A DNA stretch of 31,312 bases from a virus, in the IMG/VR virus record IMGVR_UViG_3300032157_000036, positions 1 to 31,312 of that record; one strand, written 5' to 3'. Shown in pieces: positions 1 to 31,312 of the stretch. The notes beneath the pieces were generated by a model. That model ran no database searches, had not been told where the DNA came from, and was given only the letters and a program-made list of their open reading frames with translations. The translations under genes were made by a program, and so were the position numbers. The stretch's first letter is position 1. Each line of letters starts with the position of its first letter.

Positions 1-21
1 TGGAAGGCGAAGTCACGGGTC

Positions 22-657
22 ATGACCGACCGCGCACCAGAGCGGGCGAGCAAGGACACGCCACCGGGAACGGCGCTGAAGGCGCACCACCGGTTCTGGA
101 AACGGATGGTCGACTGGTACGGGAAGCTGTGGCTGGTGCAGACGGGCGAGTGGCCAACGGCCGAATGGATCCGCCTGCTGAACCTCTGGGGCAACGACAA
201 CGGCACCTGGCGCGAGCTCGAGAAGCTCTTCGAGGCCATGACGCTCGATCGGCCGCTGAAGCCCCCGATGCTCGGCGAGATCGAGGCGATTTTCCGCACG
301 GTGAAAGCCGCCGGCGCGAAGCCGTACGACGAACCTCTGGCGCGTGCGTACTGGTTCAACCTGGTGCGCAGCGAGATGTTCGCGATCGCGCGGCTCTACG
401 GCCTCGGCGCGTTCGGCATGACGAAGATCAGCGAGATCACGATCGAGGGCCAGCACCAGCAATCGGTGTACCTGCGCGATCGGCTGGTCAAGCTCTGCGA
501 CGAGCTCGTCCAGAACGCGATCGCCGGCGAGAAGGCGTACCCACCGAAGCCGCGCAAGGTCCTCGAGGCGATCATGCACGACGCCGTCGTCGCCGAGTTC
601 AAACCATACGCACCCGAGCCGTTGTCCAGGCGGCCGCGCACCGAGGAAGTCGCGTGA
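22..657 (+). CDS. Early-region protein, possibly P-like replication protein
   Basis: A 211-residue soluble protein with no signal peptide or membrane segment. The frame stays open to the left edge, so the true start may lie upstream. The ATG at 22 overlaps a possible TGA of a preceding gene (ATGA), which fits the coupling seen through the rest of this operon. Residues 23-95 contain a YGKxW segment, a TAEW segment and a PPMLGE segment, in the order seen in lambda P-type helicase loaders (YG-W, eW, PP-L-E). The position just before a DUF1064 nuclease also suits a replication region. This resemblance is by eye and weak; an unrelated hypothetical protein is equally possible. Confidence 0.7.
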   Translation: MTDRAPERASKDTPPGTALKAHHRFWKRMVDWYGKLWLVQTGEWPTAEWIRLLNLWGNDNGTWRELEKLFEAMTLDRPLKPPMLGEIEAIFRTVKAAGAKPYDEPLARAYWFNLVRSEMFAIARLYGLGAFGMTKISEITIEGQHQQSVYLRDRLVKLCDELVQNAIAGEKAYPPKPRKVLEAIMHDAVVAEFKPYAPEPLSRRPRTEEVA

Positions 658-1092
658 ATGCGCTACGCGAACCTGGACGAACTACCCACAAGCCTGCGCC
701 AGCCCGCAGCTGCGGAGCTCGAGCGGCAGGGCGTTGCGCTGGCGCCTGGCGCGAAGGCCGGCAAGTACCGCAATCAGCGGGTCGCTGTCGGCGACGAGAT
801 CTTCGACAGCAAGCTGGAAGCCGATGGCTGGCGGGCGCAGCTGAGGCGCATGGAATCGGGCGAGGCCCGGCTGGTGTTGCGCCAGGTGTCATTCCCGCTG
901 CCAGGCGCCGTGCGCTATCGGTGCGATTACTTCGTCTGTCTCACGGCGGGCGGCTTCGAAGTCATCGACGCAAAGGGTGTGCTCACCAAGGAATTCGTGA
1001 TCAAGGCGAAGCAGATGCTGGCGGTCCACGGCATCGACATCCTCCTGTGGACACGCCGCGGCACCAAACCATTCTCGAAGCGGAGGGCATGA
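658..1092 (+). CDS. DUF1064 family PD-(D/E)XK nuclease-like protein
   Basis: A 144-residue protein matching the DUF1064 pattern: KYRNQ near residue 36, then FDSKLEA with E54, RCDYF with D90, and EVIDAKG with D104 and K106, followed by LTKEF and IKAK. The E...D...DxK set is the metal-binding signature of the PD-(D/E)XK nuclease fold. Phages carry such proteins in early operons, where they may replace RusA-type Holliday junction resolvases; that role is inference. All expected acidic residues are present, so it looks intact. It begins directly after the TGA of the upstream gene and overlaps the next reading frame. Confidence 0.8.
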   Translation: MRYANLDELPTSLRQPAAAELERQGVALAPGAKAGKYRNQRVAVGDEIFDSKLEADGWRAQLRRMESGEARLVLRQVSFPLPGAVRYRCDYFVCLTAGGFEVIDAKGVLTKEFVIKAKQMLAVHGIDILLWTRRGTKPFSKRRA

Positions 1093-1094
1093 CC

Positions 1095-1361
1095 ATGGGC
1101 CTGAAGTTAGTCGGTGGAACGGACACGGGCGAAGGCGAGGGTGGCCGCGGAGTTCGGGCGAAGCGCCAGCCGGAACACCGCATCCTGACGGACGCCGAGC
1201 GCCAGGCGATCAATCGCGCATTCGAACGCCACGTCGACGAGTCGCGAGTCGACGCGCTGTACAACAACGTAACCTGGAAGCGCGCGGCATTTTTCTTCGC
1301 CGGCGTCGCCCTGGTCGCGCTGGTGCTGCTGTTCTGGCTGGCGATGGAAGTCTCACGATGA
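1095..1361 (+). CDS. Small single-span membrane protein
   Basis: An 88-residue protein with a charged, glycine-rich N-terminal half and one hydrophobic helix near its C-terminus (about residues 65-84, AAFFFAGVALVALVLLF). The short MEVSR tail gives a probable N-in/C-out topology. The ATG at 1089 overlaps the stop of the previous gene, but GGAGG at 1082-1086 is only 2 bases from it and 8 bases from the ATG at 1095, so 1095 is preferred. It lies in the early operon and has no recognisable family. Holin-like or exclusion roles cannot be told apart from sequence. Confidence 0.7.
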   Translation: MGLKLVGGTDTGEGEGGRGVRAKRQPEHRILTDAERQAINRAFERHVDESRVDALYNNVTWKRAAFFFAGVALVALVLLFWLAMEVSR

Positions 1362-1789
1362 ACGCGCAACGAACGCCGGCGCCGGAGATCTGGCTCGCCA
1401 TCGGCTGGGGAGAGGGTAGCGCTGACATGCGCGTCGTGCGCAACGATGCCGAGATGGTTCAGTGGCTTTGGGAAACATGCGGCCCGAGCGACCACAACTC
1501 GGAAGCGCAGGACCGCGCTTCCTGGGCGGAATACGTAGCCGACGAGGACAACTGGACCCACCTGCAGCAGGATGTCCGGCGCTGGCGCTGCACTTTCGAA
1601 GTAGGCGAGACCGGGCATATCGAATTAATCCGCCTGCTCGATGACGTGGCCAGGCTGCACGACTCGCTGCTCGAGGCCTGCGATGCAGCCATGCAGTGCA
1701 TCGGCGAACTCCCACCGACTCAGGCCCGGGTCGAAGTGGCGCAGCTGCTGCAGGCGGCGATCGCCGCGGCGAAGGGTCAGCCAGGATGA
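1358..1789 (+). CDS. Hypothetical early-operon protein
   Basis: A 143-residue protein that starts in an ATGA overlap with the upstream membrane protein and ends in an ATGA overlap with the next gene, so it is almost certainly translated as part of the same operon. The N-terminal 90 residues are tryptophan-rich (WLAIGW, WLWE, DNWTH, RRWRC). The C-terminal 45 residues look like an alpha-helical hairpin rich in Leu and Ala. It has no signal peptide or membrane segment. I do not recognise the family and assign no function. Confidence 0.7.
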   Translation: MNAQRTPAPEIWLAIGWGEGSADMRVVRNDAEMVQWLWETCGPSDHNSEAQDRASWAEYVADEDNWTHLQQDVRRWRCTFEVGETGHIELIRLLDDVARLHDSLLEACDAAMQCIGELPPTQARVEVAQLLQAAIAAAKGQPG

Positions 1790-2304
1790 ACGCAGCCAGG
1801 GAGCGGGTCGAGCGGGACTGCCAGCTGCGGGAGCGGCTGCACCGGTTCAAACAGCTGTACTGGTGGCTCGAGTACTGGGGAGACTGGCTCGGGCCCGCTG
1901 GCGATCGCTCGATGCCGGAGTTCGAGTTGAGCCCGCTCGGCAAGGCGATGAAGCGGGGAAAGGACTACATCGCCGCCACAGGCGAGCGGGATCAGTGGAA
2001 CGATGATCTGCAGAAGCTCGAGAACAGTCTCGGGCACCTCAAGGTGCGCGAAAGCGCAGAGAAATTATCGGGTTACCTCGCGCTCTACCTCCTGCACAAC
2101 CGCAAGTGGTCGCTGAATCAAATCGAGATGGAATTTCGCTGGCGGCTGCTGAAAGCGGAGCGGAACACGCAGCCGATTTTCCGCACCACGGTGAACTGGC
2201 GCACCGTCGACAACAAGCTCTGGTACGCGTATTCGTACATCGAAGCCGGCCTCGATCACATCGCGCCAGGCCTCTTGCAGCGCCCGGCGCCGTTCTGGGA
2301 ATAG
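1786..2304 (+). CDS. Candidate Q-like late gene regulator
   Basis: A 172-residue protein starting in an ATGA overlap with its neighbour. The N-terminal segment YWWLEYWGDWL recalls the W-x-x-W start of phage antitermination Q proteins, and the segment around residues 105-125 (LYLLHNRKWSLNQIEME) could be a helix-turn-helix-like element. The stronger argument is position: it is the last early gene, followed at once by a TTGACA element and a strong terminator, then by all late genes. In lambdoid phages that slot is Q. The family match is weak, so the regulator role is inference; it could be an unrelated hypothetical protein. Confidence 0.6.
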   Translation: MNAARERVERDCQLRERLHRFKQLYWWLEYWGDWLGPAGDRSMPEFELSPLGKAMKRGKDYIAATGERDQWNDDLQKLENSLGHLKVRESAEKLSGYLALYLLHNRKWSLNQIEMEFRWRLLKAERNTQPIFRTTVNWRTVDNKLWYAYSYIEAGLDHIAPGLLQRPAPFWE

Positions 2305-2335
2305 TGGGTCGACGCCGACGCCGCGTAGGAAATTG

Positions 2336-2365
2336 TTGACAGAGTAAGCGTGGAAAAAATACCCT
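2336..2365 (+). promoter_or_regulatory. Putative late promoter
   Basis: A perfect -35 hexamer TTGACA lies at 2336-2341. The -10 side is weak: the best hexamer is TACCCT at 2360-2365 with an 18-base spacer that ends in an A-tract. It stands about 30 bases after the last early gene and about 70 bases before a strong terminator. A weak -10 would fit a promoter that needs a phage factor, but this is inference. Confidence 0.4.
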
Positions 2366-2432
2366 CCGGCCGTCTAGGTTGAAAAGTCGCGTCCAAAAAC
2401 CGGACGCACTGACGATTAGACTCCCCCAAACG

Positions 2433-2453
2433 ACCCGCCACCGGCGGGTTTTT
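2433..2453 (+). terminator. Intrinsic terminator between early and late genes
   Basis: Perfect 7-bp stem ACCCGCC/GGCGGGT with a 3-base ACC loop, followed immediately by TTTT. This is a textbook rho-independent terminator. It stands before the entire late operon, so late transcription starting at 2336 must either read through it or start again downstream. Confidence 0.85.
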
Positions 2454-2495
2454 CATTTCCGGCCAGCTACTAGCTAGTCAGTGCTCACGCGCTGG

Positions 2496-2520
2496 CGCGG
2501 GCCTTTTCGTGCCCGCGTTT
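2496..2520 (+). other. Second leader hairpin
   Basis: Stem CGCGGGC (2496-2502) and GCCCGCG (2511-2517) with loop CTTTTCGT, followed by TTT and, after GACCGG, a TTTTTATT run. It could be a second weak terminator or an mRNA 5' stabiliser ahead of the first late gene. Confidence 0.5.
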
Positions 2521-2546
2521 GACCGGTTTTTATTCAGGAGCATTGT

Positions 2547-4136
2547 TTGAAGGCACTCGGGTTCGCTCGCAATTTCGCGTGCCTAATGGTGCTAGTAGCG
2601 CTCGGCCATGCTGCCGGCGTTGTCACGCAGACCAGCCGCAAGTTCTCGCCGTCGGGCGGCGGATCTCCGCCGGCCGGGTGCGAGTTCTACATCGGGCCGT
2701 CGGGCAGCAATTCGAACGACGGACTGACCACGGGCACGCCGTGGCGGATCGACGGGCTCAACTCGAAGGGCGGAACGTACGGCGGCACGGTCGTTTGCCT
2801 GCTCGATGGTACGTACGACCTGACAAACGTTGGCGGCACGAACCTGATGGACGCCGCGGGCGCGAGCTACTCGGCCGCCGCGGTGACGGTTGCGGGCGGA
2901 ACTTCAGGCGACCCGACCGTGCTCCGCGCTGTGAACCCACGCCAGGCGATCCTCGACGGAAAAGGATCGTCCGGGTTTTACGGCGGATACTCCGGATCCG
3001 GGCACGCCCAGCGGGCGCTGATGCGCGTGACGCAGGCGCACGTCACCATCGACGGCATCAAGTTCACCGGCGCCGCAACCGGCTACCTGAAGATGGGGAT
3101 CTTCAACGACGTGCCGGGCGCCTGGGGCACGATCCAAGGCTGGACGGTCCAGAACAACTGGTTCGACGACCAGGTGTGCCAATTCCCCGACGGCTACATC
3201 GACAACTGCTATTCGCTCGAGATCCAGAATTCACTGGACGCGGTCGCCCGCAACAACAAGTTCACGAACAGCCGTGGCCGCTCGACGACGAGTGACGACC
3301 ATATGTCGGCGATTTTAGTGTGGCTCGCGAGCGGCACAGTTCTCGAATACAACACCGCGATCGGCTCGTCGGACTTCTACGGCAAGGAGTATTACAACCA
3401 CGGCACGATCATCCGCTACAACTACATCGCGCCTAACAAGAACGACGGCAACGGCGTTTTCGACTTCAACGGCGGAAACAAGTCAACCTATACCGGGCAA
3501 ACGCGGCCGACCGAGGTCTACAACAACGTCATAGTGGCTGCGGCCACCGGAATCTTGCTGATGTCGACGAACGGGAGCGGCACGACGCGCTTCCCGTGGG
3601 TAACGCCGGTCAAGGTCTACAACAATACGATCGTCGTGACCGCGACGACGAACCCGCATTTCTACGTGTGCCTCGACAGCACGATGAACGGGCAGCTCGA
3701 GTACTACAACAACATTTACGCGGGCACATTCAGCGTCGACCGCAAGGCGGTTTCTCTGAACGCGTTGAGCCTTGGCAAGAGCGGATACAACGTGATGCCG
3801 AACTCCGGCTCACGCTGGCGCCTGGTGTCAGACGCGAACTGCGGGCCGGACAACGGTCCCGGCGACTACACCGCGATCGGTACCTACCGCACCGCTGTGC
3901 AGACGCAGGGCGGCCTTTCGTCCTCACTGGTCGAGGTCGGCACGACCGAGACCGCGCAGGGCACCTCGTCGCTGTTCACGCTCACCGGCACCGACGCTGC
4001 GCAATACCAGCTCAAGGCGGGCAGCGCCGCGATCAACGCGGGGCGCAGTGACGGCACGAGTGGTGGCTCGGTCGTCGACGCGGGTGCATGGGGCAACCTG
4101 CCCGTAGGTGTTACGCGCATCGGCACCGATTTCTAG
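2547..4136 (+). CDS. Exported right-handed parallel beta-helix protein
   Basis: A 529-residue protein starting at TTG 2547, six bases after AGGAG. The start is supported by a Sec signal peptide at residues 1-22 (KALGFARNFACLMVLVALGHA). The rest shows the repeating Asn- and Gly-rich pattern of right-handed parallel beta-helices: repeated short strands with NN turns such as VQNNWFDD, ARNNKF, YNNVIV, YNNTIV, YYNNIY, and DGIKF. Such folds occur in pectate lyase-type enzymes and tailspike depolymerases. I cannot place catalytic residues. A signal peptide is unusual for a virion tailspike, so the product is probably secreted. It may cleave or bind a surface polysaccharide; that is inference. Confidence 0.8.
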   Translation: MKALGFARNFACLMVLVALGHAAGVVTQTSRKFSPSGGGSPPAGCEFYIGPSGSNSNDGLTTGTPWRIDGLNSKGGTYGGTVVCLLDGTYDLTNVGGTNLMDAAGASYSAAAVTVAGGTSGDPTVLRAVNPRQAILDGKGSSGFYGGYSGSGHAQRALMRVTQAHVTIDGIKFTGAATGYLKMGIFNDVPGAWGTIQGWTVQNNWFDDQVCQFPDGYIDNCYSLEIQNSLDAVARNNKFTNSRGRSTTSDDHMSAILVWLASGTVLEYNTAIGSSDFYGKEYYNHGTIIRYNYIAPNKNDGNGVFDFNGGNKSTYTGQTRPTEVYNNVIVAAATGILLMSTNGSGTTRFPWVTPVKVYNNTIVVTATTNPHFYVCLDSTMNGQLEYYNNIYAGTFSVDRKAVSLNALSLGKSGYNVMPNSGSRWRLVSDANCGPDNGPGDYTAIGTYRTAVQTQGGLSSSLVEVGTTETAQGTSSLFTLTGTDAAQYQLKAGSAAINAGRSDGTSGGSVVDAGAWGNLPVGVTRIGTDF

Positions 4137-4143
4137 GAGACTC

Positions 4144-4956
4144 ATGAGAAAGCTACTTCTGGCGCTGCTCGTTGCAGCGTCGCTGGTGCCGTGCGCCTCG
4201 AATGCGGCCATCGGCGTGCTCGGGACGCCTGCAAACCAGAACGACAACACGAGTTACACGGCGGTCGCCGGCAGCAACCGCGTAGTCGTGACGACCGCCT
4301 GGTCACGCCGGACGGGCGCGACGAGCCTGAACAACGTCGTCTGGAACTCGATTACCAGATCGCCGGAGACCACCGGTAACGACGCGGCGGGCAACGACCG
4401 CAGCGGCACCGGTATTGCGATCTTCAAGGAATCGGAGATCGGCGGCGCGTCCAACATGAACCTGGTGTGGGTGACGGATTCACCGGCTTCTGCAGGCCAG
4501 ATGCCCATCACTGTAGGCGACGTCGACCAGACGACCACGGTGCGCAGCTCCGCGAGCGCCAACGACGTCACGACCGGCAACCCGACGACCGCGGTCATCA
4601 CGATATCGGCAACCGCCGGCGATCAGATCCTCTGCGTGTACGTGAACCGCAACGGCGCCACCTACACCGTGAACAACGGCTTCACCTCGCTCGGCACCGG
4701 GACCAACGGTGACGGCGGTCGGTACCTCTACCTTTCGAAGATCGCGGCTGGCTCGAATGACAACTGCAGCGTGACGCAGAACGTTTCCGACGCTTGGCAG
4801 GGATCCGCCGTGGTCCTGGTTCCGTTCAGTGGCGGTGGTGGCGGCACCATCATCAACCCGCTCGCCGGCGGTGGCGGAGCTGCAGCTCGCCCGGTGACCT
4901 TCAACTGGATGCCGGCTGCCAATGACGATGAATTCCTTCTGAGGGCAAATCAATGA
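4144..4956 (+). CDS. Exported beta-sandwich surface-type protein
   Basis: A 270-residue protein starting at ATG 4144 after AGGAGA (4135-4140), with a clear Sec signal peptide (MRKLLLALLVAASLVPCASNA, cleavage near residue 21). The mature part is Thr/Asn/Gly-rich and predicted all-beta. It has the SYTAVAGSNRVVVTTAW, NNVVWNSI, VGDVDQTTTVRSS and SAVVLVPF segments, in an order I associate with secreted beta-sandwich domains of bacterial extracellular proteins. A glycine-rich linker (GGGGG then GGGG) precedes the last 25 residues. It lies 7 bases after the beta-helix gene and overlaps the next gene by ATGA, so the three exported proteins form one translational unit. Function unknown. Confidence 0.75.
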   Translation: MRKLLLALLVAASLVPCASNAAIGVLGTPANQNDNTSYTAVAGSNRVVVTTAWSRRTGATSLNNVVWNSITRSPETTGNDAAGNDRSGTGIAIFKESEIGGASNMNLVWVTDSPASAGQMPITVGDVDQTTTVRSSASANDVTTGNPTTAVITISATAGDQILCVYVNRNGATYTVNNGFTSLGTGTNGDGGRYLYLSKIAAGSNDNCSVTQNVSDAWQGSAVVLVPFSGGGGGTIINPLAGGGGAAARPVTFNWMPAANDDEFLLRANQ

Positions 4957-6395
4957 ATCGCACGAAACTTCTGGCCAGCGCGGCCCTCCTGGGCGTCGTC
5001 GCATCGTCCGCCTTCGCCGGCAACTACGTCGGGGACTACGCGCCAGGCGACACCGTCGACTGCAACTTTGGAACGGTGCGGCCGTCGACGGGCGCGAGCT
5101 TCACGCTCGCAGGATCGCCTGCGATCTCGGCGTACAAGGACAACGGCACCACCGAGAGCACGACAGGGATTACGCTCACCGCGGACTTTGACTCCCGCAC
5201 GGGTTTGAACCACGTCCGGGTGACAACCGGATCCGACGGCACCTTCTACAGCGCCGGCGCCTTCGTCGAGCTCGTGATCACCACCGGCACCGTCGACAGC
5301 GTGTCGGTCGTGGGTCAGCCGGTGTGCTCGTTCTCGCTCACGAAGACCTCGCCCCTGCGTCCAACCACCGCAGGCCGGACGCTGGACGTGGCCACGACCG
5401 GTGAAGCCGGCCTCGACATCACGAACATCATCACCTGCACGGGCGCGGTCCCGGCGCTCGGCATCATCGATTGCGGTACCGCGCAGGCGGTCACCGGCAC
5501 GACCCTGCAGCTGCGCAGCGCGGCCAACTTCGATGCGGACAGTGAAATCGTTGGCGCGACCTGCGTCATCGGCAGCGCAACGACCGGCGCCGGCCAGGCG
5601 CGCAGCGTCACCGCGTATACGAACAGCACCGACACGGCCACGGTCGCCACCTGGACGACCACGCCGACGGGGACCATCACGTACGTATGCTTCGGCACGG
5701 CCGCCGGCGGCACAGCCGCTGACGTCTGGGCGAACGCCACGCGCACGCTGACCGCTGCGACCAACATCACCAGCACCGGCGGCACGATCCCCATCACATC
5801 GAGCCGTGTCGACGCGAGCGTCGGCGCCTACCAGTCCGGCCTCACACCCCTGCAGCCAACGGTCTCCGGCCGCACGCTCGATGTATCGTCGACCGGCGAG
5901 GCCGGGATCGACATGGCTAACGTCGGCAGTCCCTCGAGCGTCGTGACGCTCTCCAATACGACGGTGGGCGCAGTATCGGGCAGCGTGGGCGCCGTCGGTG
6001 CTGGCGGAATCAACGCCGCGAGCCTGGCAACCGACACGATCACGGCATCGAAGCTTGCGGCCGATGTGACGACAGAGCTTCAAACCGGACTTGCCACTGC
6101 CAGTTCGCTCTCGACCGTCGGCGGTAACGTGATCAGCCTGCAGGCGGCGGTCGCCGCCCTGAACAACCTCTCGGCCACCCAGGTGCGCGACATCGTCATC
6201 GAGGACCAGGGTGGGGGCGGTATCACGCTTGGCTGCGCAATCGCCGCGATCACGGCGTACGTGGGCGGTGATCTCACTACCAGCGCAGGCAGCTCAACCT
6301 ATAAGGACGCAAGCGGTAGCGAGAATCGCATCACCGGTATCGTGAGTTCCCCTGGCAACCGCCTCGGGACGATTGTCTGCCCGACGTATCCGTAA
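4953..6395 (+). CDS. Exported tail-fibre-like mosaic protein
   Basis: A 480-residue protein with a Sec signal peptide (MNRTKLLASAALLGVVASSAFA, cut after residue 22). The mature N-terminus (about 25-130) has the GDYAPGDTVDCNF, STGASFTLAGSP, YKDNGTTEST pattern common at the N-termini of siphophage fibre proteins. Then comes a GRTLDV-TTGEAG-D repeat (133-159), a roughly 130-residue beta domain, a second copy (298-324), and a fibre-type shaft with SLATDTITASKLAADV near residue 350. The C-terminal domain (about 400-480) also resembles fibre tips (LGCAIAAITAYVGG, ENRITGIV). Fibre domains behind a signal peptide are odd; a virion fibre would need to stay in the cytoplasm. Confidence 0.8.
   Translation: MNRTKLLASAALLGVVASSAFAGNYVGDYAPGDTVDCNFGTVRPSTGASFTLAGSPAISAYKDNGTTESTTGITLTADFDSRTGLNHVRVTTGSDGTFYSAGAFVELVITTGTVDSVSVVGQPVCSFSLTKTSPLRPTTAGRTLDVATTGEAGLDITNIITCTGAVPALGIIDCGTAQAVTGTTLQLRSAANFDADSEIVGATCVIGSATTGAGQARSVTAYTNSTDTATVATWTTTPTGTITYVCFGTAAGGTAADVWANATRTLTAATNITSTGGTIPITSSRVDASVGAYQSGLTPLQPTVSGRTLDVSSTGEAGIDMANVGSPSSVVTLSNTTVGAVSGSVGAVGAGGINAASLATDTITASKLAADVTTELQTGLATASSLSTVGGNVISLQAAVAALNNLSATQVRDIVIEDQGGGGITLGCAIAAITAYVGGDLTTSAGSSTYKDASGSENRITGIVSSPGNRLGTIVCPTYP
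5349..5429 (+). repeat. Fibre protein internal repeat, copy 1
   Basis: Codes for residues 133-159 of the exported fibre-like protein (SPLRPTTAGRTLDVATTG and following EAGLDITNI). It matches copy 2 at 5844-5924 at most positions. Confidence 0.8.
5844..5924 (+). repeat. Fibre protein internal repeat, copy 2
   Basis: Codes for residues 298-324 (TPLQPTVSGRTLDVSSTG and following EAGIDMANV). It shares the GRTLDV core and GEAG motif with copy 1, suggesting that the stretch between them arrived as a module flanked by the same linker. Confidence 0.8.
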
Positions 6396-6404
6396 GAGGG
6401 CGCC

Positions 6405-7112
6405 ATGCCCGAAGAATTCCAACCACCTGGATCCGGTGAAGCCGACTGGCAACCAGAAGGGTGGCAACCGGATAGTGCTAGCGGCGGTGGTGGTGGAGAC
6501 ACCACTCCGGATCCGTTCAACTTCGTTTCGCAGACCGGAGTACCCCTCAGCACGCCGATCATCTCGGCGCCGCTGACGCCGGCCGGCTTCGACACGACGA
6601 CGACCATCAGCGCGCCCGATGGTCTCGAATACAGCCTCGACGGCGGCGCCTATACGACGCTGGACGGGTCGATCGATCCGGGCCAGTCCGTTACTGTTCG
6701 CAGCCTCTCGAGCGCCCTGAATTCGACTCCGGTCACGCGCACACTCATCATAGGCGGCGTCTCCGGCACGTTCACGATTACGACGCTGGCAGCATCCTCT
6801 GAAGTAGGGGCGCGTCTCCGGATTCGTGTGGGCTCCAATCAAGTGGTGCTCATCGACGCCGAGGATCACATCGAGGTCACGCTCGACTGGCAGGACCAGC
6901 TCGTCGAGAACGTAACGCTCGTCAGCGTCTCGCATACGCCGCCGTCCTCGCTCACAAAAGAGGACGAGCAGACCAATTCGGACACTGGTGAATCAGTCGT
7001 CAAGGTTGCGGGCGCAACCCATTGTGGGGTCTATCAGATTAGTGCCAGAGCAACCCTATCGAATGGCGAGACTGTTTCTCGGTCGGTTGTGCTGCGCGGC
7101 TTCAACCTGTGA
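6405..7112 (+). CDS. Fibre-tail adaptor-like two-domain protein
   Basis: A 235-residue protein with no signal peptide, unlike the three genes before it. Residues 1-35 are a Pro/Gly-rich linker. Residues 36-125 (DPFNFVSQTGVPLSTPI, YSLDGGAYTT, PGQSVTVRS, IGGVSGTFTITT) form a beta domain of a type I recognise from bacterial surface proteins. Residues 135-235 (VLIDAEDHIEVTLDWQDQL, TLVSVSHTPPSSLT) resemble small phage fibre-tail adaptor proteins. This cytoplasmic protein might bridge the tail and a fibre. It starts 9 bases after the fibre-like gene, behind GAGGG. The adaptor call is a pattern match by eye. Confidence 0.65.
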   Translation: MPEEFQPPGSGEADWQPEGWQPDSASGGGGGDTTPDPFNFVSQTGVPLSTPIISAPLTPAGFDTTTTISAPDGLEYSLDGGAYTTLDGSIDPGQSVTVRSLSSALNSTPVTRTLIIGGVSGTFTITTLAASSEVGARLRIRVGSNQVVLIDAEDHIEVTLDWQDQLVENVTLVSVSHTPPSSLTKEDEQTNSDTGESVVKVAGATHCGVYQISARATLSNGETVSRSVVLRGFNL

Positions 7113-7116
7113 GCTT

Positions 7117-7533
7117 ATGCCGAAGGCGGCGCCGCATCCTTGCTGCCACCCTGGCTGCAATCGCCTGACTGGCGAGCGCTTCTGTCCGCGGCACGTACGC
7201 AGCGTGAAGCGTGAGGTCGATCGTAGGCGGGGAACAGCAGCTGCGCGCGGTTACGACAGGCAATGGCAGCGCCTTCGCCTGGCATATCTCGCCGAGCATC
7301 CGCTGTGCGAGTGCGATGAATGCAAGGCTGGGAAGCTCAAGGTCACGGCCTCGGAGGTCGTCGACCACAAGCTCAGCATCAGGACGAACCCCGAGCTGCG
7401 GCTCGACTGGGACAACCTGAGAGCGATGTCCAAGCGTTGTCACGATCGACGCACTGCGAGAGAGCAGGGCTTCGGTCGATCATCACCGGCAACCCCGGGG
7501 GGTGGTCAAAAGTCCGGCTTCGGTCGTTGCTGA
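7117..7533 (+). CDS. Phage HNH endonuclease
   Basis: A 138-residue protein with an HNH nuclease core: VVDHK near residue 84, DWDNLRAM, then KRCHDRRT with the final catalytic His near 113. Zinc-type cysteines occur at the N-terminus (CCHPGC, CPRH) and in CECDEC. HNH proteins of this type sit next to terminase in many HK97-like phages and are needed with TerL for specific cleavage at packaging in HK97 (established for that phage). Its position before TerS and TerL matches. The start is the first ATG after the upstream stop, with a poor ribosome site. Confidence 0.85.
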   Translation: MPKAAPHPCCHPGCNRLTGERFCPRHVRSVKREVDRRRGTAAARGYDRQWQRLRLAYLAEHPLCECDECKAGKLKVTASEVVDHKLSIRTNPELRLDWDNLRAMSKRCHDRRTAREQGFGRSSPATPGGGQKSGFGRC

Positions 7534-7602
7534 CCGTCGCCCCAGTCAAATTCCCGTGTCTCCAAAATGGGACCGGCGTTATTTCTGAAAAGGAGCGTTA
7601 AC

Positions 7603-7977
7603 TTGGCCCGGCCGCGGACTCCGTCCAACTTGCTCGAGTTTCGCGGGTCTTTTGACAAGCATCCGGAGCGCCGGCGGCAAGATCTGCCAGGTGTGGGAGC
7701 TTTCAACCCGCTCCCTCCGAAGAATCTGCAGCGCGAGCTCGTCCCGCTCTGGCGCGAAATCGTCGAGCAGATCAATCCAGTGGTGCTGACGGGCAGCGAC
7801 TATCTATCTATCGAGACGATGGCGAAGCTCCTGCTGCAGTACAGACTGTCGGGCGACGTTTCGATCGCGAAGGAATTGCGGCAGTGGTTCGCGCAGTACG
7901 GCCTCACCGCAGTCGGCCGCACGAAAATTGCGCCACCGAAGGCGCCGGGCGGCGGTAACGCATTCGCAGACACGTGA
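7603..7977 (+). CDS. terS: Terminase small subunit, P27 family
   Basis: A 124-residue DNA-recognition subunit of the packaging motor. The start is TTG 7603, chosen because AAAAGGAG (7588-7595) lies seven bases upstream and because P27 proteins begin with a (A)RPRTPSNLLEFRG-type segment. The other signs of the family are PPKNL near residue 37, LWREIVEQINPVVLTGSD, and the C-terminal QYGLTAVGRTKI. An upstream in-frame ATG at 7567 would add residues that do not look like the family. Its stop overlaps the GTG start of TerL. Confidence 0.85.
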   Translation: MARPRTPSNLLEFRGSFDKHPERRRQDLPGVGAFNPLPPKNLQRELVPLWREIVEQINPVVLTGSDYLSIETMAKLLLQYRLSGDVSIAKELRQWFAQYGLTAVGRTKIAPPKAPGGGNAFADT

Positions 7978-9659
7978 AGGCGTCGCGCGATGCCGTAGCG
8001 CTCGGCGAGCGCTATGCGCGAGACGTGTTGGCGGGGAAGGTCCCGGCGTGCAAGTGGACGCGGCTCGCGTGTAGGCGACACCTCGACGACAAGAAGCGCT
8101 CGAAGTCGCGGACCTGGCCGTACAAGTTTGACGCTGACAGAGCGAACCGCGTGGCGCGGTGGCTCGGATTACTGCCGCACATCAAAGGCAAATGGGCGAG
8201 GCGCGATCCACGCAAGCCGAACGCGAATCGAATCGTCGCTGAGCCGTGGCAGTGTTTCGTACGGATCTCGCTGTACGGGTGGGTGCAGAAACGCACCAGC
8301 AAGCGAAGATTCCGGAAGGCCTCGATCTATCTGCCACGCAAGAACGGCAAGTCAACCGAGGCCGCCGGCATCGGTCACTGGATGGCGTGGAAGGACGACG
8401 AGCCGGGCGCGGAGGTCTATTCGGGCGCCACAACTGAACGGCAGGCCTGGGAAGTCTTCGGGCCGGCGCGGCTCATGGCATTGCGCGAGCCGGAAATGAC
8501 GGAAGGCCTCGGCATCGAGGTCAACGCACAGTCGATGATCCGCGTGTCGGACGGATCGAAGTTCGAGCCTGTCATCGGCAAGCCAGGCGATGGCGCCTCG
8601 CCGCACTGCTCGATCACGGACGAGTATCACGAGCACGCGACCAGCGAGCAGTTCGACACGATGATCACCGGCATGGGTGCGCGCGAGCAGCCGCTCGCCC
8701 TGATCATCTCGACGGCTGGCGACAATCTCGCGGGCCCTTGTTACGACGACTGGCTGACGGTGAAGAAGATCCTCGAGCGGACCGTCGAGGACGAGACTCA
8801 CTTCGGGATTATCTACGCGGCCGACGACGACGACGACTGGACGAGCGAAGAAGCACTGCGAAAGGCGAACCCGAACTACGGGGTGAGCGTCAGCGCAGAG
8901 TTTCTGCAACAGCAGCAGCGCGACGCGATCAACAACGCGCGCAAGCAGGGAACGTTCAAGACGAAGCATCTGAACATCTGGGTTCAGGCGCGCGACGCAT
9001 ACATCAACATGCAGCGATGGGGCGAGTGCCACGAGCCTGGCCTGTCGTTCGACCAAATGCGCGGGCAGCGGTGCCTGGTTGGAATGGACCTCGCAAGCAA
9101 GGTGGACCTTGCTGCGCTCGAACTCCTGTTCCCGCGGAGTGATGGCAGGTTTGCAAGGTTCGGTCGTTATTACCTGCCAGACGAAACCGTCCAGCAGCCG
9201 GAGAACGAGCATTACCGGGCCTGGGCGAAGCAAGGATGGTTGACCGTCACGGACGGCAACATCATCGATTTCACGAGAATCTTCGACGACCTCGTCGAAC
9301 TCGCCAGCCAGGTCGAACTCGCCGAGATCGCGTATGACCCGGCGCAGGCGACGATGCTCGTGACCGAGCTGATGAACGAAGGCCTGACCTGCGTCGAGCT
9401 GCGGCCGACGGTGCTGAACTACTCCGAGCCAATGAAACAGATCGAGGCGCTCATTCGTGACCGAAAACTCAATCACAACGGGGATCCGGTCATGACCTGG
9501 GCAATGTCCAACGTCGTGGCAAAGGCGGATGCGAAGGACAACGTCTATCCGCGCAAGGAGCGTCCCGAGAAGAAGATCGACCCGTTCGTCGCGCTGTGCG
9601 CGGCGATGAATCGCGCCATGGTCGGCGAGCAGACCGGCGATCTCGTGGTGGTGCTGTAG
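7974..9659 (+). CDS. terL: Terminase large subunit (TerL)
   Basis: A 561-residue DNA packaging ATPase and nuclease. The ATPase domain has Walker A at residues 121-128 (PRKNGKST), Walker B ending D216-E217 (CSITDEY) and a coupling motif STAG at 246-249. The C-terminal nuclease has its acidic triad in GMDLASK (D372), AYDPAQA (D455) and KKIDPFVAL (D536). Length and motifs are typical of the HK97-type Terminase_1 family. The GTG start overlaps the TerS stop (GTGA). No sign of damage. Confidence 0.95.
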   Translation: MKASRDAVALGERYARDVLAGKVPACKWTRLACRRHLDDKKRSKSRTWPYKFDADRANRVARWLGLLPHIKGKWARRDPRKPNANRIVAEPWQCFVRISLYGWVQKRTSKRRFRKASIYLPRKNGKSTEAAGIGHWMAWKDDEPGAEVYSGATTERQAWEVFGPARLMALREPEMTEGLGIEVNAQSMIRVSDGSKFEPVIGKPGDGASPHCSITDEYHEHATSEQFDTMITGMGAREQPLALIISTAGDNLAGPCYDDWLTVKKILERTVEDETHFGIIYAADDDDDWTSEEALRKANPNYGVSVSAEFLQQQQRDAINNARKQGTFKTKHLNIWVQARDAYINMQRWGECHEPGLSFDQMRGQRCLVGMDLASKVDLAALELLFPRSDGRFARFGRYYLPDETVQQPENEHYRAWAKQGWLTVTDGNIIDFTRIFDDLVELASQVELAEIAYDPAQATMLVTELMNEGLTCVELRPTVLNYSEPMKQIEALIRDRKLNHNGDPVMTWAMSNVVAKADAKDNVYPRKERPEKKIDPFVALCAAMNRAMVGEQTGDLVVVL

Positions 9660-10981
9660 TGAGCCTCTGGACGCGCCTGCGCGAAGCATTCCGCGGACCG
9701 AGCAACGAAGCGGTCGATCTCACCGGGCTTTCGCCGGCGGCTTTCGCCGCACTGTTTCAGCCGACCACCTGGGCGGGAATCAACGTCACGCCTGAGTCGG
9801 CGATGCGCGCGATCCCGGTGCAGGCCTGCACGTCGCTCATCGCCGGCGGTATCACATCGATGCCGCTTTCGTTCTTTCGCCGGGAGATTGTCGACGGCGC
9901 GTGGATCCGTACTCCCGCCGACGATCACGAGCTCTGGTGGCTGTTCAATGAACAGCCGAACGAGGATCAGACCTCTGCGTCGATGTGGGATGCGGTAATT
10001 CCGCGCCTGGCGCTTCGCGCCGAGGCCTTCGCGCGCATCGTGCGCGGCGCGAGTGGGCGATCGCAGAGGATCATCGAGATCGTCCCGCTCGACAATAAAT
10101 GCGTGCAGCCGATGGTCGAATGGGACTCGACTCGCCGGCGCCGGCGCATCGTGAAGTACGTGGTCAACGACGAGGGCATGTATTACGGCGTCGACCCCTC
10201 CGACATGCTGCATTTTCGCAGCAAGCGTGCGCCGCAGGAGCCAACACAGTCGGCGATTCTGAATTCGTGCCGTGAAGCGATCGGCATCGTGCTGGCCATC
10301 GAGCAGTACTGCGGACGGATCTTCTCGAACGGCGGAACGCCGCGCCTGGCGCTGCAATACCCGGCGGGCACGAAGATCACTGACGCGCAGAAGGAAGAGA
10401 TTCGCGCGAACTGGCCGAAGTTCTACGGCGGTGGCGAGAACCAGCATCTGCCGTTCATCGTCGGCTCCGGCGGCACGATTCAGAAAATTTCCTTCAGTGC
10501 CTCCGAGGCACAGATGCTCGAGGCGCGGAAGTTCCAGGTGATCGACATCGCGCGCGCCTTCGGCGTGCCACCGTTCATGATTGGCGAGAGCGAGAAACAG
10601 TCGTCCTGGGGTTCCGGCATCGAGCAGATGTCGCAGGGCTTCGTTCGATACACGCTCTCACCGTATATGACGGCGATCGAACAGGAGATCAATCGCAAGA
10701 TCTTCATGCAGCAGACCTACGTCGTCGACTTCGACGAAGAGGCGCTGTCGCGCGGTGACATGAAGTCACTCGGCGAATGGTTCCGGCAGGCGATCGGCGG
10801 AAGCCAGGGACCGGGATTCATGGCGCCGAACGAGGTGCGCCGGCGCATCAACATGCCGCCGGTGAACGATGGAGACAGTCTCTATGACCCCGCGAAGACC
10901 GCTGCGGCCGCCGCTGCAGAGAATCCCGACAAGGCCCAAGAATCCGACGCCGGTGCGTCCGAGGTAGACGACAATGCGTGA
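9659..10981 (+). CDS. Portal protein, HK97 family
   Basis: A 440-residue portal subunit that forms the dodecameric DNA channel at one capsid vertex. The start is GTG 9659, sharing its G with the TAG stop of TerL. Recognisable parts are the SAMRAIPVQACTSLIAGGI entry segment, the DNKCVQP strand, the WPKFYGGGENQ loop, and the ARAFGVPPFMIGESEKQSSWG segment that marks HK97-type portals. The C-terminal 40 residues are low-complexity (Ala-, Asp- and Glu-rich). The last codons overlap the protease gene by 8 bases. Position between TerL and protease is canonical. Confidence 0.95.
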   Translation: MSLWTRLREAFRGPSNEAVDLTGLSPAAFAALFQPTTWAGINVTPESAMRAIPVQACTSLIAGGITSMPLSFFRREIVDGAWIRTPADDHELWWLFNEQPNEDQTSASMWDAVIPRLALRAEAFARIVRGASGRSQRIIEIVPLDNKCVQPMVEWDSTRRRRRIVKYVVNDEGMYYGVDPSDMLHFRSKRAPQEPTQSAILNSCREAIGIVLAIEQYCGRIFSNGGTPRLALQYPAGTKITDAQKEEIRANWPKFYGGGENQHLPFIVGSGGTIQKISFSASEAQMLEARKFQVIDIARAFGVPPFMIGESEKQSSWGSGIEQMSQGFVRYTLSPYMTAIEQEINRKIFMQQTYVVDFDEEALSRGDMKSLGEWFRQAIGGSQGPGFMAPNEVRRRINMPPVNDGDSLYDPAKTAAAAAAENPDKAQESDAGASEVDDNA

Positions 10982-11708
10982 CCGAATCAGAGCGCTGCAG
11001 AACAAGGCCGGAGCTCCAGCCGCGCGTTTCGAAGTGAAGAATGACGCCGACTCGAAAGAGGCGACGATCTACCTTTACGACATCATCGACGCGTACTGGG
11101 GCGTCTCCGCCGTCGACTTCGTGAAGGAGATCTCGGGGATCTCCGCCGAGACAATTCATCTGCGGATCAACTCACCTGGTGGTGACGTCTTCGAGGCGCG
11201 CGCCATGGCCACGGCCTTGCGTGCACATAAGGCGAAGGTCGTCGCTCACATCGACGGACTCGCGGCCTCGAGCGCGTCCTGGCTGGCGCTGGCGGCCGAC
11301 GAGGTCGAAATCTCGCAGGGCGCGTTCTACATGATCCACCGCAGCTGGTCGTTTGCCATGGGCAACGCAGCCGACCTGCGCAAAACCGCGGACCTGCTCG
11401 AGAAGGTCGACGGCGAGCTGATCGCCGAATACTCCCGCGAGTCCGGGAAGGACGTGGAGCAGGTCACCGCGTGGATCGATGCCGAGACCTGGTTCACTGC
11501 CGACGAGGCGGTCGAGCACGGCTTCGCCGATCGACTTGCACCCGCGGCGCCGAAGGACCAGGCGACGTGGGACGTCTCGGGCTTTGCTCATGCACCCAAG
11601 GATTTGCTCGACCGTCCGGCGAAGAACGCCGCGGCGGCTAACGAGGCGGAAGCCAGGCACGCACATCTCGTGCGCCGATTCCGTGCTCAGGAGCGACAGT
11701 TCGCGTAG
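10974..11708 (+). CDS. ClpP-like prohead maturation protease
   Basis: A 244-residue serine protease of the ClpP fold that processes the capsid precursor. The RINSPGGDV oxyanion loop is at 65-73, the nucleophile Ser is S99 in GLAASSASW, and the catalytic His is H122 in YMIHRS. At the place of the third catalytic residue the sequence reads DAETWFTADEAVEHG, so Glu rather than Asp aligns with ClpP D171; this occurs in phage relatives. The C-terminal 50 residues are charged and may bind the capsid. It is followed by a hairpin and then the capsid gene. Confidence 0.9.
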   Translation: MRDRIRALQNKAGAPAARFEVKNDADSKEATIYLYDIIDAYWGVSAVDFVKEISGISAETIHLRINSPGGDVFEARAMATALRAHKAKVVAHIDGLAASSASWLALAADEVEISQGAFYMIHRSWSFAMGNAADLRKTADLLEKVDGELIAEYSRESGKDVEQVTAWIDAETWFTADEAVEHGFADRLAPAAPKDQATWDVSGFAHAPKDLLDRPAKNAAAANEAEARHAHLVRRFRAQERQFA

Positions 11709-11730
11709 CGATTCCCGCGAAGCGAGATCA

Positions 11731-11754
11731 CGGCCGCCATTAGGCGGCCGTTTC
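11731..11754 (+). terminator. Terminator-like hairpin before major capsid gene
   Basis: 9-bp stem ACGGCCGCC/GGCGGCCGT with loop ATTA (11740-11743), followed by TT and then CATTTCC. The stem is strong but the T-run is short, so it may only partly terminate or may act as an mRNA processing or stability element at the 5' side of the capsid message. Confidence 0.6.
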
Positions 11755-11781
11755 ATTTCCAACCGCCTTTAAGGAGGCATC

Positions 11782-13077
11782 ATGTTGAACATGCGAAATC
11801 TGCGGGAGCAGCGCGACACCGTTGCGAAGCGCGTCCGCGACCTGCTCGACAAACACCCCGGCGCCCAGTGGGGCCCCGAGCAGCAAAAGGCCTACGACGC
11901 CGACATCGGTGAGCTCGACCGCGTCGACGCCGAGATCCGGCGCACGCAGCGCGTCCTCGATATCGATGCCGAGAAGAACTTCACCGACGCCATCGACACA
12001 GTCAACAAAGACCGCGCGCGCCGCGGCGTCGGCGAAGCGGACGTCTCGGCGATCATCGAGAACTGGGCCAATGCCTCGCCTGACAAGGGCGGCGCGCAGC
12101 TGGTGCGCGACACGCACTCGCTGTGGATCCGTGGCGGAGACCGCGCGTTTCCCGGCGAGCTGCAGATGAAGCTCGCGACGCACATCCGTAACACGATGTC
12201 GACCACGACCCCTGGCGAAGGTGGCTACACCGTCCCGTCGCTGGTGGCGAGCGAACTCGTCGACGCGTTGAAGGACTTCTCGGGCGTGCGAAACGTGGCC
12301 GAGATCATCAAGACCGCGGGCGGCAATCCGCTGAGCTATCCGACCTCGGACGGCACCGCGGAAGTCGGTGAGCTCATCGCGGAAAACACGACCGCAACCG
12401 GCGCGGATCCGTCGTTCAACACCGTGTCGCTGAACACGTTCAAGTACAGCTCGAAGATCATCGCGATCCCGTTCGAGCTGCTGCAGGACACCACCATCGA
12501 CATGGAAGGGTTCCTGAAGCGTCGCATCGCGCAGCGCCTCGGTCGGATCACGAATCAGCATTTCACGACCGGCACGGGCACGGGTCAGCCGCGCGGCATC
12601 ATCACGGGCGCCACCACCGGCAAAACCGGCACCACGGGCCAGACGCTGACGGTGATCTTCGACGACCTGGTCGACGTTGTGCGTTCGGTCGATGTGGCAT
12701 ATCGCCAGGGCGCCCGTTGCACGTGGATGATGCGCGACGCGTCGATGGGCGTGGTGAACAAGCTGAAGGACACGGCTGGTCGTCCGATCTTCATCCCGGG
12801 ATGGGATGGTCTCGGCAAGACCTCGCCGGACACGATCCTCGGCTATCCGGTGCAGATCAACAACGACGTCGCGGCGATGGCGGCGAACGCGAAGTCGATC
12901 GCCTTCGGTGACATGAGTTACTACAAGGTCCGCGACGCGATGGAAATGACGCTCTTCCGGTTCACGGATTCGGCCTACGCCAAGCTCGGTCAGGTGGGTT
13001 TCCTCGCCTGGCAGCGCTCCGGCGGCAACCTGGTCGACACCGCGGCCGTGAAGCTCTACGTCAACAGCGCGACCTGA
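11782..13077 (+). CDS. Major capsid protein, HK97 fold
   Basis: A 431-residue major head protein with a strong AAGGAGG ribosome site (11771-11777) upstream of the ATG. Residues 1 to about 110 are charged and helical, like the scaffolding delta domain that the prohead protease removes. From about 138 (MSTTTPGEGGYTVPSL) the sequence follows the HK97 pattern: VRNVAEIIKTAGG, SYPTSDGT, the TTGTGTGQPRGI loop, TWMMRDASM, and the FGDMSYYKVRD segment near the end. The expected cleavage point lies between about 105 and 138. The gene is flanked by strong hairpins on both sides. Confidence 0.95.
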   Translation: MLNMRNLREQRDTVAKRVRDLLDKHPGAQWGPEQQKAYDADIGELDRVDAEIRRTQRVLDIDAEKNFTDAIDTVNKDRARRGVGEADVSAIIENWANASPDKGGAQLVRDTHSLWIRGGDRAFPGELQMKLATHIRNTMSTTTPGEGGYTVPSLVASELVDALKDFSGVRNVAEIIKTAGGNPLSYPTSDGTAEVGELIAENTTATGADPSFNTVSLNTFKYSSKIIAIPFELLQDTTIDMEGFLKRRIAQRLGRITNQHFTTGTGTGQPRGIITGATTGKTGTTGQTLTVIFDDLVDVVRSVDVAYRQGARCTWMMRDASMGVVNKLKDTAGRPIFIPGWDGLGKTSPDTILGYPVQINNDVAAMAANAKSIAFGDMSYYKVRDAMEMTLFRFTDSAYAKLGQVGFLAWQRSGGNLVDTAAVKLYVNSAT

Positions 13078-13093
13078 TCTGCACTCGCGCAAC

Positions 13094-13165
13094 GAACACC
13101 ACCCGCCGCAAAGCGGGTGGTGTTCCAGATCTCCATTCACTCGAGTGGAGACCTGGAACACCACC
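13094..13165 (+). other. Two mutually exclusive hairpins after capsid gene
   Basis: Hairpin A pairs 13094-13106 with 13113-13125 (13 bp, loop CGCAAA). Hairpin B pairs GGTGGTGTTCCAG (13116-13128) with CTGGAACACCACC (13153-13165), then, after one A/C mismatch, TCTCCA (13130-13135) with TGGAGA (13146-13151), a total of 19 bp. Positions 13116-13125 belong to both, so only one hairpin can form at a time. Neither is followed by a T-run. The region lies between the capsid stop and the ribosome site GGAG (13174-13177). Confidence 0.8.
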
Positions 13166-13182
13166 GAACCCATGGAGCTCAT

Positions 13183-13428
13183 ATGGCCCTGAAGAAATAC
13201 CGCGTGCTGCGCGACACGAGCCTTGACGGCAAGGATTACAAGGCCGATGCCGTTGTCCTGGTCGACGAGAAGGTCGGCGCCACGCAGAAGGCCGCAGGCG
13301 CATTCGACGACGACAAGGCCGCCGTCGAGCACGCAGAGAAGACGCTCGAATCGAAGGTCGTCACGCACAAGGCGCCCGTCGAGGAAAAGGGCATCGACGA
13401 CAAGTCGGCCGGCGAGCAGACGAAGTAA
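13183..13428 (+). CDS. Small protein after major capsid gene
   Basis: An 81-residue acidic and lysine-rich protein. The ATG at 13183 has GGAG at 13174-13177, five bases upstream. Residues 1-40 (KKYRVLRDTSLDGKDYKADAVVLVDE) look like a small beta barrel; residues 40-81 are charged and probably helical or disordered. Genes in this slot often encode head decoration or completion proteins, but I do not recognise the family and the role is not assigned. The two long hairpins just upstream may affect its translation. Confidence 0.7.
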   Translation: MALKKYRVLRDTSLDGKDYKADAVVLVDEKVGATQKAAGAFDDDKAAVEHAEKTLESKVVTHKAPVEEKGIDDKSAGEQTK

Positions 13429-13437
13429 CGGCGCGCT

Positions 13438-14079
13438 GTGGCAAACATTCGACGCGTCACCGGTCCGGCTACCGAGCCGGTGACGCTCATCGAAGCCAAG
13501 TCGCACAGTCGATTCGACGACGCTGCGAGCGATGCTGATATCGCCGCCTACCTGATTGCCGCGCGCGAGTCGATCGAGCGCACGTGTTCGCTGGCGATGA
13601 TCGAACAGGAATGGGACCTGCTCATCGACAATGCGTGGCCCTGTGTCGCATCGCGATACTCGTGCGGCGCTCCGCAGGAAATCGAGATCCCGCTCGCGCC
13701 GCTGCGGTCGATCACCTCGATCAGCTATGTCGATGCGGACGGCATAACGCAAATTTTGGCTGCCGACCAGTATCGACTGGTTCGCAGCGGGCTGTACAAC
13801 AAGCGCGGCCTGGTCGTGCCGGTGTACGGCGTGAGTTGGCCGGCGGTTCGATACCAGCTCGAGGCAATCTCCGTGCGATTCAAGTCTGGCTTCGGAACAG
13901 AGCCCGGCGACGTTCATGAACCCGTACGCCAGGCCATCAAGCTGCTCGCCGCGCACTACTGCGAGAACCGCGAGCCGATCAACATCGGAAGCGCCGTCAC
14001 ACCGATCCCGCTCACCATCTCGAATCTGCTCGCTGACTACGTCGTCGGCGGATCTCCTGACGCGCTCGGGGGCGGCTGA
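13438..14079 (+). CDS. Head-tail connector, gp6-like adaptor
   Basis: A 213-residue protein that, in relatives, forms the ring directly under the portal. It starts at GTG 13438. The N-terminus (EPVTLIEAKSHSRFDD, SDADIAAYLIAARESIERTCSLAM) is the helical pattern shared by HK97 gp6/SPP1 gp15-like connectors; the middle adds a beta insertion (IEIPLAPLRSITSISYVD) and the C-terminus has a helix (VRQAIKLLAAHYCENRE). Length agrees with the longer members of the family. Its stop overlaps the next start (TGATG). Confidence 0.85.
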   Translation: MANIRRVTGPATEPVTLIEAKSHSRFDDAASDADIAAYLIAARESIERTCSLAMIEQEWDLLIDNAWPCVASRYSCGAPQEIEIPLAPLRSITSISYVDADGITQILAADQYRLVRSGLYNKRGLVVPVYGVSWPAVRYQLEAISVRFKSGFGTEPGDVHEPVRQAIKLLAAHYCENREPINIGSAVTPIPLTISNLLADYVVGGSPDALGGG

Positions 14080-14405
14080 TGCGCGCCGGCCAGATGGACC
14101 GGCGGTTGACCCTCCGCCGGCGCAGCGTCGGCGCGAAGGATGCCAACGGATTCAGCGCTGAACCATTCGTCGAATACGACACGGTCTGGGCGAGGAAGGT
14201 CGAGATAGGCGGCCGCGAGTTTGTCCAGGCAGGTACGAAGGACGCGCAGCAGACCACTCGCTTCGAGATCCGCTGGCGCGACGACGTCGCCGCGACCGAT
14301 CGCGTTACCTGCGAGGGAGTCGATTACCGGCTCACCGCGGCACCGTCAGAAATCGGCCGCCGGCGCGGCCTCTTGCTGTTTGCCGAGGCGATACGCAATG
14401 CCTGA
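14079..14405 (+). CDS. Head-tail joining / head closure protein
   Basis: A 108-residue protein of the SPP1 gp16-like head-closure family. It opens with the characteristic MRAGQMDRRLTLRRR segment, followed by VWARKVEIGGREF and TTRFEIRWRDDV, and ends with the YRLTAAPSEIGRRRGLLLFAE strand pair. It plugs the connector and receives the tail terminator. It overlaps the upstream stop by one base and the downstream gene by eight. Confidence 0.85.
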   Translation: MRAGQMDRRLTLRRRSVGAKDANGFSAEPFVEYDTVWARKVEIGGREFVQAGTKDAQQTTRFEIRWRDDVAATDRVTCEGVDYRLTAAPSEIGRRRGLLLFAEAIRNA

Positions 14406-14949
14406 AATCATCGGCATCTCTGGCCTGACCGAGCTCCGGCAGACACTTCTGAAGCTGCCAGAGTCGGTTCAGGGCAAGGCGTCGCAGAGCGCGCTGGCGA
14501 AGGCCGCGGCGCCCATTGTCAGAATGGCGAGGTCACTCGCACCACGTCGCGCAGAACGCGGGCTGGTAGGTCCGCTGCCCGGCCGGCAAGACGCACAGCC
14601 TGGACTGCTGAAGAAGTCGATCCGCGCATTCCGCAACCGAGGCAGCACGAAGACCTACGAGTCACGTTTCATCGGCGTGCGCGGAAAGGCCTGGTACTGG
14701 CGGTTCATCGAATTTGGTCGCGGCGTCGTCACCAGCGCGAAGTCGCTCGGCACGCAGGCCACGGGCTTCTTCGGCAAGGTTGTGAGGGCCGTGCCGGCGC
14801 GGCCGTTCCTGCGCCCCGCGTTCGAGGCGCTGAAGCTGCAGGCGATCGAGATCTATCAGAAGTCGATCGCGCCAGAGGTCGAGAAGTACGCGCAGCGCGC
14901 GTACCAGCGTTCGCTCCGAAGGGTCACCAGAAAGATCACGGGGTTCTGA
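14398..14949 (+). CDS. HK97 gp10-like neck/tail protein
   Basis: A 183-residue protein. The family is recognised from the GLTELRQTLLKLPESVQGK start, the APIVRMARSLAPRR segment and the YESRFIGVRGKAWYWRFIEFG core followed by VPARPFLRPAFEA, all typical of HK97 gp10-type proteins that sit at the head-tail interface. The start ATG 14398 lies in the end of the closure gene. The C-terminal 30 residues are basic. The stop overlaps the next ATG (TGATG). Confidence 0.85.
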   Translation: MPEIIGISGLTELRQTLLKLPESVQGKASQSALAKAAAPIVRMARSLAPRRAERGLVGPLPGRQDAQPGLLKKSIRAFRNRGSTKTYESRFIGVRGKAWYWRFIEFGRGVVTSAKSLGTQATGFFGKVVRAVPARPFLRPAFEALKLQAIEIYQKSIAPEVEKYAQRAYQRSLRRVTRKITGF

Positions 14950-15308
14950 TGCCGGTCGCAACTGTGCGAGCACTGCTGGTCGCGGAGCCGGTGGTGACGG
15001 CACTCGTGCCCGCCGATCGGATCGAGGCGCTTCGGCGGACGCAAGGCTTCGCCATTCCAGCAATCACGCTGCAGCGTGTCTCGACCGTGCCGTTCAACGA
15101 GCTGCGCGGCAACGGCGGCCTGGACGCGAACGTCGTTCAGATCGACTACTACGGCGCCGACTACACCGCGCTGAGACACATTGCCGACGTCTGCCGGGCA
15201 ACGCTCGAGGCTGGCGGCCTCACCATGCAAAACGAAATTGACGGGTACGAATCGGATACCGATCCCGAGCTGTACCACCTCATTCAGACCTGGTCGGTAT
15301 TCACGTAA
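14949..15308 (+). CDS. Tail terminator, DUF3168-like
   Basis: A 119-residue protein matching the DUF3168 tail-completion family: VRALLVAEPVVTALV at the N-terminus, IPAITLQRVS, then the VVQIDYYGADYTALRHIADVCRATLE strand-helix and a final beta hairpin (YHLIQTWSVF). These proteins cap the growing tail tube and join it to the head. The gene order gp6-closure-gp10-terminator-tube is the usual one. Confidence 0.8.
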   Translation: MPVATVRALLVAEPVVTALVPADRIEALRRTQGFAIPAITLQRVSTVPFNELRGNGGLDANVVQIDYYGADYTALRHIADVCRATLEAGGLTMQNEIDGYESDTDPELYHLIQTWSVFT

Positions 15309-15320
15309 GGAGATTTCGAA

Positions 15321-15968
15321 ATGGCACAGAAAGCGCAACAGGGTTACCTGAGCGTTGCCACCGCCGCGGGAGCGACGAAGACGATCACCGGGATCACGAA
15401 TGCGAACCCGGGCGTCGTGACCTCGTCAGCGCACGGCCTGGCGAACGGCTCCGTCGGCATCTTGTCCGGCCTTGTCGGAATCACGCAGCTGAACAATCGC
15501 GCGGCGGTGGTCGCCAACCAGGCGACGAACACCTTCGAACTGAAGGGGCTCGATACCTCGACCGCGAACGGTTACGGCACTTACACCTCCGGTGGCATCT
15601 GGACGCCCCAGACCATGGTCGAGGTCGGCGAAGTTCGCTCGATCAACGGCTTCGATGGCCAGGCGGCCGATATCGACGTCACGCACCTGCGCAGCGTCGG
15701 CAAGGAATACCTGACCGGCCTCGCGGACTTCGGCGACGTGAACCTGACCCTCTGGTTGCCGAACTCGAACGATGCCGGCCAGAAGCGCCTGCGCGATCTG
15801 CGCGAGATTCAGGCCACCGCGGCGTTCACGGTCACGCTGGCATCCGGCCAGGTGTGCGCCTTCGTCGGCCTGGTGAAGTCCTTCGCGCTCTCCGGCCTCG
15901 AGGTCGACAATGCCGTGCAGGCTGCCTGCGCGATCAAGGTGTCTAACGCGCCGGCGTGGTTCGCTTGA
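15321..15968 (+). CDS. Major tail tube protein with inserted beta domain
   Basis: A 215-residue tail tube protein behind AAGGAG (15307-15312). The tube fold is visible at VEVGEVRSINGFDGQAADIDVTHL, YLTGLADFGDVNLTLWLP and the C-terminal AFTVTLASGQVCAFVGLVKSF region. Between about residues 17 and 95 it carries an extra domain (ITGITNANPGVVTSSAHGL, GSVGILSGLVGITQLN, NTFELKGLDTS) of the type annotated as ubiquitin-activating E1 FCCH-like in phage proteins. That domain is probably displayed outside the tube; this is inference. Confidence 0.85.
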   Translation: MAQKAQQGYLSVATAAGATKTITGITNANPGVVTSSAHGLANGSVGILSGLVGITQLNNRAAVVANQATNTFELKGLDTSTANGYGTYTSGGIWTPQTMVEVGEVRSINGFDGQAADIDVTHLRSVGKEYLTGLADFGDVNLTLWLPNSNDAGQKRLRDLREIQATAAFTVTLASGQVCAFVGLVKSFALSGLEVDNAVQAACAIKVSNAPAWFA

Positions 15969-16300
15969 ACCCGCTCCTGCAGAAGCCTGCGGTCAGGCGT
16001 CTCACCCGGGTGGTCCTCGTCGGCCACCCGGACGCCGAAGTCTTCGTCCGATCGCTCACTGGTGTCGAGCTCGCCACGGTCTTCGAAAAGGTGCGCGAAG
16101 CCAAGAACACGGCAGGAAAACTCGCCGCCCAGGTCGAAGCCTACGTCTGTGACGCGAAGGGTGAGAGCTGGTTCAAGCCGGGAGAGGGCACGGCTGCAGT
16201 CGAGGCAATGGACGGCGTCGATGTCAATCACATCATCGACGAAGGCGACAAGCTCAACATCTTGAGTCGGCAGTCGATCGAGGAAGAAAGAAAAAACTGA
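15956..16300 (+). CDS. Tail assembly chaperone (G-like)
   Basis: A 114-residue protein counted from GTG 15956; TTG 15965, which overlaps the upstream TGA, is an equally good start. It lies between the tube and tape measure genes, where lambda-type phages make the tail chaperones G and GT. The sequence is acidic and helical in its second half. The last codons read AGA-AAA-AAC-TGA, and the A-AAA-AAC heptamer is in the exact phase for a -1 slip into the following frame. It should chaperone the tape measure protein; assignment rests on position and the frameshift. Confidence 0.8.
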   Translation: MVRLNPLLQKPAVRRLTRVVLVGHPDAEVFVRSLTGVELATVFEKVREAKNTAGKLAAQVEAYVCDAKGESWFKPGEGTAAVEAMDGVDVNHIIDEGDKLNILSRQSIEEERKN

Positions 16301-16321
16301 TGGCCCAGCCTTTGCGCTGGG
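16291..16321 (+). promoter_or_regulatory. Programmed -1 ribosomal frameshift site
   Basis: Slippery heptamer A-AAA-AAC at 16291-16297, with the zero frame AGA-AAA-AAC-TGA, so that the stop is the next codon. After six bases a stem-loop follows: CCCAGC (16304-16309) with GCTGGG (16316-16321) and loop CTTTGC. After slippage the ribosome reads AAA-AAA-CTG-ATG-GCC, which is the frame of the downstream 75-residue gene. Confidence 0.8.
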
Positions 16322-16527
16322 TACTCATCTCTCTGTCGATTCGATTGGGACTCTCGATCCGTGAGGTCGAGCAGTTCGACGTGTCGGACATCCGCAGCTA
16401 CCTCGCGGTGTTACGCGAGGACGACTCCAAAGAAAATGACGCGGGCGCCGGGCCTGCAGCGCAGTCGGCCGACGAACTGAAAGCCAATTTCGAAGCGGCT
16501 CTCGGGAAAAACAGAAGGACTTTGTAA
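16300..16527 (+). CDS. Tail assembly chaperone extension (T part of GT)
   Basis: Codes for 75 residues from an ATG at 16300 that shares a base with the TGA of the preceding gene. It is in the -1 frame relative to that gene and is reached by the A-AAA-AAC slip, giving a fusion of about 190 residues. The N-terminal part (WVLISLSIRLGLSIREVEQF, then SDIRSYLAVLRE) is helical, and the C-terminal part is charged and low-complexity. It may be made only as the fusion or also alone from its own ATG. The stop overlaps the tape measure start (TAATG). Confidence 0.75.
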   Translation: MAQPLRWVLISLSIRLGLSIREVEQFDVSDIRSYLAVLREDDSKENDAGAGPAAQSADELKANFEAALGKNRRTL

Positions 16528-18188
16528 TGGGAAAGCTCGGTCAACTTGTCATCGAGCTTGCTGCGAACACCGCACGCCTCGAATCCGACATGGGCAAGGC
16601 GGTCGGCGTCGTCGAGCGCGGTGCCCGGAAGATCACCAGCGCCTTTAAATTCGTGGCCGGCGGCGCCGGCGGTGGGCTGCTGGCGAGCACGCTCATCAAT
16701 GCTGGCCGTGAAGCGATCAATTTCGGCGACAACCTCAACAAGGCCGCGATCAAGGCGGGCGTCAGCGGAAAGGCGATCTCGGAGCTCGCCTATGCGGCGA
16801 AGCTCGCCGACGTCGACCTGGCTGCGTTGTCGACCTCGATCAAGAAAATGCAGGTCTCGCTCTCAGAGGCGAAGTCTGGCGCGAAGGGACCCACGGAAGC
16901 GCTTCACGCGCTCGGCCTCGAGGTCGCCAACCTGCAGGGTCTCAAGGCCGATCAGCAATTCGAACTGATCGCCGATCGCATCGCGCAGCTCAAGGATCCA
17001 GCCGATCGCACACGCGCTGCTGTGGAGCTCTTCGGAAAGTCCGGCGCAGACCTGCTGCCGCTCTTCGAGAAAGGTGCCGCAGGGATCCGGGAAGCGCGCG
17101 AAGAAGCCGAACGCCTCGGCCTGGTCTTCGGCGACGAGCAGCTGAAGAAACTCGCCGAAGCCGACGACGCCATCAAGCGCCTCGATGCAGCCTGGCAGGG
17201 TCTCGAGGTGACGCTGACCGCGAAGGTCGCGCCGGCGCTCACCAGAGTCTTGAACATGGCTAGCAGCGGTGAACTCGCGAAGCGCGGAAAAGAGGCAGCA
17301 TTCGGTCCGCCCGCACTTGCTGCATTTAGATTTGCCAGGGATGTATTGGGTGGCGGCTCATCCTCAAACGCCACTAGCGGTCAAAGTGGCCTAGGTGCAA
17401 TAGCTGCATCTGCCGTCAATCGTGGACAAGCGCCTGGCTTCAAGGCTGGTCCGGATGCATCAGCGATAAAGGCCGCAGCTGCCGCTGAAAAGGCTCGAAT
17501 CGAGGGGATGGTCACCGCGCAGGAACGCTTCAATGCCGAGCTCGAGCGCACCTACCAGCTGAACGTCGAGATCGAAAACATTCTCGCCGACAACGCCGAA
17601 GCGATGGGACAGGCGGTCGAAGACGTGTTCGAGGATATCGGCAAGGAGCTCGAGGAACTTCCCTTCGAAGACACCTGGGAAAAGAAGTTCCAGAAGATCG
17701 GCGAAGACTTCATGCAGGCCTTCGACAACATGGTGCACAACGGGAAGATCTCGTGGGACGAGATGCTCAAGTATTTCGTCACGCAGCTCGTCCGCTCGGG
17801 CATCCAGGAGCTCGTCTCGAACATCGCGAGCGGCAGCAGTTCGGGCGGCGGTGGTGGTTTCTGGTCATCCCTCTTTAAGTCGGCGGCAGGCTCGTACGGT
17901 GGTGCGCGCGCTGCAGGCGGTCCCGTCTCGGCCGGCAAGTTCTACACGGTCGGCGAGCGTGGGCCGGAGATCCTCGCCGCCGGCGCCGCCGGGTCAATCA
18001 TTCCGAACCGAGCGATGGGCAGCTCGATCGTGGTTTCTCCGCAGTACAACATCGATGCGCGCGGCGCGACGACTGACCTGGTCAAGGCACTGCCGAAAAT
18101 CCTGCGGCAGAACAACGAAGCTCTGAAGGCCGACATCATCGAAGGCAGTCGCCGCAGTCGGTATCCGCTGGGTGTCGTAAATGGCTGA
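16527..18188 (+). CDS. Tail tape measure protein
   Basis: A 553-residue tape measure protein that sets tail length. The N-terminus (LGQLVIELAANTARLESDMGKA) and a glycine-rich hydrophobic stretch at about 42-60 are usual for the family. Long Ala/Glu/Lys-rich helices fill 60-420, and the C-terminus has the GGFWSSLFKSAAGSYGG and AAGGPVSAGKFYTVGERGPEIL segments typical of lambdoid tape measures. It is short for the class; at about 0.15 nm per residue the tail would be near 80 nm (rule of thumb). A window at 17300-17480 is less GC-rich and Ser/Asn-rich, possibly a linker. Confidence 0.9.
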   Translation: MGKLGQLVIELAANTARLESDMGKAVGVVERGARKITSAFKFVAGGAGGGLLASTLINAGREAINFGDNLNKAAIKAGVSGKAISELAYAAKLADVDLAALSTSIKKMQVSLSEAKSGAKGPTEALHALGLEVANLQGLKADQQFELIADRIAQLKDPADRTRAAVELFGKSGADLLPLFEKGAAGIREAREEAERLGLVFGDEQLKKLAEADDAIKRLDAAWQGLEVTLTAKVAPALTRVLNMASSGELAKRGKEAAFGPPALAAFRFARDVLGGGSSSNATSGQSGLGAIAASAVNRGQAPGFKAGPDASAIKAAAAAEKARIEGMVTAQERFNAELERTYQLNVEIENILADNAEAMGQAVEDVFEDIGKELEELPFEDTWEKKFQKIGEDFMQAFDNMVHNGKISWDEMLKYFVTQLVRSGIQELVSNIASGSSSGGGGGFWSSLFKSAAGSYGGARAAGGPVSAGKFYTVGERGPEILAAGAAGSIIPNRAMGSSIVVSPQYNIDARGATTDLVKALPKILRQNNEALKADIIEGSRRSRYPLGVVNG

Positions 18189-19773
18189 TCTCGTCCTGCC
18201 GCCGGCGCTGCGCCACGCGCGCAATGCCTTCCGATACATCGACAACACCGGCGTCAGCCGCGGTGTGTACAACGGCATCGCGCAGACCACGGGTTACGGT
18301 GGCGATCGTGTTGGCGCAACGATCGAGCTGACTCCGCACGGCGGCCGCTCGTCGGTGGCAAGGGTTGAGCGCGCGCAGCTTCAATCTCTTCTCATGGCGC
18401 TGCGCGGCAAGCAGAACCGTCTGCTCATAACCGATCAGAGTTACACGCCTCGCGGCAGCTGGCCGTCGATCGCGGGCGCCGAGCTGTACGCGAACGCGGA
18501 TTTTTCGAACGGTACGACGGGGTGGAACACGACCCAAGGGGTGATCAGTGTTTCAGATGGGGTGATTCGCCTTTCGAAGACTGGACAGAATGATCCGGAT
18601 CTAAGCCAGTCACCGACGCTGGTGATCGGTGTTCCGTACGTTCTTCGCAGCATCGACCTACCGGGCAGCAATTCCATCGGCACGACCATCGGCCCTTTTC
18701 TGACCATCGGGTCGCTCACCGTCGACGGCAGAACAACGACGCCAGGCTACAAGGTCATCTCCGCGGTCGCGCCGGCAACGACCAGCACAGCATTCGCGCA
18801 AGTCTGGAACCTGTCACTCGCGGGCGTCATTGCTGGGGCGCACGCCTATACGCCGTTCGCTTCGTTTTCCAGGTGCTTTCTGTCGGACGGTGGCGGCAAC
18901 TCGCTTCTACGCTCGGACGAGATCGACAATGCAGCGTGGAGCAGCACCGGGCTCGGCAGCGTTACAGCAAATGCGCTCGCCGGCCCCGACAACGTCGCCA
19001 CCGCGGAGCTGCTGAACCAGAATACTTCGTCAGGCGGCCATTATCGTTCGCAGAACTACACCATCCCGTCAGCCGCAGCCGACTTCGCCGCATCGGCGTG
19101 CTTCAAGGCGTCGAACCGCACCTGGGCGTTCATCGTTCTGGAAGAGCAGACCGGAGGCACTGCGGCGTATGCCTTCGTGAACTTGAGCACTGGTGCCATC
19201 GGCACCGTGGCATCGGGCGCGAACATGACCAATGCCCGCGGGTTCGTCGTTTCCCGCGGCAATGGCTGGTACGAGCTGCACGTGGTGGCCAGGAAGACGA
19301 ACGCCGCGACCACCATGCAGGTGCGTGTATGCGCATCGACCGGTGACAATGTTCTGACGTACTCGGGAAGCGCCGAGGGTGCTGTATACGTGTGTCGCTC
19401 GAGCTCCTTCGCGTCCGGTGTCCCGCTTCGCCAGACGCTCACCACCTCCGCGGCCGCGGCCGCCAGCTCGCAGACCGGTGGTGCCATCTACGTCAAGGGT
19501 CTGCCGGTTTCCCAGACCGGTTTGCTTGTCGCCGGCGACTGGGTCGAGATCGATGGCCAGCTCAAGATGGTGCTGGTGTCCCTGGACTCCGATGCCGCAG
19601 GCATGGGCTACCTTCAATTCTCCCCGCCACTTCGCCGCCCCGTCGCTGACAACACACCGATCATCGTCACCCGACCGATGGGTCGCTTCCTCCTGGCGCC
19701 TGATCAGCTCGCGCAGTTCTCGAACGAGCCGGGCCTGTTCACGCAAAGCTCGATCGAGCTCGAGGAAGCGTGA
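18181..19773 (+). CDS. Distal tail (Dit-like) protein with large insertion
   Basis: A 530-residue tail protein located directly after the tape measure. The N-terminal 95 residues (RNAFRYIDNTGVSRGVYNG, LTPHGGRSSVARVERAQLQSLL) and the C-terminal 95 residues (GLLVAGDWVEIDGQLKMVL, LQFSPPLRRPV, VTRPMGRFLL) look like the two halves of one distal-tail barrel. Between them, residues about 100-430 hold two beta-sandwich domains with carbohydrate-binding character (FSNGTTGWNTTQGVISVSDG; LLRSDEIDNAAWSSTGLGSV; GWYELHVVARKT). This layout resembles the so-called evolved Dit proteins that carry sugar-binding modules. Host-surface binding is inference. Confidence 0.75.
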   Translation: MADLVLPPALRHARNAFRYIDNTGVSRGVYNGIAQTTGYGGDRVGATIELTPHGGRSSVARVERAQLQSLLMALRGKQNRLLITDQSYTPRGSWPSIAGAELYANADFSNGTTGWNTTQGVISVSDGVIRLSKTGQNDPDLSQSPTLVIGVPYVLRSIDLPGSNSIGTTIGPFLTIGSLTVDGRTTTPGYKVISAVAPATTSTAFAQVWNLSLAGVIAGAHAYTPFASFSRCFLSDGGGNSLLRSDEIDNAAWSSTGLGSVTANALAGPDNVATAELLNQNTSSGGHYRSQNYTIPSAAADFAASACFKASNRTWAFIVLEEQTGGTAAYAFVNLSTGAIGTVASGANMTNARGFVVSRGNGWYELHVVARKTNAATTMQVRVCASTGDNVLTYSGSAEGAVYVCRSSSFASGVPLRQTLTTSAAAAASSQTGGAIYVKGLPVSQTGLLVAGDWVEIDGQLKMVLVSLDSDAAGMGYLQFSPPLRRPVADNTPIIVTRPMGRFLLAPDQLAQFSNEPGLFTQSSIELEEA

Positions 19774-19997
19774 AGTACCGCGTCATCGTCTACTTCGCGG
19801 GTCCGAAAACGACCTGGGCGAAGAAGATTGATCCGTCTGAAGTCATCTTCGACGCCGTGGTGCCGTGGCTATGGGCAGCGCGCAAACAAGCGCTCGATCA
19901 CGTCGGCAACACCGGCCGCTGCGGATACAAGATCTTCCAGGGCGAGCGGGTAGTTGAAGAGAGCGAAAGCAAAGTCCGCCCCTACGGATCTCTATGA
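19770..19997 (+). CDS. Small hypothetical tail-module protein
   Basis: A 75-residue protein that begins at GTG 19770 in a GTGA overlap and ends in an ATGA overlap with the next tail gene, so it is very likely translated. It has a short beta start (KYRVIVYFAG), an amphipathic helix (VVPWLWAARKQALDHVG) and a final strand (YKIFQGERVVEE). It has no membrane segment or signal peptide. I do not recognise a family. A role in tail-tip assembly is suggested only by context. Confidence 0.65.
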   Translation: MKYRVIVYFAGPKTTWAKKIDPSEVIFDAVVPWLWAARKQALDHVGNTGRCGYKIFQGERVVEESESKVRPYGSL

Positions 19998-20605
19998 GCT
20001 GGTTCACCGATGCCAATTGCGAGGCCGAGTCCCTGAAGGACCACGTCTGCCTCGCGTACGCGGTCGACCTCGATTTCCCCTCCGCACACGTGAGAGTCGG
20101 CAGCTGGTCCGGCGATCTCATCATCGGCGGCAATGTGTTTACGGGCGTGGGAACGCTTGGAAGCGTTTCCAATGTCCCCGAGCGCGCGCAGCTCACGACG
20201 GAGCGCTGGGTGTACATGCTGTCCGGCGTAGACCCTGCGGTGGTCCCTGAGTCGGAGATCGACAACTGCTTCGGACGCAGCGTCATCGAGTACGAAGTCT
20301 GGATCAATCCGGCAACCTTCGCGGTGATCGGCACCGAGATCAACCGCGAGGGCACGATGGGCCGGGTCCGCCGGCGTGATGGCGGCGAGCCGTGCATCGA
20401 AGTCAGCTGCGAAACGCGCCTGGTCATCCTCGAGCAGGCCGACGGCTGGCGCTTCACGACCGAGCACCAGGAAAAGTTCTTCTCAGGTGATCTCGGCCTC
20501 GACTTCGTGCGCAGGATGGAGTCGATCACGCTCAACTGGGGCGGGCACGTTGTGCCCGAATACATCCCCGGTGTCAGTCACCCCCGTTTCGGTCCGAAGA
20601 GATGA
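19994..20605 (+). CDS. Tail hub-like protein (DUF2163-type resemblance)
   Basis: A 203-residue beta-rich protein in the order Dit-like, this gene, small cysteine peptidase-like gene, large tip protein. That is the same order as gp12-gp13-gp14-gp15 in gene transfer agents and many siphophages. Its signs are CLAYAVDLDF, VFTGVGTLGSVSNVPERAQL, MLSGVD, a REGTMGRVRRRDGG segment and the C-terminal KFFSGDLGLDFVRRMESITLNWG. It is shorter than usual DUF2163 proteins, so the family name is tentative but a tail-hub role is likely. Confidence 0.65.
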   Translation: MSWFTDANCEAESLKDHVCLAYAVDLDFPSAHVRVGSWSGDLIIGGNVFTGVGTLGSVSNVPERAQLTTERWVYMLSGVDPAVVPESEIDNCFGRSVIEYEVWINPATFAVIGTEINREGTMGRVRRRDGGEPCIEVSCETRLVILEQADGWRFTTEHQEKFFSGDLGLDFVRRMESITLNWGGHVVPEYIPGVSHPRFGPKR

Positions 20606-21000
20606 CCCGTATCGTCGGGTGGCTGGAAGCGCTCGAGGAAGTATTCCGCCAGGCGCACGGCAGGCAGTTTCGCTGGGGCCGCCATGACTGCTGTCAGTTC
20701 GCTGCGCGCTGCGTTCTGGCAATGACCGGCATCGAGAAGCGGGAGCTCTTTCAACAGTACCGCTCACGGCAAGTCGCCGGGCAGATCCTCGCGCGTATCG
20801 GTGGTATGCGAGGACTGATCACGCAGGCGCTCGGCGAGCCAATACCAGTCGCATTCGCAACGACGGGGGACATCGTCTTGATCGAGATGGGGAACGGTGA
20901 GCAGCCGGCGGTGTGTATGGGCGTATTCAGCTTCGCGCCTGGCCGGCGGAACCTGGTGCACCGAGCGACGATCGACGCGCTCGCCGCCTGGAGGGTCTGA
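20602..21000 (+). CDS. NlpC/P60-like tail protein (DUF6950-type)
   Basis: A 132-residue protein with the FRWGRHDCCQFAARCVLAMTG segment, where C30 occupies the place of the NlpC/P60 cysteine nucleophile. GDIVLIEMGNGEQPAVCMGVF follows at about 89-109. In active NlpC/P60 enzymes a His would be expected in or after this second segment, but here I see none at the usual place. That is as in DUF6950 relatives, so it may be a non-catalytic structural homologue. It sits between hub and tip genes, as such proteins normally do. Confidence 0.75.
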   Translation: MTRIVGWLEALEEVFRQAHGRQFRWGRHDCCQFAARCVLAMTGIEKRELFQQYRSRQVAGQILARIGGMRGLITQALGEPIPVAFATTGDIVLIEMGNGEQPAVCMGVFSFAPGRRNLVHRATIDALAAWRV

Positions 21001-23250
21001 ATGCCACAGGCAATCCCGGTCGGGTTTATCTACGCCCTCGAAACTTTCGCCGTCAATTTCCTGATCAATGTCGCGCTAAACTACCTGGTCTCGTACGTCA
21101 CGAGGCCGCCGGAGCACGGCAGGCTTCCGGAAAACGTAACGATCCGGTCGACGGTTCCAGATCGACAGCTCATCGCCGGCGAGGCGCGGTCCGGTGGCGC
21201 GCTCGTCTATGCGAACACTTCGGGCACGAACAATAAGTATTTGTGGTTCGTAGTCGCGTACGCGAGCCACCAATGCAACGCGCTCAAGGATGCATGGCTC
21301 GACAGCGTCCGGATCCCCGCAGCCGACATAAACGGTACGACGGGCGCTGTCTCCACGGCCTCGTTCGACGGGAAGCTCAAGATCTGGGACCACCTGGGAA
21401 CAGGTGGCCAGGCCGTCGACTCGAACCTCGACGCCGAGTTCGCCGAGTGGACCTCGAACCATCGCCTGCAGGGGATCTGCTACCGCGTATTCCGCTTCCA
21501 GCGCAGTGACGATGCCTTCCCAGGCGGCGCTCCACAGAACTGCTCGAGCCGTGTCGAAGGATTCTTGTCCTACGATTCGCGCCTGGACTCGACGAACGGC
21601 GGATCCGGGTCGCACCGCCGCGACGATCCGAGCACGTGGTCGTACTCGAGGAACTGGGCGCGCAACATCCGCTGGTTCCTCTCCGGCGGCTCTGTGGTCA
21701 ACGATCAGACGACGCGGATCATTCGCTTCGGCGTCCAGGAGGCGGACAGCCGCATTGACGACGCCTTCTTTGCCGCGGCCGCGAACATCGCCGATCAGTC
21801 GCTCTCTGGCGGCAACGCGCCGCCGTCAGGGGCACAGGTGCGGTACACGCTCGACATGGTGTTCGCGTGCTCGGAGACGCGCCGCGACATCCTTGAGGAC
21901 ATGCTCGCCGCAGGCTTCGGCCAGCTCGTCAACCTGCACGGGAAGTGGCGGCTCTACGCCGGCGCCTACGATGCCCCGATTCACACCTTCACGCAGGACG
22001 ACCTCCACGGCGAGCTCGAGATCGAGGACACGAGCGGCGACGAGGACCGCTTCAATCAGATCAGCGGCGTTTACTTCGACGAAGAGAGGGAGTGGACCGA
22101 GCAGACGACGCCGGTTCGATCGAATTCTGCCTACGTGACGCAGGACGCTGGCAAGGAGATCCCGCGGCCGGACGTTCCGCTGCGCGGTTGCACCAACCAG
22201 TACCGGGCCCAGCGCATTCTCGAGCTGCAGCTGCGCCGCGCGCGCCAGATGCGGAAAGTGGTGTTCCGCTTCGGCCGACAGGGCATGAAGATCGCGCCCT
22301 GGGAAACCTTTTCCATGTCGCACACCCGGTACGGGTGGAGCAGCCGCGTCTTTCGATCGACGGAAAGAATGATCGAGCGCACCGACAGCGGTGGCGTGAT
22401 CGTCAAACACGTCGCGATTGCCGAGGCCTCGTCGATCTACACCGACCTCGTGACCGCGGACTACACCACGGGAACATCCGTCACGAATTCCCTGCAGAGC
22501 GAGCCGCCGGATCCGCCGACGGGGCTCACGGCGCTGACCGGCAACGGATACATTCAGTTCACGTGGTCGCTCGAACCTTTCTGGCTGCTGAACGGTACCG
22601 TGGAGCTCTGGCAGCACACCGCGAATACGCCGTTCGCGAGTGCGACGAAGATCTGGGAGGGAGCGGGCACGCTGGCGGTCATTCCGAAGACTGACCAGAC
22701 GACCGGCTACTACTGGGTCCGGGTGCGAGCGAAGGGCGGGCAGACCAGCACGACAGAACCACCGGGCAATGGGCTCGCCGGCGTCGCCTATAACCCGACG
22801 TTCGTCGCGCCTGTCGCCGACACGCCATCCGACGGCAACATCTCCTACGGCGCGGTGACGCAGCCGCAGGTCGAGGCCTCGGGGATCGGATCGCACATCA
22901 CGTACACGTCGCCGGCGAACGTGGCGACCCGCTGCATCGTGAACTTCGCGGGCCAAGCGAATATCTCGAACACGACGAGCGGCGGCGCGACCGGTTACGC
23001 ATTGATTGCGGTGACGGTGCAGGTCAACGGGTCGACGGTGTTTACCGCGTCGACCAGGCTCGAGGCGTGCCTCGCGGCAAACGACGCCTGGGGCGTTCTC
23101 GCCGGATCCAAGGCCTTCGACGTGCCTGCAGGCCAGGCGATCGACGTCTACCTCAGCACGGGCAGATCATTCTCGACGGGCGGCAGCAGCCCTGCACAGA
23201 CCATCTACCACCGTGCTTGTCACACGGAAATCTTGCCGACGAAGCAATAG
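21001..23250 (+). CDS. Tail tip / central fibre protein (J-like)
   Basis: A 749-residue protein following the cysteine-peptidase-like gene with no gap. Residues 1-35 are hydrophobic (FIYALETFAVNFLINVALNYLV), as in many gpJ-type proteins. Residues about 270-500 carry the tip module (RRDILEDMLAAGFGQLVNLHGKWRLY, RFNQISGVYFDEER, YRAQRILELQLRRARQMRKV). Residues about 500-600 form a fibronectin type III domain (PDPPTGLTALTGNGYIQFTW, YYWVRVRAKGG). The last 150 residues are a beta domain that may be the receptor-binding end. It is shorter than lambda J (1132 residues). Confidence 0.85.
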   Translation: MPQAIPVGFIYALETFAVNFLINVALNYLVSYVTRPPEHGRLPENVTIRSTVPDRQLIAGEARSGGALVYANTSGTNNKYLWFVVAYASHQCNALKDAWLDSVRIPAADINGTTGAVSTASFDGKLKIWDHLGTGGQAVDSNLDAEFAEWTSNHRLQGICYRVFRFQRSDDAFPGGAPQNCSSRVEGFLSYDSRLDSTNGGSGSHRRDDPSTWSYSRNWARNIRWFLSGGSVVNDQTTRIIRFGVQEADSRIDDAFFAAAANIADQSLSGGNAPPSGAQVRYTLDMVFACSETRRDILEDMLAAGFGQLVNLHGKWRLYAGAYDAPIHTFTQDDLHGELEIEDTSGDEDRFNQISGVYFDEEREWTEQTTPVRSNSAYVTQDAGKEIPRPDVPLRGCTNQYRAQRILELQLRRARQMRKVVFRFGRQGMKIAPWETFSMSHTRYGWSSRVFRSTERMIERTDSGGVIVKHVAIAEASSIYTDLVTADYTTGTSVTNSLQSEPPDPPTGLTALTGNGYIQFTWSLEPFWLLNGTVELWQHTANTPFASATKIWEGAGTLAVIPKTDQTTGYYWVRVRAKGGQTSTTEPPGNGLAGVAYNPTFVAPVADTPSDGNISYGAVTQPQVEASGIGSHITYTSPANVATRCIVNFAGQANISNTTSGGATGYALIAVTVQVNGSTVFTASTRLEACLAANDAWGVLAGSKAFDVPAGQAIDVYLSTGRSFSTGGSSPAQTIYHRACHTEILPTKQ

Positions 23251-23260
23251 GGAGATCCGA

Positions 23261-23764
23261 ATGAAACGAATCTGGCTGGCAGCGGCGCTGCTGGCGGGCC
23301 TCATTTCGCCCGCGTTTTCGTGTGATCTCACAGCCGGGCCGGGCGCAGTGGTGCGGCTCAGCGAGGGCAAGTCGGGCGGCCTGTTCACGATCGGCTGCGT
23401 CGCTCCGAAGTGGGAGATCCGCGCGTACTGGGTCGGTGAGCAACGCATTTACGACGGCCAGGTCGTGATCGACGGATTCCCAGCGCTGTCGGCTTCAAGG
23501 CTCTGGACGTTCCGCGAAGGAAAGCGGGTGCAGCCGATGCTGGGCGTCGGCCTCATGGTCAAGGGTTCGCAGCGTTGCCACTACAACGGTGACATGAGCT
23601 GCAATCGGCTGATGCCGCTGCCGTTCGGGTTTCTCGCGACCGCCGGCATCAAGGTGGGCGACGTTCTGTTCACGCTCGGACATGCGAGCAACTCAGGCCT
23701 GGATCACGGCGAAGAAAAGAAGAACCTCGGGCTCGACCACATCCGCGCTGAGGTGTGGTTCTGA
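23261..23764 (+). CDS. Exported PagL-like lipid A deacylase candidate
   Basis: A 167-residue protein with a Sec signal peptide (MKRIWLAAALLAGLISPAFS) behind GGGAGA. The mature chain alternates like an outer-membrane beta barrel and ends in a Trp-Phe strand (IRAEVWF). Near the C-terminus it has H141-A-S143-N144-S-G-L, then NLGLD with D159. This matches the H-x-S-N-x-G-L ... N-x-G-(I/L)-(D/E) pattern of PagL, whose catalytic His and Ser lie in that motif. PagL removes a 3-O acyl chain from lipid A in the outer membrane. The gene lies between the tail tip and lysis genes. Cys21 follows the cleavage site, but the preceding residues are not a good lipobox. Confidence 0.7.
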   Translation: MKRIWLAAALLAGLISPAFSCDLTAGPGAVVRLSEGKSGGLFTIGCVAPKWEIRAYWVGEQRIYDGQVVIDGFPALSASRLWTFREGKRVQPMLGVGLMVKGSQRCHYNGDMSCNRLMPLPFGFLATAGIKVGDVLFTLGHASNSGLDHGEEKKNLGLDHIRAEVWF

Positions 23765-24063
23765 TGCTCGAGAAGGACTGGCTCACCGCGCACTGGCCCG
23801 ACGTTGTCACGCTCGGCGTGCTGCCGCTAGTGATCTGGGTGGCGAAGCGGATCGTCGATCGTCACGACCGACGTCAGCTCGATCGTGCGGAGACGATCAG
23901 GCAACACGGCGAGCGCCTCGACGAGCTCGAGGGCGATCGCGTGAAGCGCACCGACCTCGAGGAAGTGCGCGAGTCACTCACACAGCAGATTGCAAATAAC
24001 CAGGAGCGCACCGAGGACCGGCTCGATCGGATCCTGTTGCACCTGGCCGGAGGTGGCCGATGA
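23764..24063 (+). CDS. Small membrane protein with coiled coil, candidate holin
   Basis: A 99-residue protein starting in a TGATG overlap. It has one membrane helix (about residues 16-30, VVTLGVLPLVIWVA) followed by a positively charged stop (KRIVDRHDRR) and a long charged coiled coil (40-90). It ends in an ATGA overlap with the endolysin gene. One-span proteins with this layout are found in lysis cassettes and may be holins, antiholins or accessory factors. A second, three-span holin candidate follows the endolysin. Confidence 0.65.
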   Translation: MLEKDWLTAHWPDVVTLGVLPLVIWVAKRIVDRHDRRQLDRAETIRQHGERLDELEGDRVKRTDLEEVRESLTQQIANNQERTEDRLDRILLHLAGGGR

Positions 24064-24596
24064 GTCTCACTCTCGAGCAGCTTCAGAAGTGCATTCCCGA
24101 CGCCGGCGAGCTCGTCCCGATCTACCTCGAGGCGCTCAATTCCGCGATGGCCGAGTTCGAGATATCGAACCTCGCGCGCCAGGCGACGTTCCTCGCGCAG
24201 ATCTGCCACGAGTCCGGGTCGCTCAAGTACGTCCGCGAGATCTGGGGGCCGACGGCCGCGCAGCTCGCCTACGAAGGTCGCGAGGACCTCGGCAACACGC
24301 AACAAGGCGACGGCCCGCGATTCAAAGGACGCGGACTGATCCAGATCACAGGGCGCAAGAACTATGAGGCGGTGTCGCTGGGGCTCGGGCGCAACGTAGT
24401 CAACGACTTCGCGTACCTCGAGACGCCGATCGGCGCCTCGCGTTCGGCCGCCTGGTTCTTTAAGACCCGCGGCTGCAACGTCTCCGCGGATCTCGGCAAC
24501 TTCTGGGACGTCTCGAAAACGATCAACGGCGGCACCAACGGTCTCAATGACCGCATTCGTCACTACGTCCGCATCCGGAGGGTGTTAGGTATATGA
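24060..24596 (+). CDS. Endolysin, glycoside hydrolase family 19
   Basis: A 178-residue chitinase-like (GH19) muramidase-type endolysin that cuts the peptidoglycan glycan chain. The first catalytic Glu is E51 in AQICHESGSL and the second is probably E60 in YVREIW. The RFKGRGLIQITGRKNY segment (87-102) is the family hallmark, and SRSAAWFFKTRGCN and TINGGTNGLNDR follow as expected. There is no signal peptide, so release from the cytoplasm would depend on a holin. Length is typical of single-domain phage GH19 enzymes. Confidence 0.92.
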   Translation: MSLTLEQLQKCIPDAGELVPIYLEALNSAMAEFEISNLARQATFLAQICHESGSLKYVREIWGPTAAQLAYEGREDLGNTQQGDGPRFKGRGLIQITGRKNYEAVSLGLGRNVVNDFAYLETPIGASRSAAWFFKTRGCNVSADLGNFWDVSKTINGGTNGLNDRIRHYVRIRRVLGI

Positions 24597-25018
24597 ACGA
24601 TCAGATCAACAACGCGAGCGGCGTCGCAACGCAGCTCACGAGCTTCATCCACGCAAACCCGATCCTCTCCCTTGTCATCGCGATCGTCCTGTGCAGCTGG
24701 ATGGGCACCGCTGCAATCAAGCAGTTCCTCGCACCTGGTCCGACACGCCGGCGGAAGCTCGTCGCGATCGACATCGCGATCGCCGCGGGGCTCTCTGCCC
24801 TTGTGCTCCATGACCATTTCCCTTGGGAGATCGTCGTTCTGCTCTGCCTTCTCTTCGGCTTCGGCAGCCCGTTCGCGTACTGGATCGTGGGCAGTCTCCT
24901 CTGCGCGTGGAAACCCGACCTGCGCAAATTCATGACGCTGAAGGAACTCGTACCTGAGCCGGAACCCGAAGCGCCGGCGTCTATCAATTCCGCGCATCCC
25001 CCTGGCGACACGCGGTGA
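24593..25018 (+). CDS. Three-span holin candidate
   Basis: A 141-residue protein starting in an ATGA overlap with the endolysin. It shows three membrane segments at about 24-43 (ILSLVIAIVLCSWMGTAAI), 56-73 (LVAIDIAIAAGLSALVL) and 79-103 (EIVVLLCLLFGFGSPFAYWIVG), with a charged loop TRRRK between the first two and a Pro/Glu-rich soluble tail (120-141). Three spans and the lysis-cassette position fit a class I holin. Two candidate holins in one cassette leave open which one sets lysis timing. Confidence 0.8.
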   Translation: MNDQINNASGVATQLTSFIHANPILSLVIAIVLCSWMGTAAIKQFLAPGPTRRRKLVAIDIAIAAGLSALVLHDHFPWEIVVLLCLLFGFGSPFAYWIVGSLLCAWKPDLRKFMTLKELVPEPEPEAPASINSAHPPGDTR

Positions 25019-25019
25019 A

Positions 25020-25469
25020 ATGACCTTCAGGGCGCCGCCGGCGTGGCTGCAGCGAATCCGCGGTCGCGACCAGGCGCGGCCGCGCAAGGCGAACTTCATC
25101 GGAGCGCCGGCGACGTTCCGCCTCGAGCTCGCCTGCCAACACCTCAATCGAGCATTCGGCGGGCACGGCTGCTATCACGTCGGCTCGTCTCGAGAGCGCA
25201 AGGATTGGCGCGACGTCGACGTCCGCATGATCCTCGAGGACGACGAGTTCGAGCGGCTGTTCCCCGACGCGGGCGAGAACTCGTGGGAATTCGATGCACG
25301 CTGGCTGATCCTGACCGTGGCGATCTCGGACTGGCTTTCGAAAGAGACAGGCCTGCCAATCGACTTCCAGTTTCAGAAGCGATCGCACGCCAACGAGCGG
25401 CATTCGAAGCCGCGCAATCCCGTCGGTTTGAACATGGCGCCGAAGAAAAAGCGCCGAAGGAAAGCATGA
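25020..25469 (+). CDS. Nucleotidyltransferase-fold phage protein
   Basis: A 149-residue protein starting one base after the holin stop. It carries HVGSSRERKDWRDVDVRM: G55-S56 followed by D65-V-D67, the hG[GS]...Dh[DE]h signature of the nucleotidyltransferase superfamily. A third acid may be D115 in GLPIDFQFQ. I recall similar GSS...DVDVR...GLP(I/V)DFQ proteins in other phages. Substrate unknown. The C-terminus is strongly basic (PKKKRRRKA). Its place inside a lysis cassette is unexpected. It ends in an ATGA overlap with Rz. Confidence 0.7.
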   Translation: MTFRAPPAWLQRIRGRDQARPRKANFIGAPATFRLELACQHLNRAFGGHGCYHVGSSRERKDWRDVDVRMILEDDEFERLFPDAGENSWEFDARWLILTVAISDWLSKETGLPIDFQFQKRSHANERHSKPRNPVGLNMAPKKKRRRKA

Positions 25470-26038
25470 TGTTCAACTTCATCACGACGAAGCTGCTGCT
25501 CTGGGTATGCGCCGGCCTCGTGGCTGCGCTGGTGGTGACTGGCTCGTTCGCTGGCTGCGAGCATCACAACGCTCAGGCCGCGCGCGCCGACCGCGACGCC
25601 ATGAAATCCCAGCGCGACACCGCCAGGCGCGATCGCGCCGAGGTCATCAAGGCGAACGAGTCTCAGCAGGAAACGATCGACGCGCAGAGCAAGGCGCTCG
25701 ATGAGTGGCTGAAGATCGGTGTGACGCCTGAAGAAGTCGAGGATCTTGTCGCCGGCGTGCGAGCGAAGAAGGCCGAGCTCGAGCAGCTCGTCGCGGAAAA
25801 CCAGAAACGGAAGGAGATGGACAATGCGAACCCCGACTGCGATCGCCTGCGCCAGGTTGACTTCGAGTCTGTGTGCCGCAATCGCGCTCGCGTCCTGCGC
25901 GGATACGAGCATCGTCTATCGGGACAAACCGGTCCCGGTCCCGACGCCAGTGTACGTGGCACTCCCTCCGGAGCTGCTCGAGCTGCGCTACCCGCGGTTT
26001 CTCTATCCGGCGGGCCGGATGCCGGTCGGAGCCCTTGA
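25466..26038 (+). CDS. i-spanin (Rz-like)
   Basis: A 190-residue inner-membrane spanin. It starts ATGATG, so the first or second ATG may be used (GAAGGA lies 5-8 bases upstream). One membrane helix covers about residues 9-29, then a long charged periplasmic coiled coil runs to about 120 (RADRDAMKSQRDTARRDRAE, VRAKKAELEQLVAENQK). The last 70 residues, which are coded in the stretch shared with Rz1, are Pro/Gly/Arg-rich and less regular, as expected for overlapping reading. It should pair with the lipoprotein coded inside its 3' half to fuse the two membranes at lysis. Confidence 0.85.
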   Translation: MMFNFITTKLLLWVCAGLVAALVVTGSFAGCEHHNAQAARADRDAMKSQRDTARRDRAEVIKANESQQETIDAQSKALDEWLKIGVTPEEVEDLVAGVRAKKAELEQLVAENQKRKEMDNANPDCDRLRQVDFESVCRNRARVLRGYEHRLSGQTGPGPDASVRGTPSGAARAALPAVSLSGGPDAGRSP

Positions 26039-26129
26039 GGACAAGGTCGAGTCGCTCGAGCTCGCGCTCGGCATGTGCAACAACGACAAAGAGCTGATCC
26101 GCGCGAAACAGCCGAAGGACCCGAAGTGA
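25824..26129 (+). CDS. o-spanin lipoprotein (Rz1-like), overlapping Rz
   Basis: A 101-residue lipoprotein in the +1 frame relative to Rz, starting within it and running 91 bases beyond its stop. The start ATG 25824 has AAGGAG at 25811-25816, seven bases upstream. The lipobox is L-A-S-C25, followed by a proline-rich stretch (KPVPVPTPVYVALPPE) that is typical of Rz1. At 101 residues it is longer than lambda Rz1 (60). The C-terminal part (EDKVESLELALGMCNNDKE) is helical and may contact the Rz coiled coil. An outer-membrane partner confirms a Gram-negative host. Confidence 0.9.
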   Translation: MRTPTAIACARLTSSLCAAIALASCADTSIVYRDKPVPVPTPVYVALPPELLELRYPRFLYPAGRMPVGALEDKVESLELALGMCNNDKELIRAKQPKDPK

Positions 26130-26452
26130 AGCTCACTGAGTTGGAGCCGCGCTGGATCCTGAAAGATGGCGAACGCATCGGAATCGTCTTTCGGTGCCCG
26201 CATTGTCTGGGTCCCGATCCGGCGTTGGTCACGTGCTACTCGAAATCGCCCGGCGGCTTAGGCGACCAGTACCGAGTGTTGGTTGATCTCATTCCCGACG
26301 TGGAAGAGCGCTGCGACGTGATTCCGTGTAAGCGGGACTATTCGTGGACGTTTGTCGGCGACAGTTTTGAAACGCTGAGTATCACTCCATCGCTGGACGC
26401 AAGCGCCAGCGGACATTGGCACGGCCACGTGACGGCAGGCGAGATCCGTTGA
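26126..26452 (+). CDS. DUF6527-like putative zinc protein
   Basis: A 108-residue protein starting at GTG 26126 in a GTGA overlap with Rz1. It has LTELEPRW at the N-terminus, a Cys pair in VFRCPHC (C24, C27), W-x-F-x-GDSFETLSITPSLD in the middle and GHWHGHVTAGEI at the C-terminus. The CPxC, G-x-FexLs(I/L)tPS and final His-rich GxI strand match what I recall of DUF6527, a small family found in phages and some bacterial conflict loci. Metal binding is likely. Function unknown. Confidence 0.65.
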   Translation: MKLTELEPRWILKDGERIGIVFRCPHCLGPDPALVTCYSKSPGGLGDQYRVLVDLIPDVEERCDVIPCKRDYSWTFVGDSFETLSITPSLDASASGHWHGHVTAGEIR

Positions 26453-26499
26453 CGTCAGCGGAATCACAGTAGTCGACGGCCGTCGGAACTGGATGGACG

Positions 26500-26721
26500 A
26501 TGGTGCTGGGCGAGATCCAGAATCGGCGCACGATGCCGCCGCTCACGTTCACCGCAGAAGAGTATCGAAGCGCCGCGCAGGCCTGCCGCGCGCTGGCGTA
26601 TCAGCACGAACAAGACGCGCTGAAGCAGTCAAACCCTTCCGTAGCGGCCACCATCAACGCGTCGGCGCGATACTTCAGCGACCTCGCTCAGAAGTATGAA
26701 CTCGCAGCAAAGTGGTTATGA
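26500..26721 (+). CDS. Small hypothetical protein
   Basis: A 73-residue soluble protein, probably a helical hairpin (TAEEYRSAAQACRALAYQHEQ; then SVAATINASARYFSDLAQKYELAAKWL). ATG 26500 is used here; ATG 26533 (MPPLTF) is an alternative and would leave 62 residues. It is the last + strand gene, and its 3' end overlaps the convergent gene at 26716-27036 by six bases. I do not recognise a family. Confidence 0.5.
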   Translation: MVLGEIQNRRTMPPLTFTAEEYRSAAQACRALAYQHEQDALKQSNPSVAATINASARYFSDLAQKYELAAKWL

Positions 26722-27036
26722 CGATCTCAGCCATCTAGCAAAGTCTCGGAGGAACTCCCATCCGAAGGTTCTCAGGTGACCGTCAATCAACGCGTCACGA
26801 TCAGCTTTTGGAAAGTTGCAAATGATGAGGAATTCCGCCCCGCTCTTTCCCATTATCTCCAGCACCTTTGCCGCTCGTTTTGCCTGTTCAGGGATGCCCG
26901 CGATGTGATCAGCCAGCATTTTGAGCTGGCCAACGGAATCAGTGTGTTCGATCGATTCAAGGTTCTCGCCGAACACCTCGCGCAATCGTTGCTGCAGGCC
27001 TGGCGAAAGCAGGCTAATCCGCTCGATCGATGTCAT
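26716..27036 (-). CDS. Hypothetical leftward protein
   Basis: A 106-residue soluble, helical protein (ISLLSPGLQQRLREVFGENLESI; LKMLADHIAGIPEQAKRAAKVLEIMG; WEFLRDFARWL). GGCGGGAGT lies about nine bases before the ATG and is nearly the same as the ribosome site of the microprotein upstream, which supports both. It is the last gene of the RadC-HTH leftward group. No recognised family. It might be an immunity or regulatory protein by context, but nothing in the sequence decides this. Confidence 0.65.
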   Translation of the reverse strand: MTSIERISLLSPGLQQRLREVFGENLESIEHTDSVGQLKMLADHIAGIPEQAKRAAKVLEIMGKSGAEFLIICNFPKADRDALIDGHLRTFGWEFLRDFARWLRSS

Positions 27037-27086
27037 TTTTCATTACTCCCGCCAGATACACAGCCCCACCAGGCGCTGCCCACCTG

Positions 27087-27185
27087 TCAATAATGTCCCC
27101 TGCGCTGCGCCCACGCGCCAATTGGTATTCCGACCAGCAAGCCGATATACACGCCCGCAATAACGTCAAGGATGAATTCTGTCAT
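27087..27185 (-). CDS. 32-residue membrane microprotein
   Basis: A short gene read on the - strand from ATG (complement of 27183-27185) to TGA (27087-27089). The product begins MTEFILDVIAGVYIGLLV, continues GIPIGAW and ends with AQRRGHY. One membrane helix spans about residues 4-24, followed by a basic tail, giving a probable C-in topology. A GGGAG ribosome site lies seven bases upstream, in the sequence GGCGGGAGT that also precedes the next gene. It lies between the HTH gene and the 106-residue gene. Small phage membrane proteins of this size are often exclusion or lysis-control factors; that is inference. Confidence 0.6.
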   Translation of the reverse strand: MTEFILDVIAGVYIGLLVGIPIGAWAQRRGHY

Positions 27186-27221
27186 CTGTCCACTCCCGCC
27201 AGCGCGCACGCATCGACGTGC

Positions 27222-27611
27222 TCATATCGTGCCTCGAGGCATTTGCACGAGTGCGACCCTGTCGGACTCGTCCGCCACGCTCGTGCGCAGCAGTTCGTCG
27301 ACGGCCGCTTCTCCGCCCCTGGCATTCGCTGCGGCAATATCCTCCGGTGTGATCGGATCGTTCGGCGATCGCTGCGACCAGTGCAACGGGCCGCGCGCCT
27401 TCGCGAGCAGATACCGCAGCGCGAGGATCGCCATCAGCGGCGGCGGCGGATTCGCCGCGACCCACCGACGCATCGATCGAGTTTCAACGCCGATCGCATC
27501 CGCGGCTTCTCGCTGACTCATCTCGAGCAGCTTGATCAGCGCCCGCAATTCCAGCGTGTGCGGATCCGACGCAATCTCACCAGCCCCGTACGGGGCAACA
27601 TCTTCTGACAT
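27222..27611 (-). CDS. HTH DNA-binding protein, candidate repressor
   Basis: A 129-residue protein. The start at 27611 (MSEDVAPYG) is preferred because AAGGAG lies six bases upstream. A helix-turn-helix covers about residues 31-50 (MSQREAADAIGVETRSMRRW) after the helix LRALIKLLE, in the style of Cro/CI-like phage proteins. An AAAA-rich, Glu-containing tail follows. It lies 53 bases downstream of the RadC-like gene with no promoter visible between, so both may be one transcript. It could bind the AGGACA-N3-TGTCCT dyad in the shared promoter, but this is untested. No other repressor candidate is present in the window. Confidence 0.75.
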   Translation of the reverse strand: MSEDVAPYGAGEIASDPHTLELRALIKLLEMSQREAADAIGVETRSMRRWVAANPPPPLMAILALRYLLAKARGPLHWSQRSPNDPITPEDIAAANARGGEAAVDELLRTSVADESDRVALVQMPRGTI

Positions 27612-27632
27612 ACATCTCTCCTTCAATTGAGG

Positions 27633-27652
27633 GGCGGGCCTTTCGGCCCGCC
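27633..27652 (-). other. GC-rich hairpin between RadC-like and HTH genes
   Basis: Perfect 8-bp stem GGCGGGCC/GGCCCGCC with a 4-base loop that reads GAAA on the - strand. No T-run follows, so it is a poor intrinsic terminator. It lies 13 bases after the RadC-like stop and may reduce read-through or protect the upstream message. Confidence 0.55.
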
Positions 27653-27664
27653 ACCCCGTTCTGG

Positions 27665-28147
27665 TTAGAGCAACCCCCGTTCGGCGAAGGAGCAGGTCCC
27701 CTTCAGGCCGATGATGATGTGATCGAGCACGCGCACGTCGATCAGCGCCAGCGCATCGCGCAGGCGGCGGGTGATCAACTCGTCGGCCTGTGACGGCTCG
27801 GCCACACCGCTCGGGTGGTTGTGCGCGAAGATCACCGCGGCCGCGCCGGCGTACAGCGCCAGCTTCGCGACCTCGCGGGGGTGCACGCTCGCGCCGTCGA
27901 TCGTTCCGCGGAACATCTCGTCGACGCTGATCACGCGATGCCGGTTGTCCAGCAGCACGACCACGAACACTTCGTAGTCGCGGCCGCCGAGGACCTCGCG
28001 CAGGAAGCTCACCACTGCGCCGGGCGCGTTGGCCGACGGGCGAGTCTTATTGATTTCAGCAAGCTGGTACTTGCCGTGGATTTCCGCGACTTCCGCGGGC
28101 GTTGCCACCCGGTACCGCGAGCCAGTCTTCACCATCAGTTTTTGCAT
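27665..28147 (-). CDS. RadC-like JAB/JAMM protein
   Basis: A 160-residue protein of the RadC (MPN/JAB) family. The start ATG (complement of 28145-28147) has AAAGGAG seven bases upstream. The metal-binding motif is complete: E77 in [10 protein letters not shown], then H109-N-H111, S119 and D122 in [15 protein letters not shown]. The family fold is metalloprotease-like, but the role of RadC proteins is unsettled; phage and island copies are common. The longer frame upstream is not supported by a ribosome site. The N-terminal 40 residues are basic and family-typical domain sequence starts near [13 protein letters not shown]. Confidence 0.88.
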
Positions 28148-28207
28148 TGCCTTGCTCCTTTGAGCCGGTCTTTTCACCGCGCTGGGGGATTCCAGCTGGT
28201 AAGTGGA

Positions 28208-28235
28208 AGTATACAGGACATTCTGTCCTATGCAA
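28208..28235 (-). promoter_or_regulatory. Leftward promoter with operator-like dyad in spacer
   Basis: Read on the - strand: TTGCAT (28230-28235) as -35, a 16-base spacer and TATACT (28208-28213) as -10, which matches five of six consensus bases. The spacer contains the perfect dyad AGGACA-GAA-TGTCCT (28215-28229) and just one more base. The RadC-like start lies about 55 bases downstream of the predicted transcription start. The position is ideal for a repressor that blocks RNA polymerase. Confidence 0.6.
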
Positions 28236-28242
28236 CTCTCTT

Positions 28243-29019
28243 TTATAGCCCTCCGCGGTTGACGCCAAACACCGCTGGTCCGAGTCCCATCCGCATCGCC
28301 AACTTCCAGCACCGGCGCCGGACCTGGTCCTGCAATCGGAACCAGAGCCGGCGGAGCCTGAGCCGGGACGGCAGGCTGTACACCGCCGTCCGCTGTGCCT
28401 CGATGGTCGACGGCACGGTGTAGCTGGTGACCGGGTGCTGGTAGAGGCCGAGATTCGGCAGCGATCCCCACCAGGTCTGATCCATGACGTCGTCGACTGG
28501 GCCGCGGACCTCCCGCATGTGCTGGAACAGCTTGTGCGCGCCGGCGCGCGTGAGCAGGTACGCCTGAGAGCCGAGCGCGTATCCGAGGTAATGGGTCACA
28601 TAGCGGCCGAGCAGCTCGCCCTTGTAGATCTGGGGCGGCCAGGCCGTCGACGCCAGACGCAGGTATTGGATGCAGTTCGCCTCGAAGTTGTGCCGGGCCA
28701 CATCCTCGAGGAAACCCCAGTCAACGAGCGTGTCGTCCTCGAGGACGATCAGCTGATCGTCCTCGCTGGCCAGGAACTCGAGCCAGACCTTCGTATGGCT
28801 GCTGTAACAGCCGAGCTCGCCGCGCGTGAGCGGGCGGCCGCGACGGACGATGACCTCGTCCTCGTCATACGTCAGGTGCGAGGCGAGCTCGGTGCAAGCG
28901 TCGAAGAAACGCCACGGCAGGGACGCGCCTGCTGCTCGCTCCCGGAAACTCACCCGCCGATCCGTGTCCGTGACACGGCTGATCACCCGCACCATGGTGC
29001 GGACTTTTCGAGCATTCAT
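28243..29019 (-). CDS. Family 25 glycosyltransferase (LPS type)
   Basis: A 258-residue GT25 protein. It has the [11 protein letters not shown] start, FFDAC, then [16 protein letters not shown] (64-79), the LIVLEDDTL acidic motif (E94-D95-D96) that binds metal and sugar nucleotide, and [11 protein letters not shown] near residue 175. GT25 enzymes add hexoses to lipo-oligosaccharide or LPS core at the inner face of the membrane. ATG at 29019 or 28995 may be the start; the second would place the family N-terminus directly at MVRVISRV. In a phage this is most likely a lysogenic conversion gene that changes the receptor surface; that role is inference. Confidence 0.85.
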
Positions 29020-29029
29020 GGCGGGCCGC

Positions 29030-29251
29030 CTACTTGACCGCAGGCGGCGGCGTGCAGCCGCAGGGGAACTGCCTTGAGGCGTCCTGGTTCGGCTGGCCGC
29101 CGTTGTGGGAGGCGACCATGGCGATCGCTGAGCCGACGACGATGAATGAGGCGACCTTGACCGCGCGCTTCTGAGCGGTCGTGGTCGGTGTGCAGGCGGT
29201 AAGGGCGAAAACGGCCAGGATCAGGGTGGCGGCCTTGGTGATTCTCGACAT
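29030..29251 (-). CDS. Small lipoprotein with second hydrophobic helix
   Basis: A 73-residue protein with a lipoprotein signal (MSRITKAATLILAVFALTAC, lipobox L-T-A-C20). A second hydrophobic helix occupies about 31-48 (VKVASFIVVGSAIAMVAS), followed by a Gln/Pro-rich tail with CGC. GAGG lies eight bases before the ATG. It lies downstream of the integrase and ten bases before the glycosyltransferase start, so the three may be one leftward transcript. Phage lipoproteins outside the lysis cassette often act in superinfection exclusion (for example T5 Llp); that role here is inference. Confidence 0.7.
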   Translation of the reverse strand: MSRITKAATLILAVFALTACTPTTTAQKRAVKVASFIVVGSAIAMVASHNGGQPNQDASRQFPCGCTPPPAVK

Positions 29252-29296
29252 ATTTGAGACCTCGGTCTGGCGGAGGCGTCGAAACGCCCCCGTCGC

Positions 29297-30826
29297 TTAA
29301 GCCCGCTTCGCCAGCGCCACGGGCAGAATCAGACCCTGTGTCTCACCCTCGGATAGCCCTGGGGACGCCACAGATCGCCACAGCTCGTTAGGTGAGCTTT
29401 TTCGGCGTAGCTGGATCTGACAATTCAAGTCCGGTTCTAGCACTACACGATCGACGAGGGTCCGGACCACCCTCGTCGTGTCCTGTGATTCCAAAACTGT
29501 GCGCAGCTCCTCAATCCCCATGGTCTTGAGACCTGATTCGGCGGCGTTCTCGCGTTGCACCGCAGCAAGTTCGCGCTGCAGGGCCGAGATCTGCCGGCTG
29601 CGCTGCTCGACGACCTGGGCGTAAACGCCGGGCGCCTCGGACGCCACCGCGGCCTCGGCGGCGCGCTGGCGCTCACGCTCGAGCCGGCGGATCTGTGCGG
29701 TGATGTCGTGACCAGGCTCGGCTGGCTTCTCGTCCCGGCGCGCCAGCTCGAGCAGCCAGGCGAGATATCGATCGCTGGTGCGGAAGGCCTGCAGGGTGCC
29801 GATCACGGCCTGGTCGAGCTCAGAGGCGCGCACGATGCGGCCAGGGAGATCACAGCTGCGGCGCAGGCGGTAGTGATGCCCGTGGCCCTTCCAGACGCGG
29901 CCGTCGGTCGAATAGACGAGACCCGACAGCAGGAAGCTCGAAGCCGCTGCACGGGCCCGGCGGATCGCGGCGCCCATGTTCGAATTTTCGAGCTGGGCAA
30001 GGATCGTCTCCGCCTCACGCTCGGTGATCAGGGCGGGATGCGTGTCCCGCTGTACCTGCCACTCCTCGCGCAGCCGACGCTTCCTTCCGGATCCTGAGTC
30101 GCCGTGGCGATTCCACACCGTGTGCCCGGCGTAAACGAGAGCGTTCCATTCCACATCGATCAGCGAGTTCTCGGCCATGGCCAGGCCCGCCATATTCCGA
30201 GCCACCGTGCGCGGTACGCCGCGCGCGCGGCCGCGCAGGAACGCGCGCACCTGGTGGGAGATCTCCGATGGCTCGAGCTTAGACTTCGTCACAGGCCGGC
30301 CGTCTCGGATGCCGCCGGTCGCCTGATGCGCCAGACGGTATCCCACCGGCGCGCGGCCGCCGGCGCGCCAGCCCTGACGGACGTTCTCGGCCATGCCGGC
30401 GAGGCCCTTCTTCCGCGACATCATCGAATGGACTTCGTCCATCGCCTCGAACGCCGAGTCGAGCATCACTTCGGAAATCGGATCGATGTCAGCCGGGCGC
30501 GTTACGTAGTGCAACGTGATGTTACGTTTCTTGAGCTCGCGCTTGAACGCGTGCGCGATGTGGCGGCCGCGGGCGATGCGGCTGGTGTCGTACACCAGCA
30601 GGTGTGACCAGGTGCGCGCCGGATCCTTGATCGCCTGGGCCAGCGCCTGGAATCCGGGCCGGTCCTCAGTGGCGCCGGAGACGACGACGTCCTCAAACCT
30701 CTCGACGATGGACAGCGAGCGCGAGCTCGCGAGCTGCTCCAGTGCCGTGCTCTGCGCCTGGATCGAGATCTCGGAGCGGTCCTTGCTGCTGCGGGCGTAA
30801 CTCGCTGCCTGTTGTTCTTTTCGCAT
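29297..30826 (-). CDS. int: Large serine recombinase (phage integrase)
   Basis: A 509-residue site-specific serine integrase that catalyses integration at attP/attB. Residues 7-150 are the resolvase domain: SYARSSKD with S14 at the catalytic position of YxRxS and YDTSRIARGRH (80-90) with the active-site Arg residues. Residues about 155-285 form the recombinase domain (AENVRQGWRAGGRAPVGYRL). Residues 296-340 align with the zinc ribbon (SSFLLSGLVYSTDGRVW, then RSCDLPGR, ASELDQAV), but the first Cys pair is missing. A coiled coil covers about 380-440. GGGAG stands seven bases before the ATG. The attachment site is not identifiable here. Confidence 0.93.
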   Translation of the reverse strand: MRKEQQAASYARSSKDRSEISIQAQSTALEQLASSRSLSIVERFEDVVVSGATEDRPGFQALAQAIKDPARTWSHLLVYDTSRIARGRHIAHAFKRELKKRNITLHYVTRPADIDPISEVMLDSAFEAMDEVHSMMSRKKGLAGMAENVRQGWRAGGRAPVGYRLAHQATGGIRDGRPVTKSKLEPSEISHQVRAFLRGRARGVPRTVARNMAGLAMAENSLIDVEWNALVYAGHTVWNRHGDSGSGRKRRLREEWQVQRDTHPALITEREAETILAQLENSNMGAAIRRARAAASSFLLSGLVYSTDGRVWKGHGHHYRLRRSCDLPGRIVRASELDQAVIGTLQAFRTSDRYLAWLLELARRDEKPAEPGHDITAQIRRLERERQRAAEAAVASEAPGVYAQVVEQRSRQISALQRELAAVQRENAAESGLKTMGIEELRTVLESQDTTRVVRTLVDRVVLEPDLNCQIQLRRKSSPNELWRSVASPGLSEGETQGLILPVALAKRA

Positions 30827-30923
30827 TCAGAGACTCCCTCAGCAGCTCGAGCTCGAGCTCTGCGCACGGCGTACCCAGAAGGGCACGCATCTTAATCCCG
30901 GTATCTGGCGATCGCGACTTCAC
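30693..30923 (-). CDS. Possible small gene overlapping integrase start
   Basis: A 76-residue frame that begins at GTG in a GTGA overlap with the stop of the gene to its right (30920) and runs into the first 134 bases of the integrase gene in another frame. The overlap style agrees with the rest of the genome, and the 93 bases before the integrase would otherwise be unexplained. The product is charged and of low complexity (ELELELLRE) with no known family. Because more than half lies inside the integrase, it may be only a chance frame. Confidence 0.25.
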   Translation of the reverse strand: MKSRSPDTGIKMRALLGTPCAELELELLRESLNAKRTTGSELRPQQQGPLRDLDPGAEHGTGAARELALAVHRREV

Positions 30924-31312
30924 GAGACCGTCTTCGGCGGTGATTCGAGTTCCGCGGCCGCCTCTTCCACGTGTTTGAGCAGCGTCCGCATCGTGTCCGC
31001 CTGGCGGCGAAGTGCTTTCGGGACTTCTCCCAAGCCGTCGCCCAAGTACCCGAGCTCGAGCAGCGATCGCACGACCTTGCCGGCATGGTGGAATTTCCAG
31101 TCGCTGAGCGTGATGCCGGACTCTTCCTCGAACTTCGCCACTGTGTTGCGCAGAGTCTCGAGATCTCGGCTCGCTCTATTGCCAGCCTGCTCGAGCTCGC
31201 GGGCGTGACGCGCGAGCAGATCTCGCTGCCGCTCCTCGAGCATGGTCCGGACGTCGGGGCTGTTGACCAGGTCATCCTGCAGCTTGCGAAGAATTCCGAG
31301 AGTGAATCCCCA
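30920..31312 (-). CDS. Coiled-coil protein, partial at window edge
   Basis: At least 130 residues, open at the right edge of the window, so the N-terminus is missing. An internal ATG at 31243 could be a start, but the upstream in-frame sequence (GFTLGILRKLQDDLVNSPDV) looks coding. The middle is a charged coiled coil (EERQRDLLARHARELEQ; SRDLETLRNTVAKFEEE), then a small domain (LSDWKFHHAGKVVRSLLELGYLG) and a second helix (LRRQADTMRTLLKHVEEAAAEL). It lies upstream of the integrase on the same strand. No family recognised. Confidence 0.65.
   Translation of the reverse strand, partial: WGFTLGILRKLQDDLVNSPDVRTMLEERQRDLLARHARELEQAGNRASRDLETLRNTVAKFEEESGITLSDWKFHHAGKVVRSLLELGYLGDGLGEVPKALRRQADTMRTLLKHVEEAAAELESPPKTVS

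Follow-up and report, generated by a model that had tools for sequence, protein, structure and literature searches.

In phages of Gram-negative bacteria, lysis is described as the breaching of three layers, by the holin, the endolysin and the spanin. If the operon of these genes also encoded an enzyme that remodels the lipid A of LPS, lysis or the protection of the progeny would gain a lipid-directed step, and induction of the prophage could be tied to the release of vesicles. What PagL removes is a single buried acyl chain; the core and the O-antigen, which are the usual LPS receptors, stay intact. Its activity has been reported to promote vesiculation and membrane fluidity, and its action to produce cone-shaped lipid A (PMC10295235; PMC8876380); host PagL has also been reported to confer peptide resistance (PMC8876380). 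LpxR, a lipid A 3′-O-deacylase, is a 12-stranded protein of 319 amino acids having a Ca-dependent site (PMC6863877). In the literature searched, which comprised open-licence papers only, we found no description of a phage-encoded PagL, and we take this as weak evidence of novelty.

The PagL-like gene and its place ahead of the lysis genes

We analysed a window of 31,312 bases, which is the IMG/VR virus record IMGVR_UViG_3300032157_000036. It carries terminase, portal, head protease, major head, tape-measure and tail genes, and the features relevant to this study are as follows.

21001 to 23250, plus strand: J-like tail-tip/receptor-binding gene (PF13550, 5.9e-7; phrog_5616, 4.4e-79; phrog_31, central tail fiber J, 5e-31)
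23250 to 23254, plus strand: Shine-Dalgarno sequence GGGAG, 6 bases before the ATG of the PagL-like gene, read directly
23261 to 23764, plus strand: PagL-like gene, ATG to TGA, 167 amino acids; candidate lipid A/LPS acyl-ester hydrolase, predicted to be an exported 8-stranded outer-membrane barrel
23261 to 23320, plus strand: signal peptide MKRIWLAAALLAGLISPAFS, residues 1–20, with the SPase I cut predicted before Cys21; read from the sequence
23681 to 23737, plus strand: putative catalytic motif H141-x-S143-N144-x-G-L...N155-x-G-L-D159, aligned with H126/S128/N129...N136/G138/E140 of 2ERV with a 4-residue insertion
23764 to 24063, plus strand: small gene with a single TM segment and a coiled coil (phrog_462, 6.1e-7), whose start overlaps the PagL-like stop (TGATG)
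24060 to 24596, plus strand: endolysin, GH19-like (phrog_181 endolysin, 1.7e-58)
24593 to 25018, plus strand: holin-like protein with about three hydrophobic segments, from hydropathy; a related protein is at the same place in L084; no family match
25469 to 26038, plus strand: i-spanin (N-terminal TM, coiled coil), 40% identical to an i-spanin-like ORF in L083
25824 to 26129, plus strand: o-spanin (lipobox ALASC, proline-rich), overlapping the i-spanin gene, from sequence features
29297 to 30826, minus strand: integrase (phrog_95, 5.6e-41; also matches the DNA invertase phrog_125)

We confirmed that 23261–23764 is a real gene. The open reading frame is preceded by a Shine-Dalgarno sequence, and the signal peptide, the H-x-S-N-x-G-L...N-x-G-L-D motif and the aromatic C-terminus that the initial annotation had described are all present, with H141 and S143 correctly numbered. 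The C-terminal strand ends in ...EVWF (aromatic C-terminus VWF), and the four cysteines are at positions 21, 46, 106 and 114. A lipoprotein reading of the protein was rejected, because the Pro at position −4 relative to Cys21 is incompatible with a lipobox.

The gene order is tail-tip J, PagL-like gene, small TM/coiled-coil gene, GH19-type endolysin, 3-TM holin-like gene and spanin pair. The PagL-like gene had been placed between the tail tip and the holin; it does lie between the tail tip and the lysis genes, but the holin is not directly adjacent, as the TM/coiled-coil and endolysin genes intervene. The spanin pair (25469–26129) was identified by sequence features and relatives and has no family annotation. 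The genes following the PagL-like gene overlap start and stop in the same way as the TGATG junction, and from this coupling the PagL-like protein is probably translated with the lysis genes. The late expression proposed earlier thus gained support from translational coupling, and late co-expression with the lysis genes is likely in both the window phage and its relative described below. A scan of 22800–26600 revealed no promoter-like site, such scans being weak evidence. The integrase indicates that the window phage is temperate. Elsewhere on the minus strand, the ORF at 28243–29019 is weakly similar to glucosyltransferase families of phages (phrog_2835, 7e-11), and that at 27665–28471 has, by eye, an HNHPSG motif (RadC/JAB-like).

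We sought relatives in 44 records found through the terminase, many of them partial, and the PagL-like gene was present in one of these (L083:5965-6468 in IMGVR_UViG_3300049023_000059), where it encodes a 64% identical protein retaining the motif H, S, N, G, N, G and D as well as all four cysteines. Between the two genes dN is 0.32, dS 1.01 (near saturation) and dN/dS about 0.3. The terminases of the two phages are 82% identical, the J proteins about 30%, and the endolysin of L083 is of another type. As in the window, a TGATG overlap joins the end of the L083 gene to a small TM/coiled-coil gene that precedes the lysis genes. In the L004/L084 phage, whose J is 58% identical to that of the window, the PagL-like gene is absent, and in L084 J is followed at once by a TM/coiled-coil gene, an endolysin gene and a holin-like gene. 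From its presence in L083 and absence from L084, we concluded that the PagL-like gene is an accessory at the J–lysis junction. A pattern scan gave no J relatives. An extra small ORF (C-terminal part MPKLKDLADVAANPELL...), absent from the window, lies between J and the PagL-like gene in L083 (5139-5951). Overlapping spanin pairs similar to that of the window were also seen in L083 (10194-10815) and L084 (8054-8545).

Similarity to PagL in motif, profile and predicted fold

The 167-amino acid protein had no family match in Pfam, PHROGs or NCBIfam at the thresholds used, and direct homology searches of PDB sequences and of the phage, plasmid and genome_contigs collections were empty. The PagL family, PF09411, gave no match at E ≤ 1 (its gathering threshold of 23 bits was not reached), and there was no Ail/Lom match in Pfam. 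Matches to integrin-EGF (E 0.11) and polyketide synthase (E 0.58) were discarded as chance.

The evidence for a relationship with PagL comes from the catalytic end of the protein. We used the PagL of Pseudomonas aeruginosa as 2erv_A (sequence check: 150/150 identical). The active site H126-Y-S128-N129-A-G-L-K-Q-P-N136-D-G-I-E140 of this protein can be matched by column to the window motif, which in full reads H141-A-S143-N-S-G-L-D-H-G-E-E-K-K-N155-L-G-L-D159. The H-x-S-N site is present (H141-A-S143-N144 versus H126-Y-S128-N129) and invariant in the relative, and a third acid after N-x-G-x is present as D159, which aligns with Glu140 of PagL, with Asp for Glu and the 4-residue insertion between them. 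The 2ERV residues aligned with H141, S143 and D159 are the established catalytic triad of PagL, Glu140 being its third member. We screened 4,567 six-frame ORFs of at least 90 amino acids, from the window and 102 loci not selected by motif, with the pattern H.SN.G.{2,12}N.G.[DE]; the only matches were the window gene and its single relative, which is present as two overlapping loci belonging to one record, and the motif is therefore not a chance occurrence.

Profile comparisons by hhalign were consistent with this alignment. The two-sequence profile reached a probability of 90.8% (E 1.2e-6) against PagL, and of 94.8% (E 5e-8, full length) against a larger PagL set. Because the signal peptide contributes to the full-length score, a fairer figure is that for the mature protein, 77.4% (E 2e-5), whose similarity is confined to the last 44–50 residues at the catalytic end. 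The reversed sequence scored 0.1%, and Lom, OmpX, OmpA, PagP and OmpW scored 0.3–18%, the 18% being that of OmpW and largely due to the signal peptide; with the mature protein, these five small barrels reached at most 1.4%. Taken alone, Pseudomonas PagL gave a weak score (26%; mature, 15%) and the divergent phage PagL gave 70%. When the PagL HMM was run at full sensitivity, the window protein and its relative ranked first and second among the background ORFs (11.8 and 11.7 bits), the best unrelated ORF having 8.6. At the level of sequence profiles, the similarity to PagL is real but distant. We call the protein PagL-like, and not PagL, because of this distance and because the PF09411 cut-off was missed.

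Next, we considered the predicted fold. AF2 on the two natural sequences yielded eight strands at pLDDT 54.9; this model best matched NspA, PagP, OmpA and other small barrels, whereas PagL came 44th in the Foldseek list and 12th (Z 10.7) in that of VIA-align. With 19 sequences, of which 17 were added PagL-type ones, pLDDT was 75.5 and pTM 0.67, with eight main strands, the seventh of which has H141 and S143 at its end. The signal-peptide region forms a helix (residues 2–14) in the AF2 models. For the 19-sequence model, Foldseek ranked 2ERV second (E 9e-4), and VIA-align gave Z 14.6 with an rmsd of 1.9 Å over 116 residues at 19% identity, the lowest rmsd among the natural barrels in its list; by Z, NspA, OmpA and OmpW fit about as well. 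As its alignment included PagL sequences, the resemblance of this model to PagL is in part circular, and it supports compatibility with the PagL fold rather than proving identity. On these predictions we hold, with moderate confidence, that the protein is an exported 8-stranded outer-membrane barrel. The PagL-type identity first proposed from the sequence is thus supported by the motif alignment, by profile–profile comparison with controls and by structure prediction, which returned the expected 8-stranded barrel at moderate confidence (pLDDT 75.5), but not to the level of the PF09411 model.

PagL-type genes in other phages and prophages

A scan of IMG/VR for the motif with PagL spacing gave at least 120 stretches, and the matches listed were mostly PagL of Pseudomonas prophages. 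With the window protein's own spacing, nine stretches were obtained, the sole real one being the known relative. The Pseudomonas prophage proteins scored about 148 bits under PF09411 (two tested), and those compared were 68–72% identical to 2ERV. A tested phage marker was found within 4 kb of 59 of the 104 Pseudomonas-type PagL loci listed; all these marker matches shared the strand of the PagL gene, NinB, NinG or phrog_3373 lying upstream of it and a holin or small terminase (terS) downstream. Examples of bona fide prophage PagL are L122:3653-4165, L113:1980-2525, L148:2821-3336, L130 and L115, besides about 100 more IMG/VR loci. The family phrog_15758, which matches Pseudomonas prophage PagL, is still labelled as of unknown function. 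The public phage collection gave no clear PagL match (a single one, at E 0.6), as against more than 100 IMG/VR loci with PagL.

Divergent PagL-like proteins with Asp as the third residue are encoded on other viral contigs (L118:6745-7233, L156:2970-3449, L157:6212-6631, L167:852-1280, L182:4729-5184 and L234:5992-6420). Most of the divergent phage proteins having H-x-S-N-x-G...N-x-G-x-D pass PF09411, with 32–47 bits, and Asp is therefore accepted as the third residue within PagL-family proteins. In L182, a tail-fibre gene and an endolysin gene flank the PagL-like gene, which is on the opposite strand. One of these contigs also has a T7-type amidase gene, and in some the PagL-like gene is near a tail-fibre or endolysin gene. 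For several of the divergent proteins, no obvious signal peptide is seen at the N-terminus of the longest ORF.

Proposed role and comparison with known systems

From the gene, its conserved motif, its coupling to the lysis genes and the predicted PagL-like barrel, we infer catalysis, substrate, timing and benefit as follows. We give about an even chance to the window protein being a divergent phage PagL-type outer-membrane hydrolase, which would be made late and would remove an acyl ester from lipid A, aiding lysis. The signal peptide would direct the protein to the periplasm, where the BAM machinery would take over and fold it into the outer membrane as an 8-stranded barrel. A His-Ser-acid triad of H141, S143 and D159, with N144 as a candidate for the oxyanion hole, would then split off an acyl chain that is attached to lipid A by an ester bond (3-O type). 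Made late, from an operon shared with the endolysin, holin-like and spanin genes, the protein would de-acylate cell-surface LPS just before and during lysis. The outer membrane, loosened and curved through more vesiculation and weaker packing, might then undergo spanin-driven rupture, and release the progeny, faster or more completely. Such loosening for the spanin step and progeny release is the most likely use of deacylation. The recurrence of PagL-type genes near lysis genes, in Pseudomonas prophages and in L182, and the reported effects of PagL on vesiculation and fluidity speak for this reading, whereas the absence of the gene from the L004/L084 phage speaks against it. As a spanin pair is encoded, the PagL-like protein would be an extra and not a missing outer-membrane step; a role as sole disruptor of the outer membrane was rejected on account of the i-spanin/o-spanin pair at 25469–26129, and a necessary role in lysis is unlikely given that the pair is complete. 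The outer-membrane weakening suggested in the initial annotation accordingly could not be the only route to rupture.

Other uses of the gene are suggested by its position. It directly follows the J-like receptor-binding gene and precedes the lysis genes, the L182 gene abuts a tail-fibre gene, and the gene is an accessory found in some relatives only, all of which would agree with LPS deacylation at lysis altering the receptor or surface of the dying cell, vesicles and debris, so that progeny re-adsorption and superinfection are reduced. However, PagL chemistry would not touch the core and O-antigen receptors, and the PagL-like proteins are 64% identical against about 30% for the J pair, which indicates that the gene is not tied to one receptor-binding protein; we therefore regard this reading as unlikely. 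The same position is that of lambda lom, which directly follows J, and NspA and OmpA match the predicted small outer-membrane barrel as well as PagL does. A Lom-like, non-catalytic 8-stranded barrel, made in lysogens and altering adhesion, serum resistance or superinfection, is nevertheless a still less probable reading, since the protein has no profile similarity to Lom (0.5%; 0.3% mature) and no Ail/Lom Pfam match, Lom is without H.SN, the L083 relative retains H, S, N and D unchanged, and no promoter-like site was seen upstream.

Expression from the prophage could also convert the lysogen, the enzyme changing its lipid A to give peptide resistance, immune stealth or phage exclusion. The window phage carries an integrase, and peptide resistance has been reported for host PagL (PMC8876380). 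This was earlier held to be as likely as a lysis role; we lowered that estimate and consider it the least probable of these alternatives, as the gene is part of a compact late operon in which no promoter-like site was seen, and Pseudomonas prophage PagL also lies in the Nin/Q-to-holin/terminase stretch. Returning to a role in lysis, we tentatively suggest, as a doubtful generalization, that PagL-type deacylases may have been acquired repeatedly and independently as accessories of the lysis modules in this siphophage group, in Pseudomonas lambda-like prophages and in some other phages, where LPS remodelling beside holin, endolysin and spanin would alter the outer membrane at lysis.

Among known systems, PagL (2ERV, Pseudomonas aeruginosa; PF09411) shares with the window protein a signal peptide, a similar mature length (150 versus 147 amino acids), an 8-stranded barrel (predicted in our case), conserved glycine positions and, where the last hairpin begins, the motif H-x-S-N-x-G-[IL]...N-x-G-x-acid. 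Unlike PagL, the window protein has about 20% identity outside the motif, 4 extra residues between H-x-S-N and N-x-G, Asp in place of Glu as the third residue and four cysteines (21, 46, 106 and 114); it scores below PF09411, and its gene is in a phage lysis operon. LpxR is also an outer-membrane lipid A deacylase, as the window protein is a candidate to be, but assignment to LpxR was rejected, 167 amino acids and 8 predicted strands standing against about 320 amino acids and 12 strands. Lambda Lom (Ail/Lom/OmpX barrels) is alike in its position after J and as a small outer-membrane barrel (predicted here), but is without the catalytic motif and has no sequence similarity. The phage and prophage PagL-type proteins differ in their 10-residue H-to-N spacing and their scores under PF09411 (32–149 bits, those scanned), and are not BLAST neighbours of the window protein. 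Like it, however, the prophage PagL and the divergent PagL-like proteins (L118, L156, L157, L167, L182 and L234) are phage-encoded, several of their genes adjoin lysis genes, and the divergent ones share with the window protein the Asp of N-x-G-x-D.
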